Shown here piece by piece: positions 1 to 64,000 of a stretch of 64,000 nucleotides of DNA (positions within the stretch are counted from its first letter, which is position 1; the number at the start of each line of letters is the position of its first letter). The DNA comes from Leucobacter sp. UT-8R-CII-1-4 (GTDB lineage: Bacteria > Actinomycetota > Actinomycetes > Actinomycetales > Microbacteriaceae): positions 1 to 64,000 of the forward strand of contig NZ_JASCRS010000002.1 of NCBI RefSeq assembly GCF_030010235.1. Reading direction: 5' to 3'. The notes below the pieces were generated by a model that was given only the letters and a program-made list of their open reading frames with translations, ran no database searches and was not told the DNA's origin. Position numbers and translations under genes: made by a program.

Positions 1-997
1 CCCCCGACACAAACCGTACATCGGCCTGACGTGTCACCACCACCGGAGCCAAACACGACGCCTCAAGTTTCGACTTCACAAGGTTCGCGAGGGCCACGTT
101 ATACGTCAACTCAGACGCCGGGCCGGGAGTTTCTGCCCAGCCATAATCATCATCTGGATCGAGCACGATACGCGGCCCAGGAGGCGGCACATATTTGATA
201 CCAATCACAATGAACTCAGAGAGGTGGTCTGATTCGGCACGCACCTTGCCGGTTGCTTCGTCGTAGTACGAGGGCAGCTCGACCCAGTCTTCTGCCGAGG
301 ACTCCCGGGTATACAGCTTCAGCGAAGTGAGTTCGATACCCGCGGCCGTCACTTCGTCTTCGTCGACGGCGAAACCGAGCGTGATACCCGGCGTCACCGA
401 GGCCGCCTTTTCGACACCGTGTGGGTCTTTCTCGGTGACCACCTCGGCGGGGAATGCCGTCACTTCATTGCCGTCGGATGCCTGCGCGTCGATACTTATC
501 GCGTCGCTGAAGGCGATGCCGTCAAGCTGAGCCTCGGCAGATACCGCAGCGTCAGGTGTCGCTTCGCTCAACGTCAGCTGCAACTCGTCGCTGATCTTGT
601 AGCCAGAGAACTCGGCACTGACGCCAACACTTCCGGCCTCGATCTGGCCCCCGGTCACTGGCGTCAGTGTGGCTTCGGCAAACGTTTCAGGGGTGTCTGG
701 CTGCTCGGTCTCACGCGCGTGTTCAGCAAGGGCACGCCCCTGGCCGTTTGCCAACGCCAAGACGAGCGACCGCGTTGACCGTCGCGCCGATGCCGTGTGC
801 TGGCGCTGTTCCACCCGCCTCGGTTTCGCAGCGGCCTGCCTCGCCTCACGCACCACCCTCGCGGAACGACTCTGCGATGTTGCCTCCTGCAACGCCTGAG
901 CATTCGGCGGGGCTGCCGTCACTGCCACAGCCGTCACAATGAGCAGGGTGAGCACTCTTGCGGCACACCCTGTAGCCACGACCGTACGCGACCTCAC
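1..997 (-). CDS. Secreted protein, N-terminal part only (amidase-like region; possible RHS/polymorphic-toxin N-terminus)
   Basis: The minus-strand frame is open for about 332 codons and runs off the left edge, so the gene is partial. The proposed GTG start overlaps the upstream gene's TGA by 4 bp (GTGA), which suggests translational coupling. Residues 1-36 look like a signal peptide: RSR, then a hydrophobic VLTLLIVTAVAV, then an Ala-rich end. An Arg-rich linker and a beta-rich region follow. The final ~60 residues have the pattern of an Amidase_3 domain (PRIVLDP, a Glu before LTYNVALANLV, then VVVTRQAD). The usual His of the GHGG motif is replaced by Asp-Asp-Asp, so zinc-dependent amidase activity is doubtful. 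From memory, similar arrangements head large actinobacterial RHS/YD-repeat secreted proteins. That identity is an inference, because the deciding C-terminal part is outside the window. A degenerate peptidoglycan amidase is the main alternative. Confidence 0.6.
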   Translation of the reverse strand, partial: MRSRTVVATGCAARVLTLLIVTAVAVTAAPPNAQALQEATSQSRSARVVREARQAAAKPRRVEQRQHTASARRSTRSLVLALANGQGRALAEHARETEQPDTPETFAEATLTPVTGGQIEAGSVGVSAEFSGYKISDELQLTLSEATPDAAVSAEAQLDGIAFSDAISIDAQASDGNEVTAFPAEVVTEKDPHGVEKAASVTPGITLGFAVDEDEVTAAGIELTSLKLYTRESSAEDWVELPSYYDEATGKVRAESDHLSEFIVIGIKYVPPPGPRIVLDPDDDYGWAETPGPASELTYNVALANLVKSKLEASCLAPVVVTRQADVRFVSG

Positions 998-1797
998 GAG
1001 ACCGGCGTCGCAGACGTTGCGGTGGTCGCTTGCGGTGCTACCTGTTCGGGTGTTCCCGCCGCTGCTTCAGTTGCTGGGCTTGCTGCGGCAAGCTCAGAGA
1101 TCCCGCGTCGCCACAACAACCAGCCACCCGTGCCAAGACCCGCTAACCCGAGCAGCAGCATGAGCCAAAACCACGGCTGACCCGTGAGTGCAAGCAGCGA
1201 CGGATCAATCCGTTTCACACACGCCGCGAGCTGCGCCGCATCAGAAACCCCGCCACCGTCATAATCTTCAAACCCCGTCGCACAGCTACGCGTGCCACAG
1301 ACCACAAACTCGACCCAATCAGCGACACCGTCACCATCAGCGTCTTCAAGACTGTTCGAACAAGCATCCGTGCCACACACCAGACGCTCGGCATAATCGG
1401 GAATCCCGTCACCATCACGGTCCTTTGTCGCGCTCGCACAACTGCGACTGCCACAAGACAGAATCTCAACCCAGTCGGCGATGCCATCGTTGTCGGCATC
1501 TTCAAGCCCCGTCGCGCAGGTCTTGCTACCGCAGATCGCAAGCTCAACGTCGTCGGGAATAGCATCGCCATCGGCGTCGGTAATATTGCCCGCTTGAGAT
1601 GGTGAAGCAAGCGGCAGCAGTGCAGCTGGTGCCGCAGAGACAACCGAAATATTGTTCATAGGAACAACTTCGGCCTCAGATGCAGCAGAAGCAGAAGGAA
1701 CAGCAATCAACGCCGCACCGCAGAACACTGCAACACAAAGCAGCACACCAAGCAGCATTTGGGCGCGCGCGGGCACAGCGAATCGACGTTGATACAC
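994..1797 (-). CDS. Thrombospondin type 3-like repeat protein, membrane-anchored
   Basis: This is a 267-residue exported protein with a GTG start; Met14 is an alternative start that would give a cleaner signal peptide. The hydrophobic signal spans residues 14-38. Residues 74-177 hold four tandem 26-residue units, each with an acidic DxDxDGxxDxxE calcium-loop motif followed by CGxxxC. A degenerate fifth unit with one Cys follows. A single membrane segment lies at about 207-229 (FWLMLLLGLAGLG), then WRR and a short Ala/Thr-rich cytoplasmic tail. The layout predicts a Ca-stabilised, disulfide-pinned extracellular stalk. Thrombospondin type 3 repeats bind calcium; the partner here is unknown. The gene is coupled by a 4-bp overlap to the secreted protein downstream, so the two products probably act together. 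A promoter candidate lies about 95 bases upstream, and GAGGA precedes the start. Confidence 0.8.
   Translation of the reverse strand: MYQRRFAVPARAQMLLGVLLCVAVFCGAALIAVPSASAASEAEVVPMNNISVVSAAPAALLPLASPSQAGNITDADGDAIPDDVELAICGSKTCATGLEDADNDGIADWVEILSCGSRSCASATKDRDGDGIPDYAERLVCGTDACSNSLEDADGDGVADWVEFVVCGTRSCATGFEDYDGGGVSDAAQLAACVKRIDPSLLALTGQPWFWLMLLLGLAGLGTGGWLLWRRGISELAAASPATEAAAGTPEQVAPQATTATSATPVS
1267..1578 (-). repeat. Four tandem 78-bp repeats encoding 26-residue DxDxDG/CGxxxC units
   Basis: The units encode residues 74-99, 100-125, 126-151 and 152-177 of the TSP3-like protein. Each contains an acidic loop and a CGxxxC pair. A fifth, decayed unit follows at residues 178-198. Confidence 0.85.
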
Positions 1798-2173
1798 GTG
1801 TCTGGTTCCTCGGTGGTGATGTGCATGGACGTGAAGACGTCCCCTTGCACTTCACAAAGCCAGATCCCACTGCGCTTCTATGCCGCCATCAGAAGCGACT
1901 GTAAACACTGCCCCAGACAAATTCAAAGCGCCGGAAACCAGACGTTATTTAGCTGTTACAAAGCGCAACTTTTTCAACCAATTAACCACTTCTGAACAGG
2001 AGTTTTATTCACCGCAAACACGCCAATTATGAGCCACTTCACCCACAGAAAACCAAAACATTTTGGATTCGCACAACAGTAAGCAAAAGCCATCCTTGGC
2101 AAAGCCCACGACCAGCCAACACGAACCGCGCACCAAACAAAACCGCACTCCGAACCAGGCCATTTGATCCAGC
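1798..2173. other. AT-richer intergenic region upstream of the TSP3-like gene
   Basis: I see no convincing gene in this stretch; the short open frames lack plausible protein composition. The segment from about 1900 to 2180 is visibly richer in A and T than its surroundings, including runs of AAAA and TTTT. It holds the minus-strand promoter candidate at 1898-1926, and the gat terminator begins just to its right. The composition change may mark the boundary of an acquired block that includes the two genes to the left. Confidence 0.6.
1898..1926 (-). promoter_or_regulatory. Promoter candidate for the TSP3-like / secreted-protein pair
   Basis: Read on the minus strand, TTGAAT (1921-1926) is followed by a 17-base spacer and TACAGT (1898-1903). 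This is a near-consensus housekeeping sigma-factor arrangement. The implied start lies near 1891, giving a leader of about 95 bases before the GTG at 1797. Confidence 0.6.
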
Positions 2174-2212
2174 GTAAAAACAAAAGAGGGGCGGTGCATT
2201 CGCACCACCCCT
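2174..2212 (-). terminator. Rho-independent terminator after gatB
   Basis: On the minus strand an 11-bp stem (AGGGGTGGTGC with GCACCGCCCCT, one G-U pair, 4-base loop) is followed by CTTTTGTTTTT. It starts about 20 bases after the gatB stop and closes the long minus-strand operon. Confidence 0.93.
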
Positions 2213-2231
2213 CCTTTACGCGAGAACAGTA

Positions 2232-3746
2232 TTACTGCGCAGCACGCTCGAGCACGAGCTCGCGCACGCGGGCGGCATCAGCCTGTCCGCGCATGGCCTT
2301 CATCACGGCACCGATCACCGCGCCGGCTGCTTGCACCTTACCGTCGCGAATCTTCTCAAGCACGTCTGGCTGCTGCGCGAGCGCAGCGTCAATCGCCTCG
2401 ATCAGCGGGCCGTCGTCTGAAACGATCGCAAGGCCGCGGGCCTCAACAATCTCAGCGGCAGTACCCTCACCATCGATGACGCCCTGGAGCACCTGACGCG
2501 CGAGCTTGTCGTTCAGCGTGCCAGCGTCGACCAGCTCAACCACAGAGAGAATCTGCGCGGGAGTGATCAGCTCAGCAGGAACCGCATCGCGCTCGTTAGC
2601 GATACGGGCGATTTCACCGGTCCACCACTTACGGGCAGCCTGCGGCGCTACGCCAGCGGCAACGGTGGTCTCGATCTCGTTCACGAGACCAGCGTTCACC
2701 ACGTCGCGGAACTCAAGCGGCGAGAAGCCCCACTCGCTCATCAGGCGACGACGACGAAGCGTAGGGTGCTCTGGCAGACCAGCGCGCAGCTCTTCAACCA
2801 GTTCACGCGAAGGTGTGAGCGGAGCCAAATCTGGCTCTGGGAAGTAACGGTAATCGTCAGCGTCGCTCTTCGGACGGCCCGGTGAAGTCTCACCGGTGTC
2901 TTCGTGCCAGTGACGAGTCTCCTGAGTAATCGAGCCGCCCTCAGCCAAGATCGCAGCCTGACGCTGAATCTCGAAACGAACCGCACGCTCAATAGAACGC
3001 AGCGAGTTCACGTTCTTCGTCTCAGTACGAGTGCCGAGCACGCTCATGCCGGCATCTTCGTTGCCGCGTGGGCGCAGCGAAACGTTCGCGTCACAGCGCA
3101 GGTTACCGCGCTCCATGCGTGCGTCAGAGATACCGAGCGCGGTGACAATCTCACGAATCGTCGCAACGTATGCCGCAGCGATTTCAGGAGTGTCGGCCTC
3201 GCCACCAAAGATTGGTCGGGTCACGATTTCAACGAGTGGCACACCCGCACGGTTGTAATCAACAAGCGAGTATTCAGCACCCTGAATACGACCAGTCGAG
3301 CCACCAACGTGGTTCAGCTTGCCAGCGTCTTCTTCCATGTGCGCGCGCTCGATTGGCACGTGCACCACACGACCTGACTCGAGCTCAATCTCGACCGATC
3401 CATCGTGCGCGATCGGATCATCAAACTGTGAGATCTGGTAGTTCTTCGCCATGTCTGGGTAGAAGTAGTTCTTGCGCGCGAAGCCAGAAACCTCTGCGAT
3501 TTCGCAACCCAGCGCGAGACCAAGGCGAATCGAGTAACGCACTGCCTGATCGTTTACGACCGGAAGCGCTCCGGGCAACCCGAGGCAAACCGGAGTGAGG
3601 TTCGTGTTTGGCTCGCTACCGAACACGTTCGGCGCTGAGCTGAACATCTTGGTTTTGGTGTTGAGTTCAACGTGCACCTCAAGACCGATCACCGGTTCAA
3701 AAAGTTCGAGTGCTTTCTCAAACGACATCAACTTGGTTTTCGCCAT
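2232..3746 (-). CDS. gatB: Asp-tRNA(Asn)/Glu-tRNA(Gln) amidotransferase subunit B
   Basis: GatB, 504 residues, the normal length. It phosphorylates the misacylated Glu-tRNAGln (or Asp-tRNAAsn) and receives ammonia channelled from GatA to produce Gln-tRNAGln. Visible signatures are the N-terminal [37 protein letters not shown], and a C-terminal YqeY/tRNA-binding tail with [16 protein letters not shown]. The start codon overlaps the gatA stop by one base. It is the last gene of gatC-gatA-gatB and is followed by a strong terminator. Actinobacteria generally lack GlnRS and depend on this route, so the gene is expected to be essential. Confidence 0.98.
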
Positions 3747-5290
3747 TAGTTCGCCGCCTTTCGTGCGAGAGCATCTGCAAAGGAGGGCACCTGCGACCAG
3801 AACGGCTTGCCGTCACGCTCGGTGATCAGCTGTTCAATAGCTGCGCCAGCCTGGTAGAGGCGTGCGTCCTCGTATGCAGGCGCGAGCAGCTGCAAGCCAA
3901 CTGGCAGGCCGTCTTCTGCTGCGGTGCCGATTGGCAAGCTGAGGCCAGGAATACCAGCGAGGTTCGCCGGAATTGTGGTGGCATCGTTCAGATAGTCCTG
4001 CATCGGGTCACTGCCATGAGTGCCGAGCTGCCAGGCCGTGGTTGGCGCGGTTGGCGAAGCGATCACGTCAACTTGAGCAAACGCTGCCGAGAAGTCACGC
4101 TGGATCAGCGTACGCACCTTCTGCGCGCTGCCGTAGTAGGCGTCATAGTAGCCAGCCGAAAGAGCGTAAGTGCCGAGAATAATACGACGCTTTACTTCTG
4201 CACCAAAACCAACCTCACGGGTCTGGCTCATCACGTTCTCGACCGTGCCGTTACCCTCTGGGGTGACACGCAGGCCGAAACGCACCGAGTCATATTTTGC
4301 GAGGTTACTCGATGCTTCTGCAGGCAGAATCAGGTAGTAAGCAGCAACAGCGTACTCAAAGTGCGGTGCGTCGATCTCAACGATTTCGGCGCCCTGCGCG
4401 GTAAGCAGCGCGAGCGACTCTTCGAAGCGGGCCTTGACCCCTGGCTGCACACCCTCAAGCATGAGCTGTTTCACGACGCCAACGCGCAGACCTTTGAGGC
4501 TGCCACCGGCAGCACCCGCACGGGCAGCAGCGGCCATTGACGGCCACTCGTGGCGCAGAGAGGTGGAGTCGTGATGGTCGTGACCTGCGATGACATCGTG
4601 CAGCAGCGCGGTATCGAGCACGGTACGAGCGACGGGGCCGACTTGGTCGAGCGAAGATGCGAGCGCAATCGCACCGTAGCGGCTCACACCACCGTACGTG
4701 GGCTTTGCACCGACGGTGCCGGTGAGGGCTGCTGGCTGTCGGATCGAGCCGCCGGTGTCGCTGCCGAGCGCGAGTGGCGCTTCGAATGCGGCCACAGCGG
4801 TTGCCGAGCCACCGCCCGAACCGCCCGGCACACGGTCGAGCGCCCAGGGGTTCAGGGTTGGGCCGTAGGCCGAATTCTCGGTCGAAGAGCCCATTGCGAA
4901 CTCATCCATATTGGTCTTGCCAATGTTTACGAGTCCGGCTGCGCGCGCCTTGGCAACTACTGTCGCATCAAACGGCGACATGTAGCCCTCAAGAATCTTC
5001 GAACCCGAAGTCGACGGCATGTCGGTGGTAACCAGCACGTCTTTGACGGCGAGCGGCACACCGGCGAGCTCGCCGAGGTTCTCACCAGCCGCACGACGCT
5101 CGTCAATCTTGCGTGCTGCGTCGAGTGAGGCTTCAGCGTTTGTTACGAGGAAGGCGTTCAGTTCGCCGTCGACCTCGCTGATGCGATCAAGCTGGGCCTT
5201 GGCGGCGTCAACAGCCGAAACTTCGCCTGAGATGAGGGCCGCCGAGAGTTCGGCGGCGGTGAGCGTAATCAAGTCGTTGTTCGCGGTCAT
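3746..5290 (-). CDS. gatA: Asp-tRNA(Asn)/Glu-tRNA(Gln) amidotransferase subunit A
   Basis: GatA, 514 residues, an amidase-signature glutaminase that frees ammonia from glutamine for GatB. The Ser-cisSer-Lys triad is visible as Lys83 ([10 protein letters not shown]), Ser158 ([10 protein letters not shown]) and Ser182 ([12 protein letters not shown]). These are each offset by four from the S. aureus enzyme numbering as I recall it. The start abuts gatC (the stop and start regions share a base) and the stop abuts gatB, so the three subunits are translated together. Confidence 0.98.
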
Positions 5291-5610
5291 TACTGCTCCT
5301 CTCCAAGGATCGAAGAAACACGGAACATACCGTCGGCTACCTCTGGCGCGTTTTCAAGCGCCTGATCGAGGGTGAGCACGTCGGCAATCTCGTCGGGACG
5401 AGTGACGTTGTTGATCGGAAGGGGGTGGCTAGTGGCCGGGACGTCGTCGCTTGCCACCTCGCTGACCTTCGCAATATTGTGCAGGATCGAGTCGAGGTCA
5501 CGACTCAGGGTCGTAATCTCGTCTGCGGTGAGGGCAATTCGGGCCAGATCGGCAAGATGTTCTACGGTTTCAACCGTGATCTCGCCGTTCGCTCCACTGG
5601 TTTCAGACAT
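5290..5610 (-). CDS. gatC: Asp-tRNA(Asn)/Glu-tRNA(Gln) amidotransferase subunit C
   Basis: GatC, 106 residues, the small belt-like subunit that wraps GatA and GatB and stabilises the complex. Family features are [16 protein letters not shown] near the N-terminus, [12 protein letters not shown], and a C-terminal LRxD-like region ending in [10 protein letters not shown]. The first gene of the gat trio, it follows tag after a 70-base gap, which is the most likely place for an internal promoter. Confidence 0.96.
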
Positions 5611-5680
5611 GCTGCTCCATCAAGAGTGATCGGATGAACCTGTCCATCTTATCGGGGCTGGCTCTGCCGCAGCTCCGCAT

Positions 5681-9872
<4,192 letters not shown>

Positions 9873-9881
9873 CCCGGTAGT

Positions 9882-11126
9882 CTACGACAGTCCGGCTGCA
9901 CGAGCACGGTGTACCGCATCAGGAAGAGTTTCGAGCAGCGCATCAATCTCTGACTCATCAGTGTCTGCCGAAAGCGTGAACCTCAGCGAACCAATCGCTT
10001 CATCTTCGGGCACACCCATCGCGAGCAATACGTGCGAGACTTCCGCGACACCGGCTCGGCAGGCAGAGCCTACTGAGGCAGAGACCCCGGCAGCATCAAG
10101 CAAAAAGACCAATGAGTCGCCCTGGCAACCCGGAAAAGTGAAGTGTGCACTCCCGGCGAGTCGTGGGTCTTCATCAGCGATGCCGGGCTCGGCACCCCGC
10201 AACACGGCTTCGGGCACGCTGGATCGCACACCCGCAATAAGTTTGTCGCGCAGCGCGCGAAGCCGCGTGATCCTTCGCTGAAACTCTTCTGTCGAATCGC
10301 CATATGCGTGCCGCAAAGCCGCAGCAAAAGCGACCGCACCGGCAACATTCTGCGTGCCCGAACGTGAGCGCTGCTGACTTCCACCGTGCAAAATCGGGTC
10401 GATGGTGGCATTGCGCGCGATGAGCAATGCCCCTACGCCAACAGGCCCGCCAATTTTGTGGGCAGAGACCGAGAGCGCGGCGACACCGAGTTCACGAAAG
10501 TCGATCGACAATTGGCCAAGCGACGAGACCGCATCGATGTGCACGGGAACCCCCGCGGCTTTTGCGATGGCGGCCAGTTCGCGAGCGGGCTGCACCGAGC
10601 CAACCTCATTGTTTGCCAGCAAGAATGAGAGCAGCGCGATGTTCTCGGGCCCGAATTCTTCGAGAGCTTCGCTCAAGGTCGACGGTTGCAGCACCCCCTC
10701 GTGGTCGAGGGGCAACACCTGCAATTGGGCGCCCTGCGCGTCACGCAGCCATTCGGCCGCTTCGATCGTGGCGTGATGCTCCCCCGCAGCAATCAGCACT
10801 ACTGGCTTTGGCACCGAGAGGCCAGAGCTGCCAGAGTTACCAGCACCGGCAGCCGATTTGGCAGCACGCTGAGCCGCCCAAAACAGGCCTTTGAGCGCCA
10901 GGTTGATCGACTCGGTGCCACCACCGGTCAGCGTCACCATTGCCGGGTCAGCGCCGAGAACCGCACCAATCGACTGGCGGGCAGCTTCTAGTTGCTCACT
11001 TGCTATCTGCCCATGAGCGTGCGTCGAAGCGGGGTTGCCAAGCTGCCGAAGCGCTTCGGTGTACGCCGAAAGCACGGCCTCCGGCATGGGTGAGGTCGCT
11101 GCGTGATCGAGGTAGGCTCTTGGCAC
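9882..11126 (-). CDS. Cysteine desulfurase (IscS/NifS family)
   Basis: PLP enzyme of about 414 residues that moves sulfur from cysteine to an acceptor; MnmA directly downstream is the obvious client. Features are the N-terminal YLDHAATSP, GGTESINLALKG, PLP-binding Lys in SVSAHKIGGPVG, RSGTQNVAGA, and the catalytic-loop Cys in ASVGSACRAG. I chose the GTG start at 11126 because family homology begins at once (VPRAYLDHAATS). The open frame continues far upstream, but only as a shadow of the preceding gene. The ribosome-binding site is weak, consistent with coupling to the thioredoxin-like gene ending 22 bases upstream. No Fe-S scaffold gene is adjacent. Confidence 0.95.
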   Translation of the reverse strand: MPRAYLDHAATSPMPEAVLSAYTEALRQLGNPASTHAHGQIASEQLEAARQSIGAVLGADPAMVTLTGGGTESINLALKGLFWAAQRAAKSAAGAGNSGSSGLSVPKPVVLIAAGEHHATIEAAEWLRDAQGAQLQVLPLDHEGVLQPSTLSEALEEFGPENIALLSFLLANNEVGSVQPARELAAIAKAAGVPVHIDAVSSLGQLSIDFRELGVAALSVSAHKIGGPVGVGALLIARNATIDPILHGGSQQRSRSGTQNVAGAVAFAAALRHAYGDSTEEFQRRITRLRALRDKLIAGVRSSVPEAVLRGAEPGIADEDPRLAGSAHFTFPGCQGDSLVFLLDAAGVSASVGSACRAGVAEVSHVLLAMGVPEDEAIGSLRFTLSADTDESEIDALLETLPDAVHRARAAGLS

Positions 11127-11148
11127 GTGCTTTTTGCGTTGGATCGAC

Positions 11149-12126
11149 TCAGTAGAGCATATTCGCGAGACGGGTGCGGGCAGCCGCCACCCGTGGATCG
11201 CTCTGGCCGACAACTTCGAAGAGCTCAAGTAGGCGCTCACGAATTTGGGTGCGATCTTCATCAATATCGCTTGCCGCGAAAAGCTCAAGCAGCCGCAAGA
11301 AAGCGTCTTCGATGTGACCGCCAGAGACGTCAAGGTCGGCAACCAGCATCTGCTCCGCAACACCCTGCGGTGCTGCCGCTGCCGCATCGCGAATCTCGCC
11401 AGCGCTCACGCCCTGCAATCGTTCAAGCAAACGCACCTGCACCAGAGCGGCGCGAGCTTCGTGATCGGCTGGGGCTTTCACCAGCACCTGCTCGTACGCC
11501 TGCACTGCTGCGCTGAAATCACCACGGTCAAGGGCTTCAAGAGCCTCTGCGTGTGCCGGATTCACCGGTGGCTCGACTGGGCCTTCGCTCACTGCACCAA
11601 GGTCTGGAGCGCTCACGCGACCGCTCACACCCTGCTGCTCTGCGAGCTGCAAAAGCTGCACAAAAAGCTCACGAATCTGCTCGTCGGCGGCTGGGCCTTG
11701 GAACAGTGGCACGGGACGCCCGCCAACAAGCGCAACAACGGTGGGCACGGCTTGGGCCTGGAACGCCTGCGCGAGACCCGGGTTGGCCGATACGTCGACA
11801 AAACCGAGCACCACTTTTCCGTCAAGACCGCGCACAGCGTTTTCAAGCACCGGTGCCAGCGCGTCACACGCGGCGTCTCCGTCGATGCGCAGCATCAGCA
11901 CCACAGGTACTACGCCAGAGAGCTGGGCTGCCTGCTCGAAACTCTGATCGGTGACGTCAAAGACCGCAGCCGGCACATCGACAGTCTGACCGCCTGCCTG
12001 CGCGCCCGGCTGACCTACGGCTGTGTGACCTGCGGCCGACCCGCCTGCCTGCTGGGTACCGCGAGCGGCAAGGTGGCTGAGGTCTACGGCGCCGCCGCCC
12101 AAACGTGGAGGAATCTGTTGTGACAT
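11149..12126 (-). CDS. Thioredoxin-fold/TPR co-chaperone (YbbN/CnoX-like), no CXXC
   Basis: A 325-residue cytoplasmic protein. Residues 1-50 are a Gly/Ala/Gln-rich linker, about 52-150 form a thioredoxin fold and 185-325 form TPR-like helices. The redox CXXC is absent: the position reads RIDGDAAC, with only one Cys (Cys87). The cis-proline loop is kept (AVPTVVALVGG, Pro128). This matches YbbN/CnoX-type holdases, which in E. coli pass clients to GroEL and DnaK; the role here is inferred. It lies in the same operon as the membrane protein upstream and the cysteine desulfurase downstream. Confidence 0.85.
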   Translation of the reverse strand: MSQQIPPRLGGGAVDLSHLAARGTQQAGGSAAGHTAVGQPGAQAGGQTVDVPAAVFDVTDQSFEQAAQLSGVVPVVLMLRIDGDAACDALAPVLENAVRGLDGKVVLGFVDVSANPGLAQAFQAQAVPTVVALVGGRPVPLFQGPAADEQIRELFVQLLQLAEQQGVSGRVSAPDLGAVSEGPVEPPVNPAHAEALEALDRGDFSAAVQAYEQVLVKAPADHEARAALVQVRLLERLQGVSAGEIRDAAAAAPQGVAEQMLVADLDVSGGHIEDAFLRLLELFAASDIDEDRTQIRERLLELFEVVGQSDPRVAAARTRLANMLY

Positions 12127-12140
12127 ATTGGGCTCTCCCC

Positions 12141-14216
12141 TTAGCTATTGCTTGCGCTCACCAGGTCGCTCGTGTATCCGAGCAACTGAATCTTTTCACC
12201 CGAGCTTGCGGTTGGCACGAAGAACAACAGCTGATGGGCGACAACGCTCACAAGCTTGTCCTGCTGTCCTTCAAGACCACTCAGCGCCGTGAGGCTCTTC
12301 GGCACGGTTGGCCGCCAGCGGGTTCCCTCTGGTGGCGCTTCGACGCGGGTCTCAAGTACCGAAGTTGTCACGAGCGCGCCGCCGGTGCCGGTTGAGAGGC
12401 TGAGGATCGATCCCTCCTGCTGGGCTGCTGAGACAGAATAGTTGATCTGTTCACCGTTTGCTGCGGCCTTTTCAGCTGACTGTGCAGCCCAGGAGGCTCC
12501 GCTTCGCTCGATCAGGCTGTCACCCTCAAGGTTGAACTTTTCTGCCTCAGCCACACCGGCACCGCCAGCGAGCACTGCCGAATAGTCGACGCCCGTCTGT
12601 GCAGGGGTCAGTGCGAGGGTTGCGAGGTCATCTGCAAGCAGCGCGGCACCCTCTTCAGCAGGTGCGGCTTCTGGCATGGTGATTCCGCCGCGAAGAGCGA
12701 TGGTGCGCGAAACAAGGAAGTTCTCATATTGATTCTCTTGAGTCATCACCAGTGCAAGTGACGGTGATTCTTTGCTCTCCGCGTCATTCTTTGCATCGTC
12801 GGTTGCAGCATCGTCCGCAGCCGCTTCGTCACCGCTAGTCGCAGTCTCAGAAGCAACCACTACGAAAATGGTGCGAGGCCAGCCCTCTGTACTCTGCACG
12901 ATCTGGTAGCCAAGCTCCTGATCGGTGATACGTGGCACTACAACTTCGTAGTCAGGCACGGCCTTACGAATCGTGTAGTTGGCTTCACGCTCAGTTAGCG
13001 CCTCATCAGTAAATCGAGCCTCGAGCGGGCCAGCATCAAGGCTGTCATCGGCTTCGCCCGAAAGCGCTGCAATGTCTCCGAGGATCCGCGTGATCTGTGT
13101 CTGCGAAACAGGCACCGGCGCGCGCATTGACTTTGCGTCAGATTCAACCGGCGCATCAGCGACCTCTTCGCTTGCCGAGAAGTCTGGCCAGTAGTTCGCT
13201 GTACAACCGCTCAAGCCGAGCGCCGCAGTGACCACCAGAGCCGGAACTGCAAATGCGCGCTTCACGATTTTGCCCTTCTTTGGTGCCGCTACCCGCTTCA
13301 TCGTGTTCTCGTCAGTTGCGGAGCCACTCTTAGGCTCACCGTGCTCGGTTGCACCCTCGGCAGAGGTTGCGCCCGCGTCAGGGGCGACTGCTTCGTCGCT
13401 CTCTGACGATTCAATACCCTTTGGCGTCGCATCGCCCTTCGAAGGCTTCACGTTCTTCGCTGCCGGCTGCTCGCCAGCCTTACTACCCGACTTTGAGAAC
13501 ACATTTCGAATGCCCTGCAACGGCCCCTTGCGGCCACGACGCGGGCCAAGCCCACGGCGGTCGTGATCCACCGCAAGCAGGTAAAGCACTGCGCCGAGCA
13601 GCGCAAACACGCCACCACCGACAAGCAGCGGACCAGCCCAAGGGGTGCGGCGATCCTGCACCCATTCAATCGAAACCTTTGGAGACTTTGAAGTTTCGGC
13701 AACCGAAACAATCACTGCCTGATCCGGGTCAAGCGACACCGGCATACGCACGGTCTGGGTCTTTGACTCAGAGTTCTCAGACTGCGAACCACGCTGATCC
13801 AGCCACAGGTCACTACCGAACGGCGAAGGAACCTCGATCTTCTCTTGGTCGTCGGCCTTGCTCAGCTCAGCGAATTCTGCGGCAGCCTCTGAGTTCGCAG
13901 GAATCTTCGTTGACTCAAGCGACTTCGACTTCGCGTTTGCGGTGACCTCAGCGTGTGGGAACGCTGCCGTCCAAGCTTCAATGTCACGCACATGGCCGGT
14001 CGCGACGAAAGGTTCGTCTCCCTCAACCACAACGTTTGCCTGACCCGTCAAAGTATCGAACTGATCCGCGTTAAACACGGCCAATCCATTCGGCGCATCA
14101 AACGTAGTTGAATAGGTCACCTTGTGAGGCCCAGCCAAAAAAGTGACCTGACCAATACCTAATACGAGCATGATGCCCGAAAGCACAAGCGCCGAAAATG
14201 CAAGCACAAACCGCAC
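12141..14216 (-). CDS. Unknown membrane protein with internal lipoprotein-like signal
   Basis: A 691-residue protein of unknown function with a GTG start behind GAGGGGA. Visible layout: membrane segment 1 (about 4-27); an extracellular region (30-190); membrane segment 2 (193-216); a charged, low-complexity cytoplasmic linker (217-320) rich in Ser, Glu, Lys and Ala; then KKGKIVKR followed by AFAVPALVVTAALGLSGC (321-338). That last segment looks exactly like a lipoprotein signal with lipobox LSGC, and Met306 could start it. The rest (340-691) is a secreted-type domain rich in Ala and acidic residues. Either two genes have fused, or an internal start makes a separate lipoprotein. It heads the thioredoxin-desulfurase operon and diverges from the coiled-coil gene. 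Confidence 0.8.
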   Translation of the reverse strand: MRFVLAFSALVLSGIMLVLGIGQVTFLAGPHKVTYSTTFDAPNGLAVFNADQFDTLTGQANVVVEGDEPFVATGHVRDIEAWTAAFPHAEVTANAKSKSLESTKIPANSEAAAEFAELSKADDQEKIEVPSPFGSDLWLDQRGSQSENSESKTQTVRMPVSLDPDQAVIVSVAETSKSPKVSIEWVQDRRTPWAGPLLVGGGVFALLGAVLYLLAVDHDRRGLGPRRGRKGPLQGIRNVFSKSGSKAGEQPAAKNVKPSKGDATPKGIESSESDEAVAPDAGATSAEGATEHGEPKSGSATDENTMKRVAAPKKGKIVKRAFAVPALVVTAALGLSGCTANYWPDFSASEEVADAPVESDAKSMRAPVPVSQTQITRILGDIAALSGEADDSLDAGPLEARFTDEALTEREANYTIRKAVPDYEVVVPRITDQELGYQIVQSTEGWPRTIFVVVASETATSGDEAAADDAATDDAKNDAESKESPSLALVMTQENQYENFLVSRTIALRGGITMPEAAPAEEGAALLADDLATLALTPAQTGVDYSAVLAGGAGVAEAEKFNLEGDSLIERSGASWAAQSAEKAAANGEQINYSVSAAQQEGSILSLSTGTGGALVTTSVLETRVEAPPEGTRWRPTVPKSLTALSGLEGQQDKLVSVVAHQLLFFVPTASSGEKIQLLGYTSDLVSASNS

Positions 14217-14404
14217 GGCAGCTTCCCCTCTGCTTTCAAAGTTTCAGCAGCCTCAAGAGATAAGACTGCACATTTCAGACCTCAACGCTACCGGAGCGCG
14301 CCGAACTTCGCCTGAAAAACCCGGATCAACTAGGATTACAACATCGGGAATCGTATTCAGCCCGCAGCTTTAAGAGCTGGGCTCGAAACCTACCAGGAGC
14401 ATCG

Positions 14405-17083
14405 GTGTCAGAAGCAAATTCGCAGTTCTCACAAGCCATTCGTGGCTACAACCGTGCAGAAGTTGACGCTCGCGTGGCGGCACTGAGCGGCCACATTGAT
14501 TCGCTACAAGCGCACATTCAGTCATTGCAGTCGGCGCATCAAACCGCCGTTGGCGATGTTGATTCCCAGCGCGCCCTCATCGAAGACCTGCAAGCACAGG
14601 TCGCTGAACTCGGTGCAAGTGGCTACACCGGCCTGGGTTTGCGTGTCGAAAAGAGCCTGCACCAAGCCGAACAAACAGCACAGACATTGATGGCGCAGGC
14701 AGATCTCGACGCCGAGAAGCTTCGCCGCAACACCGAAGCTGAAGCAGAACGACTACTCCGCCAGGCTCAAACTCGTGCAGATGAGCTGGTCACATCAGCC
14801 ACCGAACAGGCAGAGACACTCGTCACTGAGGCACGAAACGAAGCCGAAACGCGCGAAGCTCACGCAAAAGAGCAGGTAGAACTACTCACCACCGAAGCAC
14901 AGCAGCGCGCCGCTTCGCTCACCGCCGACAGCGAACTCGACGCTAGCTCCGCCATTGAGACTGCCAAGGCTGAGGCCAGGGCGATCCTCGCTGAAGCAAA
15001 GGGCGAAGCAGAACGACTCGGCAATGCTGCGCGAGCAGAGGCCGGAACGCTTCGCGAAGAAACCGAACGCGCCGCTGAAGAGTTTGCGCGCCTTCGCGAA
15101 AGCCACGAGCGCGAAGCAGAGCTCGAGCGAAGCCGACTCACCACCGAAGGTGAACGCGCCCGCGCAGAATTCGCCGAGCGTATTCAACGCGAAGAAGCAG
15201 ATCTCGCCGCACGATTCGCCGAGCGTGAGAAAACACTCAGCTTCGAGATGAACGCGCTCCGTCTCACACTCACCGACGAGATCGAGACGCTTCGCAATAA
15301 GATCGCTCAGGAACGCGCCGAGCACGAACAGAGCATCGCGGCAGAGCTTTCGACCCATCAGGCACGCATCGAGGCAGAGTCGCAAAGCCACAGCGAGAAG
15401 CTGGCCGCCGCTCAGTCCGAGCACGAAGCCACCCAAGAGCGCAACACTGCCGCGCAAGCAGCCCAACTCGCCTCGCTCGCAGCTCAGGCAGAGCGAGAGC
15501 GCGAGCGCGCGAAAGAGGTTGCCGAAGCTGAACTCAGCGAAGCAGCGTCGGCGCAGGCAACAGCCCTTGCCGAAGAGCTTGAGCAGCACGACTTCACGCT
15601 GACCGCAGAGATCACCGAGCACGAAGCTGCCCTCGCCAAAGAGCGCAGCGCGCACGAGTCAGAAATCGAGCGCGGGCGCGAAGAGCTGCGCAGCGCAATC
15701 ACCGCGACCGAAGCAAAAATCGCGAAGGATCGCTCTACGCACCAAGCGAGCCTCGAAAAAGAGCGCACGCTGCACCTTGAGCGCATCGCCACCGAGCGTA
15801 TTGAGCATGACAACACGCTTGCCGACGAGCGCGAAGCGCACGACGCCGCAATCGCAGAAGAGCGCGAAGCCCACGAGAGCTCAATCGCTGAAGAACGCGA
15901 GAACCACGAGGCCACTCTGGCAAACGAGCGAGAGAACCACGACGAAACTCTGGCAACAGAACGTGAAGCGCACGACCAGCAGCTCGCCCAAGAACGCGAA
16001 GAACAAGAAGCTCACCTATTGAGCGAGCGCGCAGCACACGACAAGAAGATCGCAAAAGAACGCGCAGCTCATGAGAAGAGCATTGCCAAAGAGCTCGCCG
16101 CGCATCAGGCTTCACTCAGCGACACCCAGACCATGCACGAAGAGCGTATTGCTTCTGAAAGCACAGCGCACAGCGAAGAACTCGCCGCTCTTGCAGCGAG
16201 TACCGCAGAGGCGCTGCGGATCCAACGCGAAGAAGCGGCAACCGCACTCGGCATTGACCGCGAGCAGTTCGAGCTTCAAGCAGATCGCGACCGAGTAAGC
16301 CTGGCCGACGACATTGCACGCGAACGCGCCGATCATGAGCGTCGTGTGACAGCAGAGTATGCAGCACACCAAGAACAGCTGCGCAGCGAACGAGCCGATG
16401 CCATCGCCGCGACCGAACGTGACGTGGAAAGCATGCGCACCAAGGTCACCGCGGAGCTTGACACCCTGCGAGCAAACACGGTCGAAGAGTTGGCAGAGTA
16501 CCGCTCAACGATTGAGACCGAGCTGGCTACAGCCAAAGCTTCGACGGAAGACTTCGTGCGTGATGAGCGACAGCGCATCACCACCGAAGCCGAAGAATTT
16601 GCACAGACCGCAGCCGAGCGCCGAGAGACCCTTGAGCGTGAGGTCTCAGATCGTCAGGCTGAGGCCGCGGCCACCGCAAGCGAACAGCTCACGGCAGCAC
16701 GCGCTTCACTTGCCGAAATTCAAGAACAGCTGGCAACCGCTCGTGGCGAGTACGAGCGTGTGCTTGGCGGTGCAGCAGCAGATGCCCGCGAAACCCGCCT
16801 CGCGGCAGAACGCCAAGCTGCAGAAATCGTGCAAGAAGCTGAGCAGCGCGCAAACCACACATTCACTGAGGCTGAGAACCGCGCACAAAAGGTGCTCGCA
16901 GCCGCCGAAGATCGTATGGTTCAGCTCAAGGTAGAACGAGTGGCCGTTGCGCGCTACTTCGAAAGCCTCGGCGAAGTTGTCTTGAACGCGAAAAAGCTTG
17001 AAGAAAGCGTAAAGCCTTCTACTGAGGCTGAGATTACGAGCGAGAACAACGCCGACGTGTCTACCTCTGCAGACGACGCATGA
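14405..17083 (+). CDS. Long hendecad coiled-coil protein, DivIVA/Scy-like scaffold
   Basis: An 892-residue, almost entirely helical protein. The N-terminal FSQAIRGYNRAEVDARV resembles the DivIVA membrane-targeting motif (GY followed by EVD). Residues about 85-300 are an Ala/Glu-rich coiled coil. Residues 442-595 are fourteen consecutive 11-residue units with the pattern ERxxHxxxIAx; two shorter runs start near 303 and 391. Hendecad coiled coils are known from Streptomyces Scy, a polar scaffold that works with DivIVA and FilP, so a polar cytoskeletal role is inferred. A His recurs at the same position in nearly every unit. The GTG start follows AGGAG at good spacing. It overlaps rnhA by 4 bp. 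An SbcC/SMC-like protein is unlikely because no ATPase motif is present. Confidence 0.85.
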   Translation: MSEANSQFSQAIRGYNRAEVDARVAALSGHIDSLQAHIQSLQSAHQTAVGDVDSQRALIEDLQAQVAELGASGYTGLGLRVEKSLHQAEQTAQTLMAQADLDAEKLRRNTEAEAERLLRQAQTRADELVTSATEQAETLVTEARNEAETREAHAKEQVELLTTEAQQRAASLTADSELDASSAIETAKAEARAILAEAKGEAERLGNAARAEAGTLREETERAAEEFARLRESHEREAELERSRLTTEGERARAEFAERIQREEADLAARFAEREKTLSFEMNALRLTLTDEIETLRNKIAQERAEHEQSIAAELSTHQARIEAESQSHSEKLAAAQSEHEATQERNTAAQAAQLASLAAQAERERERAKEVAEAELSEAASAQATALAEELEQHDFTLTAEITEHEAALAKERSAHESEIERGREELRSAITATEAKIAKDRSTHQASLEKERTLHLERIATERIEHDNTLADEREAHDAAIAEEREAHESSIAEERENHEATLANERENHDETLATEREAHDQQLAQEREEQEAHLLSERAAHDKKIAKERAAHEKSIAKELAAHQASLSDTQTMHEERIASESTAHSEELAALAASTAEALRIQREEAATALGIDREQFELQADRDRVSLADDIARERADHERRVTAEYAAHQEQLRSERADAIAATERDVESMRTKVTAELDTLRANTVEELAEYRSTIETELATAKASTEDFVRDERQRITTEAEEFAQTAAERRETLEREVSDRQAEAAATASEQLTAARASLAEIQEQLATARGEYERVLGGAAADARETRLAAERQAAEIVQEAEQRANHTFTEAENRAQKVLAAAEDRMVQLKVERVAVARYFESLGEVVLNAKKLEESVKPSTEAEITSENNADVSTSADDA
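15728..16189 (+). repeat. Fourteen tandem 33-bp units encoding hendecads
   Basis: Residues 442-595 of the coiled-coil protein can be written as 14 units of 11 residues without a break. Nearly every unit begins Glu-Arg or similar and has His at position 5. Adjacent units such as EREAHDAAIAE and EREAHESSIAE differ by few residues, pointing to duplication at the DNA level. Confidence 0.85.
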
Positions 17084-17604
17084 CCATCACAGCAGCAGCC
17101 GACGGATCGGCACTAGGGAACCCCGGTCCGGCCGGTTGGGCTTGGTACATTGACGACGCTCAGTGGCGTGCCGGCGGTTGGCCGCGCGCCACCAATAACC
17201 AGGGCGAACTCATGGCAGTGATCGACCTCCTGCACGCCACCGCTCATCGCGCCGACGAGCAGCTTCACGTGCTCTGCGACAGCCAATACGTAATCAACTC
17301 GGTCACCCAGTGGATGCCAGGCTGGAAACGCCGCGGCTGGCGCAAAGCCGACGGCAAACCAGTGCTTAACCGCGAGCTACTTGAAACACTTGACCAAGCA
17401 ATGCAGGGTCGACAGGTTCGATTCGAGTGGGTGAAGGGGCACGCCGGCCACCCACTCAACGAGGCAGCAGACGACAAAGCGCGAGCGGCGGCCACTGCCT
17501 ACCAGCGCGGACAAGAACCCGAAGCAGGCCCAGGTATTGCTGCCGCGGCGCCGAGCCCAAAAGTTCCGCTAGCTGCTCCCCCGCAACAAGACACACTTTT
17601 TTAG
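17080..17604 (+). CDS. rnhA: Ribonuclease H family protein
   Basis: A 174-residue type I RNase H, which cuts the RNA strand of RNA-DNA hybrids. The catalytic carboxylates are visible: Asp8 (ADGSALGNPGPAGW), Glu43 (NNQGELMA), Asp67 (CDSQYVIN) and the GHxGHPLNEAADDKAR block with the late His and Asp. A basic handle is present (GWKRRGWRKADGKPV). The last ~35 residues are a Pro/Ala-rich tail ending QQDTLF. The pattern 'QxDTLF' at a C-terminus resembles a sliding-clamp (DnaN) binding peptide, which is an inference. It is coupled to the coiled-coil gene by a 4-bp overlap. Confidence 0.95.
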   Translation: MTITAAADGSALGNPGPAGWAWYIDDAQWRAGGWPRATNNQGELMAVIDLLHATAHRADEQLHVLCDSQYVINSVTQWMPGWKRRGWRKADGKPVLNRELLETLDQAMQGRQVRFEWVKGHAGHPLNEAADDKARAAATAYQRGQEPEAGPGIAAAAPSPKVPLAAPPQQDTLF

Positions 17605-17640
17605 AGCGCTGGATCGCCGATCCCCCAAGCGAGTAATTGT

Positions 17641-17937
17641 TTAGGGCAGTCGCCAGCAGTGCGAATGATAGTGACGGCGCTGTTGCACAGCAGCGGCGTC
17701 GCCAAATAGGTGTTCGGCGCTCCACGCGACGATGTGTGCCTGACCTGCGGGCACATCGGTACCGCAGTCGGGGCAACGGTACGCCTTCTCAGCGCGATGC
17801 GCAGGGATTTCGCGCACGAACCATTCGGTTCCGCGACGGTACTGCTTCTGCGCTCCCCCGTAGGCAAGCCGAGTCACATCACGCGGTGGATCTTGTGCGG
17901 CTCGCTGATACTTGCTGGGGCCGCGTCTACGCGCCAT
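17641..17937 (-). CDS. Small zinc-ribbon-like protein conserved in actinobacteria
   Basis: A 98-residue basic protein. The N-terminus RRRGPSKYQRAAQDPPRD and block GGAQKQYRRGTEWFVREI are rich in Arg. CPDCG is followed 30-odd residues later by HYHSHCW, together forming a probable Cys/His zinc site. Similar short proteins are widespread in actinobacteria and are often labelled ATP/GTP-binding without evidence; I see no nucleotide-binding motif. Nucleic-acid binding is plausible from charge. Convergent with rnhA, with a 36-base gap. Confidence 0.8.
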   Translation of the reverse strand: MARRRGPSKYQRAAQDPPRDVTRLAYGGAQKQYRRGTEWFVREIPAHRAEKAYRCPDCGTDVPAGQAHIVAWSAEHLFGDAAAVQQRRHYHSHCWRLP

Positions 17938-17955
17938 GAGCGCGAACTCGTTCGA

Positions 17956-18540
17956 TTACCACCAGCTATTTGAGACCCAGAAGTCATAGGCGCCAGCCCA
18001 GCTGCCGTAACGACCGACAGCGTAACCATTAGCCCAGCGCAGGTTATCTACTGGATCATAGCCATTGCCTGGCACCTTGCTGCAAGGCAATGCCTGAACA
18101 AGGCCGCAAGCGCCGCTACCTGAGTTAGTAGCATTCGGGTTCCAGCCACTTTCGCGACTCACAACGTAATCCACGTAGCCCCAGTCGCTTGGATCGATGC
18201 CAGCGGCAGCCATCCATTCAGCGGGCGCGCCGCCACCGGTGTAGAAGATCGGGCCGGAGCCGCCAGCAGAGCTCTTAGTTTCTGCGACAGGAGGTGGCTC
18301 GGGCGCCATTTCTTCAGCGGGAGCCGTTGCAAGTGGAATGATTGGTGCATCGACCAGGGTCGGCACAAACTCCTGATTGATCCGCTCATAAAATGCTTCG
18401 TCGGCAAGAGCCGGCTTCGACTGCGAGAGCGGTGCGATGATCGCGGTGCCGGCGATACCCGCGACCGCGAAGGCGGCGAGGTATCCCCGCAGGCGCTTCA
18501 TGCGGTGAGGTGCGGTGGGGGTATTCGTAGCAAGAGTCAC
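17956..18540 (-). CDS. Secreted lysozyme/transglycosylase-like protein
   Basis: A 194-residue exported protein. A basic n-region (RMKRLRG) leads into AAFAVAGIAGTAIIAPL with a likely cleavage near ALA-DE (about residue 47). A Pro/Ala linker follows. The C-terminal ~85 residues hold VVSRESGWNPNATN, GACGLVQALPCSKVPG, and DNLRWANGYAVGRYGSW. This is the small actinobacterial transglycosylase-like fold related to resuscitation-promoting factors, with the Glu of SRESGW as the catalytic candidate. Two Cys flanking LVQALP may form a disulfide. GTG start at 18540; Met14 is a possible alternative. Role: peptidoglycan remodelling (inferred). Confidence 0.85.
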   Translation of the reverse strand: MTLATNTPTAPHRMKRLRGYLAAFAVAGIAGTAIIAPLSQSKPALADEAFYERINQEFVPTLVDAPIIPLATAPAEEMAPEPPPVAETKSSAGGSGPIFYTGGGAPAEWMAAAGIDPSDWGYVDYVVSRESGWNPNATNSGSGACGLVQALPCSKVPGNGYDPVDNLRWANGYAVGRYGSWAGAYDFWVSNSWW

Positions 18541-18595
18541 AATGTAACGATCTTATCTCAGTTTAATGGAGCGGTCGAGTCTGAGCTCTCAGCTC

Positions 18596-19180
18596 TCAGC
18601 GGGTGGCCAGCAAAAGCTCGATCACGGCGTCGAGCAGCGCGTCGACCTGATCCTCGTTATAGCCGCGCCATTCCGAATGAAACACGACACTGCGCACCTC
18701 TGCTGTAGAGAGCTGGGCTTCACCAGCAAAGAGCGCAGAAACGCGATCAAGAAAAGCATCGACCTGTGAGCGACGGTATCCACTTGCGAAGAAGCCACGG
18801 CGCGAAAAACGTTTGCCGCGAGGGCGATCAAGACGACCGCGCACATCGCGCAACAGCTGGCCAACCTCAGCCCACCAAGCCTCGTCACCAATCTCAGCCA
18901 TGCGCGTGCGCCGCTCGCGCTCATAAAATACTTCTTCGAGCCGATCCATCGCAGCGTCGACAAATCGCGCCGAGTAGCCGCGACGCTTCAGCGGAAACGC
19001 AGCACGTCGAATCTCCGCCGAGGTGACCGGGTTCTTTGTCGGCTGATCCTGATCATAGGTCTGCCGCGCACGCTCAAGAAACGCATCTACCTGATCAAAT
19101 TGGTAGCCAAGCTGGCTGCCCTCGGCCAACGGGAACGCACTGTGTTCTCGTGACGATGAATCTGTGGATTTTTTGCTCAT
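18596..19180 (-). CDS. DivIVA-domain protein
   Basis: A 194-residue protein with three or four copies of the short DivIVA-type motif: LGYQFDQVDAFLERA (about 24-38), RGYSARFVDAAMDRLEE, SGYRRSQVDAFLDRVSA and RGYNEDQVDALLDAV. Charged linkers separate them, and no long coiled coil follows. Known DivIVA domains recognise curved membranes through the GYxxxxVD segment. Multiple short copies without a coiled coil are seen in many small actinobacterial proteins of unknown role. The ATG overlaps the cdsA stop region by 4 bp, so it is translated just before CdsA. Confidence 0.85.
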   Translation of the reverse strand: MSKKSTDSSSREHSAFPLAEGSQLGYQFDQVDAFLERARQTYDQDQPTKNPVTSAEIRRAAFPLKRRGYSARFVDAAMDRLEEVFYERERRTRMAEIGDEAWWAEVGQLLRDVRGRLDRPRGKRFSRRGFFASGYRRSQVDAFLDRVSALFAGEAQLSTAEVRSVVFHSEWRGYNEDQVDALLDAVIELLLATR

Positions 19181-20112
19181 GCAAATACTCCCAAGCTGAG
19201 CGCCACACCATAAACGGCAACAGCCGAAGGCAATAGCGAATCAAGTCGATCAAGGAACCCACCGTGTCCGGGGATCCAAGAACTCATGTCTTTCACACCG
19301 AGATTGCGCTTGATCAGCGACTCGGTCAAATCGCCGCCCGTCGCCGTAATCAGAACAACAACACCAAGCAATACGCCAACCCACCAAGGCTGTTCAAGTG
19401 CAAGCAACGAAATCGCAACACCCGCAGCAATAGCGGCGACAGCAGCCCCAGCAAAACCCTCCCAGGTCTTGTTCGGGCTGATCCTCGGTGTCATCTTGTG
19501 TTTGCCGAGCGTAACGCCCGCAGCGTATGCGCCAACATCGACCGACACCACAATCAACACGAGCGCAAACACCCACCACTCACCGCGATCCGGCGCCTGC
19601 ACAAGCAGAATAGCCATCGACGCGAGAAACGGCACGTAGACAAGCGTGAACAAACCCGAAAAGACGTCGCGCAGCAGCGTTTTCGGCGGCACTTCCCAGG
19701 CAGGCACAAGTCCCTCAAGCAGTCGCCAGATCACCAGCAACGCTGAAGCGATGAACAGCCCAAAAAGTGCACCGCGCGCGCCATAGAAAGCAGTGCCGCC
19801 GACGATAATCAAACCGCCAATAGCTACGCCCAGACGGGGCACCCTTCGGCCTGAAACCCGAAAGGCCGCGGCAAGCTCAATCAGCGCAACGGTCACAATC
19901 GCTGCAACCAGCGCGATAAATGCCCACTGCACGGTGAACAGGGTCACCAAGAAAATGGCAGCAAAAATGAGCCCGCTCAGAATGGCAAGAAACAGATTCC
20001 TGCCAGCCTTCTCTTCGATTTTTGCGTTTGTAGCCTCGAACTGGGCTTTTGCGTCGCCAATTTGGGCGCGCAGCTCTTCCCGCAGTTCGTCTCGGCGATC
20101 CTGCCCGGACAT
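19177..20112 (-). CDS. cdsA: Phosphatidate cytidylyltransferase
   Basis: CdsA, 311 residues, makes CDP-diacylglycerol from phosphatidate and CTP at the membrane. A ~40-residue soluble N-terminus rich in Arg/Glu precedes about eight membrane segments. The CTP-transferase signature near the C-terminus is intact: ESLIKRNLGVKD followed by PGHGGFLDRLDS. The gene follows frr by 5 bases in the conserved rpsB-tsf-pyrH-frr-cdsA order. The product feeds PgsA, encoded at 51402-52010. Confidence 0.96.
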   Translation of the reverse strand: MSGQDRRDELREELRAQIGDAKAQFEATNAKIEEKAGRNLFLAILSGLIFAAIFLVTLFTVQWAFIALVAAIVTVALIELAAAFRVSGRRVPRLGVAIGGLIIVGGTAFYGARGALFGLFIASALLVIWRLLEGLVPAWEVPPKTLLRDVFSGLFTLVYVPFLASMAILLVQAPDRGEWWVFALVLIVVSVDVGAYAAGVTLGKHKMTPRISPNKTWEGFAGAAVAAIAAGVAISLLALEQPWWVGVLLGVVVLITATGGDLTESLIKRNLGVKDMSSWIPGHGGFLDRLDSLLPSAVAVYGVALSLGVFA

Positions 20113-20117
20113 GGTCG

Positions 20118-20672
20118 TTAGACCTCCAGCAGCTCTGCTTCTTTGTGCTTCAGCGACTCATCAATCTGATCGATGAACTGCTTGGTCACGGAGTCCAGCT
20201 CTTTCTCGGCCCGGTTGATCTCGTCTTCGCCAACTTCGCTCTTGAGCGCGTCAAGCGAATCCTTACCGTGACGACGTACGTTGCGAATAGCAACACGTGC
20301 GTCTTCAGCGCGGCCCTTAACGATCTTGACGAACTCCTTGCGACGCTCTTCGGTGAGCTCTGGAAGAGTCACGCGAATCACATTGCCGTCGTTTGATGGG
20401 TTCGCGCCAAGGTTTGGCATGTCGCGAATCGCCTGCTCGATGTCTTTCATCGCGCCCTTGTCGTAAGGGGTGATCAGGAGGCTGCGTGCGTCCTGGTTCG
20501 CGACCGATGCGAGCTGCGAGAGCGGAGTCGGGGTGCCGTAGTAGTCGACCTGTACATTCTGCAGGAGCGACGGGTTCGCACGGCCGGTACGCACAGTTGC
20601 GAATCCCTCACGTGCGGCTTCGACGGCTTTGGTCATACGTTCTTTGACGTCTACGAAGACCTCATCGATCAC
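20118..20672 (-). CDS. frr: Ribosome recycling factor
   Basis: RRF, 184 residues, splits the post-termination ribosome together with EF-G. Family motifs are [37 protein letters not shown] and the C-terminal [14 protein letters not shown] chose the GTG at 20672 ([13 protein letters not shown]) because AAGGAG lies 7 bases upstream and homology starts there. A longer open frame reaching into pyrH is not supported. Confidence 0.97.
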
Positions 20673-20749
20673 GGTAGCTCCTTCAGAGTGGGTTGAATGT
20701 TGAAAGTCTATCTGCGCGCACCCAGTGAGGTGCGCAAGCAAAGGGGGTG

Positions 20750-21463
20750 TTAGCTGTGCACCAGGGTGCCGAGGCGCTCGCCACGGATCGCGGCGGTGAC
20801 GTTGCCCGATGGCTCCATACCAAAGACGCGCATTGGCATGCCGTTGTCCATACACAGGCTGAACGAGGTCGAATCAACAACCTTGAGGCCCTTCACTAGA
20901 GCATCGCTGTAAGTGATCTCATTGATCAGGGTGGCGGTTGGGTCCTTGTGCGGATCTGCGGTGTACACACCGTCTACACCGTTCTTCGCGACCAGCACTT
21001 CATCGGCTTCAATCTCAAGCGCGCGTTGCGCAGCAACGGTGTCTGTTGAGAAGTAGGGCAAGCCTGCGCCGGCACCAAAGATCACAACGCGACCCTTTTC
21101 CAGGTGACGAACCGCACGCAGCGGAATGTAGGTTTCAGCTACCTGGGTCATTGTGATTGCGGACTGAACGCGAGTTTCAACGCCGGCCTGCTCAAGGAAG
21201 TCCTGCAGAGCAAGCGAGTTCATGACAGTACCGAGCATGCCCATGTAGTCAGCGCGTGCGCGGTCCATGCCGCGCTGCGAAAGCTCCGCTCCCCGGAAGA
21301 AGTTGCCACCGCCAACCACAATCGCGACCTCGGCCGAGTCCATTGCCGCAGCAATCTCACGAGCGATCTGGCTCACAACATCAGGATTCACACCGAGGGT
21401 TCCCCCACCGAATGCCTCACCCGAGAGCTTGAGCAGTACGCGACGCTTGCGGGGTGTGGACAT
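20750..21463 (-). CDS. pyrH: UMP kinase
   Basis: PyrH, 237 residues, phosphorylates UMP to UDP using ATP; bacterial UMP kinases belong to the amino-acid-kinase fold. Visible are [39 protein letters not shown] and the [30 protein letters not shown] block. AAGGAG precedes the ATG. A terminator lies between tsf and this gene, so pyrH-frr-cdsA probably have their own promoter or depend on read-through. Confidence 0.97.
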
Positions 21464-21573
21464 AAGATTTGCTCCTTCATACGAGGGTATTAAGATCCAG
21501 CCTAGCGCTGAGCGCGTAACGACTGCCAGTGGGGTGTGCCTTAACCTCGTGGCATCTGACCACGGGCAAGGAA

Positions 21574-21611
21574 AGAGCCCGGGTCAAACGCTGATGCGTG
21601 ACCCGGGCTCT
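21574..21611 (-). terminator. Rho-independent terminator after tsf
   Basis: On the minus strand a long stem (AGAGCCCGGGTCA paired with TGACCCGGGCTCT, inner CGC-ATCA-GCG) is followed by a short TTTCCTT. It begins 11 bases after the tsf stop and separates rpsB-tsf from pyrH. Confidence 0.88.
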
Positions 21612-21621
21612 TTAGAGCGTG

Positions 21622-22452
21622 TTAGGCGCCAACCTTGCTACGAGCAAAGCCCTTAACGGTGATGCCAGCAGCCTCGGCTACCTTTGCAACCTCGCGCTTT
21701 TCAGCGTCGAGTGCGTGCACCTGCTCGTTCAGAACAACCTGCTTGAAGAATGCGTTGAGGCGACCCTCAACGATCTTTGGCAGTGCTGCCTCTGGCTTGC
21801 CCTCGTTGAGCGAGATTTCGGTAACGAGCGCGCGCTCCTTCTCGACATCTGCCTCAGGAACCTCTTCGCGAACCACGAACAGTGGATCAGCGAACGAGAT
21901 GTGCTGAGCGATGCTGAGAGCAGCCTTGTCGTCTGCACCTTCGTAACCAACAACAACACCGATCTGCGGTGGCAGATCCTTCGAGGTGCGGTGCAGGTAA
22001 ACAGCGGTTGCAGGTGCCTCGATGCGAGTTACCTTACGCAGCACGATGCGCTCGCCGATGATCGCCGACTCGTCGGTGATCAGATCGCCGACGGTCTTGC
22101 CATCAGCAGGAGCCGCGAGTGCAGCCTCTACATCAGCAGCGCCAGCGGCCGAGATTGCGTCGAGAACCTGCTCGCCGAGTGCAAGGAACTTCTCGTTCTT
22201 TGCAACAAAGTCGGTCTCGCAGACGAGCTCGATCATGGTTGCGGCGCCCTCGCTCTGACGAACGCCAACCATACCCTCGCTAGCCTCGCGGCCCTCGCGC
22301 TTTGCAACACCCTTCAGGCCCTTGAGACGCAGGATCTCAATCGCCTTCTCGATATCGCCTTCAGCTTCTACGAGAGCGTTCTTGCTGTCGAGCATGCCAG
22401 CACCGAGGCGCTCGCGAAGCTCCTTCACAGCGGCCATGCTTACTGCAGCCAT
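21622..22452 (-). CDS. tsf: Elongation factor Ts
   Basis: EF-Ts, 276 residues, recycles EF-Tu by exchanging GDP for GTP. The UBA-like N-terminus has VKELRERLGAGMLDSKNAL, and the core signature is ELVCETDFVAKNEKF. The ATG at 22452 is preferred over Met6 because AAGGAG sits 7 bases upstream of it. It follows rpsB by 52 bases and ends at a strong terminator. Confidence 0.97.
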   Translation of the reverse strand: MAAVSMAAVKELRERLGAGMLDSKNALVEAEGDIEKAIEILRLKGLKGVAKREGREASEGMVGVRQSEGAATMIELVCETDFVAKNEKFLALGEQVLDAISAAGAADVEAALAAPADGKTVGDLITDESAIIGERIVLRKVTRIEAPATAVYLHRTSKDLPPQIGVVVGYEGADDKAALSIAQHISFADPLFVVREEVPEADVEKERALVTEISLNEGKPEAALPKIVEGRLNAFFKQVVLNEQVHALDAEKREVAKVAEAAGITVKGFARSKVGA

Positions 22453-22504
22453 GTGTGACTCCTTTTAGGAAAGTGTTGAAAGTTTATGAACCAGTTAGCC
22501 GAAA

Positions 22505-23338
22505 TTACTCAGCTGCGGGTGCTTCAGCTGCAGCATCGGCAGCAGGTGCCTCAGCAGCAGGTGCCTCAGCGGCGTCAGCACCGAGGAGCTCGACCTCCCA
22601 CTCAGCGAGCGGCTCTGCAGCAGCTTCGCTTTCGCCTTCAGCTGGCTTCTGGTGGCGCTCCATGAGGCCCTCAGCAGCAGCGTCAGCGATCACGCGGGTG
22701 AGCAGCGCAACCGAACGGATTGCGTCGTCGTTGCCCGGGATCGGGTAGGTGACCTCATCAGGGTCGCAGTTGGTGTCGAGGATGGCGATCACAGGGATGC
22801 CAAGCTTCTTCGCCTCGTCAATAGCGAGGTGCTCTTTCTTGGTGTCTACTACCCAGAGAGCCGAAGGGGTCTTCGTCATGTGGCGGATGCCGCCAAGCGA
22901 CTTCTGCAGCTTCTCGAGCTCGCGCTTCTTGAGCAGCAGTTCCTTCTTGGTGAAGCCACTGGTGGTGCCTTCGAAGTCGAGCTGCTCGAGCTCCTTCATC
23001 TTCTCAAGACGACCGGTAACGGTGTTGAAGTTGGTCAGCAGACCACCCAGCCAGCGCTGGTTTACGTATGGCTGGTTCACGCGGTCAGCCTGCTCAGCGA
23101 TTGCTTCCTGAGCCTGCTTCTTGGTGCCAACGAAGAGGATGTTGCCGCCACGTGCAACGGTGTTCTTCACGAACTCGTAAGCCTCATCGATGTAACCCAG
23201 CGACTGCTGCAGGTCAATGATGTAGATGCCCGAACGCTCGGTGAAGATGAAACGCTTCATCTTTGGGTTCCAGCGGCGGGTCTGGTGTCCGAAGTGAACA
23301 CCGCTGTCGAGCAGCTGGCGAATGGTTACGACGGCCAT
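22505..23338 (-). CDS. rpsB: 30S ribosomal protein S2
   Basis: S2, 277 residues. The start [19 protein letters not shown] is the family N-terminus and is preceded by AGGAG at 8 bases; an open frame extends 12 codons further without support. Other blocks are [29 protein letters not shown] and [16 protein letters not shown]. The C-terminus carries an Ala/Glu/Pro-rich tail ([12 protein letters not shown]...) beyond the ribosomal fold, common in actinobacteria. Confidence 0.98.
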
Positions 23339-23676
23339 GGCCGGTCTCCTATTCTGCACGCCAAAATGGCGCACTATTGCGGTTAATATTCGATACCGTC
23401 GGTATCAAATCCTGGTGCCCAGGAACCACCACTGATGTCAGCTCAGCTTTCACAGAGAAGAAACCAGACCGTTGGTGGCCAAACACAGAACTTAAAGCTC
23501 AGCGCGGGCACGCGAAGTCACCCCTTTCGAGGTGCTCGTCTAGCTTAGCATCTTCATTGTCATCAAGATGCGCGCTCCACGCCGATTTTCAGCTCACATC
23601 CCGTGTTTTTTCGTTTCGGCCCAGTCGGCTGTGCAAAGCCGAGTATTTTGCGGTGGATCGTGAGAGTGTCACCCCC
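23339..23676. other. Divergent intergenic region between rpsB and the M23 peptidase gene
   Basis: I see no gene in this stretch. It must hold the rpsB promoter and leader. A 15-base near-palindrome (GATACCGTCGGTATC) lies at 23392-23406, about 54 bases upstream of the rpsB start, and a small GCCA-AAA-TGGC hairpin lies just downstream of it. A TAAGCT -10-like element reads on the minus strand at 23542-23547, but I find no good -35 for it. The palindrome could be an operator or part of an rpsB leader structure. Confidence 0.5.
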
Positions 23677-24156
23677 ATGAACCTCATAACACTCATCTCT
23701 GCTCTTGCGCTCATTCCCTTCGGCTCCGCGCACCTGCCCACCTCGCACACGCCACCGAACCTGTGGTTGCCACCAACCTCGGCTCCACTCACCGTGTCAT
23801 CGTTCTACGATCTGCCGCACGGAAAATACCAGGCGGGCCATCGCGGAATTGATCTCCCCAGCAATCCCGGCACACTCGTACGAGCACCAACGGCGGGCAT
23901 CGTGAGCTTTGTAGGCACCGTCGTAGACAGGCCAACCATCTCAATTCGAGTGGCAAGTAATACCGTCCTATCAATCGAACCCGTGCAAAGCGAACTGAAA
24001 GAGGGCGAAACAATCAGCAAAGGGCAAAGTCTTGGCACAGTTGCCGAAGGCGGCCACTGCTCCCTGAGCTGCACTCATCTGGGTGTCCGAGTGAACGACG
24101 AATACGTAAACCCGCTCAGATTCTTTCGAGGCAAAGCGGAGCTGATCGCTTGGTGA
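23677..24156 (+). CDS. Secreted M23-family peptidase (LytM-like)
   Basis: About 159 residues with an N-terminal hydrophobic signal (LITLISALALIPFGSA). The peptidase core has AGHRGIDLP (zinc ligands His and Asp) and a C-terminal THLGVRVNDEYVNPL (third His). The common HLH pair is reduced to one His in a Cys-containing context (GGHCSLSCTHLG), as I recall for small actinobacterial M23 proteins encoded beside rpsB. It may cut peptidoglycan cross-links or serve as a regulator of another hydrolase. An in-frame GTG at 23653 is an alternative start. It diverges from rpsB. Confidence 0.9.
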   Translation: MNLITLISALALIPFGSAHLPTSHTPPNLWLPPTSAPLTVSSFYDLPHGKYQAGHRGIDLPSNPGTLVRAPTAGIVSFVGTVVDRPTISIRVASNTVLSIEPVQSELKEGETISKGQSLGTVAEGGHCSLSCTHLGVRVNDEYVNPLRFFRGKAELIAW

Positions 24157-24203
24157 GCGCGAAAGGGCCGAAACGGTGCAGCGCTTCGACACAAGTGCGA
24201 GAT

Positions 24204-24995
24204 TCAGCGGCGCTGCGAAAAGGCGGTCGTGTATAGGCACACGCTCGCAGCTGTGGCAAGATTCAGCGATTCGGCGCTGCCATAAATAGGCAGGCGCATG
24301 GCACGGTCGGCAAGCAAACGATCCTGCTCGGTGAGCCCTCGGGCTTCGTTTCCAAATACCCAGGCGGTCGGCGCCGCGAGGCGCTCGTCGTCGATGCCGA
24401 GTTCTTCGCCATTCACATCTGCTGCAATCACCTGTAAGCCAGCGGCCCGCGCGACGCCAATAGCCTCCTCAAGGCTGCCTGCGATTGCGACGGGAAGGTG
24501 AAAGAGCGAGCCCGTGGTTGAGCGTACAACCTTCGGGTTCCAGGGATCGATGCTCTCCCCCGCGAAGATCACCGCGTCGGCGCCCGCGGCGTCTGCCGCC
24601 CGCAACACAGTTCCCGCGTTACCGGGATCACGAACCTCGTGCAGCACAGCGACAAGCTTGGCGTCAGCGAGCGCTTCAACAAGCGATACCTCAACGATGC
24701 GAGCCACGGCAACAACACCCTGAGGCTGCACCGTCTGCGCCATCGCAGCGAGCACCTCATCAGTAACACGAACAATTTCAACATCCGCAGCATCGGCCAG
24801 TCGATCAATCTCAAACTGCCACGATTCGCCACCCATCGTGGCGTAGACGGTGACCGCGCGATCCGCCGCGTAAGTCAGAAGCTCCCGAACCGCAAGTGGA
24901 CCCTCAACCAAAAACTGCCCCAGCGCGAGACGATCTTTTTTGCGGGCAAGTGCTGCAATACGACGGACTCGTGGTGCTTTTGGGTTCTCAATCAC
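24204..24995 (-). CDS. SpoU/TrmH-family RNA 2'-O-methyltransferase
   Basis: A 263-residue SPOUT enzyme that methylates ribose 2'-OH in rRNA or tRNA using SAM. The N-terminal substrate-binding domain (RIAALARKKDRLALGQFLVEGPLAVRELL) is followed by the knotted domain. Its three motifs are visible: EVRDPGNAGTVLRAADAAG, WVFGNEARGL and LPIYGSAESLNLATAAS. It lies just downstream of rplT in the same direction, a common actinobacterial arrangement. The exact RNA target cannot be read from sequence. Confidence 0.95.
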   Translation of the reverse strand: MIENPKAPRVRRIAALARKKDRLALGQFLVEGPLAVRELLTYAADRAVTVYATMGGESWQFEIDRLADAADVEIVRVTDEVLAAMAQTVQPQGVVAVARIVEVSLVEALADAKLVAVLHEVRDPGNAGTVLRAADAAGADAVIFAGESIDPWNPKVVRSTTGSLFHLPVAIAGSLEEAIGVARAAGLQVIAADVNGEELGIDDERLAAPTAWVFGNEARGLTEQDRLLADRAMRLPIYGSAESLNLATAASVCLYTTAFSQRR

Positions 24996-25127
24996 CTCAC
25001 AAATCTACCAGCCACGAAGCATTTGCAAGTCGGTCGCATCCTGACGAACTGCCGCGCGCAGACTGCCAAGGAGACCCTACAAAAGCAGCCCACACACCAC
25101 GCGCAAACCCGCTGCGAACCGCGCACG

Positions 25128-25178
25128 ACCCGAACAAAACAAAAAGGATCGCCCACCGAAACGGTGAGCGATCCTTTT
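25128..25178 (-). terminator. Rho-independent terminator after rplT
   Basis: On the minus strand a 17-bp stem (AAAAGGATCGCTCACCG with CGGTGGGCGATCCTTTT, loop TTT) runs into TTTTTGTTTTGTTC. It starts 16 bases after rplT and closes infC-rpmI-rplT. Confidence 0.95.
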
Positions 25179-25193
25179 AAAAGAGTCAGAGAC

Positions 25194-25580
25194 TTACGCT
25201 GCGGTCTTCGCTGCGTTGACGTCTTCTGGGAGAGCCTTCTTGGCAACCTCGACGAGTGCTGCGAACGATGCTGGCTCGTTGGTAGCAAGCTCGCTGAGCA
25301 TACGACGGTCAACCTCAACGCCTGCAAGACCGAGGCCCTGGATGAAGCGGTTGTAGGTCAGGCCGTTAGCGCGTGCGCCAGCGTTGATGCGCTGGATCCA
25401 AAGGCGACGGAAGTCACCCTTCTTCTTGCGACGGTCGTTGTACGAGTAGACCAGCGAGTGGGTAACCTGCTCCTTGGCCTTACGGTACAGGCGTGAACGC
25501 TGTCCGCGGTAGCCCTCGGCGCGCTCAAGGATAACGCGACGCTTCTTGTGGGCGTTAACGGCCCGCTTTACTCTTGCCAT
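25194..25580 (-). CDS. rplT: 50S ribosomal protein L20
   Basis: L20, 128 residues. It begins [15 protein letters not shown], followed by [17 protein letters not shown] and [19 protein letters not shown]. It binds 23S rRNA early in 50S assembly and in several bacteria represses its own operon. It is 41 bases downstream of rpmI. Confidence 0.98.
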
Positions 25581-25621
25581 TTCAGTTCTTCCTTAAAAAT
25601 TCTCGTAAGCGATGGGGGTGC

Positions 25622-25816
25622 TTAGCGCACCAGCAGCTTCTTGGCCTGCTTGACGTCACCAGCCGAAAGCACCTGGTCTGCGTTCAGACGGCGCTTACGC
25701 TTTGAGGCCTTCACCTCGAGGTTGTGGCGCATGCCAGCCTGCTGCTTCATCAGCTTGCCGCTGCCGGTTACCTTGAACCGCTTCTTGGCCCCCGAGTGGG
25801 TCTTCTGCTTAGGCAT
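25622..25816 (-). CDS. rpmI: 50S ribosomal protein L35
   Basis: L35, 64 residues, basic throughout: [21 protein letters not shown], then [14 protein letters not shown] and a C-terminal [14 protein letters not shown] is 5-6 bases upstream of the ATG. Middle gene of infC-rpmI-rplT. Confidence 0.98.
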
Positions 25817-25908
25817 CTCTATCTCCTTGTTCCTAAAACTAAAAGTCTGGGTCGAGTTCAGACTGAACCCGTGGCATCAAGCGCTGCAATTACTTCAGCG
25901 CGTGCGCC

Positions 25909-26523
25909 CTATTCGGCTGAATCGCCCGAGTCGGCTTCGTCTGCCGGCTTGTCAGCGCGGCGAGTTGCCTTTTCCTCGGCACGGCGAGCGTTCTGCTCAG
26001 CCTTTGCTTCGCTCTTGTTCTTGAGCGGCGCGATCACCATAACCATGTTGCGGCCGTCAATGCGCGGTGCGCTTTCAACAGTGCCGAACTCGGCAATGTC
26101 TTCTGCGAACTGCTGAAGCAAACGGACACCCATCTCTGGACGTGACTGCTCACGACCGCGGAAGAGGATCATTGCCTTGACCTTGTCGCCCTGGGTAAGG
26201 AACCCAATTGCGCGCTTAGCCTTGGTCTCATAATCGTGCTTATCGATCTTCAGACGGAAGCGGACCTCTTTGAGCACGGTGTTCGCCTGGTTTCGGCGAG
26301 CTTCCTTTGCCTTCTGAGCAGCTTCGTACTTGAACTTGCCGAAGTCCATGATCTTGGCCACGGGTGGCTTCGAGTTTGGGGCTACCTCGACCAGGTCGAG
26401 ATCGGCATCCTGTGCGAGGCGCAGAGCGGTGTGGATCGGGACCACGCCGACCTGTTCGCCGCTGGGACCGACCAAACGCACTTCCTTGGCGTTGATTCGT
26501 TCGTTTGTACGGGGATCGCTGAT
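25909..26523 (-). CDS. infC: Translation initiation factor IF-3, probable AUC start
   Basis: IF-3, about 204 residues, keeps subunits apart and checks start-codon fidelity. Blocks: [44 protein letters not shown] and [17 protein letters not shown]; the C-terminal ~35 residues are a charged Ala/Glu/Arg tail. No ATG or GTG sits at the homology start. TAAGGAG is followed by CCGGCG and then ATC AGC GAT CCC, so I set the start at ATC (26523). Non-standard starts such as AUU are known for infC and allow IF-3 to repress its own translation. A GTG ten codons upstream is possible, but it would place the Shine-Dalgarno sequence inside the gene. Confidence 0.93.
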
Positions 26524-26731
26524 CGCCGGCTCCTTAGATCTTGTGCTGCACACCCGAGGGCGTTGCTAGCTCAGTTCATTGCAAGCACAGATCCGAAACA
26601 CCGCATGCGCTGTTCCACACCCTTCGTAAGCTGTTTCATTCGAAACGGGGTGTCAACTACCCGGTAGCCTGTATATCGGCGTCGGGTGGGAGGTTCTCCA
26701 CTTGCAAGTTCTCGGCAGATGACCGTGAACC
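26524..26731 (-). promoter_or_regulatory. Long structured leader of infC-rpmI-rplT
   Basis: About 208 bases lie between the predicted transcription start and infC. Two hairpins can be drawn on the minus strand. One is GTGGAG-AAC-CTCCCAC near 26675-26695. The other is a larger one opening with ACACCC and closing with GGGTGT, with an inner GTTTC-GAAT-GAAAC. An upstream open frame with a GTG at 26553 also overlaps. Such a leader is a natural site for control by IF-3 or L20, but the structure resembles no family I can name. Confidence 0.5.
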
Positions 26732-26737
26732 TTTAGA

Positions 26738-26766
26738 ATCTTAGCAAGACTCAGACGAGCATGCAA
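26738..26766 (-). promoter_or_regulatory. Promoter of infC-rpmI-rplT
   Basis: Minus-strand TTGCAT (26761-26766), a 17-base spacer and TAAGAT (26738-26743) form a near-consensus promoter. It lies only 28 bases from the ATG of the divergent DUF1844 gene. Confidence 0.75.
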
Positions 26767-26793
26767 CATAACCAACACAAGGGGAATTACCGA

Positions 26794-27150
26794 ATGAGTG
26801 ACCAGCAGTTCTCAGAGCCGACAGACGCCCAGAACGCGGCGCGCGATATTGCGGAGGTACCCGCAGTTGAGATCATCACCGCTGCGGCAGTGAACCTCCT
26901 CAGCGCAGCGGCGATCAAGTGCGGCCTGTCTGATGACCCAGAGAACGAAACTGACCTCGATGAGGCACGCAAGCTGATCAATGCCCTGGCCGGTCTCATC
27001 ACCGCTGGCGCACCCGAAATTAGTGACTCGCACGCTCGCCCACTGCGCGATGGCCTTCGCTCGGTACAGCTCGCTTTCCGCGAGGCTTCGGCGATTCCTG
27101 ACGCTCCAGGCAAGGGACCAGGCGAGAAGTACACCGGTTCGGTGATCTAA
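26794..27150 (+). CDS. DUF1844 family protein
   Basis: A 118-residue acidic protein. The DUF1844 core is visible as EVPAVEIITAAAVNLLSAAAIKCGL, followed by DLDEARKLINALAGLI. Helical, no membrane segment or catalytic motif; function unknown. It is commonly found beside infC in actinobacteria, here divergent from it. The ATG at 26794 follows AAGGGGAA. It ends at a hairpin shared with lrp. Confidence 0.9.
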   Translation: MSDQQFSEPTDAQNAARDIAEVPAVEIITAAAVNLLSAAAIKCGLSDDPENETDLDEARKLINALAGLITAGAPEISDSHARPLRDGLRSVQLAFREASAIPDAPGKGPGEKYTGSVI

Positions 27151-27186
27151 ACGACCTGGCTTCGGCTGCACTCGGAGCCAATTGCC

Positions 27187-27236
27187 CACATCGCGCTGCG
27201 CACTCTCCCCTAGCGGGAACTGCGCGGCGCGATGTG
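27187..27236. terminator. Hairpin between DUF1844 and lrp, spanning the lrp stop codon
   Basis: A 16-base inverted repeat (CACATCGCGCTGCGCA with TGCGCGGCGCGATGTG, 15 of 16 matched) encloses an 18-base loop that contains the lrp stop. There is no T-tract. It could end transcription from both convergent genes. The right arm is also coding sequence for the lrp C-terminus. Confidence 0.6.
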
Positions 27237-27674
27237 CGTTCCGGGCACAATGTCCTTCATCGCAAAGTGCGAACTTGCCGTACCGAGCCCCGGGATAGAC
27301 ATGATCTTTTGGGTGAGAAATACCTCATAGGCAACAAGATCCGCTACTGCCACTCGCAAGAAATAGTCGGGTCGACCAAAGAGCCGCTTAAACTCGACAA
27401 CTTCATCAAGAGCTGCAACCGTAGCTTCGAAGGTCTGCACAATACGCGCGTCTTGGCTGGTGAGATCAACATCAATCAGCACCTCGAAGCCTCTACCTAC
27501 CCGGCTCGGGTCGACCACCGCTCGGTAGCCGAGAATCACTCCATCGCTTTCAAGCCGCTGCACCCGACGCAGGCAAGGACCTGGGGTGAGCCCAATCCGA
27601 GCAGCCAGCTCCACGTTGCTCAACCGACCATCCGCTTGCAGTTCAGCAATAATTGCTCGATCTAGCGCATCCAT
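27210..27674 (-). CDS. lrp: Lrp/AsnC-family transcriptional regulator
   Basis: A 154-residue regulator with an N-terminal winged helix (LDRAIIAELQADGRLSNVEL, AARIGLTPGPCLRRVQRLE) and a C-terminal ligand-binding RAM domain (VDLTSQDARIVQTFEA to SIPGLGTASSHFAM). It diverges from azlC-azlD across an 80-base gap. In Corynebacterium glutamicum an Lrp protein diverges from brnFE and activates this branched-chain amino acid and methionine exporter when those amino acids build up. The same logic is inferred here. Confidence 0.93.
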   Translation of the reverse strand: MDALDRAIIAELQADGRLSNVELAARIGLTPGPCLRRVQRLESDGVILGYRAVVDPSRVGRGFEVLIDVDLTSQDARIVQTFEATVAALDEVVEFKRLFGRPDYFLRVAVADLVAYEVFLTQKIMSIPGLGTASSHFAMKDIVPGTHIAPRSSR

Positions 27675-27754
27675 GCACTGATCATTGCACGAATGTTACA
27701 TTCAGGGGTCGTTTCGGCATGCACATTGCAGAAACTTTGCGGCATCATTGTGGG

Positions 27755-28498
27755 ATGCCACGCAATACCACTGAGCCCGCAGCACACAACGCTGTAGCCG
27801 CCAGCAAAGCAGAACTTCGCAAGGGCGCGGTCGACTCACTCGGTGTCGGCATCGGCATTTTCCCACTCGGCCTCGCCCTCGGCGTGCTTGTTGTGCAAGC
27901 CGGGCTGCCCTGGTGGTTGGCGCCCGCGCTGTCCATAGGTATTTTCGCTGGATCAGTCGAACTCTTGCTGGTAAGCATGATCGCGGCTTCCACCCCACTG
28001 CTCACCATCGCTGCCACCGTGTTCGCCCTTAACTTTCGGCACGTGTTCTATCCACTCAGCTTTCCCATTCAAGCGGTGAAACCCGGCCTCGGTCGCGCCT
28101 ACTCCGTCTACGCAATGATCGACGAGGCGTATGCGACGTATGTGCTGATGCCCGCCGAGAAGCTCAGCTCCGCTCGAATGCTCACCGGTCAGCTCCTCAT
28201 GCAGCTGTACTGGGTGAGCGGAGGCCTTGCCGGGGTTCTACTTGCGAGCCTGATGCCAGAACCGCTTGAGGGGTTTGAATTCGCGCTCGTTGCGCTCTTC
28301 ATTGTGATGGCCCTCGACGCTGTGCGATCCAAGCGTGAAATACCCTCTGTTGTGCTGGCAGGACTTTCAGTAGCGCTCGCGACAGTTACTTTCCCAGAAG
28401 CGCAATTGTTGGCAGCTCTCGGCATCTTCACGCTCACCCTCATTGCACGATATTTCTGGCCGAATAACCGCGGTGAGCAGGAGGCAAACAATGCCTAG
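27755..28498 (+). CDS. azlC: AzlC/BrnF-family branched-chain amino acid exporter, large subunit
   Basis: A 247-residue membrane protein with about seven segments; it is not an ABC permease despite frequent labelling. Family hallmarks: LGVGIGIFPLGLALGVLVVQAGLPWW and FALNFRHVFYPLSF with the invariant NFRH. The start ATG at 27755 gives a short soluble N-terminus; the open frame upstream lies in the lrp promoter. It overlaps azlD by 8 bp. Confidence 0.93.
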   Translation: MPRNTTEPAAHNAVAASKAELRKGAVDSLGVGIGIFPLGLALGVLVVQAGLPWWLAPALSIGIFAGSVELLLVSMIAASTPLLTIAATVFALNFRHVFYPLSFPIQAVKPGLGRAYSVYAMIDEAYATYVLMPAEKLSSARMLTGQLLMQLYWVSGGLAGVLLASLMPEPLEGFEFALVALFIVMALDAVRSKREIPSVVLAGLSVALATVTFPEAQLLAALGIFTLTLIARYFWPNNRGEQEANNA

Positions 28499-28817
28499 CA
28501 CCTGGTACATGATCTCGGTGGTGCTCGTCGCAGGTGGCATCACGCTGCTATTGCGAGCCCTGCCGTTTGCGATCTTGAAGCCCCTGCGCAAATCAAAATT
28601 TGTGCAGTCGCTTGGCCGCTGGATGCCAGCAGGAATTCTCGTAATTCTCGCTGTCGTCATGCTCGGAAATGAAATTGCGGCCAGGCCCGGCAAAATCTGG
28701 ATCGTCGCTGTCGCTTCGGGTGCGACCGTGCTCACTCATCTGCTCGGAAGGCGGCGAGCGCTGCTCAGCATCTTCGTAGGCACCGCCGTCTACATTGTGC
28801 TGCTGAATATGTTCTAG
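28491..28817 (+). CDS. azlD: AzlD/BrnE-family exporter, small subunit
   Basis: A 108-residue protein with four membrane segments, including RALPFAILKPLRKS and WMPAGILVILAVVML, typical of AzlD. The ATG lies inside the azlC end and follows AGGAGG. It works only with AzlC in the export pair. The gene ends 20 bases from convergent sseB without a visible terminator. Confidence 0.92.
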   Translation: MPSTWYMISVVLVAGGITLLLRALPFAILKPLRKSKFVQSLGRWMPAGILVILAVVMLGNEIAARPGKIWIVAVASGATVLTHLLGRRRALLSIFVGTAVYIVLLNMF

Positions 28818-28837
28818 CCAGGGGCAAGCAGCTTCAG

Positions 28838-29719
28838 CTACATCACGCGCAAGCGCAATGAGTCGACACCCGCGGCAATAACCGGGCTAGCAGCCCAGCG
28901 CTGCTGCACCAGCGCGATCACCTCAGCGAGCGAAGCCTGGTCAAGCCCCGATTGAAGAGTGAGCACCACGTCAAGTTCCGGTGCCAGCAACCGAGCCTGC
29001 GGATCAGCCGGGACCAGCGCGATCGAATCGACCCGAGGCTCCCCCGAGACGCTCTCCGCAAACGCTGCAAGGACCGCTTGATCGTGCCACGCGATTGGAG
29101 CCTCCTGCAGAAGCGCGACGGCCTCTAGCTGGGTGCGCCGCACTCCAAGCTCGGCCTCTGGCGTTCCCGGGTCAACGATGATCAAGTCAGTCTGCTCTTG
29201 GGCTGCTGCAACCGCAGCCTGTGGCATTGGCACGGGGATCGGCCGTGCCTCTGGATTCCAGGCACGCATGGTCTCAACCGAGCTGAAGACAGGCAACACT
29301 TTTCGTCCGTCGGGCCCGCCGATTGTCACAATCGACAATTCTTGAGTCTTTTCGACCACTTTCCCCTCGGGCGTGAGACCAAGATCACCCGCCTCGGCAA
29401 GAAGCGGAATCAGCACTCGCGATCCGCCGAGGGCCAGCAAAGCTGCCGTGTGCGCAGCGGCAAGCTCGTCCAGAGCCTCCTCGATCGAGCGTTCCCCACG
29501 GCCGAGAGATGCTGCCGTCTCACGAAGTTTTGCAACAGCAACTCGAAGCGCTTCGGGAGTCGCGCCGTCATCACCGGCAAAGGCCGTTTCGTGATGATCA
29601 AAGGTTCGCCCCGCCCACGGAAACCCCGCAGAATCGGCTGCGCCACCGGGTACCAGACTTGCTGGTACTCCGGTCGAGCGCGGCACGTCACCCGTTGAGG
29701 GAAGCTTTTCGATTGCCAT
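28838..29719 (-). CDS. SseB family protein
   Basis: A 293-residue cytoplasmic protein with an N-terminal SseB domain: AHTAALLALGGSRVLIPLLAE, followed by LPVFSSVETMRAWNPEARPIPV and LIVDPGTPEAELGVRR. The C-terminal ~110 residues resemble the SseB C-terminal domain. SseB-like proteins adjoin hisA in many actinobacteria; their cellular role is not established. It follows hisA by 18 bases. Confidence 0.88.
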   Translation of the reverse strand: MAIEKLPSTGDVPRSTGVPASLVPGGAADSAGFPWAGRTFDHHETAFAGDDGATPEALRVAVAKLRETAASLGRGERSIEEALDELAAAHTAALLALGGSRVLIPLLAEAGDLGLTPEGKVVEKTQELSIVTIGGPDGRKVLPVFSSVETMRAWNPEARPIPVPMPQAAVAAAQEQTDLIIVDPGTPEAELGVRRTQLEAVALLQEAPIAWHDQAVLAAFAESVSGEPRVDSIALVPADPQARLLAPELDVVLTLQSGLDQASLAEVIALVQQRWAASPVIAAGVDSLRLRVM

Positions 29720-29737
29720 TACGAATTACGCGGAGAA

Positions 29738-30484
29738 CTATCGTCCGGCGACGTCGAGAGCAGCTGGCAGCGTGAACGCGTCTGCGTAGAGCGCCTTGCC
29801 AACAATGGCGCCCTCGACTCCGATCGAGACCAGTTCGCGCAGTGCGGCGATGTCATCAAGGTTTGAGACGCCACCCGAAGCCACCACCGGCCGATCGGTG
29901 CGCTCACACACCTGACGCAGCAGATCAACGTTTGGACCGCGCAGGGTGCCATCCTTCGTCACATCGGTGACGACGTAGCGTGGGCAACCGGCATCCTCAA
30001 GACGTTCAAGGACCTCCCAAAGGTTGCCGCCGTCTTTGGTCCAGCCGCGTGCGGCGAGGGTTTCGCCGCGAACGTCGAGTCCCACAGCGATCTGTTCGCC
30101 GTAGCGGGCGATCGCAGCGCGGGTCCACTCTGGATTCTCCAGGGCAGCGGTGCCGAGGTTCACACGGGTCGCACCCAACTCAAGTGCTGCTTCGAGGCTC
30201 GCGTCGTCGCGAATGCCGCCAGAGAGCTCAATCTTTACGTGCTTTGACTGCTTCACAACCTTGCGCAGCAGTGCAGCATTGTTCCCGCGACCGAACGCCG
30301 CGTCTAGGTCAACGAGATGAATCCACTCTGCGCCCTGCTCGATCCAGTCGAGGGCAGCATCAACTGGGCTGCCGTAGTTGGTCTCGGTGCCTGCTTCGCC
30401 CTGAGTCAGGCGAACAGCTTTTCCATCGGCAACGTCGACGGCGGGCAGCAGTTCAAGCTTTGGCTGAGTATTCAGTTCAGTCAT
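29738..30484 (-). CDS. hisA: Phosphoribosyl-ProFAR isomerase HisA/PriA
   Basis: A 248-residue TIM-barrel isomerase of histidine synthesis. Visible are [19 protein letters not shown] (first catalytic Asp), [39 protein letters not shown] (second Asp) and [16 protein letters not shown]. Actinobacteria usually have PriA, which also performs the TrpF step. The LSGGIRDD and arginine-rich barrel loop fit this, but sequence alone does not prove dual function. It lies 59 bases after hisH. Confidence 0.94.
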
Positions 30485-30543
30485 CAGGCGATGTTTCCTT
30501 TAGTTTTCGTGTGGTGACTCAAAAATTTCGACGAGGATCGCTA

Positions 30544-31179
30544 CTACAGCGACTCAACCCAGTTGCGAAGCAAACGAATGCCTGCCTCACCCGACTTCTC
30601 GGGATGAAACTGAGTTGCGGTGAGCGGTCCGTTCTCGACAGCAGCAATAAATCGCTCGCCGTGTTCGGCCCAAGTCACAAGCGGCTTAGTGCCGGCGGTG
30701 CGACCCTCAATGCTCCACTCTGTTGCCGCGTAGCTGTGCACGAAGTAAAAGCGCTCCTGCTCAATACCGTTGAAGAGCACCGAGCCCGGTGCCGCCTCAA
30801 CCGTGTTCCAGCCCATATGCGGCAGGCGATCCGCTTCAAGCTGCCGAACAGTACCAGGCCACTGCCCGAGACCTTCAGCCTCAATGCCGTGCTCGATCCC
30901 ACGCTCAAACATGACCTGTTCACCAACACAAATGCCAAGCACGGGCATTCCGCCAGCAAGACGGCGGTCGATCAATTCGTCACCGCGCACGGCGCGAAGC
31001 TGCTTCATCACTGCGTCAAAAGCACCGACTCCTGGCACGAGCAAGCCGTCAGCGCGCATCACAGTCTCGGCATCGCTAGTCAGCACTACCTTTGCACCAG
31101 CAACCTCAAGTGCTTTCACGACAGAATGCACATTGCCCGAGCCGTAGTCCAGTACGGCAACGAGCTTTTGTGTGGTCAC
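30544..31179 (-). CDS. hisH: Imidazole glycerol phosphate synthase glutaminase subunit
   Basis: HisH, 211 residues, releases ammonia from glutamine for HisF. Class I amidotransferase residues: Cys in [15 protein letters not shown] (more usually GICLGMQ), [15 protein letters not shown] and the His-x-Glu in [12 protein letters not shown]. It overlaps hisB by 4 bp. The cyclase partner hisF is not in the window. Confidence 0.95.
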
Positions 31180-31784
31180 AGTGTGCCCTTGGTGCTTGGC
31201 ACACCGACGGTGAGCGGATCGTAAGCCTTTGCCTGGCGGAACGCACGAGCGAAAGCCTTAAACTCTGCCTCAGCGATGTGGTGCGGGTCGCGGCCCTCAA
31301 CCAAACGCAGGTGCACAGTGAGGCGCGCGTTCAGCACGAGTGCCTCAAAGAAGTGACGGATCATGCTGCCAGTGAAGTGCCCACCGATCAGGTGAAACTC
31401 AAGACCAGCTGGCTCGCCGCTGTGCACGAGGTACGGACGGCCCGAGATATCGACGACGGCCTGAGCGAGCGCTTCGTCGAGTGGAACGAGGGCATCACCG
31501 TATCGGAAGATACCGCTCTTGTCGCCGAGCGCTTCAAGCAGGGCCTGGCCCAGCAGAATTCCGGTGTCTTCAACCGTGTGATGCACGTCGATGTGCACGT
31601 CTCCGGTTGCGCGAACAGTGAGATCGGTCAACGAGTGACGAGCAAAAGCGGTGAGCATGTGGTCGAAAAACGGAACACCGGTGGCAACATCTGCTTCACC
31701 GGTGCCGTCAAGGTTCACGCTGATGGAAATCTGTGACTCGCTCGTTGCTCGTTCGAGCGTGGCGATGCGGGGCGCTTGAGACAT
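31176..31784 (-). CDS. hisB: Imidazoleglycerol-phosphate dehydratase
   Basis: HisB, 202 residues, a Mn-dependent dehydratase. Motifs: [36 protein letters not shown] and [24 protein letters not shown], giving the two conserved HHxxE sites. It starts 9 bases after the ccdA-like gene, so it is now transcribed with an unrelated redox pair. Confidence 0.96.
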
Positions 31785-31793
31785 ACTTTCATC

Positions 31794-32612
31794 CTAGTCG
31801 TTTGCAGGCGTCCGCTTTTTTCGAGTCAGCACAATCAGGGTGATCACCGCGGCAAGCACCAGAAGGCCCACGATGAAGACCCAATCGGGCACACCGGCAG
31901 TCCAGTTCATCACACTTGATTCAAGTCGAGCTTGGTCGGTAGCGCCAAGCACACCGCCAAGCGAGGTCGTGCCGTGCGTCACCAACAGCAACACACCGAT
32001 CGCCACAGTGAGCGCACCGCCGATGATGTTTGTCCAGGTGTTGCGCCAGCGGCCAATAACAACCTCGCGTGGGCGCACAAGCTTTCGCACCGCCGGGAGG
32101 CGATCCCAAAGCAGGGCCAGCAAAAAGAGCGGCACCACCATTCCCGCTGCGAACACCATCAGCACCAAACCGCCAAAGAGCGGGCTTGCCCCAAACGCAG
32201 CGAAGGTGAGTGCAGCACCGAGCATGGGGCCAGCGCACACACCGGCCAAACCGTAGACAGTACCGAGCGCAAACACCGAGAGAATCGAGGCGCTCTTCGC
32301 GCCGCGCTGCCGAACAACACCGGGCAATTGCACACCAAGCATCATTATCGCGCCGAGCACAATCACGATAATTGCTGAGACGGTGACAAGTTCAAATCGA
32401 TATCGGTTCACCCACGCACCGAGCGTGCCAGCGAGCACACCAAGCGGCACAAGAGTTACGCACAAACCTGCGAAAAACACTGCGGTCCGCGCAAAGAGCG
32501 CTCCTGGGCTGGTGAACGCGTAAGCGAAAAACGCCGGGAGCAGCATCACCGAACACGGGCTCAGCAGAGTAAGAATGCCGCCAAGAAACGCACCGAGCAG
32601 GCTAAGATCCAC
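31794..32612 (-). CDS. CcdA/DsbD-type transmembrane electron-transfer protein
   Basis: A 272-residue protein with six to eight membrane segments. The core has LLSPCSVMLLPAFFAYAF near the N-terminus (first conserved Cys after Pro-Ser/Ser-Pro) and GLAGVCAGPMLGAALTFAAF (second conserved Cys), the pair that carries reducing power across the membrane in CcdA. The GTG start overlaps the dsbA-like stop by one base, so the two should act together in extracytoplasmic thiol chemistry. A last membrane segment ends in RKKRTPAND. Confidence 0.9.
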   Translation of the reverse strand: MDLSLLGAFLGGILTLLSPCSVMLLPAFFAYAFTSPGALFARTAVFFAGLCVTLVPLGVLAGTLGAWVNRYRFELVTVSAIIVIVLGAIMMLGVQLPGVVRQRGAKSASILSVFALGTVYGLAGVCAGPMLGAALTFAAFGASPLFGGLVLMVFAAGMVVPLFLLALLWDRLPAVRKLVRPREVVIGRWRNTWTNIIGGALTVAIGVLLLVTHGTTSLGGVLGATDQARLESSVMNWTAGVPDWVFIVGLLVLAAVITLIVLTRKKRTPAND

Positions 32613-33367
32613 TAGCTTGCAAGCTCCAGCTGCTGATCAATGAACTGACGGAACGCCTCAATCGGCTGTGCGCCGCTGAGCGCCTGATCACCAATCGCAA
32701 AGAACGGCACACCGGTTACACCAAGTGACTGCGCCTGAGCGGTGCTCGCGTGCACGGCGTCAATGAGATCCTGTCGCTCCATATCAGCCTCAAACTTCTT
32801 AAGGTCTGGCACGCCGGCAACCTTCGCGAAGGCGATGAGCTCTTCGGTTGGCAATTCGGGGTGACCGCTCTCGGGAGCCGCGTCATAGACGGCCTTCACG
32901 AACTCGAAGTACCTGCCCTGCTCGCCTGCGGCACGCGCCGCAGTTGCCGCCCGCACAGATTCTTCACCGAAGAATGCGACGTCATGCATCTCAATGCGCA
33001 CCTTGCCCGCATCAACGTATTCCTTCACTACCTGAGGCAGAGTGTCGCGTGACACCACTGCGCAGAACGGGCAACGGAAGTCGACCCACTCGCTCAGCAC
33101 TACCGGCGCATCAATATCGCCGATCGCCATCGGATCGCCCTCGATCTGTCGAATATGCGAAACCGCTGCAGATCCAGCGTTATCGCCTGCCGCTGAGTCG
33201 CCAGTCGAGGCAGTGCCTGCAGCGCCGCTCTGCGCAGCATTCCACTGAATTCCGCCAAAGAGCAGACCACCAACCGCGACGACGCCGAGCACAATATTGA
33301 GCACACGTGAGCGGCGAAGCTTTCGTTCGAGTTCGAATCTAGGCATGGCTTCAGGAGGAAGTGTCAT
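32612..33367 (-). CDS. DsbA-like thioredoxin-fold oxidoreductase, membrane-anchored
   Basis: A 251-residue protein. A basic start (ELERKLRRSR) leads into one membrane segment (VLNIVLGVVAVGGLLFG), then a flexible Ser/Ala/Gly linker. The thioredoxin fold follows with the active site FRCPFCAVVSRDTLP (CPFC), an inserted helical domain and the cis-Pro TGVPFFAIGDQALSGAQP. Likely outside the membrane, forming or shuffling disulfides; CcdA directly downstream may control its redox state. The TSP3-like protein at 994-1797 would be a candidate substrate type. Confidence 0.92.
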   Translation of the reverse strand: MTLPPEAMPRFELERKLRRSRVLNIVLGVVAVGGLLFGGIQWNAAQSGAAGTASTGDSAAGDNAGSAAVSHIRQIEGDPMAIGDIDAPVVLSEWVDFRCPFCAVVSRDTLPQVVKEYVDAGKVRIEMHDVAFFGEESVRAATAARAAGEQGRYFEFVKAVYDAAPESGHPELPTEELIAFAKVAGVPDLKKFEADMERQDLIDAVHASTAQAQSLGVTGVPFFAIGDQALSGAQPIEAFRQFIDQQLELAS

Positions 33368-33495
33368 ACCTCCCAGGGTATGTCACGGGCCAGGCGAGAC
33401 TTTCCGCGTTCACTCAGGAATGACTGACATATGAAGTTCAAAAGGGTTGCCTCACCTTGCTTGTCACGGCAGCGATTGCGCGTGAAGATATGACC

Positions 33496-34236
33496 ATGAG
33501 TGAAAAACAAGCGGATCTTGAGTCGGCGCTTGACCACCTGCATGCAGCCCACGACGAGGGTCGCATTGGTCAGCGGCTGAACTGGCTACGCGCCGGAGTG
33601 CTCGGCGCGAATGACGGCATTGTGTCGGTCGCGGGCGTGGTCGTCGGTGTCGCTGCGGCTACGCCGGGAAACACGGCAGCTATCGCCACTGCCGGCATTG
33701 CCGCGCTGGTGGCGGGTGCGTTCTCGATGGCCGGCGGTGAGTACGTCTCGGTAAGCACTCAGCGCGACACCGAAAAAGCATTGATCGCTCGCGAGATTCA
33801 AGAACTCGAAGAGCAGCCCGCCGCAGAATTGGCAGAACTCACAGGCCTCTATCGCAAGCGTGGGCTTTCTGCCGATCTCGCTAGACAGGTTGCCGAAGAG
33901 CTCACCAAACACGACGCACTCGCGGCTCACGCAGAGGTTGAGCTGGGCATTGATCCTGAAGAATTTACAAGCCCCTGGGCAGCCGCAGTTTCTTCATTTG
34001 TGGCATTCACCATTGGAGCGCTGATTCCGCTTCTGATGATTCTGCTCCCAATCGGCAACGCCACGATTGTCACGGCGGTTTCCGTGGTGGTCGGCTTGTT
34101 GCTGACCGGCTGGATCAGCGCTCGCCTGGGCAAGGCACCCGTATTACCAGCGATATTGCGAAATGTGCTGATGGGATCGGCGACCATGGCCGCCACCTAC
34201 TTCATCGGCCTCGCCTTTGGTGTGGTGGTCGGTTAA
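33496..34236 (+). CDS. VIT1/CCC1-type iron/manganese transporter
   Basis: A 246-residue membrane protein of the VIT family, which moves Fe2+ or Mn2+ out of the cytoplasm. Signatures: NWLRAGVLGANDGIVSVAGVVVGVA in segment 1, AGAFSMAGGEYVSVSTQRDTEKA with the amphipathic Glu-rich metal-binding loop, and three more membrane segments (AFTIGALIPLLMIL onward). ATG at 33496; another ATG lies two codons upstream. It diverges from the dsbA-like gene and converges on hisC. Confidence 0.92.
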   Translation: MSEKQADLESALDHLHAAHDEGRIGQRLNWLRAGVLGANDGIVSVAGVVVGVAAATPGNTAAIATAGIAALVAGAFSMAGGEYVSVSTQRDTEKALIAREIQELEEQPAAELAELTGLYRKRGLSADLARQVAEELTKHDALAAHAEVELGIDPEEFTSPWAAAVSSFVAFTIGALIPLLMILLPIGNATIVTAVSVVVGLLLTGWISARLGKAPVLPAILRNVLMGSATMAATYFIGLAFGVVVG

Positions 34237-34256
34237 ACCCAAGCTGCACGAAGACG

Positions 34257-34323
34257 CGCGCAAACATTAATAGCGGGACCCGATGCAAGCTGTGCATTGG
34301 ACCCCGCTATTAACGTTTGCGCG
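34257..34323. terminator. Large bidirectional hairpin between the VIT gene and hisC
   Basis: 21-base arms (34257-34277 and 34303-34323) match with one exception, which is a G-U pair in one orientation. The 25-base loop contains its own ATGCA/TGCAT mini-stem. There is no T-tract on either side. Position between two convergent stops fits a bidirectional terminator. Confidence 0.7.
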
Positions 34324-34367
34324 GAGCGACCATCGACCGAACAATCTCGGGCGGTGGAGCTTTGGCG

Positions 34368-35456
34368 CTAAGCTTTGGCGCCGCCTGGCCCAAGCGCGCG
34401 AATAGCTTCGATGAGCTGGGTTGTCTCGTCTGCAGTTCCTGCGGTCAAACGCAAATGGCCATCGATGCTGAGGTTACGAATCAGAATTCCCTCAGCTCGG
34501 AGCGCTTCAAAAGTGGCCTCAGGGCTTGCAAAGCCACCAACCAGAATGAAGTTGGCTCCCGAGGGATGCACGAGGTAGCCCATGCCTTCAAGCTCAGCAG
34601 CAAGACGATCGCGCTGCAAACGAATATCGTCGACCGCGCGAAGCATTTCTGCTGAGTGGCGCAGTGCCGCAGAGGCTGCAGCTTGTGTGAGTGCCGACAG
34701 ATGGTAAGGCAAGCGAACGAGACGCAGCGCGTCTACAACGGCGGCATCTGCAGCGAGGTAACCCAGACGCACACCGGCGAACGCGAATGCCTTGCTCATG
34801 GTGCGTGACACCAGCAGACGAGGACGACCGGGCAACAAGGAAAGCGCACTCTCGTGGGAACTGTCGAACTCATGGTAGGCCTCATCAACCACGAGGATGC
34901 CGTCGAAGGCGTCGTAGGCAGCCTTCACGACATCAAGATCAAGCGAGGTGCCCGTGGGATTGTTTGGCCCACACAGGATCGCGATGCTCGGCTTGTGCTC
35001 TTCAAGCGCCTCGACCACAAGCTCAGCGGTGAGCGCGTAATCGTTCGGGCGCGCAACTGGAATCCACTCGGTATCAGTACCACCTGCGAGCAGTGGATAC
35101 ATCGAATAGGTGGGGGTAAAGCTCAAGAGGCTGCGTCCCGGGCCACCAAAAGCCTGAAGCACCTGCTGCAGCACCTCGTTTGAACCGTTTGCTGCCCAGA
35201 GCTGTTCAGCAGTCAGCCCGTGACCGAGATAGCGCGCCAGATCTTCGCGCAGACCCATGAACTCACGGTCCGGGTAACGATTCACACCACGCACTGCGTC
35301 TCCGAGCGAAGCGATGATGTCTTCAATGACATCTTCTGGCAACGGATGCGTGTTCTCGTTTACGTTCAGGCTTACGGGAACCGGATCTTGTGGAGCACCG
35401 TAGGGTTCTTTGCCAACAAGGTTTGCGCGGAGGGGCAGATCGCTGAGACTGGTCAC
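34368..35456 (-). CDS. hisC: Histidinol-phosphate aminotransferase
   Basis: HisC, 362 residues from the GTG at 35456. It transfers an amino group to imidazole-acetol phosphate. Blocks: VSLNVNENTHPLPEDV, NRYPDREFMGLREDLARYLG, ANGSNEVLQQVL, CGPNNPTGT, VDEAYHEF and the PLP-lysine motif SRTMSKAFAFAGVRLGYL (Lys222). The open frame extends 48 codons upstream, but homology begins at VTSLSDLPLRANL. There is no clear Shine-Dalgarno, so the message may be leaderless or nearly so. hisC is separated from hisB by three unrelated genes. Confidence 0.95.
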   Translation of the reverse strand: MTSLSDLPLRANLVGKEPYGAPQDPVPVSLNVNENTHPLPEDVIEDIIASLGDAVRGVNRYPDREFMGLREDLARYLGHGLTAEQLWAANGSNEVLQQVLQAFGGPGRSLLSFTPTYSMYPLLAGGTDTEWIPVARPNDYALTAELVVEALEEHKPSIAILCGPNNPTGTSLDLDVVKAAYDAFDGILVVDEAYHEFDSSHESALSLLPGRPRLLVSRTMSKAFAFAGVRLGYLAADAAVVDALRLVRLPYHLSALTQAAASAALRHSAEMLRAVDDIRLQRDRLAAELEGMGYLVHPSGANFILVGGFASPEATFEALRAEGILIRNLSIDGHLRLTAGTADETTQLIEAIRALGPGGAKA

Positions 35457-35502
35457 AATTGCAAGTCTATGGCTTGCAGCACTACCCCGAACGCCAAGCT
35501 TA

Positions 35503-35964
35503 TTAAATGCCAAGCTCGGAAGCGCTCGCGACACCGGGGGCCTCTGCATAACGCAGCGGAACAGCAATCGGCTGGCCGGCCTGCACACCCGAACCATCAA
35601 GCTTGTTCAACTGAACAATTTCGGCAACCAGGTCGCGTGGATCAACGTTTGGATCAAGCGCGCTTGCGACGCTCCACAGCGATTCACCGGGCAGTACGAC
35701 AACATAACCAAAATCAGTGTTGCCGCTCTCGGCAGTAGCCACCGCTTGCGAACCACCAAACACCGCAGCAATCGCAAGCGCACCGATCACGAGCAGGGTG
35801 GCGAGGGCGCCGAAGACAGCACGGCCGCGACGGGTGAGACGCAAACGCGTACGAGCGGCCTGCGAAGCGAGCGGAGCGGCCTGAGCTGCAGCGTCAACAG
35901 CAGCGACTGCGCGTGCGATTGGGCTGGTCATCGGGCTGGAAATGGTGGCGATCGATGCGGTCAT
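35503..35964 (-). CDS. LysM-domain membrane protein, SOS cell-division suppressor type (ChiZ/DivS-like)
   Basis: A 153-residue protein. Residues 1-45 are an Ala/Ser-rich cytoplasmic segment, RLRLTRRGR precedes one membrane span (AVFGALATLLVIGALAIAAVF), and a C-terminal LysM-like domain follows (YVVVLPGESLWSVASALDPNVDPRDLVAEIVQLN). The gene diverges from lexA across a region full of LexA half-sites. In mycobacteria (Rv2719c/ChiZ) and Corynebacterium (DivS), the LysM gene divergent from lexA is SOS-induced and halts division, so the same role is inferred. GAGGAG precedes the ATG at 35964. Confidence 0.88.
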   Translation of the reverse strand: MTASIATISSPMTSPIARAVAAVDAAAQAAPLASQAARTRLRLTRRGRAVFGALATLLVIGALAIAAVFGGSQAVATAESGNTDFGYVVVLPGESLWSVASALDPNVDPRDLVAEIVQLNKLDGSGVQAGQPIAVPLRYAEAPGVASASELGI

Positions 35965-36245
35965 GATCTGTTCCTCCTCGGCTTGCGATGTTCGCACTTT
36001 CTAGTGCTATTCGAACATCTCTTTCGAATGTATCTTCGAATCAAAGAAACCGCAAGCTCTCATTCGAACATTTACGCGAAGAAATTCACGCGACACTCGA
36101 ACAAACCTTTGCCTTCATTCGAACACAACAGCTAGGGTTTCGATTACGAGGCAACTGAACCACCAACCTCCGACATTCATGGTTTTGCCCTGAATATCCG
36201 CGAAATTACCTAGTTGCATCGACGCACAAGCGAAGGACAGAGACC
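35965..36245. promoter_or_regulatory. Divergent lexA / LysM control region with clustered LexA half-sites
   Basis: Besides the best box at 36024-36039, TCGAAC half-sites occur at 36010-36016, 36063-36069, 36097-36102 and 36118-36124, three of them in the context ATTCGAACA. The spread over more than 100 bases suggests several weak operators acting on both genes. I could not place a confident -10/-35 for either gene. Confidence 0.7.
36024..36039. promoter_or_regulatory. LexA box (SOS box)
   Basis: TCGAATGTATCTTCGA fits the actinobacterial consensus TCGAAC-N4-GTTCGA with five of six bases in each arm. It lies about 60 bases upstream of the LysM gene and 206 upstream of lexA. Confidence 0.75.
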
Positions 36246-36911
36246 ATGACTGCAGACACCAGCAGCCGGCCCCCAAAGCCACTCACCGAGAAGCAGCAGG
36301 CGATCCTCGAATTTATTTCTCGGTCTGTTGAGAGCCGTGGTTACCCGCCAAGCATGCGCGAAATCGGCGACGCAGTTGGCCTTTCTTCCCTATCAAGCGT
36401 CACGCATCAGCTCAGTCGGCTAGAACTCGCCGGTCACATTCGCCGCGACCCCAACCGTCCGCGCGCGCTCGAGGTACTCACCGAGCTGGCAAGCACTGCT
36501 CAGTCAATCGCCGACTCCCCCTCAGTTCAGCCCGAAGAAACGGCATACGTGCCTCTCGTCGGCAGAATCGCGGCGGGTGTGCCGATCACAGCTGAGCAAC
36601 AGGTTGAAGAACTCGTGCCGCTGCCCCGCCAACTCGTTGGCGACGGTCAGCTATTTATGCTCAAGGTGTACGGCGAATCCATGATTGACGCTGCCATCTG
36701 TGACGGCGACTTCGTTGTGGTGCGTCAACAGCGCGACGCAGAAAACGGCGACATCGTCGCCGCCATGCTCGACGGAGAAGCAACCGTGAAAGTGTTCCGC
36801 CGCCGCGACGGCCACACCTGGCTGCTCCCCCGAAACAGCGCCTTCGAGCCGATTCTTGGTGACCATGCCGAAGTTCTCGGCAAGGTAGTTGCAGTCTTCC
36901 GCTCGGTTTAG
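36246..36911 (+). CDS. lexA: LexA repressor
   Basis: LexA, 221 residues, represses the SOS genes until RecA filaments trigger self-cleavage. The winged helix is at 12-75 ([33 protein letters not shown]). The cleavage site is Ala110-Gly111 (GRIAAGVPI), catalytic Ser145 ([10 protein letters not shown]) and Lys182 (TVKVFRR). It diverges from the LysM suppressor and its stop overlaps the convergent metF stop by 4 bp. Half-sites upstream indicate autoregulation. Confidence 0.98.
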
Positions 36912-37822
36912 TTCGCTGATATCAGCTGCGCTGAATCAAGCAATTCAAGTTCGCGCAGCACGGCAAGCACCTGTTCATGCCTGTTAAAGGTGTAGAGGTG
37001 GATCGACGGCGCTCCACCTGCCAAAAGCTCCCGGCTCAGCTCAATCACATGCTCAACACCTAGCTCTGGCGCAAAGCCTCCAGACGCGTCCATAGCGCGC
37101 ACAAGAGACTCCGGGGCTGGGCGGCCAGCGAGCGAAGCGACCTTACGCAATTGTGCGCTCGTCGAGACCGGCATCAGACCTGGCAACACCGGAATCGAGA
37201 GGCCACGTTCAGCAGCATCTGCGACAAATTGCAGATACTCATCGGCCTGAAAAAACAGCTGAGTGATCGCGAGCTGTGCCCCCGCCTCCTGCTTCGCCAC
37301 CAACCAATCAATATCGGCATTTCGCGAACGGCTGAGCGCGTGTCCATTGGGATAGGCAGCAACGGCGAGGCGACCAACACTGGTGAACTGAGGGCGCTCT
37401 GCGCGGGCCTCGCCAATCAAACGCAGCAACTCAAGCGAGCTGAGCGATCCAGCGACCTCTGAATCGTTTTCACTGAGGCCCTTTGGCGGGTCTCCGCGAA
37501 GCGCCAGAAAGTCGTGCACACCACTATCCATCAATTTGTGGATCACAGCTTTCACTGCACCGCGATCCTCGCCCACCGTGGTGAGGTGGGCCAGAGGCAG
37601 CGCGTCGCTGTGATCACGCAAGTACCTCAAAAGATCGACCGAAGCGTCTCGATTCGAACCATTCGCACCATAGGTGACCGAAAGAAAGTCGGGTTGCACC
37701 GCAGCCAGGTGCTGCACCGCATTACCAAGCGCGAGGGCTGCAGCTCCACTGCGCGCAGGAAACACCTCGAACGAGAATCTTGCCTTAGTCGGCGCGCTCC
37801 CTCTCAGCAGAATCGCATTCAT
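36908..37822 (-). CDS. metF: 5,10-methylenetetrahydrofolate reductase
   Basis: MetF, 304 residues, an FAD enzyme that makes 5-methyl-tetrahydrofolate, the methyl donor for MetE. Visible: [13 protein letters not shown] with the catalytic Glu, [59 protein letters not shown] and PGLMPVST. Last gene of metE / MetE-like / metF, with the preceding gene overlapping by 4 bp. Confidence 0.95.
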
Positions 37823-38982
37823 GCTGCCGCCCCGTTCAACTCAGCGGCAGCAAGCCGGGTGCCACGCACCCGCGCAGCGATCTTCGCGAAAGCAACGTCA
37901 CGGGCAAAGTCAGGTGAACCATGCCGAGGCTTTTCGTCAATAAGGTACGGAGAGAAACCACAGTCATCAGTCGAACCAAGGAGTTCTGCGGGAATGAACC
38001 GTGCAGCCTTCACCAGTTGCTCACTCACCTGCTCTGCGGTCTCTAACTTTGGATTTGTTGGGTTTGTGACTCCGAGAAGCACCCGCGGAGCCCCGCCCGC
38101 CCTCGAGGCGCGCTTCGAAAGCTGGCGACCCACCAATTTCGCGACACGGTCAGGATCCTGCTCACCAGCGGCCTGCACCAAAAAATAGCCAGCTTCGATC
38201 TGAAATAGCTCGGGCAATAGTTCGGCATAGTCAACATCGGCGCTGTGATCAGAATCGTTATCGTTGCCCGGACAAGTGTGCACGCCCACCGCTGTGCGCA
38301 GTTCAGATGAAAGCTCACCCAGCACCCGATTAATGAGGTCGATAAACCCAGCTAGCGCTTCAGGCCCAGCCCAAGGAGCACGCAGATCGTCTCGCAACGC
38401 GAGCCTGCCCTCCGTAAAGTCGATAGTGACACGCGCTGCTCCGGCTGCGAAACATCGACGAATGTCCTCGGCGCAGCCGCTCACCACATCATCAAGAAAG
38501 TCTTCACGCGAGTAATCGCCAAGACCCTGCTGCGGCACCATCAGCGAGAGCATCGATGGTGAAATCACGGCCTGTTTGAGCGGCAGATCAGTCAATTCCC
38601 TTGCCGCCACAACATCGTCTGCCGCCCAGCCTCGATAGCGGAACGGACCTCGCGCAAGGCTCGGAATCACTCGGTGGTGGCCATCGGCAAAGACCGCAAA
38701 GACTGGACCCTCAGCGATGGATCCATCATTCAACGACGTGCCAAGCGGGTAGCTTGAAAAGCTCTGCCTGCGCTGCTCGCCGTCGCTCAATAGGGGCGAT
38801 TCGGTTGCCGCGAAGCGATCCAGCGTATCTTCTACTGCGTGCTGCTGCGCAGCGGCAAGCTCTGCCTGCGTGATTAAGCCAGTTTCGGCGTCGAGCACTG
38901 CACGCTGCAGCGCGCTCGGCCGCGGCAGCGAGCCAACCGGTTCGGTCGGAAGCTCGCTGCCGCTCGGCCAGCGCTCGGTCAT
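37819..38982 (-). CDS. Stand-alone MetE C-terminal-domain-like methyltransferase
   Basis: A 387-residue relative of the catalytic half of cobalamin-independent methionine synthase. Family features: PVGSLPRP at the start, LSDGEQRRQSF, the zinc-site HTCPGND (His and Cys, normally HxC), and DDCGFSP (final Cys ligand). It lacks the N-terminal folate-binding half. It lies between metE and metF with 4-bp overlaps at both ends, so it belongs to methionine supply. Possible jobs are methyl transfer from another donor such as S-methylmethionine, or a core-MetS-like protein using a methyl-corrinoid protein; the substrate cannot be read from sequence. Confidence 0.85.
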   Translation of the reverse strand: MTERWPSGSELPTEPVGSLPRPSALQRAVLDAETGLITQAELAAAQQHAVEDTLDRFAATESPLLSDGEQRRQSFSSYPLGTSLNDGSIAEGPVFAVFADGHHRVIPSLARGPFRYRGWAADDVVAARELTDLPLKQAVISPSMLSLMVPQQGLGDYSREDFLDDVVSGCAEDIRRCFAAGAARVTIDFTEGRLALRDDLRAPWAGPEALAGFIDLINRVLGELSSELRTAVGVHTCPGNDNDSDHSADVDYAELLPELFQIEAGYFLVQAAGEQDPDRVAKLVGRQLSKRASRAGGAPRVLLGVTNPTNPKLETAEQVSEQLVKAARFIPAELLGSTDDCGFSPYLIDEKPRHGSPDFARDVAFAKIAARVRGTRLAAAELNGAAA

Positions 38983-41315
38983 GCCTGCTCGGCGCGAACC
39001 GTTCGCGCGGCCTCAACGAGACCCCGAAGGCTCGCCACGGTCTCTTCGTAACCGCGAGTTTTCAGGCCGCAGTCCGGATTCACCCAGAGCTGTTCGCCCG
39101 GGATACTCGCGGCGGCAATACGAATCAGATCAGTCTGCTCCTCAGCGGAAGGCACACGAGTGGTGTGAATGTCGTACACGCCAGGGCCAATACCTCGTGA
39201 GTATCCGTGCTCACCAAGCGGCTGCACAACGTCCATGCGGCTTCGCGCTGCTTCGATGCTTGTCACATCGGCATCAAGTCCGTCAATCGCACCGATAATC
39301 TCGCCAAACTCTGAGTAACAGAGATGGGTGTGGATCTGCACCTCAGGTGCAACACCAGAGGTCGCAAGGCGGAACGAATCGACCGACCAGCCAAGATACG
39401 CCTCTTTACGATCCGCGTCGAGCGGCAGCAATTCGCGCAGTGCCGGCTCGTCAACCTGCACGATGTTGATGCCCGCAGCAACCAGATCGTCAATTTCGTC
39501 GCGCAGCGCGAGCGCGACCTGCTGCGCAGTGTCACCAAGCGGCTGATCATCACGCACAAACGACCACGCAAGAATCGTGACTGGGCCCGTCAGCATGCCC
39601 TTCACTGGGCGCTCGGTGAGCGACTGCGCAAATGCAGACCACGCCACAGTAATCGGCGCAGGTCGCGAAACATCGCCCCAAAGAATCGAGGGTCGAGTTG
39701 CACGAGTGCCGTAACTTTGCACCCAACCGTTCTCAGTCACCGCAAAACCATCAAGGTTCTCGGCGAAGTACTGCACCATATCGTTGCGCTCAGCCTCACC
39801 GTGCACAAGCACGTCAAGCCCAATCTCTTCTTGCAGTCGAATGACACTTTCGATTTCTGCTCGCAAAAACTGGTCGTAGGCGGCCTGATCGATTTCGCCT
39901 CGACCAAAAGCAGCACGGGCTTTTCGAATCTCGATCGTTTGCGGGAACGAACCGATTGTGGTCGTCGCAAACTTTGGAATGTTCAGCTGCTGCTGCGCGT
40001 CACGGCGCTCCTCTTCGGTTACGCGGTTCAGATCAGCCTCAGTGACATTATTCGCACGCGCCCGAATAGCCTCGATGTTCACACCAGGCGCGGTTGCGCG
40101 GTCTCGCAACGCAGTCTCGGTGTCGGCGAGCTCTGTTTCGATTGCCGCAGCTCCGTCTTCAAGTCCGCGGGCGAGGACCGCCACCTGCTCGACCTTTTGG
40201 TCTGCGAAGGCAAGCCAAGACTTCAGACGCTCGTCAAGTTTCGTTTCGTCATTCACGTCATGTGGCACGTGCTGCAGGCTGTTCGACGTGCCGATCACGA
40301 CGTCAATGCCGGCGAGCTTCAGGTCTTGAGCGATCGCCGACGCAACACGAAGATCGGTGCGCCAAATGTTTCGACCGTCGACGAGACCGGCGACGAACTG
40401 CTTCTGGTAAAACGCACTGACCAACTCGCCAGAGCTGAACGCACCCGCTGGCAACGTGCCTCGCACGAGGTCGGCATGCACTGCTTCGATTGGCAGCGCG
40501 GCGAGGCGCAGGAGAGCGTACGAGGAGTCGCCGTACGGCGCCGTCAGCAACACCGCACCCCGGTTATTGGAATTTCCAATAACCGAGTAGGCGCGCTCAA
40601 TCAGCTGGAGTACCTGCTCGCGCGGCAACGAAAGCGAATCAGAAACGAGAGCCGGCTCGTCAAGCTGCACCCAGTCTGCACCGGCCTGATCCAACTCGCT
40701 CAGCAACTCAAGGTAAGCCTCAAGCGCATCATCAAGGCGGTCGATTGGCGAGAACCCGTCGGCAGCAGTGTCGCTCGCCTTCGCGAGCAACAGGTATGTG
40801 ACCGGGCCGACGATCACGGGGCGAGACTCGATGCCCTGAGTTTTCGCCTCAAGAATCTGTGCGACCAGAGCGCTTGCGTTTGCTTTGAACGGGGTGCGTT
40901 CGTCAATTTCTGGAACGCTGTAGTGGTAGTTGGTGTCGAACCACTTTGTCATTTCAAGCGGCTGCAGCTCGCTGGTTCCGCGGGCCAGCGCGAAGTAAAG
41001 GTCAATGTCGTTGTTCTGCTCGCGCGCCGCAAACTCGGCAAAACGCTCGGGCGTCGCGCCAAGCGCAAGCGTCGCATCGAGCACCTGATCGTAAAAGCTG
41101 AAGCTTTCGGGAATTGCTCCACCCTTGGCAGGCAGACCAAGCGAGACCAGACGCGCACGAGTGGCGGCGCGCAACTCTGCGGCGGTTTCACTCAGCTGTT
41201 CTTGAGTCAGATCGCCCTTCCAGTAGCTTTCGACCGCGCGCTTGAGCTCGCGGCGCGGTCCGATTCGTGGATATCCGAGGATCGTTGCGGATGGCAGGGT
41301 ACGGCGGTGCGACAT
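38979..41315 (-). CDS. metE: Cobalamin-independent methionine synthase
   Basis: MetE, 778 residues, moves a methyl group from 5-methyl-tetrahydropteroyl-triglutamate to homocysteine using zinc. N-terminal half: ATILGYPRIGPRRELKRAVE and KWFDTNYHYSVPE. C-terminal half: TTIGSFPQTIEIRKAR, VLVHGEAERNDMVQYF, zinc ligands in HTHLCYSEF and the WVNPDCGLKTR block. First gene of the met operon. The 160 bases upstream show no riboswitch I can recognise and no strong promoter. Confidence 0.97.
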   Translation of the reverse strand: MSHRRTLPSATILGYPRIGPRRELKRAVESYWKGDLTQEQLSETAAELRAATRARLVSLGLPAKGGAIPESFSFYDQVLDATLALGATPERFAEFAAREQNNDIDLYFALARGTSELQPLEMTKWFDTNYHYSVPEIDERTPFKANASALVAQILEAKTQGIESRPVIVGPVTYLLLAKASDTAADGFSPIDRLDDALEAYLELLSELDQAGADWVQLDEPALVSDSLSLPREQVLQLIERAYSVIGNSNNRGAVLLTAPYGDSSYALLRLAALPIEAVHADLVRGTLPAGAFSSGELVSAFYQKQFVAGLVDGRNIWRTDLRVASAIAQDLKLAGIDVVIGTSNSLQHVPHDVNDETKLDERLKSWLAFADQKVEQVAVLARGLEDGAAAIETELADTETALRDRATAPGVNIEAIRARANNVTEADLNRVTEEERRDAQQQLNIPKFATTTIGSFPQTIEIRKARAAFGRGEIDQAAYDQFLRAEIESVIRLQEEIGLDVLVHGEAERNDMVQYFAENLDGFAVTENGWVQSYGTRATRPSILWGDVSRPAPITVAWSAFAQSLTERPVKGMLTGPVTILAWSFVRDDQPLGDTAQQVALALRDEIDDLVAAGINIVQVDEPALRELLPLDADRKEAYLGWSVDSFRLATSGVAPEVQIHTHLCYSEFGEIIGAIDGLDADVTSIEAARSRMDVVQPLGEHGYSRGIGPGVYDIHTTRVPSAEEQTDLIRIAAASIPGEQLWVNPDCGLKTRGYEETVASLRGLVEAARTVRAEQA

Positions 41316-41474
41316 GGGTCTACTTTCGAAGGAGTCTCGGGGAACTCTTTCGACAGTAATGAGGCGAACCGGGTTCGCGCCCGTTAGTGTCGCGCAGTTA
41401 CTTTTCGTTACGTTGCATGAAGTAATTGTTGAGAAAGTGCTTGCGTTCCGGCTATTCAGGGCGCTGGATCGAGC

Positions 41475-43034
41475 TCAGACCAAGTACGGCTCGATCTTTG
41501 CGAGCGTCTCGCCGCTCACAAAGGCGTGCACCCTCGTGCCAGTCTCAACGTATTCGGTGTCGAGCACGCGATTGCGCTCGTGCAGCTCAGCCACCAATTC
41601 ACCGCGATCGTAAGGCACCACAGCGGTCACCTCGGTGTCGGGAACGGGCAGCGCAGCAGTGATTTTCTGCTGCAACTCGTCGATTCCCTCGCCAGTGCGA
41701 GCCGACACGAACACTGCGTCTGGCGCCATGCCATGCAGCACGAGACGCTGACTCTCGTCGATCAGGTCGCTCTTGTTGAAGGCAACAATCTCGGGCAGCC
41801 CAAGCGCGTCAACCTCGGCGATCACCTCACGAACCGTGCGCAGCTGTGCGGCAGGGTCTGGGTGCGAACCGTCCACAACGTGCACGATCACGTCAGCTTC
41901 GGCGACTTCTTCAAAAGTCGATCGGAATGCCTCAACCAATTGGTGTGGCAGGTTTCGCACGAAACCGACGGTGTCTACGTAGGTGAACTGGCGTCCGTCG
42001 TCTGTTTCTGCATGACGCACAGTGGTATCAAGCGTCGCAAAAAGCTGGTTCTGCACAAAAGCTTCGGCTCCGGTGAGCTGGTTCATCAGGCTCGACTTGC
42101 CCGCGTTCGTGTAGCCTGCGATCGCGACAGAGGGCACTTCGCCGCGTTTGCGGTTTGCGCGTTTTGCCTCGCGGGCAGGCGCGAATCCCTTGATCTGCTG
42201 GCGAAGTTTTGCCATGCGAGTGTTGATTCGGCGTCGATCGAGCTCAATCTTCGTCTCGCCTGGGCCACGCGAGCCCATGCCCGCTCCTGCCGCACCAACC
42301 TGACCACCGGCCTGACGCGACATCGAATCGCCCCAGCCGCGAAGTCGTGGCAGAAGGTACTGTAGTTGCGCCAGCTCGACCTGCGCCTTGCCCTCACGGC
42401 TCTTCGCGTGCTGGCTAAAGATGTCAAGGATCACCGCAGTGCGGTCGATCACCTTCACCTTCACCACGTCTTCGAGCGCGCGGCGCTGCGAAGGCGAAAG
42501 CTCACTGTCTGCCACCACCGTGTCGGCACCGACTGCTGCGACAAGTTCGGCCAGTTCTTGGGCCTTTCCCTTGCCAAAATAGGTTGCCGGGTCGGGATTG
42601 GCACGACGCTGCAATAGGCCGTCGAGCACCTCGGCGCCTGCGGTTTCGGCGAGGGCTGCGAGCTCTCGAAGTGAGTTCTCGGCCTCTTCGGTACCCTCGG
42701 CAGTGCTTTTCGAATAGACACCGATCAACACGGCTCGTTCGAGACGCAGCTGCCGGTATTCAACCTCGGTAACGTCTTCAAGCTCTGTTGACAGGCTGGC
42801 GACGCGCTTGAGCGAAGCACGTTCTTCGCGTTCCAAGCGGATCGCATCAAAATCATCGGCGACAAGTTCGTGGGCTTCGTCGCCGAGAGCTTGCGCACCA
42901 CTCAGATCACGAATCACCGTCGCGGTGCCGGTTTTTTCGGCGCGTTGAAGTAGGCGATCAAAAGAATCGCTGTTGGAGCCTTCGCTCTCGCTTGGGTCGA
43001 AATCTTGCGTGGTTTCGTCGTTTTGCATAGTCAT
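41475..43034 (-). CDS. hflX: GTPase HflX
   Basis: HflX, 519 residues, a ribosome-binding GTPase linked to rescue of stalled 70S or 100S ribosomes. The N-terminal HflX domain contains AEVLDGLLQRRANPDPATYFGKGKAQEL; a linker GRGPGETKIELDRRRI-type block appears as SRGPGETKIELDRRRIN. The G domain has Walker A GYTNAGKSS, VDTVGFVRNLPHQLVEAF (switch II) and FNKSDL. The N-terminal ~60 residues are an extra acidic extension. Monocistronic between two short gaps. Confidence 0.96.
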   Translation of the reverse strand: MTMQNDETTQDFDPSESEGSNSDSFDRLLQRAEKTGTATVIRDLSGAQALGDEAHELVADDFDAIRLEREERASLKRVASLSTELEDVTEVEYRQLRLERAVLIGVYSKSTAEGTEEAENSLRELAALAETAGAEVLDGLLQRRANPDPATYFGKGKAQELAELVAAVGADTVVADSELSPSQRRALEDVVKVKVIDRTAVILDIFSQHAKSREGKAQVELAQLQYLLPRLRGWGDSMSRQAGGQVGAAGAGMGSRGPGETKIELDRRRINTRMAKLRQQIKGFAPAREAKRANRKRGEVPSVAIAGYTNAGKSSLMNQLTGAEAFVQNQLFATLDTTVRHAETDDGRQFTYVDTVGFVRNLPHQLVEAFRSTFEEVAEADVIVHVVDGSHPDPAAQLRTVREVIAEVDALGLPEIVAFNKSDLIDESQRLVLHGMAPDAVFVSARTGEGIDELQQKITAALPVPDTEVTAVVPYDRGELVAELHERNRVLDTEYVETGTRVHAFVSGETLAKIEPYLV

Positions 43035-43180
43035 CTGTTGACTAGTCTAGGTCGCGCGAGCCGCGCAATAAAGCCTGTTCACTGCAGGCGCAGCATCAGA
43101 TTTGGAGCGCTCAAGGCAAAAGCGAAGCTCAAGACTCACTCGCGAAACTTGAGGCCCCGCTCGCCTGCGATACTTGATAG

Positions 43181-43801
43181 GTGAGCGACCACTATTTCAG
43201 CGAAACCCCTTCAAGCGATTTCACTCCGCGAGAGATTGAGGCGATCCTTGCCGGCGATTCGTACAAACTGCTCACGGCGGGCGGGGTGTTTAGCCCCGAA
43301 CACCTCGATCGCGGCACAGAGATTCTATTGCGCACACTCGAAGTTCGTGAGCCTGCTGAGAACGAGGCGGCCAAGCTCCCCGTGCTTGACCTTGGTTGCG
43401 GTTGGGGCCCGATCGCGCTCAGCGCCGCCCTTCACGAATCAGATCGCGAGGTCTGGGCCGTCGACGTGAATGCGCGTTCGCGCGAACTGACCGCTCTCAA
43501 CGCTGAGCGACTTGGCCTTAAGAATGTGCGCGTTGGATCGCCCGAAGAAGTACCAAGCGATATTGTTTTTGGCGCAATTCACTCGAATCCACCGATTCGT
43601 GTGGGCAAGCAGGTGTTGCATGAGATGCTGCAGTTGTGGTTGCCGCGGCTTGCTCACGGCGGTGAGGCGCTTCTGGTTGTCGCCAAGCATCTCGGCGCAG
43701 ATTCACTGCAAAAGTGGATCGACACTGAGTTTGCCGAGCTAGAAGTAAACCGTATCGCTCGCGACAAGGGTTTCCACGTGATTGAGGCGTACCGAGCCTA
43801 A
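43181..43801 (+). CDS. Class I methyltransferase, RsmC/small-domain type
   Basis: A 206-residue SAM-dependent methyltransferase. SAM-binding motif I is VLDLGCGWGPIAL, followed by AVDVNARSRELTALNAE; the catalytic-type motif IV is HSNPPIRVGKQVLHEML (NPPI, as in base N-methyltransferases for rRNA guanine). This matches the C-terminal half of RsmC without the N-terminal half, a common actinobacterial form. GTG start at 43181. It diverges from hflX and converges on dapF. Confidence 0.92.
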   Translation: MSDHYFSETPSSDFTPREIEAILAGDSYKLLTAGGVFSPEHLDRGTEILLRTLEVREPAENEAAKLPVLDLGCGWGPIALSAALHESDREVWAVDVNARSRELTALNAERLGLKNVRVGSPEEVPSDIVFGAIHSNPPIRVGKQVLHEMLQLWLPRLAHGGEALLVVAKHLGADSLQKWIDTEFAELEVNRIARDKGFHVIEAYRA

Positions 43802-43919
43802 GTACGGTTCGACCGAACGATGCGGCTCATACGAGCCACTCCTTGATCGTTTGAGGACCGTCTCAGTGCGGTCACAGGCCAATGTGGACTGGGCGATCCA
43901 ACGCGTTAAAACCTCAGGA

Positions 43920-44795
43920 TTACGCGAGTTCGACTGTGCCCGAGTAGACGAGCGCTGCGGGGCCGCTAAGCGACACATGCTCGCCTTCTTCGGTGGGGAA
44001 CATACGTACACCGAGTCTGCCGCCTGGAACCTCGACGCTCCAACTATTTGGCATCTGGTCGCCGCCCCAGTGGCGAAACGCGAGCGCGGCCGCGGCCGCC
44101 CCGGTGCCGCATGAAAGAGTTTCGCCCGCTCCGCGCTCGTGCACACGCATCCGAATACGGGCAACGCCGTCTTTCAAAAGCGGTTCTTCTGGCACCACGA
44201 ATTCGACGTTCGCGCCGTGTTCCGGAAGGGGGCCAAGTTCTGGTTCTTGGCTGAGGTCAAGCCCATCGAGTTTTGCGTCGCCTGAAAGCACGGTTACCAC
44301 GTGCGGGTTTCCGAGGTTGATGCCCAGGCCTGGACGTGAGACTCGAAGCCCGCGTGCGTTCACCAGGTACTCGCCGCCGGGCCGCCAGCGGCCGAGGTCA
44401 ACCGTGTAGCCAGAAACTCCGGGCAGCACATCTTTCACCCCAGCGCGTGTGCCGATTGGGATCGTGTCGCGCCGCTCCGGGGTGATGAAACCTTGCTCGA
44501 TCAGATAGTGCACATACACCCGAATGCCGTTACCGCACATTTCAGACGGCGAACCATCGGCGTTCCAGTAATCCATGAACCACTCGGCGGCTGGCTCTTC
44601 AGCGAGGATCGCCGCGCCCTCGACGATTGATTTGGATCGCACGGCGCGAATCACACCGTCTGCGCCAACACCAAAATGCCGGTCGCAAAGCTGCCTGATC
44701 TGTGCTGGTGTCAGGTCGATCTGCCCGTCGGGGTCGCTGAACAGCACAAAATCGTTGCCGGTGCCGTGGCCCTTGGTGAAGCTAAGTGTGGTCAC
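43920..44795 (-). CDS. dapF: Diaminopimelate epimerase
   Basis: DapF, 291 residues, interconverts LL- and meso-diaminopimelate for lysine and cell wall. Both catalytic cysteines are visible in EMCGNGIRV and LSCGTGAAA; other motifs are [11 protein letters not shown] and NLGNPHVV. dapA and dapB are in the same window at 58390 and 63219. It is 118 bases from the convergent methyltransferase. Confidence 0.96.
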
Positions 44796-44854
44796 GAATT
44801 AAGTCTATTGTCGGTCGAGCCCGCGTGCCTGTGCATATGCGGATTGCTGCCCAA

Positions 44855-45301
44855 TTAGTCGTCTTCGATCAATCGTTTACCGAGCACCAGCACATCATTC
44901 ACTTCGTAACCTAATGCCTGATAAAAACCGACGGCTTGGGTGTTCGTGCCGCGCACCATGAGTTGAGCTTTAGGGCAGCCGAGCGATTCAAAGCGTCTTT
45001 CTGCCTCGGCGACGAGCGCCTTTGCGATCCCCTGCCCTCGCATCTTTGGGTGGCTTGCCAAGTAGTACATCCAGCCGCGGTGCCCGTCATATCCGAGCAT
45101 CACGGTGCCAACTACCTCGGTCGCTGGGTGTTCTGGGCTGTCGCCGACTGCAGCTTCGGCAACAAGAGAGAGGCCCGGCTGCGCGGTAAGGTTTCGTTCG
45201 ATATCGAGTAGCGGATCGTTCCACGGCCGGGTCAGATCACATTGCTGCCAAAGCGCGATCGCCTGCTCAGCGTCGGCCAGGGTAAAGTCACGGATCAACA
45301 T
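44855..45301 (-). CDS. GNAT-family N-acetyltransferase
   Basis: A 148-residue single GNAT domain. The acetyl-CoA motif A is ASHPKMRGQGIAKALVAEAERRF; TNTQAVGFYQALGYE is motif B. The N-terminus [28 protein letters not shown] resembles YpeA. The substrate is unknown. It overlaps miaA by 7 bp and follows it in the same message. Confidence 0.9.
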   Translation of the reverse strand: MLIRDFTLADAEQAIALWQQCDLTRPWNDPLLDIERNLTAQPGLSLVAEAAVGDSPEHPATEVVGTVMLGYDGHRGWMYYLASHPKMRGQGIAKALVAEAERRFESLGCPKAQLMVRGTNTQAVGFYQALGYEVNDVLVLGKRLIEDD

Positions 45302-46224
45302 GGTCGCCTCTGTTCGCTTGGCGGTATCTGAATCTCATCGATGTTTGGTGCGTCGAGCCACTGCGCATCGTGGTAGCGCTTGAACCAACTCACCTGTCGG
45401 CGCGCGTATCGCCTCGTGAGCATCTGCGTTTCGGCGATGGCTTCTTCTTCGCTGTATTCGCCTGCGAGCTGCGCGAGCGCCTGCTGGTAGCCGATTGCCC
45501 TGCTGGCGGTCTTGCCCTCAGCGATTCCGTGCGGAATCAATTCACGAACTTCTTCGAGGAGACCGTCCTGCCACATTCGTCGCACGCGTTCGTCGAGTCG
45601 AGCGACGAGGGTGGCGCGTTCGCAGGAAACAGCAATCACCTGCGTCTTGTCGCACCAGAGTTTCGGCGCCTGCGGCAGTGTGACTTGGGCGTCGCCACCG
45701 AGTAATGCGACTTCTAGTGCACGCACTACCCGCCTGGGGTTTCTAGCGTCGACCGCGTTCGCAGTCGACGGGTCGAGAGCCGACAATCGTTCGAGCAGTG
45801 GGGCTACACCAGCCCGTTCGAGCTCACGTTCGAGTTCTGCACGCAGCGCTTCGTCACGCGGTGGAAACTGGAAGTCGTAGATCACACTAGAAACGTAGAG
45901 GCCCGATCCACCGATCAAAATCGCGTCGTTTCCTCTGGCGTGGATTTTTTCGATGATTGCGCGCGCGGCTGGTTGGTACCAGGCAACCGTTGCCTCTTCG
46001 GTGACGTCTAGGTCGTGAAAAAGGTGGTGCGGCACTCCCCTGCGTTCAGCTTCGGGCAGTTTCGCGGTGCCAATGTTCATGCCGCGATAAAACTGCATGG
46101 CATCAGCGTTCACGATCTCCGCTGCGCGCCCGCTCTCGGCCAACCGCTCGGCAAGGTCAAGTGAAAGTGCGGTCTTGCCGGTGCCTGTGGCGCCGACAAC
46201 TACCCAAAGCCTCGGCGTGGTCAC
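45295..46224 (-). CDS. miaA: tRNA dimethylallyltransferase
   Basis: MiaA, 309 residues, adds the isopentenyl group to A37 of tRNAs reading U-starting codons. P-loop [44 protein letters not shown], and [17 protein letters not shown] are present. MiaB, which then thiolates the base, is encoded directly upstream with a 4-bp overlap. Confidence 0.97.
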
Positions 46225-47765
46225 AGCGTGCGAATTGTCGGCATGCCGAGGCCCACCGACTTTGGCGCACCGCTGGCGACTGCACCGGAAGGGGCAGGCA
46301 CGCCGCAGCTTTCTGCCTGACGGCGATCCCAGGCGTCGCCGGCACGAGTGCGGCGCAACTGGTAAGCCTCAGTAGCATCGGCGACGATAAAGAATGGAGC
46401 GGCAGAGGTAACCTGCACGGTGACAACGTCGCCCGGGCGAGGCTCTTCGCCGCCTTCTGGGATCGCGAAGTGCACCAGACGGTTGTCTTCTGCGCGGCCA
46501 CTGAGTCGCCTCGTTGCGGCGTCTTTACGACCCTCGCCCGAGACGAGTACCTGCACTGTGCGACCGATCTGAGCCTGGTTCTCTTCGAGTGAGATGCGCT
46601 CTTGAAGTTCCATCAAACGCTCGTAGCGTTTTTGCACCACGGCCTTTGGAATCTGGTCTTCCATCGTCGCGGCTGGTGTGCCTGGGCGAATCGAGTATTG
46701 GAAGGTAAACGCACTTTGAAAGCGAGACTGTTCAACCACGCGCATGGTGTCTTCAAAGTCTTCTTCGGTCTCACCTGGGAACCCAACAATTATGTCCGTC
46801 GTAATCGCAGCGTGCGGAATGCGCTCGCGAACCTGGTCAAGAATGCCGAGGTACTTCTTGCTTCGGTATGAGCGGCGCATTGCTTTCAGCACAGTGTCTG
46901 AGCCTGACTGCAGCGGCATGTGCAGGGTCGGCATTACGTTTGGTGTCTCAGCCATCGCGTCAATAACGTCCTGAGTGAAGGCTGCGGGGTGCGGGCTGGT
47001 GAAACGCACGCGTTCTAGCCCCTCAATCTCGCCCATTGCACGGAGCAGCTTGCCAAACGCAAGCTTGTCACCAAACTCGACACCATAGGTGTTGACGTTC
47101 TGACCGAGCAGTGTGACCTCTACCGCGCCGTCGTCAACGAGAGCTTGAACTTCGGCAAGCACATCACCTGGGCGGCGGTCTTTTTCTTTGCCACGCAACG
47201 AGGGAACGATGCAGAAGGTGCAGGTGTTGTTGCAGCCCACCGAGATCGAAACCCAACCACTGGCAGCAGAGTCGCGTTTGGTTGGCAGCGTCGAAGGGAA
47301 TACCTCAAGCGATTCAAGAATCTCAACCTGAGCTTCTGCATTGTGCCTGGCCCGCTCAAGCAGCGTCGGCAAAGAACCCATGTTGTGCGTACCGAAAACT
47401 ACGTCAACCCAAGGAGCTTTCTCAACGATTACACCCTGGTCTTTTTGAGCGAGACAACCGCCAACAGCAATCTGCATGCCCTCGTGCACGCGCTTCTTCG
47501 CGGCAAGAGCCCCGAGGTTACCGTAAAGCTTCTGAGCAGCATTCTCACGCACAGCGCAGGTGTTGATCACAACAACATCGGCTGCCTCCGGCGTCTCGGC
47601 AGCTACGTAGCCAGCAGCTTCGAGCGACCCTGAAAGTCGCTCAGAGTCGTGCACATTCATCTGGCATCCGAGGGTACGCACTGTGTAGCTGCGAGGTGTT
47701 CCATCAGCCCGGAGTGCGGCAGGTGACGGATCAATCAGTGTTGCTTCGGATGATGGCATGTTCAA
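46221..47765 (-). CDS. miaB: tRNA-2-methylthio-N6-dimethylallyladenosine synthase
   Basis: MiaB, 514 residues, a radical-SAM methylthiotransferase acting on i6A37 made by MiaA. UPF0004 domain: [25 protein letters not shown] and VGGCLAQKD supply three Cys for the auxiliary cluster. Radical-SAM motif: [16 protein letters not shown] (CxxxCxxC). A TRAM domain follows ([17 protein letters not shown]). The last ~50 residues, after the TRAM domain, are a low-complexity tail. It starts 23 bases after recX. Confidence 0.96.
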
Positions 47766-47788
47766 ATTCTACCGAGCTTCTGAGCGGC

Positions 47789-48643
47789 TTACTGAAAGCG
47801 CACGCTGCTGTTGCCAGACTTTGGCTTCGGCACCGCTGAAAGCGTGTTTGCACGACGTTCGCCAATCGACGAACCCGGACGCTGTTCGTTACGATCGAGA
47901 GCCTCGCGGGCGATTCTCACGGCCCGCTCACCTGACCAGCCCCGTCGAGCGAGGAACCCGATAAGTCGACGCTCGGCAGTCTGCCGATCAAGTCCGCCCA
48001 TCTTACGAGCACGCTCAGAAGCGGCCTCACGAAGAATCTCGTTTTCTTCGTCTTGGTCAAGCTCACCGATTGCCTCTTCTATCACGCCGTCTGGCAGCAG
48101 TCGCTCCCGCAGCTTGATGCGAATTTGACTTCGGCTCGCCCGCTTTCGCGTGCGCAGATTTTCAGTAACCACTCGCGCAAGACCAAGATCATCTAGGTAG
48201 AGTCTGCTCTCGCACTCAAGCACAACCTCATCAACCTCTGCATGGTCGTGCCCCTTGGCTACAAGCTCACGCCGAAGTTCACCGCTCGAACGTGCACGGC
48301 GAGCGAGCATACGAACCGCGTCGTCCATCGCTGTTCGAGTGTTCTCGAGTTCGTGCACAAGTTCGTCAAGTCCACTCTCGCTGCGGTCGGTGACGGCGGT
48401 ATCGCAGTCGCCGTTGAAGCCGCTTTCGCCAAACCCAGCTTCGATGGGTGCGCCCGCGGAACCCGCGTCAGCTGCCAGACGCAACTGACGCGGTTCACGT
48501 ACGTTCTGTGCCTCACGAGAATCTGATGCTGATACATCTCGCAACTTGCTGCGAAACTCTATAACCTCGGCAAGGTTCTCACGATCAACACCTAGCTTTT
48601 CGCTTGACTCGTCGCTTGGTGGGGGAAGAAAACGAACAGCCAC
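47789..48643 (-). CDS. recX: Regulatory protein RecX
   Basis: RecX, 284 residues, modulates RecA filaments and recombinase activity. The conserved helical repeats lie in about 110-260: AMDDAVRMLARRARSSGELRRELVAKG, AEVDEVVLECESRLYLDDLGLARVV, and RRLIGFLARRGWSGERAVRIAREAL. About 105 N-terminal residues and a basic C-terminal tail are extra relative to the ~150-residue minimal family; the extension is acidic and probably disordered. GTG start, 11 bases after recA. Confidence 0.94.
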   Translation of the reverse strand: MAVRFLPPPSDESSEKLGVDRENLAEVIEFRSKLRDVSASDSREAQNVREPRQLRLAADAGSAGAPIEAGFGESGFNGDCDTAVTDRSESGLDELVHELENTRTAMDDAVRMLARRARSSGELRRELVAKGHDHAEVDEVVLECESRLYLDDLGLARVVTENLRTRKRASRSQIRIKLRERLLPDGVIEEAIGELDQDEENEILREAASERARKMGGLDRQTAERRLIGFLARRGWSGERAVRIAREALDRNEQRPGSSIGERRANTLSAVPKPKSGNSSVRFQ

Positions 48644-48654
48644 TTCGAGCCCCG

Positions 48655-49710
48655 CTATGCGCCGATTCGCGCAGCTTCGCCCGCTTCAGCTTCAGCTTCA
48701 GGCACTGCCGCGCCGTCTTTCACACCGAGCTTCACGAGAATCTTTTCTTCAATCTCAGCAGCGATGTCTGGATTGTTGATCAAGAAGCGGCGAGAATTCT
48801 CCATACCCTGGCCGAGCTGATCGCCCTCATAGGTGTACCAAGCGCCACTCTTCTTCACCAGACCGTGCTCGACACCAAAGTCGATCAACGAGCCCTCTCG
48901 TGAAATACCAACACCGTAAAGGATGTCGAACTCCGCCTGCTTGAACGGAGGTGCCATCTTATTCTTGACGACCTTCACTCGAGTGCGGTTGCCGACAGCG
49001 TCTGTGCCATCTTTCAAAGTCTGAATACGACGAATATCAAGGCGAACCGAAGCGTAGAACTTCAGAGCTTTACCACCCGAGGTCGTCTCTGGGCTACCGA
49101 AGAAGACACCAACCTTCTCGCGAAGCTGGTTGATGAAGATACAGGTGGTTTTGGTCTGGTTCAGACCACCAGTGATCTTACGCAGCGCCTGCGACATCAG
49201 TCGCGCCTGCAGACCAACATGGCTATCGCCCATGTCACCCTCGATTTCAGCACGAGGCACGAGGGCTGCGACCGAGTCGATAACAACCAGGTCAACCGAG
49301 CCGGAGCGGATGAGCATGTCGGCAATCTCAAGCGCCTGCTCACCGGTGTCGGGCTGCGAGACAAGCAGAGCGTCAATGTCGACGCCGAGCTTCTGTGCGT
49401 ACTCGGGGTCAAGAGCGTGCTCCGCGTCGATGAATGCCGCGATGCCGCCCGAGCGCTGGGCGTTCGCAATAGCGTGCAGGGTCAGCGTGGTCTTACCCGA
49501 TGACTCTGGACCGTAGATCTCGACGATACGACCGCGTGGCAGGCCGCCAATGCCAAGCGCGACATCAAGTGCGATCGAACCCGTTGGAATCACCTCGACC
49601 GGAGGACGCTCGGTGCTGCCAAGGCGCATGATTGCGCCCTTGCCAAACTGCTTATCGATATTCGCGAGCGCTGCTTCAAGTGCCTTCTCGCGATCCTTGC
49701 TAGCTGCCAT
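48655..49710 (-). CDS. recA: Recombinase RecA
   Basis: RecA, 351 residues. Walker [11 protein letters not shown] (67-76), the [19 protein letters not shown] block, [20 protein letters not shown] and L2-region [26 protein letters not shown] are all present. No intein. AGGAG precedes the ATG. The upstream region has both a LexA box and a PafBC-type promoter candidate. Actinobacteria-typical recA-recX order. Confidence 0.99.
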
Positions 49711-49807
49711 CAGTGGCTCCTCTGTTCGGGCGATATTCGCCGGGTTGCTGGCCTACCTACTGTCGTGCCGGGGTTCCGTCGACAAGGCCGGGTGGCCGAT
49801 GCTTCGA

Positions 49808-49830
49808 ACTCTAGATTGCACCTCTGACAT
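49808..49830 (-). promoter_or_regulatory. PafBC-type (RecA-NDp) promoter candidate of recA
   Basis: On the minus strand ATGTCAGAG, an 8-base spacer and TAGAGT match the mycobacterial RecA-NDp pattern TTGTCRGTG-N8-TANNNT at seven of nine plus the full spacer and -10 form. It sits about 98 bases before the recA start. The pattern is recognised by PafBC in LexA-independent DNA-damage induction; use here is inferred. Confidence 0.6.
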
Positions 49831-49899
49831 TTACCGCCTGAGGCACGAATCTGCGAGAAACTTCAGCTCGGATTCACCTGTGGACGACAATACGCCGAT

Positions 49900-49915
49900 T
49901 CGAACACATCTTCGA
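49900..49915 (-). promoter_or_regulatory. LexA box of recA
   Basis: TCGAACACATCTTCGA matches TCGAAC-N4-GTTCGA in six and five of six arm bases. It is about 190 bases upstream of the recA ATG. Confidence 0.85.
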
Positions 49916-50078
49916 ACGACACGCCGAACGCCTCTGCGATTCAGCAGAACTAGCGCTAGTTATTTGGCAACGAAGTGAGCTTTTTTCGTCCGCGAGGGGC
50001 AGTCACTTCACCAGCCTCGACGAGCCAAGGTCACCAATACTCAAATACGCCCCAACCGCAGAGCGCCCAAAAAGTGAT

Positions 50079-50300
50079 CTACTCGCGGGGATCGATCAAG
50101 CCGCGACCATGCCTGCGCGAAAGTGGTACCTGCAGGTCTTCACAGAGCGCATTCCACACGTCACGGGCAGGGACCCCGCGGTCGAGCGCGTCTTGTGCAG
50201 TGCCGCCGAGCACAGACAACCAGTGGTCGCGCACAAGTACGCCCGAGTACACGTCGCCAAACTCTTCGCGCATGGCCCGTCGAAACTCGCTAATTCTCAC
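50079..50300 (-). CDS. DUF3046 family protein
   Basis: A 73-residue actinobacterial protein (RISEFRRAMREEFGDVYSGVLVRDHWL, LGGTAQDALDRGVPARDVWNALCED, ending RHGRGLIDPRE). Function unknown. Its place between clgR and recA is conserved in actinobacteria. GTG start. Confidence 0.93.
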   Translation of the reverse strand: MRISEFRRAMREEFGDVYSGVLVRDHWLSVLGGTAQDALDRGVPARDVWNALCEDLQVPLSRRHGRGLIDPRE

Positions 50301-50367
50301 CGATTGCTCCCAAAATCACGGAAAGCGCCAGGCCAGTGGCCTAGCGCTTTCGTGAATACTATTTGAT

Positions 50368-50694
50368 TTAGCCGCGCGCGAGCAGCTCTGGGCGATATCC
50401 CGAGACCAGATCGGCGGGAACCGTGTCTGGCACGTGACTGCCGAGCGGCACGCTCAGGCCTTCAACGATGGCGAGGCGATCGCTCACCTCACCCATAATC
50501 ACCGACAGTGGAGTATCGAGGGCGTCAGCGACAGCGGCGAGAATTTCACTCGACGCCTCTTTCTGCCCACGCTCAACCTCACTGAGGTATCCGAGCGCAA
50601 CGCTTGCCTCACCGGCTACCTGGCGCAGGGTGCGACCCTTTTGCAGCCGGAAGTCACGCAGCACGTCGCCGATCTCTTGACGAACCAGTACCAT
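50368..50694 (-). CDS. clgR: XRE-family regulator, ClgR type
   Basis: A 108-residue protein with an N-terminal helix-turn-helix: IGDVLRDFRLQKGRTLRQVAGEA, VALGYLSEVERGQKEASSEIL. ClgR activates clp protease and stress genes in actinobacteria; this gene's place after cinA and before DUF3046 and recA supports the assignment. The C-terminus GYRPELLARG is the degradation-type tail region seen in ClgR relatives. AAGGAGG precedes the ATG. Confidence 0.9.
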   Translation of the reverse strand: MVLVRQEIGDVLRDFRLQKGRTLRQVAGEASVALGYLSEVERGQKEASSEILAAVADALDTPLSVIMGEVSDRLAIVEGLSVPLGSHVPDTVPADLVSGYRPELLARG

Positions 50695-50711
50695 CGCGTC
50701 CTCCTTCTCTC

Positions 50712-50729
50712 ACGCAACCGGGGTTGCGT
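50712..50729. promoter_or_regulatory. Perfect inverted repeat upstream of clgR
   Basis: ACGCAACC-GG-GGTTGCGT is a perfect 8-bp inverted repeat 18 bases before the clgR ATG. It could be an autoregulatory operator or a hairpin limiting ribosome access. It does not match the shorter CGC-N5-GCG ClgR motif known from Corynebacterium as I recall it. Confidence 0.5.
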
Positions 50730-50871
50730 TATGTTTAAGCCGCCTGTTGCAATCCAGACTACCTGGAATTATTCTGCTTGGCGTCACTGAGAATAACCGC
50801 CACTTTCGCCTGGTTATTCCTGAGCGTTTCCTGAAATTGAGCCGAGAAGACTCAACTTTACCAACTTTTCG

Positions 50872-51399
50872 CTATTTCTCGCCTAAGTTTCGCAGTTCTG
50901 CTGCAAATTCTTGTAGTGCAGCACGAACTGCCGCGGCCCGAATTTCTGCGCGATTCCCCGTAGCATTGAGCAATATTGCTCTCTCGCCAAGGGATGAGCT
51001 GACCCCTATCCAGACCGTACCGACTGCTTGACCCGTTGCCGGGTCGCGGTCGGGCCCGGCAACACCGGTAGTTGCGAGGCCAATGTCAGCGGGCACCAAC
51101 TCGGCTTGCGACAAATGTGGCACCGCGCAGGCACGGCGCACGCCAAGTGCCATTTCTTTCGCGACCGTTGGATCGACGGGCCCATTCGCTTGCAACAGCC
51201 CCTGGTCCACGCCGAGCAGAGAATGCTTCAGCGCGGTGTCGTAGGCCACAACTCCACCAGAAAACACCCGCGAAGCGCCCGGCACAGAGACCACCGCGTC
51301 TGCCAGCAGGCCCCCAGTCAGCGACTCAGCGACCGCGAGACGCAGCCCTAGCGAGGCCGCACGGTCTAACTCCTCGCCAAAGGCAGAGACAGCAAGCAC
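50872..51399 (-). CDS. cinA: CinA C-terminal domain: nicotinamide-nucleotide amidohydrolase
   Basis: A 175-residue stand-alone amidohydrolase (PncC type) that converts NMN to nicotinate mononucleotide. Signature: LAVAESLTGGLLADAVVSVPGASRVFSGGVVAYDTALKHSLLGV with GLATTGVAGPD further on. It lacks the N-terminal COG1058 half of full CinA. It is 3 bases after pgsA; 177 bases separate it from clgR. Confidence 0.94.
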   Translation of the reverse strand: MLAVSAFGEELDRAASLGLRLAVAESLTGGLLADAVVSVPGASRVFSGGVVAYDTALKHSLLGVDQGLLQANGPVDPTVAKEMALGVRRACAVPHLSQAELVPADIGLATTGVAGPDRDPATGQAVGTVWIGVSSSLGERAILLNATGNRAEIRAAAVRAALQEFAAELRNLGEK

Positions 51400-51401
51400 T
51401 G

Positions 51402-52010
51402 TTATGCAGATTTCTCGGTTGTATTGCCGCGCAACTTCATCACGTTGATCACGTAGTCAATGCCACTTGCAATGGTGAGCGCGACCGCAATCGACATGGT
51501 CACCACGTTTATCCAGTACATGATGTCGGCAAACACGGTGCCGCTAGCGAGCGAGGCGAACGGAAAAAGCGCCAGCGCAATCGCGACCGACTGCGCGACA
51601 GTCTTAAGCTTGCCCATCCAGGCGGCGGCAAGCACCACGGTACGGGCTTCAAAGAGACGGTGAACCGTAATACCGATCTCGCGAATCAGCACGACGATAG
51701 TTACCCACCAGGGCAGCTCACCAAGAATCGAGAGCCCGACAAGTGCTCCACCGGTCAAGAACTTGTCGGCGATCGGGTCGAGAAGTTTGCCAAGATCGGT
51801 GATCAGCCCTCGCGAGCGGGCGATATGGCCGTCCCATGCGTCTGTCGCAATCGCAACGACGAAGAAGACCGCGGCGACCCAACGAAGTGCCCCCATCTGC
51901 CCATGGTCGGCGAGCAACATCCAGATAAAAAACGGAGTCGCCACGATTCGGGCGCCGGTAATAATGTTCGGCGCATTCCAATTGCTTGGTTTCACTGGCG
52001 TCTCAGTCAT
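51402..52010 (-). CDS. pgsA: CDP-diacylglycerol-glycerol-3-phosphate 3-phosphatidyltransferase
   Basis: A 202-residue membrane enzyme making phosphatidylglycerol-phosphate from CDP-diacylglycerol. The CDP-alcohol phosphatidyltransferase motif is intact: DAWDGHIARSRGLITDLGKLLDPIADK reads D-x2-DG-x2-AR-x8-G-x3-D-x3-D. About five membrane segments. It sits 6 bases after ftsK. Confidence 0.95.
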   Translation of the reverse strand: MTETPVKPSNWNAPNIITGARIVATPFFIWMLLADHGQMGALRWVAAVFFVVAIATDAWDGHIARSRGLITDLGKLLDPIADKFLTGGALVGLSILGELPWWVTIVVLIREIGITVHRLFEARTVVLAAAWMGKLKTVAQSVAIALALFPFASLASGTVFADIMYWINVVTMSIAVALTIASGIDYVINVMKLRGNTTEKSA

Positions 52011-52016
52011 GTGTGG

Positions 52017-54992
<2,976 letters not shown>

Positions 54993-55084
54993 CTACGAAC
55001 TGCCACCGACATTCTGCGTTTGGCTATCCGGCGCGCCTCAAAATCCGCTTAGACACGCCGATGTAGCTTCGCGCTTTCGGCAAA

Positions 55085-56689
55085 CTAGCGGCGACGTACC
55101 CGCGCGATCACAGCAGAGAGTTCTGGGGTGCGCAGGATCAGCAACCCGCCAAGGTAGAAGATGGCCATAATGCCTGCGATCACAATCGACACCAAAATCG
55201 CATAAAGCGGGCTGAAATCCGGCTGCCACGAGCGTGCCAGCGAAGTGCAAATCAGGCCAACACCGAGCGCGAGCGCACCAGAAACCGTGTATCGGGCGAG
55301 GCTCAGGAGAATACGTTTACCGTCGATCGCACCGAGTTTTTTGCGCAGCAGCAAGGTTGCGAGCACAGTCTCTACGATTGCAGCAATTGAGATGATCAGT
55401 GCAACAGCGGTGCCGAGCAGCGCTTTTGGCACAAATGTAAGCGCGATCAGTGAGAGCGTGATCGACACCGCGATGCGCGCACAGGCATAGAAAAACGGAG
55501 TGCGTGTGTCTGAGGTCGCGTAGAACGCGCGTTGCACTACGAACAGGAAGCTGAAGGCCGGCAAACTCACGAGATAGGCTCGCAGCACGAGCGAGAACTG
55601 ATCCACCTGGTCGATGCTTGCACCCAGGTTCACAACACGGCTCACGAACGGCGCTAGCGCGAAGACCACAACGGCTGCGAGCATCAGGATCAGCATGACT
55701 TGGCGAACAGCTGAAGAGAAGTCACGAATGAAGCCCTGCATGTCGCCGGCGTGGCTTGATTCTGAGAGTCTCGTGAAATAGGCGGTGGCGATCGAAATGG
55801 TGATCACCGAGTGCGGCATGATGTAGATGGTCCAGGCGGTGTCGAGGGCGATAGCCGCGGGGCCTTCACCTGATGCACCGTTGAGCACGTTCTGCGTCAC
55901 GATCGCACCGAGGTTCGTTATGAGCAGTGCGCCTAGGGTCCAGCCCGCAATTTTGCCGGTGTCGGCGAGCCCCATGCCACGCCATTTGAAGTCTGGTTTG
56001 AAGTGGATGCCGGCTTTACGCCAAAACGCCAAGAGAATAAAGGCTTGGCTCGCGATACCGAGTGTGGCGCTACCTGCGAGCACCGCTATTGAGGTCGAGT
56101 TCCAGTCCCCGACACTTCGTTGGCCAAGCGGATCGGCCCCGAACATGAAGATGAACACACCAAAACCGGCGATCGCCACAATGTTGTTGAGCACGGGCGC
56201 CCAAGTTGAGGGCCCGAATACACTCTTTGCGTTGAGCACTTCGCCAAGCACTGCGTAGATGCCAAAGAACACAATCTGTGGCATACACCAGTATGCGAAC
56301 GCAATTGCGAGCCCGCGTTGGTCTGCATCCCATTTCAGGGTGTAGAGCGTGACGAGCCACGGGGTGATCAGCATCACCACCACCGTGAGCGCGGTCAGCG
56401 AGACTGCGACAAAGGTGACCAGTTTATTGATGTAGCCGGCTCCGCCGTCGGCTTTTTTCGCTGCTTTAACAATTTGCGGCACGAGTACTGCGTTCAGCAT
56501 TCCGCCGAGCAGCATTGTGTACAACAAATTCGGCAGCATGTTGCCGTTTGCGTAGGCATCACCAGAGACTGACCCAACCTGGCCGATTGCGTAGGCCAGA
56601 ATGATGACTTTGATGATGCCGAGCAACCGTGAAACCACGGTGCCCGAAGCCATGATCGCGCTGGCGCGCGCGATCGCGGAGCCTGCCAC
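55085..56689 (-). CDS. MurJ/MviN-family lipid flippase
   Basis: A 534-residue membrane protein with about 14 segments, the size of MurJ lipid II flippases. Start: ASAIMASGTVVSRLLGIIKVIILAYAIG; NMLPNLLYTMLLGGMLNAVLVPQIVKA is the family block in segments 1-2, and RAFYATSDTRTPFFYA lies in the middle. It lacks the cytoplasmic kinase-like extension of mycobacterial MviN. GTG start 5 bases after rnj. Its place between rnj and ftsK is not the usual MurJ site (near rnpA/parA), so it could be a second copy or a flippase for another glycan. Confidence 0.88.
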   Translation of the reverse strand: MAGSAIARASAIMASGTVVSRLLGIIKVIILAYAIGQVGSVSGDAYANGNMLPNLLYTMLLGGMLNAVLVPQIVKAAKKADGGAGYINKLVTFVAVSLTALTVVVMLITPWLVTLYTLKWDADQRGLAIAFAYWCMPQIVFFGIYAVLGEVLNAKSVFGPSTWAPVLNNIVAIAGFGVFIFMFGADPLGQRSVGDWNSTSIAVLAGSATLGIASQAFILLAFWRKAGIHFKPDFKWRGMGLADTGKIAGWTLGALLITNLGAIVTQNVLNGASGEGPAAIALDTAWTIYIMPHSVITISIATAYFTRLSESSHAGDMQGFIRDFSSAVRQVMLILMLAAVVVFALAPFVSRVVNLGASIDQVDQFSLVLRAYLVSLPAFSFLFVVQRAFYATSDTRTPFFYACARIAVSITLSLIALTFVPKALLGTAVALIISIAAIVETVLATLLLRKKLGAIDGKRILLSLARYTVSGALALGVGLICTSLARSWQPDFSPLYAILVSIVIAGIMAIFYLGGLLILRTPELSAVIARVRRR

Positions 56690-56694
56690 CTTGG

Positions 56695-58371
56695 TTACAC
56701 CACCACGACGACTGGCACGATCATTGCCTTGCGGCGCAGTTTCGTGCCTACCCAGCGGCCAATCGTGCGGCGCACAATCTGCTGCAGCTGGTGGTGATCG
56801 GTCACGCCGTCTTTCATCGCCTGTTCGAGTGCGTCGGCGATCTGTGGCTTGATCTTGTCAAATACGTGCGCGTCTTCTGCGACACCCTTTGCATGAATTT
56901 CTGGCCCTGAGACGATCTGGCCAAGGCTTGTTTCGACGACGGTGATCACCGAGATGAAACCTTCTTCTGCGAGCACGCGGCGGTCACGCAGGTCGTCGTC
57001 TGTCACGCGGCCTACCGATGAGCCGTCAACGTAGATGAAGTCGATTTCAAGCTGACCTACGGTGCGTGCCACGCCGTCGACGAGGTCTACGACGGTGCCA
57101 TTTTCAGCGATGATTGTGCGGTTCTGTGGCACGCCGGTTTCGATTGCGAGCGCCGCGTTCGCCACCAGGTGACGGTATTCGCCGTGAATCGGCATGACGT
57201 TTTTTGGCCGCACAATGTTGTAGCAGTAGAGCAATTCGCCTGCTGCAGCGTGACCTGAAACGTGCACCTTGGCGTTGCCCTTGTGCACCACGTTTGCGCC
57301 GAGTTTCATCAGGCCGTTGATGACGCGGTAGACCGAGTTTTCGTTGCCTGGGATCAGGCTCGATGCGAGGATCACCGTGTCACCAGAGCCGATTTCGATC
57401 TGGTGTTCGCGATTCGCCATTCGGCTAAGCACTGCCATTGGCTCGCCCTGCGAACCGGTCGACATGTAGACGATGCGGTGGTCGGGAATATCGCCGCTCT
57501 TCTTCAGATCGACGAGTACACCCTCTGGCACGTCGAGATAGCCAAGGTCTGAGGCGATCTTCATGTTGCGCACCATTGAGCGACCAAGCAGCACGACGCG
57601 GCGGCCATTGGCCTGAGCCGCGTCAAGCACCTGCTGCACGCGGTGCACATGGCTTGAGAAGCTGGCAACCACAACCTTGCCGGTCGAGCTCGCGATTACG
57701 CGCTCAAGCACCGGCCCGATGTCTTTTTCCAGCGGCGTGAAGCCCGGCACATCGGCGTTCGTCGAGTCGGTCATGAAGAGGTCTACGCCCTCTTCGCCGA
57801 GCCGTGCGAACGCGCGAAGATCGGTGATGCGCCCGTCGAGGGGAAGCTGATCCATCTTGAAGTCGCCCGTGCCGATCACCATGCCCGCGTCGGTACGAAT
57901 CGCGACCGCAAGCGCGTCAGGGATCGAGTGGTTCACGGCGACAAACTCGAGGTCGAATGGGCCGCGGTGAATTCGATCACCCTCGGCAACCTCTTGCAGC
58001 TCTGGGCGAATGCGGTGCTCCTTGAGCTTCGCCGAGACGAAAGCAAGAGTGAGCTTCGAGCCGATCAGTGGAATGTCGTTGCGACGCTTCAACAGGTACG
58101 GCACACCGCCGATGTGATCCTCGTGACCGTGGGTGAGCACGATACCGACGATGTCTTTGAGCCTGTCGTCGATCTTTGAGATGTCTGGCAGGATCAGGTC
58201 AACACCCGGCTGTGTCTCTTCGGGGAAGAGCACGCCACAGTCGACCACCAGCAGCTTGCCGTCGATTTCGTAGACGGTCATGTTTCGGCCAACTTCGCCC
58301 AGTCCGCCGAGCGGAATGATGCGAAGCGTGCCTGATTCAAGCTCCGGTGGTGCGTAGTGCGGTGTGGTCAA
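56695..58371 (-). CDS. rnj: Ribonuclease J
   Basis: RNase J, 558 residues, endo- and 5'-exonuclease for rRNA maturation and mRNA decay. Metallo-beta-lactamase motif: VLTHGHEDHIGGVPYL, preceded by LLVVDCGVLFPEE; beta-CASP motifs include FMTDSTNAD, ASFSSHVHRVQQVLDAA and VHVSGHAAAGELL; then IHGEYRHL. The C-terminal domain ends in hydrophobic residues IVPVVVVV. Expected as cytoplasmic tetramer or dimer. It follows dapA by 18 bases, as in many actinobacteria. Confidence 0.97.
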   Translation of the reverse strand: MTTPHYAPPELESGTLRIIPLGGLGEVGRNMTVYEIDGKLLVVDCGVLFPEETQPGVDLILPDISKIDDRLKDIVGIVLTHGHEDHIGGVPYLLKRRNDIPLIGSKLTLAFVSAKLKEHRIRPELQEVAEGDRIHRGPFDLEFVAVNHSIPDALAVAIRTDAGMVIGTGDFKMDQLPLDGRITDLRAFARLGEEGVDLFMTDSTNADVPGFTPLEKDIGPVLERVIASSTGKVVVASFSSHVHRVQQVLDAAQANGRRVVLLGRSMVRNMKIASDLGYLDVPEGVLVDLKKSGDIPDHRIVYMSTGSQGEPMAVLSRMANREHQIEIGSGDTVILASSLIPGNENSVYRVINGLMKLGANVVHKGNAKVHVSGHAAAGELLYCYNIVRPKNVMPIHGEYRHLVANAALAIETGVPQNRTIIAENGTVVDLVDGVARTVGQLEIDFIYVDGSSVGRVTDDDLRDRRVLAEEGFISVITVVETSLGQIVSGPEIHAKGVAEDAHVFDKIKPQIADALEQAMKDGVTDHHQLQQIVRRTIGRWVGTKLRRKAMIVPVVVVV

Positions 58372-58389
58372 GAGGATGGACTCCTTGTT

Positions 58390-59367
58390 TTAGCGGGTAG
58401 TGCCGGCGATCTTGGGCAGCGCGCCACCTGCGGCTGCGTTTCGATCTGGGCGGAAGTTCGAGAAGTCGGCGCCTGCGATTTCGCTAACGAGAGCAATCTC
58501 GTCTTCAATCAGGGCTGCTTCCCACTCTTCTGGTCCGACAAGTGGCAGTCGAACTCGGGGGCTGTTGATTCGGCCAAGTCCGTGCAGCACGTACTTCGCT
58601 GCAACGGTGCCTGGCACGTGGGTCATAATGGCGCGCACGAGAGGTTCGAGGCGCTGGTGTTCTGCCTGCGCGGTGTGCAGATCGCCGCGGTTTACGGCGT
58701 CAACGATTGTGCGGTACGGCGCGGCAGTGATGTTTGCGGTGACACCAATCAGGCCGGTTGCTCCGATTGCGAGGTGCGGCAGCACGTTTGCGTCGTCGCC
58801 CGAGAAATACATCAGGTCGGTTTGGTTGAGCACTCGGCTCACCTCACTGAAGTCGCCCTTCGCGTCTTTAACGGCAAGCACGTTTGGGTGCTTCGCCAGG
58901 CGCAGGATCGTCTCGTACTTGATGGGTACACCCGTGCGACCGGGAATATCGTAAAGAATTACGGGCAGGTCGGTGGCGTCGGCAACCATGCGGAAGTGCG
59001 TGAGCAGCCCCGCCTGGGTTGGCTTGTTGTAGTAGGGAGTCACGATCATGACACCGTCTGCGCCGGCCTTCTCGCTGGCCTTGTAGAGTTCGATGGCGTG
59101 CGCGGTCTCGTTCGATCCGCCACCCGTGATGATCTTGGCACGGCCGGAAGAGACCGATTTCGCGACCTCAACCAGCTTGAGCTTCTCAGGGTCGGTGAGC
59201 GTCGAGGTTTCACCGGTGGTACCGGTCACCACGATGCCGTCAGCACCGCTCTGAATGCAGTTCTCGATGTGCTGCTCTGTCGCCGCCCAATCAACCTCAC
59301 CATCTGCGTCGAAGGGGGTGATGAGCGCGACCAGCACCTGGCCAAATGGATTCTCTTGAGTGGTCAC
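58390..59367 (-). CDS. dapA: 4-hydroxy-tetrahydrodipicolinate synthase
   Basis: DapA, 325 residues, condenses pyruvate with aspartate semialdehyde. Motifs: ALITPFDADGEVDW, VTGTTGETSTLT, VTPYYNKPTQAGLLTHF with the Tyr, YDIPGRTG and the Schiff-base Lys in VLAVKDAKGDFSEV. The C-terminal ~25 residues extend beyond the family length. GTG start without a Shine-Dalgarno; it overlaps the stop of the small upstream frame (GTGA), which argues for coupling. Confidence 0.97.
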   Translation of the reverse strand: MTTQENPFGQVLVALITPFDADGEVDWAATEQHIENCIQSGADGIVVTGTTGETSTLTDPEKLKLVEVAKSVSSGRAKIITGGGSNETAHAIELYKASEKAGADGVMIVTPYYNKPTQAGLLTHFRMVADATDLPVILYDIPGRTGVPIKYETILRLAKHPNVLAVKDAKGDFSEVSRVLNQTDLMYFSGDDANVLPHLAIGATGLIGVTANITAAPYRTIVDAVNRGDLHTAQAEHQRLEPLVRAIMTHVPGTVAAKYVLHGLGRINSPRVRLPLVGPEEWEAALIEDEIALVSEIAGADFSNFRPDRNAAAGGALPKIAGTTR

Positions 59368-59603
59368 TTATCTAGGGTATCTGACTCGGCAGCGTCTCGG
59401 TTCACTTGAGCCAATAGATATCTGCCCATCACTTTGCTGAAACTGTCGAAGTGCGCTGAGGACACCACGGCTGACGGCTCAGTTGCACGGGTGGCGACAC
59501 TCAGACCAAAGCAGTCGACGTCACAGTCGCCTATCTTGACTAAGCCAACAAATACATCACCGTCGCCAAAACTCATCTTTGGGTCTTCGGCAGCGCAGCG
59601 CAC
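59364..59603 (-). CDS. Small hypothetical protein between dfrA and dapA
   Basis: An open frame of about 79 residues from a GTG at 59603; an ATG at 59576 and a TTG at 59672 are alternatives. It contains MSFGDGDVFVGLVKIGDCDVDCFGLSV and SSAHFDSFSKVMGRYLLAQVN, which I do not recognise. Its TGA overlaps the dapA GTG in the arrangement used for translational coupling, and dapA itself lacks a ribosome-binding site. These facts, rather than homology, support it being expressed. Codon use is less GC-biased than in neighbouring genes, so it could also be noncoding. Confidence 0.45.
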   Translation of the reverse strand: MRCAAEDPKMSFGDGDVFVGLVKIGDCDVDCFGLSVATRATEPSAVVSSAHFDSFSKVMGRYLLAQVNRDAAESDTLDK

Positions 59604-59634
59604 TGCCTCGTTCCCGAGCCCTAGCCAAATACCA

Positions 59635-60129
59635 TTAAGCCCGGCGACGGTACCGCTCAAAACGATAGCCAAGGCCGTTCGCGGCAGTCAGCGGCTCCCC
59701 CGCATCAACGCACTGCCACTCAGCGCCAATCTCAGGCGCAAAAGTATCAGCACCATCAACGCCGGTATCAATGCGGGTCACAACCAACTCAGTCGCAAAG
59801 GACATGGCCTCGCGGTAGATCTGACCGCCACCAATAATGCTCACTCTGGCCTCGCCCGCAGCGCGACCCAGCGCGGCTTCAAGCGATCCAACGAGCGTCG
59901 CGCCCTCGGCCACAAACGCAGCATCTCGAGACACGACGATATTCTCGCGGCCAGGCAGCGGGCGAAATCGCTCAGGCAGCGACTGCCAGGTGCGACGCCC
60001 CATAATCACTGGCCCGCCAAGCGTCGCCTTCTTAAAATGAGCGAGGTCTTCAGGCAGATGCCAGGGCATCACACCGTCTTTACCAATGGCATGACCGTTT
60101 GCTTCGGCCCAGACCAGCACAATCTCCAT
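59635..60129 (-). CDS. folA: Dihydrofolate reductase
   Basis: DHFR, 164 residues, reduces dihydrofolate produced by ThyA. Start EIVLVWAEANGHAIGKDGVMPWHLPEDLAHFKKATLGGPVIMGRRTWQSLP contains Trp and Asp/Glu substrate residues; NADPH-binding GGGQIYREAM follows. It starts 2 bases after thyA ends. Confidence 0.97.
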   Translation of the reverse strand: MEIVLVWAEANGHAIGKDGVMPWHLPEDLAHFKKATLGGPVIMGRRTWQSLPERFRPLPGRENIVVSRDAAFVAEGATLVGSLEAALGRAAGEARVSIIGGGQIYREAMSFATELVVTRIDTGVDGADTFAPEIGAEWQCVDAGEPLTAANGLGYRFERYRRRA

Positions 60130-60131
60130 GA

Positions 60132-60941
60132 CTACACCGCTACCGGAGCTTTGATGCCCGGGTGGTATTGGTAATCGACAACCTCAAAGTCTTCAAACTC
60201 GTAATCAAAAAGACTGTCTCGTTTGTTGATTCTGATGCTCGGATACGGCAGCGCCTCACGCGAGAGCTGAGTTTGCACCTGCTCGACGTGGTTGTCATAG
60301 ATGTGGCAATCGCCACCGGTCCAGATGAACTCACCAGGTTCAAGGCCAGTCTGCTGCGCCACCATCAAAGTGAGCAACGCATAGCTAGCGATATTGAACG
60401 GCACCCCGAGAAACATGTCAGCCGAGCGCTGATACAGCTGGCAGCTGAGCTTGCCATCAGCTACGTAGAACTGAAAAAACGCGTGGCAGGGCATCAACGC
60501 CATCTGATCAAGCTCTGCAACGTTCCACGCAGAAACGATGTGACGACGCGAATCAGGGTTCGACTTCAGCTGTTCGACGACCTCAGAGATCTGGTCGATA
60601 TGACCACCGTCAGGTGTCGGCCACGAGCGCCACTGCACACCGTAGACCGGGCCAAGACTGCCATTCTCGTCTTCCCACTCGTCCCAGATAGAGACGCCAT
60701 GCTCTTTCAGATAGGCGGTGTTGCCCTCACCCCGAAGAAACCAAAGCAACTCGTACGCGATTGACTTGAAGTGCACCCGCTTCGTGGTAATCAGCGGAAA
60801 CGACTCAGCAAGATCAAAGCGGATCTGCTTGCCAAACAGGCTTCGCGTGCCGGTGCCGGTTCGATCGCCCTTCGGCGTGCCATGCTCGAACACCTCTCGC
60901 AGAAGATCCTCGTACGGGGTCGGAATCGGTGCGCTGCTCAT
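60132..60941 (-). CDS. thyA: Thymidylate synthase
   Basis: ThyA, 269 residues, methylates dUMP to dTMP using methylene-tetrahydrofolate. Key residues: [13 protein letters not shown] at the N-terminus, [17 protein letters not shown], catalytic Cys in [32 protein letters not shown] and [12 protein letters not shown]. thyA-folA are an operon. Confidence 0.98.
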
Positions 60942-60962
60942 GCGTGCAATCTTAGCCGAATG

Positions 60963-61025
60963 CAGATCACCCCGGCCTCGTGTCCATTTCGAAAAACTCG
61001 ATGAACGTGAGACCGGGGTGATCTG
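60963..61025. terminator. Hairpin between the permease gene and thyA
   Basis: A perfect 13-bp inverted repeat (CAGATCACCCCGG at 60963-60975, CCGGGGTGATCTG at 61013-61025) with a 37-base loop and partial extra pairing. No T-tract follows. Probably ends transcription of the permease gene, 70 bases after its stop. Confidence 0.6.
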
Positions 61026-61094
61026 TGCAGGCGGAGTCGAATCGAACGCGGAGCGCGTTCAAGACCCAGACAGCGCGAAAGGACGCTTCGCTAT

Positions 61095-62681
61095 TTAACC
61101 TTTGATGCCATCATCAAAAAGCTCCATGTTCGAAGTATCGGTGGTTGCGTCAGCAACGCTCAGCACCTTGCCCTTAAAGAACGCAGGCGAGAAGCGCGAC
61201 TGCACGAACATCAGCACAACGCCGAGGCCAAGTACAACCACACCAATAATGCCGACGAGGCCAACGCCGCCGATGCTGCTACCCGAACCAAAGTCTGGGT
61301 TCATGCTGTCGATAGTGGTCTGCACGAAAACAACCAGCAGCAGAACGCCACCAAGTCCCGGCAGAACCATCTTCGACATCACCGAACGGAAGCCCTCCTT
61401 CGGGGCAGCCTTGCGGAAGTACCAGGTGCTCGCAAGAGCGGTAATTCCGTAGTAGAAACACACCATCATGCCGAGGGCGGTAATGGTGTCCCAAAGCACA
61501 TCTTCGCTCAAGAAGCGCATGATCGCGTAGAACACCGATGCCACGATCGACGACCACATCAGCGCCACGTAAGGCGACTTGTACTTAGGGTGGATCTTCT
61601 TAATTGGCTTTGGCAGCGCACCGTAGTGGGCCATAGCGAGCAGTGTGCGTGCTGGCGAAATAGCGGTCGAGTTAATCGACGCCATTGCCGAGACAAGGAT
61701 CGCGAGCGAAAGCAGAATCGCGGCAGGCCCCATCACTGGGTGCGCGAGGGCTGCGAACACGTTCTCAGCGATCTTCGAGTTGCCAAGGCCGGTTGGTCCA
61801 TCACCAATACCTGCGAACGCGACAGTCGCAGCTGCGGTGCCAACGTACATAACCACAAGCAGCACAACCAAAATCATGGCTGCCTTGCTTTCGGTCGACA
61901 TACGACCCTTCGAAGGCTTGGTCTCTTCGCCCATCGTAAGCACAGTGTCCCAGCCCCAGTAGACAAAGATAGACACAGCGATACCAGCGGCGAACGCGCT
62001 GAAGCTTGACACCTCAAGCGGGTTGAACCAAGACAGCTCAGGCATGCGGCCCTCGGTGTTCGCTGAATCAGCTGCCCCGATGAACATCGCAATGATGAAC
62101 CAGATGAGCACTGCGACCTGGAAGGTCACGGTAATGTACTGGAAAACCTTCGTCGAAGTCATACCGCGATACGAGATCACGGTTGCCATGGTCATAAAGC
62201 CTAGGCAGACCAAGATGTTGATAAAGCGGTTTCCGGCGATATCGGCAATCGATGGGTCATTCGCAATGATCGCAATCGACTGGAACAAGAACTCGACGGC
62301 AATACCGGCCAGGTTCGAAAGCACCAGCACGGTTGCAGCGATAAGGCCCCAACCTGCCATCCAGCCCACCCAAGGGCCGAAGGCACGTGAGGCCCAAGTG
62401 AATGAAGTACCAGAGTCGGGCATCGCCGAGTTCAGTGAACGGTAACCAATAGCGACAAGCAACATCGGCAGGAAGCCTGCAAGGAAGATTGCTGGAGTCT
62501 GGTAGCCGACTTCACTGGCTGCTGGTCCGACTGCCGAAGTAAGAGTGTATGCGGGTGCACACACCGAGAGACCGATCACAATGGCGCCTAGCACGCCTAC
62601 GGTTCCCTGCGGCAGGCCCTTCCGACTAATACCTGTAACCGAATCAAGGGCCCGGGTAGGGGGGTCCGTCGTTGCTGCCAT
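61095..62681 (-). CDS. APC-family amino acid permease
   Basis: A 528-residue membrane protein with about 12-13 segments. The family start LPQGTVGVLGAIVIGLSVCAPAYTLTSAVGP contains the segment-1 break used in APC substrate binding, followed by PDSGTSFTWASRAFGPWVGWMAGW. Segment 6 carries VYWGWDTVLTMGEETKPSKGRMSTE. The C-terminus is a short cytoplasmic tail. The specific amino acid is not evident. Monocistronic, with a hairpin downstream. Confidence 0.9.
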   Translation of the reverse strand: MAATTDPPTRALDSVTGISRKGLPQGTVGVLGAIVIGLSVCAPAYTLTSAVGPAASEVGYQTPAIFLAGFLPMLLVAIGYRSLNSAMPDSGTSFTWASRAFGPWVGWMAGWGLIAATVLVLSNLAGIAVEFLFQSIAIIANDPSIADIAGNRFINILVCLGFMTMATVISYRGMTSTKVFQYITVTFQVAVLIWFIIAMFIGAADSANTEGRMPELSWFNPLEVSSFSAFAAGIAVSIFVYWGWDTVLTMGEETKPSKGRMSTESKAAMILVVLLVVMYVGTAAATVAFAGIGDGPTGLGNSKIAENVFAALAHPVMGPAAILLSLAILVSAMASINSTAISPARTLLAMAHYGALPKPIKKIHPKYKSPYVALMWSSIVASVFYAIMRFLSEDVLWDTITALGMMVCFYYGITALASTWYFRKAAPKEGFRSVMSKMVLPGLGGVLLLVVFVQTTIDSMNPDFGSGSSIGGVGLVGIIGVVVLGLGVVLMFVQSRFSPAFFKGKVLSVADATTDTSNMELFDDGIKG

Positions 62682-62772
62682 AGCATCTGCTCCGTTTCTC
62701 AGACTGTGTAACCTGCCCGATTGTAGTCGCGGAAGATGAAAACGTCTAATGAACGGAATATTACCTACGAAT

Positions 62773-63222
62773 TTAGTCGCGTTTTAGCGAAATTGCTGAC
62801 CGAATCGCCCTTCTAGCCCGCGAACGGTCGCCACATGCGTCGTAGACCAGACCGAGGCGTGCCCAGGCCCGCCAGCTCTCTGGATCTGCCTCAGTTTCGG
62901 CGCGATAGTGATCAAACACCGAGTCAGCAACCTCACGGTCTGGCTTGCCCGTTGGCCCCGCCAAACCAAGATCATCTGGCAGTAAACCTTCGGCATCAAG
63001 CTGATCAACAATCGCCGTAGAACGAAACCCGAACATCAGCTCGCGAGCAAGCGCCCACGCGCCAATGAGTGGCAGCACAATCAGCGCCACGCCCATCGCA
63101 ATCGCGATCGGCGTGCCAGAGCCGAGCAGCGCAAATGCGCGCACGCCAGCAAACACAAAGTAGAGCACGAGCAGCACGCTCATGATCGATACGCCAATAA
63201 TGGCCCGGGTTCTTGCACTCAT
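62773..63222 (-). CDS. Small membrane protein with TPR-like tail
   Basis: A 149-residue protein. Two membrane segments (about 8-28 and 38-62) are followed by a cytoplasmic domain with a single helical-repeat motif: HYRAETEADPESWRAWARLGLVYDACGDRSRARRAIRSAISL. This resembles a TPR hairpin. Similar proteins follow dapB in other actinobacteria; function unknown. The start overlaps the dapB stop by 4 bp. Confidence 0.82.
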   Translation of the reverse strand: MSARTRAIIGVSIMSVLLVLYFVFAGVRAFALLGSGTPIAIAMGVALIVLPLIGAWALARELMFGFRSTAIVDQLDAEGLLPDDLGLAGPTGKPDREVADSVFDHYRAETEADPESWRAWARLGLVYDACGDRSRARRAIRSAISLKRD

Positions 63223-63980
63223 GCGCGATCCACCGTCCCTAAACCAAGCACATGCTCAAGCCCAACCACGAGCCCCTCAAGAGTGCCAATAGCTTCAAGC
63301 GCAGCGCGAATACCCGCCTGATAGGAGTCTTTCGAATGGGTCACGTGCGTCACCACCAGCTCCTCGCCGGCTCCCCCAAAACGTACCTCTTGGCGAGCAA
63401 TCACACCCTGCATGCGCAGGCTGTGCACCGGCACCCCTGCAACCAGCTGGCCGCGTGCCGCCTGATCAGCAAACGGAGCCTCAACACCAGCACCGCCCTT
63501 GGCAGCCGCAATCAGTTCAGCCGTGCGAACAGCCGTGCCGCTCGGCGAATCAATCTTGCCCGCGTGATGGGCTTCAATGATCTCAATACTGTCGAAGTGT
63601 TTCGCCGCGATAGTTGCAAGCATTGTGCCTAGCACCGAGCCAAGCGAGAAATTCGGCACAACGAGAGCAGCAGCTCCGGGCTTGGCCGCAACGAAGTCTT
63701 GCAGCTCGTCAAGCTTTTCAGCTGACCAGCCACTCGTTCCGACGATCACTCGCTGCCCACGATCGAGCGCGCGCCGCACAATCTCTGGCGACACCTGCGG
63801 GTGGGTAACGTCGAAAAGCACTTGTGCCTGAGCGCCCTCGTTCTCGCCAGAGGCGCTTGTCAGGCGAGCTACCAGCTGAAAGTCTGGGTGTGCCTCGATA
63901 ACGTCACAGACGAAAGACCCGAGTCGGCCAGTTGCCCCGGTTACGGCAACCGTTGTAGGGCTTGTTGCGGTGTCACTCAT
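63219..63980 (-). CDS. dapB: 4-hydroxy-tetrahydrodipicolinate reductase
   Basis: DapB, 253 residues, reduces HTPA to tetrahydrodipicolinate with NAD(P)H. Nucleotide motif VAVTGATGRLGSFVCDVIEA; substrate motif EAHHAGKIDSPSGTAVRTAE with the catalytic His-His and Lys; VTHVTHSKDSYQAG near the end. Somewhat short for the class, as in other actinobacteria. First gene of a pair with the TPR membrane protein. Confidence 0.96.
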   Translation of the reverse strand: MSDTATSPTTVAVTGATGRLGSFVCDVIEAHPDFQLVARLTSASGENEGAQAQVLFDVTHPQVSPEIVRRALDRGQRVIVGTSGWSAEKLDELQDFVAAKPGAAALVVPNFSLGSVLGTMLATIAAKHFDSIEIIEAHHAGKIDSPSGTAVRTAELIAAAKGGAGVEAPFADQAARGQLVAGVPVHSLRMQGVIARQEVRFGGAGEELVVTHVTHSKDSYQAGIRAALEAIGTLEGLVVGLEHVLGLGTVDRA

Positions 63981-64000
63981 GCGTTTAGCGTACCCCTGCC

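Follow-up and report, generated by a model that had tools for sequence, protein, structure and literature searches.

A predicted Rhs toxin locus with a sortase-type stalk partner, cut by a contig edge in Leucobacter

At the very start of a contig of Leucobacter sp. UT-8R-CII-1-4, two overlapping genes are read on the reverse strand: one encodes a small secreted repeat protein with a C-terminal membrane segment, the other a secreted protein that runs off the end of the assembly. What does this second gene encode in full, and what would a repeat protein of this kind do at its side? The window, that is the whole stretch of DNA analysed, comprises bases 1-64000 (64,000 nucleotides) of contig C3, in a host genome of 3.0 Mb and nine contigs; because it begins at base 1 of the contig, the truncation of the second gene is an assembly edge. 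In the reading that we prefer, and to which we give a probability of roughly 0.7, the window holds the 5' end of a two-gene locus for an Rhs/YD-repeat polymorphic toxin, which would be exported by Sec and displayed at the wall together with a sorted stalk partner.

The gene pair at the contig edge

The features of the pair are collected in Table 1, with the start codons of rhs genes taken, here and in relatives, as the nearest in-frame ones. An earlier note on this DNA had described a TSP3-like gene coupled to a secreted frame through a GTGA overlap; both frames are present, and the junction recurs in relatives. A chance overlap of open reading frames was considered and rejected: the pair is conserved, recurring once more in the host genome, in a same-genus relative and at 20 other loci of the family, and all 22 loci with strong matches are linked.

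Table 1. Features of the gene pair in window coordinates
Feature	Position	Strand	Basis or remark
Stalk gene, 267 aa: secreted, TSP3-like, paired cysteines, C-terminal LALTG sorting-type signal	994..1797	-	ORF reading
TSP3-like acidic repeats (aa 74-193)	1219..1578	-	Asp and Cys repeat columns invariant in all 22 aligned stalks
LALTG motif (aa 202-206), class E sortase type	1180..1194	-	
Hydrophobic segment (~aa 209-229) followed by Arg residues, read as membrane part of the sorting signal	1111..1173	-	
GTGA overlap of stalk stop and rhs start	994..997	-	same kind of junction in relatives
rhs gene, 5' part, 332 aa, open at the contig edge	2..997	-	
Order within the rhs part: signal peptide, Arg-rich linker, beta domain, start of Amidase_3-like domain	2..997	-	
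Conserved beta domain, 158 profile positions, ending in invariant HLS; candidate ZU5/GPS-like	200..676	-	
HLS motif	218..226	-	in 23/23 aligned loci
Amidase_3-like domain, degenerate, start only (the contig ends within it); LDPDDD where the first zinc His would stand	2..196	-	

The pair adjoins gatB, gatA and gatC (named from their translations), which lie on the same strand at window positions 2232-5610; a GC-poorer gap of about 430 bases separates gatB from the stalk gene. The AT-richer setting in which the earlier note saw a possible sign of acquisition is confined to this gap (positions 1798-2231), which has a GC content of 0.498 against 0.59 in the window; the two genes themselves, at 0.591 and 0.622, do not share it.

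The stalk protein consists of a signal peptide, five acidic motifs of the D-x-D type alternating with four CGxxxC pairs, and a single C-terminal membrane segment. The Pfam families TSP3_bac and TSP_3 score 18.3 and 16.8 bits, below the cut-off of 25, and it is for this reason that the repeats are called TSP3-like and no more; from their make-up they would be expected to bind calcium. LAxTG with a following membrane segment is found in 22 of 23 stalks of the family, namely those of the window and of its sister copy on contig C7, 19 of the 20 separately encoded stalks of other loci, and a stalk fused to its partner (L087); it is absent from the stalk of L082, and also from that of G633, a genome of another family. 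Seven of 22 stalks match the NCBI family of LAVTG sortase-dependent proteins (best value 7.2e-5). The membrane segment on which the earlier note had based a membrane-anchored stalk is thus there, and the kind of anchor changes: being placed behind LALTG, the segment looks like part of a sortase signal. LAXTG is used by class E sortases in actinobacteria (PMC5148588, in excerpt), and in the host genome two sortases score above cut-off, one of class E and one of class C, the former on contig C4 (G000:C4; 197.9 bits against a cut-off of 160). The signal together with this sortase leads us to read the 'membrane stalk' as wall-anchored; it is probably anchored by sortase, with covalent attachment to the wall predicted. 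The class C sortase adjoins an LPLTG surface protein that resembles a pilin (L095:1324-3373, on G000:C1).

Intact relatives, linkage and distribution

An intact pair is found in the same-genus relative G041, with a stalk of 239 aa (L006:9225-9944) and an Rhs protein of 2139 aa (P0001, L006:9941-16360), whose genes share GTGA as in the window. In a Pfam profile scan P0001 shows 24 RHS_repeat stretches (E-value 2.4e-151), and in addition DUF6531 (43 bits, cut-off 24.1), Rhs_assc_core (46.8 bits, cut-off 32.5) and TEN_YD-shell (72.6 bits, cut-off 50); of a teneurin-like make-up, FN-plug and NHL are absent among its five Pfam matches. The RHS/YD identity that the earlier note had proposed from resemblance is supported by these repeats, DUF6531 and the Rhs core.

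The host genome itself contains a second pair, at the start of contig C7 and likewise cut. Contig C8 consists over all its 4476 bases of an RHS core, open over 1492 aa, with 63% identity to the relative and a score of 48.5 bits for DUF6531, and the ends of contigs C6 and C7 present one common core end with two different tips. With the contigs read one by one, the simplest reading is a genome with two or more rhs loci, the assembly having broken at their near-identical cores. YD repeats, an RHS core, variable tips and immunity-like genes, all of which the earlier note had looked to beyond the contig edge, are found in the intact relative and on separate contigs of the host genome. It is on these that the RHS identity of the window gene rests, since the gene is cut at the contig edge before any YD repeats, and a tip would lie beyond the window.

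Two profiles, one of the Rhs N-terminus (A2) and one of the stalk (A1), were each searched in 398 genomes of the family. The former matches 19 genomes and the latter 18, and the strong set is the same 17 genomes for both; weak additional matches come from G112 and G355 (about 7e-4) and from G286 (3e-4). Each profile yields 22 strong loci, and in all 22 the stalk and the Rhs N-terminus are adjacent and on the same strand, so that the linkage raised as a question in the earlier note is general among them. One of these pairs is fused in frame (L087, G360:C75), stalk and Rhs forming a single open frame of 2384 aa; in it an LAETG anchor is kept between the two parts and is followed by the Rhs signal peptide inside the frame. 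Among the 20 loci with separate stalks, the rhs start overlaps the stalk stop in 16 (as GTGA, ATGA or TGATG) and in L089, L090, L092 and L094 it follows the first base of the stop codon at a distance of 7-8 bases. Over 20 loci, the distances among stalks correlate with those among Rhs N-termini, with a Pearson coefficient of 0.88, reached by 0 of 2000 permutations, and a Spearman coefficient of only 0.56; such a correlation can come from the inheritance of a linked pair without physical contact.

DUF6531 occurs in 34 of 299 family genomes, 12 of them among the 17 with the pair and 22 outside; the latter, taken as part of the 398-genome sample without a strong match, indicate that the stalk is tied to this subfamily and not to Rhs genes generally. 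Within the genus, the N-terminus is matched in 2 of 54 genomes, the host genome included, and this patchy distribution (17/398 in the family, 2/54 in the genus) fits a putative acquired module. A search for the beta domain in 396 genomes of the order gave five matches, three of which (G468, G590 and G716, from another family of the order) have Rhs proteins with a related beta domain and an amidase-like region (L125, L123 and L124, respectively). Of the three, G590 and G716 retain HLS whereas G468 has lost it; upstream of rhs no stalk gene was seen in any of them, and the stalk is thus not required for every protein with this N-terminus. The stalk search over the order matches 25 of 396 genomes, all below 25 bits except G000, G437 and G633; the strong match in G633, outside the family, lies at a contig end, lacks LAxTG and leaves no room for an Rhs gene.

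Carriage by plasmids or viruses was considered as well and is without support in the scans of plasmid records and viral_contigs. Among 72,556 plasmid records the stalk matches a single one, weakly, from Haloarcula. The Rhs query matches 1454 plasmid records, all below 60% identity, and the best 15 of these 1454 matches start at residue 463 or later, outside the N-terminus. With the amidase-like profile, the scan of viral_contigs likewise yielded no confirmed relative.

Domains of the Rhs protein, its tips and the genes downstream

The part of the rhs gene in the window, like the same part of the sister copy on C7, has no Pfam match, and its domains are recognised through relatives. The Arg-rich linker noted earlier is present in both copies of the host genome, of which it is largely an insertion; being mostly gapped in the other 21 loci, it does not hold as a general feature. 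A weak model of the beta domain alone, built from two sequences (pLDDT 62.6; a two-sequence model of the whole N-terminus gave pLDDT 35), puts the HLS motif immediately ahead of the last strand. A scissile motif of the HxS type, in a like position ahead of the last strand, marks the autoproteolytic domains of the GPS/ZU5 kind. N-terminal ZU5 autopeptidases have been described in RHS toxins (PMC3482391, in excerpt). The beta domain has no convincing Pfam family (best E-value 0.12) and no PDB sequence match (best E-value 0.15), and scores 18 bits against PGF_pre_PGF, below the cut-off of 28; its model finds no PDB fold with an E-value below 0.001 in Foldseek (best 0.24), a weak test because the model rests on two sequences. 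As Pfam, PDB sequences and PDB folds all gave no support for homology to ZU5 or GPS, the beta domain is only suspected to be an autocleavage domain of this type, in which case the chain would be cut at HLS.

The following domain was compared with Amidase_3 (PF01520) in the relatives, the window holding its start only; 13 of 21 match in Pfam with E-values of up to 1, and L006 reaches 30.2 bits against a cut-off of 27. By profile against the PDB, the amidase-like region matches 4rn7 (E-value 4.2e-11) and 1jwq (2.8e-7). The first of the two positions that we take to be zinc-binding His in Amidase_3 is D or N in all 22 rows that reach this column, that of the window among them; the second is A or G in 20 of 21 loci by pattern and A in L081 by eye, the window being cut before it. 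Two Glu columns are invariant. The amidase-like region without zinc His of the earlier note is thereby found again in the relatives, and with both His replaced the domain is a fold relative of Amidase_3 and not an active amidase. The dead fold probably holds peptidoglycan, a role that suits its place in the protein and that has been proposed for the LysM domains of Streptococcus suis WapA (PMC12704120, in excerpt).

Behind the amidase-like domain, the motif [DE]P[VIF]SxxTGN, a known context of Rhs N-terminal cleavage, is found in 21 of 21 loci; S. suis WapA is cut at a similar site before DUF6531 (excerpt of PMC12704120), and a cut before DUF6531 may be expected here. All 21 loci then continue with 18-30 YD-like motifs each, against a mean of about 1 in shuffled sequences (by motif count in all 21, with a full profile scan for YD/RHS repeats in P0001). 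In L080 (G076:C1) the rhs frame is broken within the YD repeats into two pieces in different frames.

The C-terminal tips differ widely. Toxin or enzyme families are recognised in two loci, Ntox24 in L082 and HNH in L089, and the tips of the other 19 loci and of the two contig ends of the host genome match no toxin or enzyme family in Pfam, the latter two having no Pfam match of any kind. Hydrophobic tips, their segments counted with a plain hydropathy window, occur at both of these contig ends and in several relatives. Those of C6, C7 and L006 are interrelated (BLAST E-values 1e-20 to 2e-7), as are the two-TM proteins downstream of them (5e-23 to 0.006), E-values that are generous because they were obtained without composition correction or masking. 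In L075, L076, L078, L079, L083 and L087, two or more hydrophobic segments occur in the tip, which matches no toxin or enzyme family in Pfam, and in all six a two-TM protein is encoded at most 620 bases downstream of rhs; its gene starts no more than 15 bases from the rhs stop in L076, L078, L079 and L083, and in L087 a one-TM protein precedes the two-TM ones. The first downstream gene of L082, L086, L088 and L094 encodes a protein without TM segments. Exceptions are L090, which has no hydrophobic tip segments yet a four-TM neighbour, and L089, whose HNH tip also has hydrophobic segments; the remaining loci gave an ambiguous picture or ended before the neighbouring genes. This contrast between tips and their neighbours fits loosely with membrane-active tips and membrane immunity. 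As the tips of the host genome are hydrophobic and are followed by two-helix membrane proteins, the tips probably act as toxins that damage membranes, and the proteins behind them as the matching membrane immunity. Rhs toxins that form pores are known, Tse5 being one (PMC10684867, in excerpt).

Near the point where the tips diverge, mostly 70-100 aa past the core, an Arg-His pair recurs in 18 of 23 cases (21 loci and the two contig ends; a loose pattern), possibly a pre-toxin signature. By eye, a GYTT motif is common to the membrane neighbours downstream of rhs in L076, L078, L081, L083 and L087, which perhaps form one immunity family. Downstream of the rhs ends of the host genome follow several two-TM proteins along with displaced pieces of RHS core and orphan tips such as L025:13177-13791, at the right end of C7 (L025:12536-16482) and at the end of C6 (L024:12387-13685); as read from sequence, this is an orphan array of toxin and immunity genes.

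Display of the toxin, alternatives and known systems

The gene pair, its coupling and linkage, the signals, the domains and the variety of tips are read off the sequences; Sec export, anchoring, hold on peptidoglycan, contact of stalk and Rhs protein, cleavage and killing are predicted from them. The preferred reading of the locus would work as follows. The first gene would provide a small secreted stalk of TSP3-like repeats of the calcium- and disulfide-stabilised type, with LALTG as the point at which a class E sortase probably attaches it to the wall. The second, translationally coupled to it, would provide a giant protein for Sec export, composed in order of the beta domain ending in HLS, the catalytically dead amidase-like domain, a cocoon of YD repeats and the variable C-terminal tip. 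The amidase-like domain probably grips peptidoglycan, and the Rhs cocoon is probably docked or held in position by the stalk, within the wall or beyond it, where the cocoon would present its enclosed tip to a touching cell. This stalk would be the display or release platform of the earlier note, a role that is plausible. The cell to be killed would be a neighbouring bacterium, a target that we favour because the tips adjoin genes of the immunity type. A more elaborate version, which we put forward tentatively and regard as possible though doubtful, makes the locus a Gram-positive Rhs launcher, in which the sortase-E-anchored, calcium-stiffened stalk and the dead amidase would together clamp the cocoon to the wall, and self-cleavage at the invariant HLS would part it from the anchored base, for release or for hand-over to the touching cell.

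The same pair could instead be a surface adhesion module, both of whose proteins attach to other cells or to surfaces, with variable tips that have no use as toxins. The stalk repeats do resemble, far below cut-off, the cell-cohesion and gliding proteins MtsD and CglD, and YD proteins can be adhesins, teneurins for example (PMC13018210, in excerpt); adhesion is nonetheless an unlikely explanation of a locus type with HNH and Ntox24 tips, with different tips on one common core end on two contigs of a single genome, and with orphan tips and core fragments downstream. Alternatively, the stalk could serve its producer, by shielding the producer's own wall or membrane from the toxin or by pacing export, and have no role in display. 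That it is encoded first, is secreted and of the wall type, and stays conserved while the tips vary, would suit such a function. Immunity, however, usually follows the tip, and here separate genes are found downstream of the tips; the stalk moreover tracks the conserved N-terminus in the correlation of stalk and N-terminal distances, and is in one case fused in frame to it, so that a service to the producer alone appears quite improbable.

A third view takes the product of the secreted frame for an ordinary peptidoglycan amidase or a wall-maintenance protein with a surface protein as its neighbour, and draws on the match to the Amidase_3 fold. It is rejected as extremely unlikely: neither zinc His is retained in any of the 21 loci read, YD-like repeats follow in all 21 (with the profile scan of P0001), and no short ordinary amidase without YD repeats, the finding that would have spoken against the earlier note, was encountered among them. 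Little is understood of the way in which Gram-positive bacteria keep giant Rhs toxins within a thick wall and pass on their tips, and a closely linked partner of the wall-sorted type would be a concrete component of Rhs display; the partnership may show how such bacteria display these toxins against neighbours. The loci also combine membrane-type and enzyme tips with one delivery family and a common core.

Among known systems, WapA of Bacillus subtilis represents the WapA-type Rhs toxins of the Bacillota. The comparison can be drawn most closely with S. suis, where the WapA-CT1 locus carries a SecF-like protein and SrtB, and where the sortase of the locus binds the N-terminal wall-binding part of WapA and is needed for killing (PMC12704120, in excerpt, as for all that follows on this type). 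Shared with the WapA type are a giant YD protein, Sec-exported (as predicted here) in a Gram-positive, with an N-terminal wall-binding part and a variable C-terminal toxin, a similar cleavage-site sequence before DUF6531, and a wall-sorting partner in the locus that is matched to the Rhs type. The two differ in the wall-binding part, which here would be the dead amidase fold and the HLS beta domain and in WapA is LysM/DNRLRE, in the partner, which here is a stalk of the sortase-substrate type and in WapA a sortase or SecF-like protein, and in the YD shell, of which there is apparently one here and two in WapA. With the ZU5-autopeptidase Rhs toxins (PMC3482391), the locus has in common an N-terminal domain suspected to cleave itself, central RHS repeats and exchangeable tips; here, however, ZU5 homology is unconfirmed and the SpvB or beta-propeller partners are not seen, and the excerpt of that paper mentions no stalk partner, neither TSP3 nor thrombospondin. 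In the open-licence literature, covered by titles and the beginnings of abstracts, none of the matches listed dealt with a TSP3 or LAxTG protein as the partner of an Rhs toxin. The stalk for its part is built like substrates of class E sortases such as the chaplins (excerpt of PMC5148588), with LAxTG, a hydrophobic segment, basic residues and a class E sortase in the genome; unlike chaplins, its body consists of TSP3-like repeats and it is encoded with an Rhs gene. Tse5 (excerpt of PMC10684867) likewise combines an Rhs cocoon with a tip of the membrane-active type, a likeness by type; in contrast to the locus described here, it is delivered by a T6SS in a Gram-negative.
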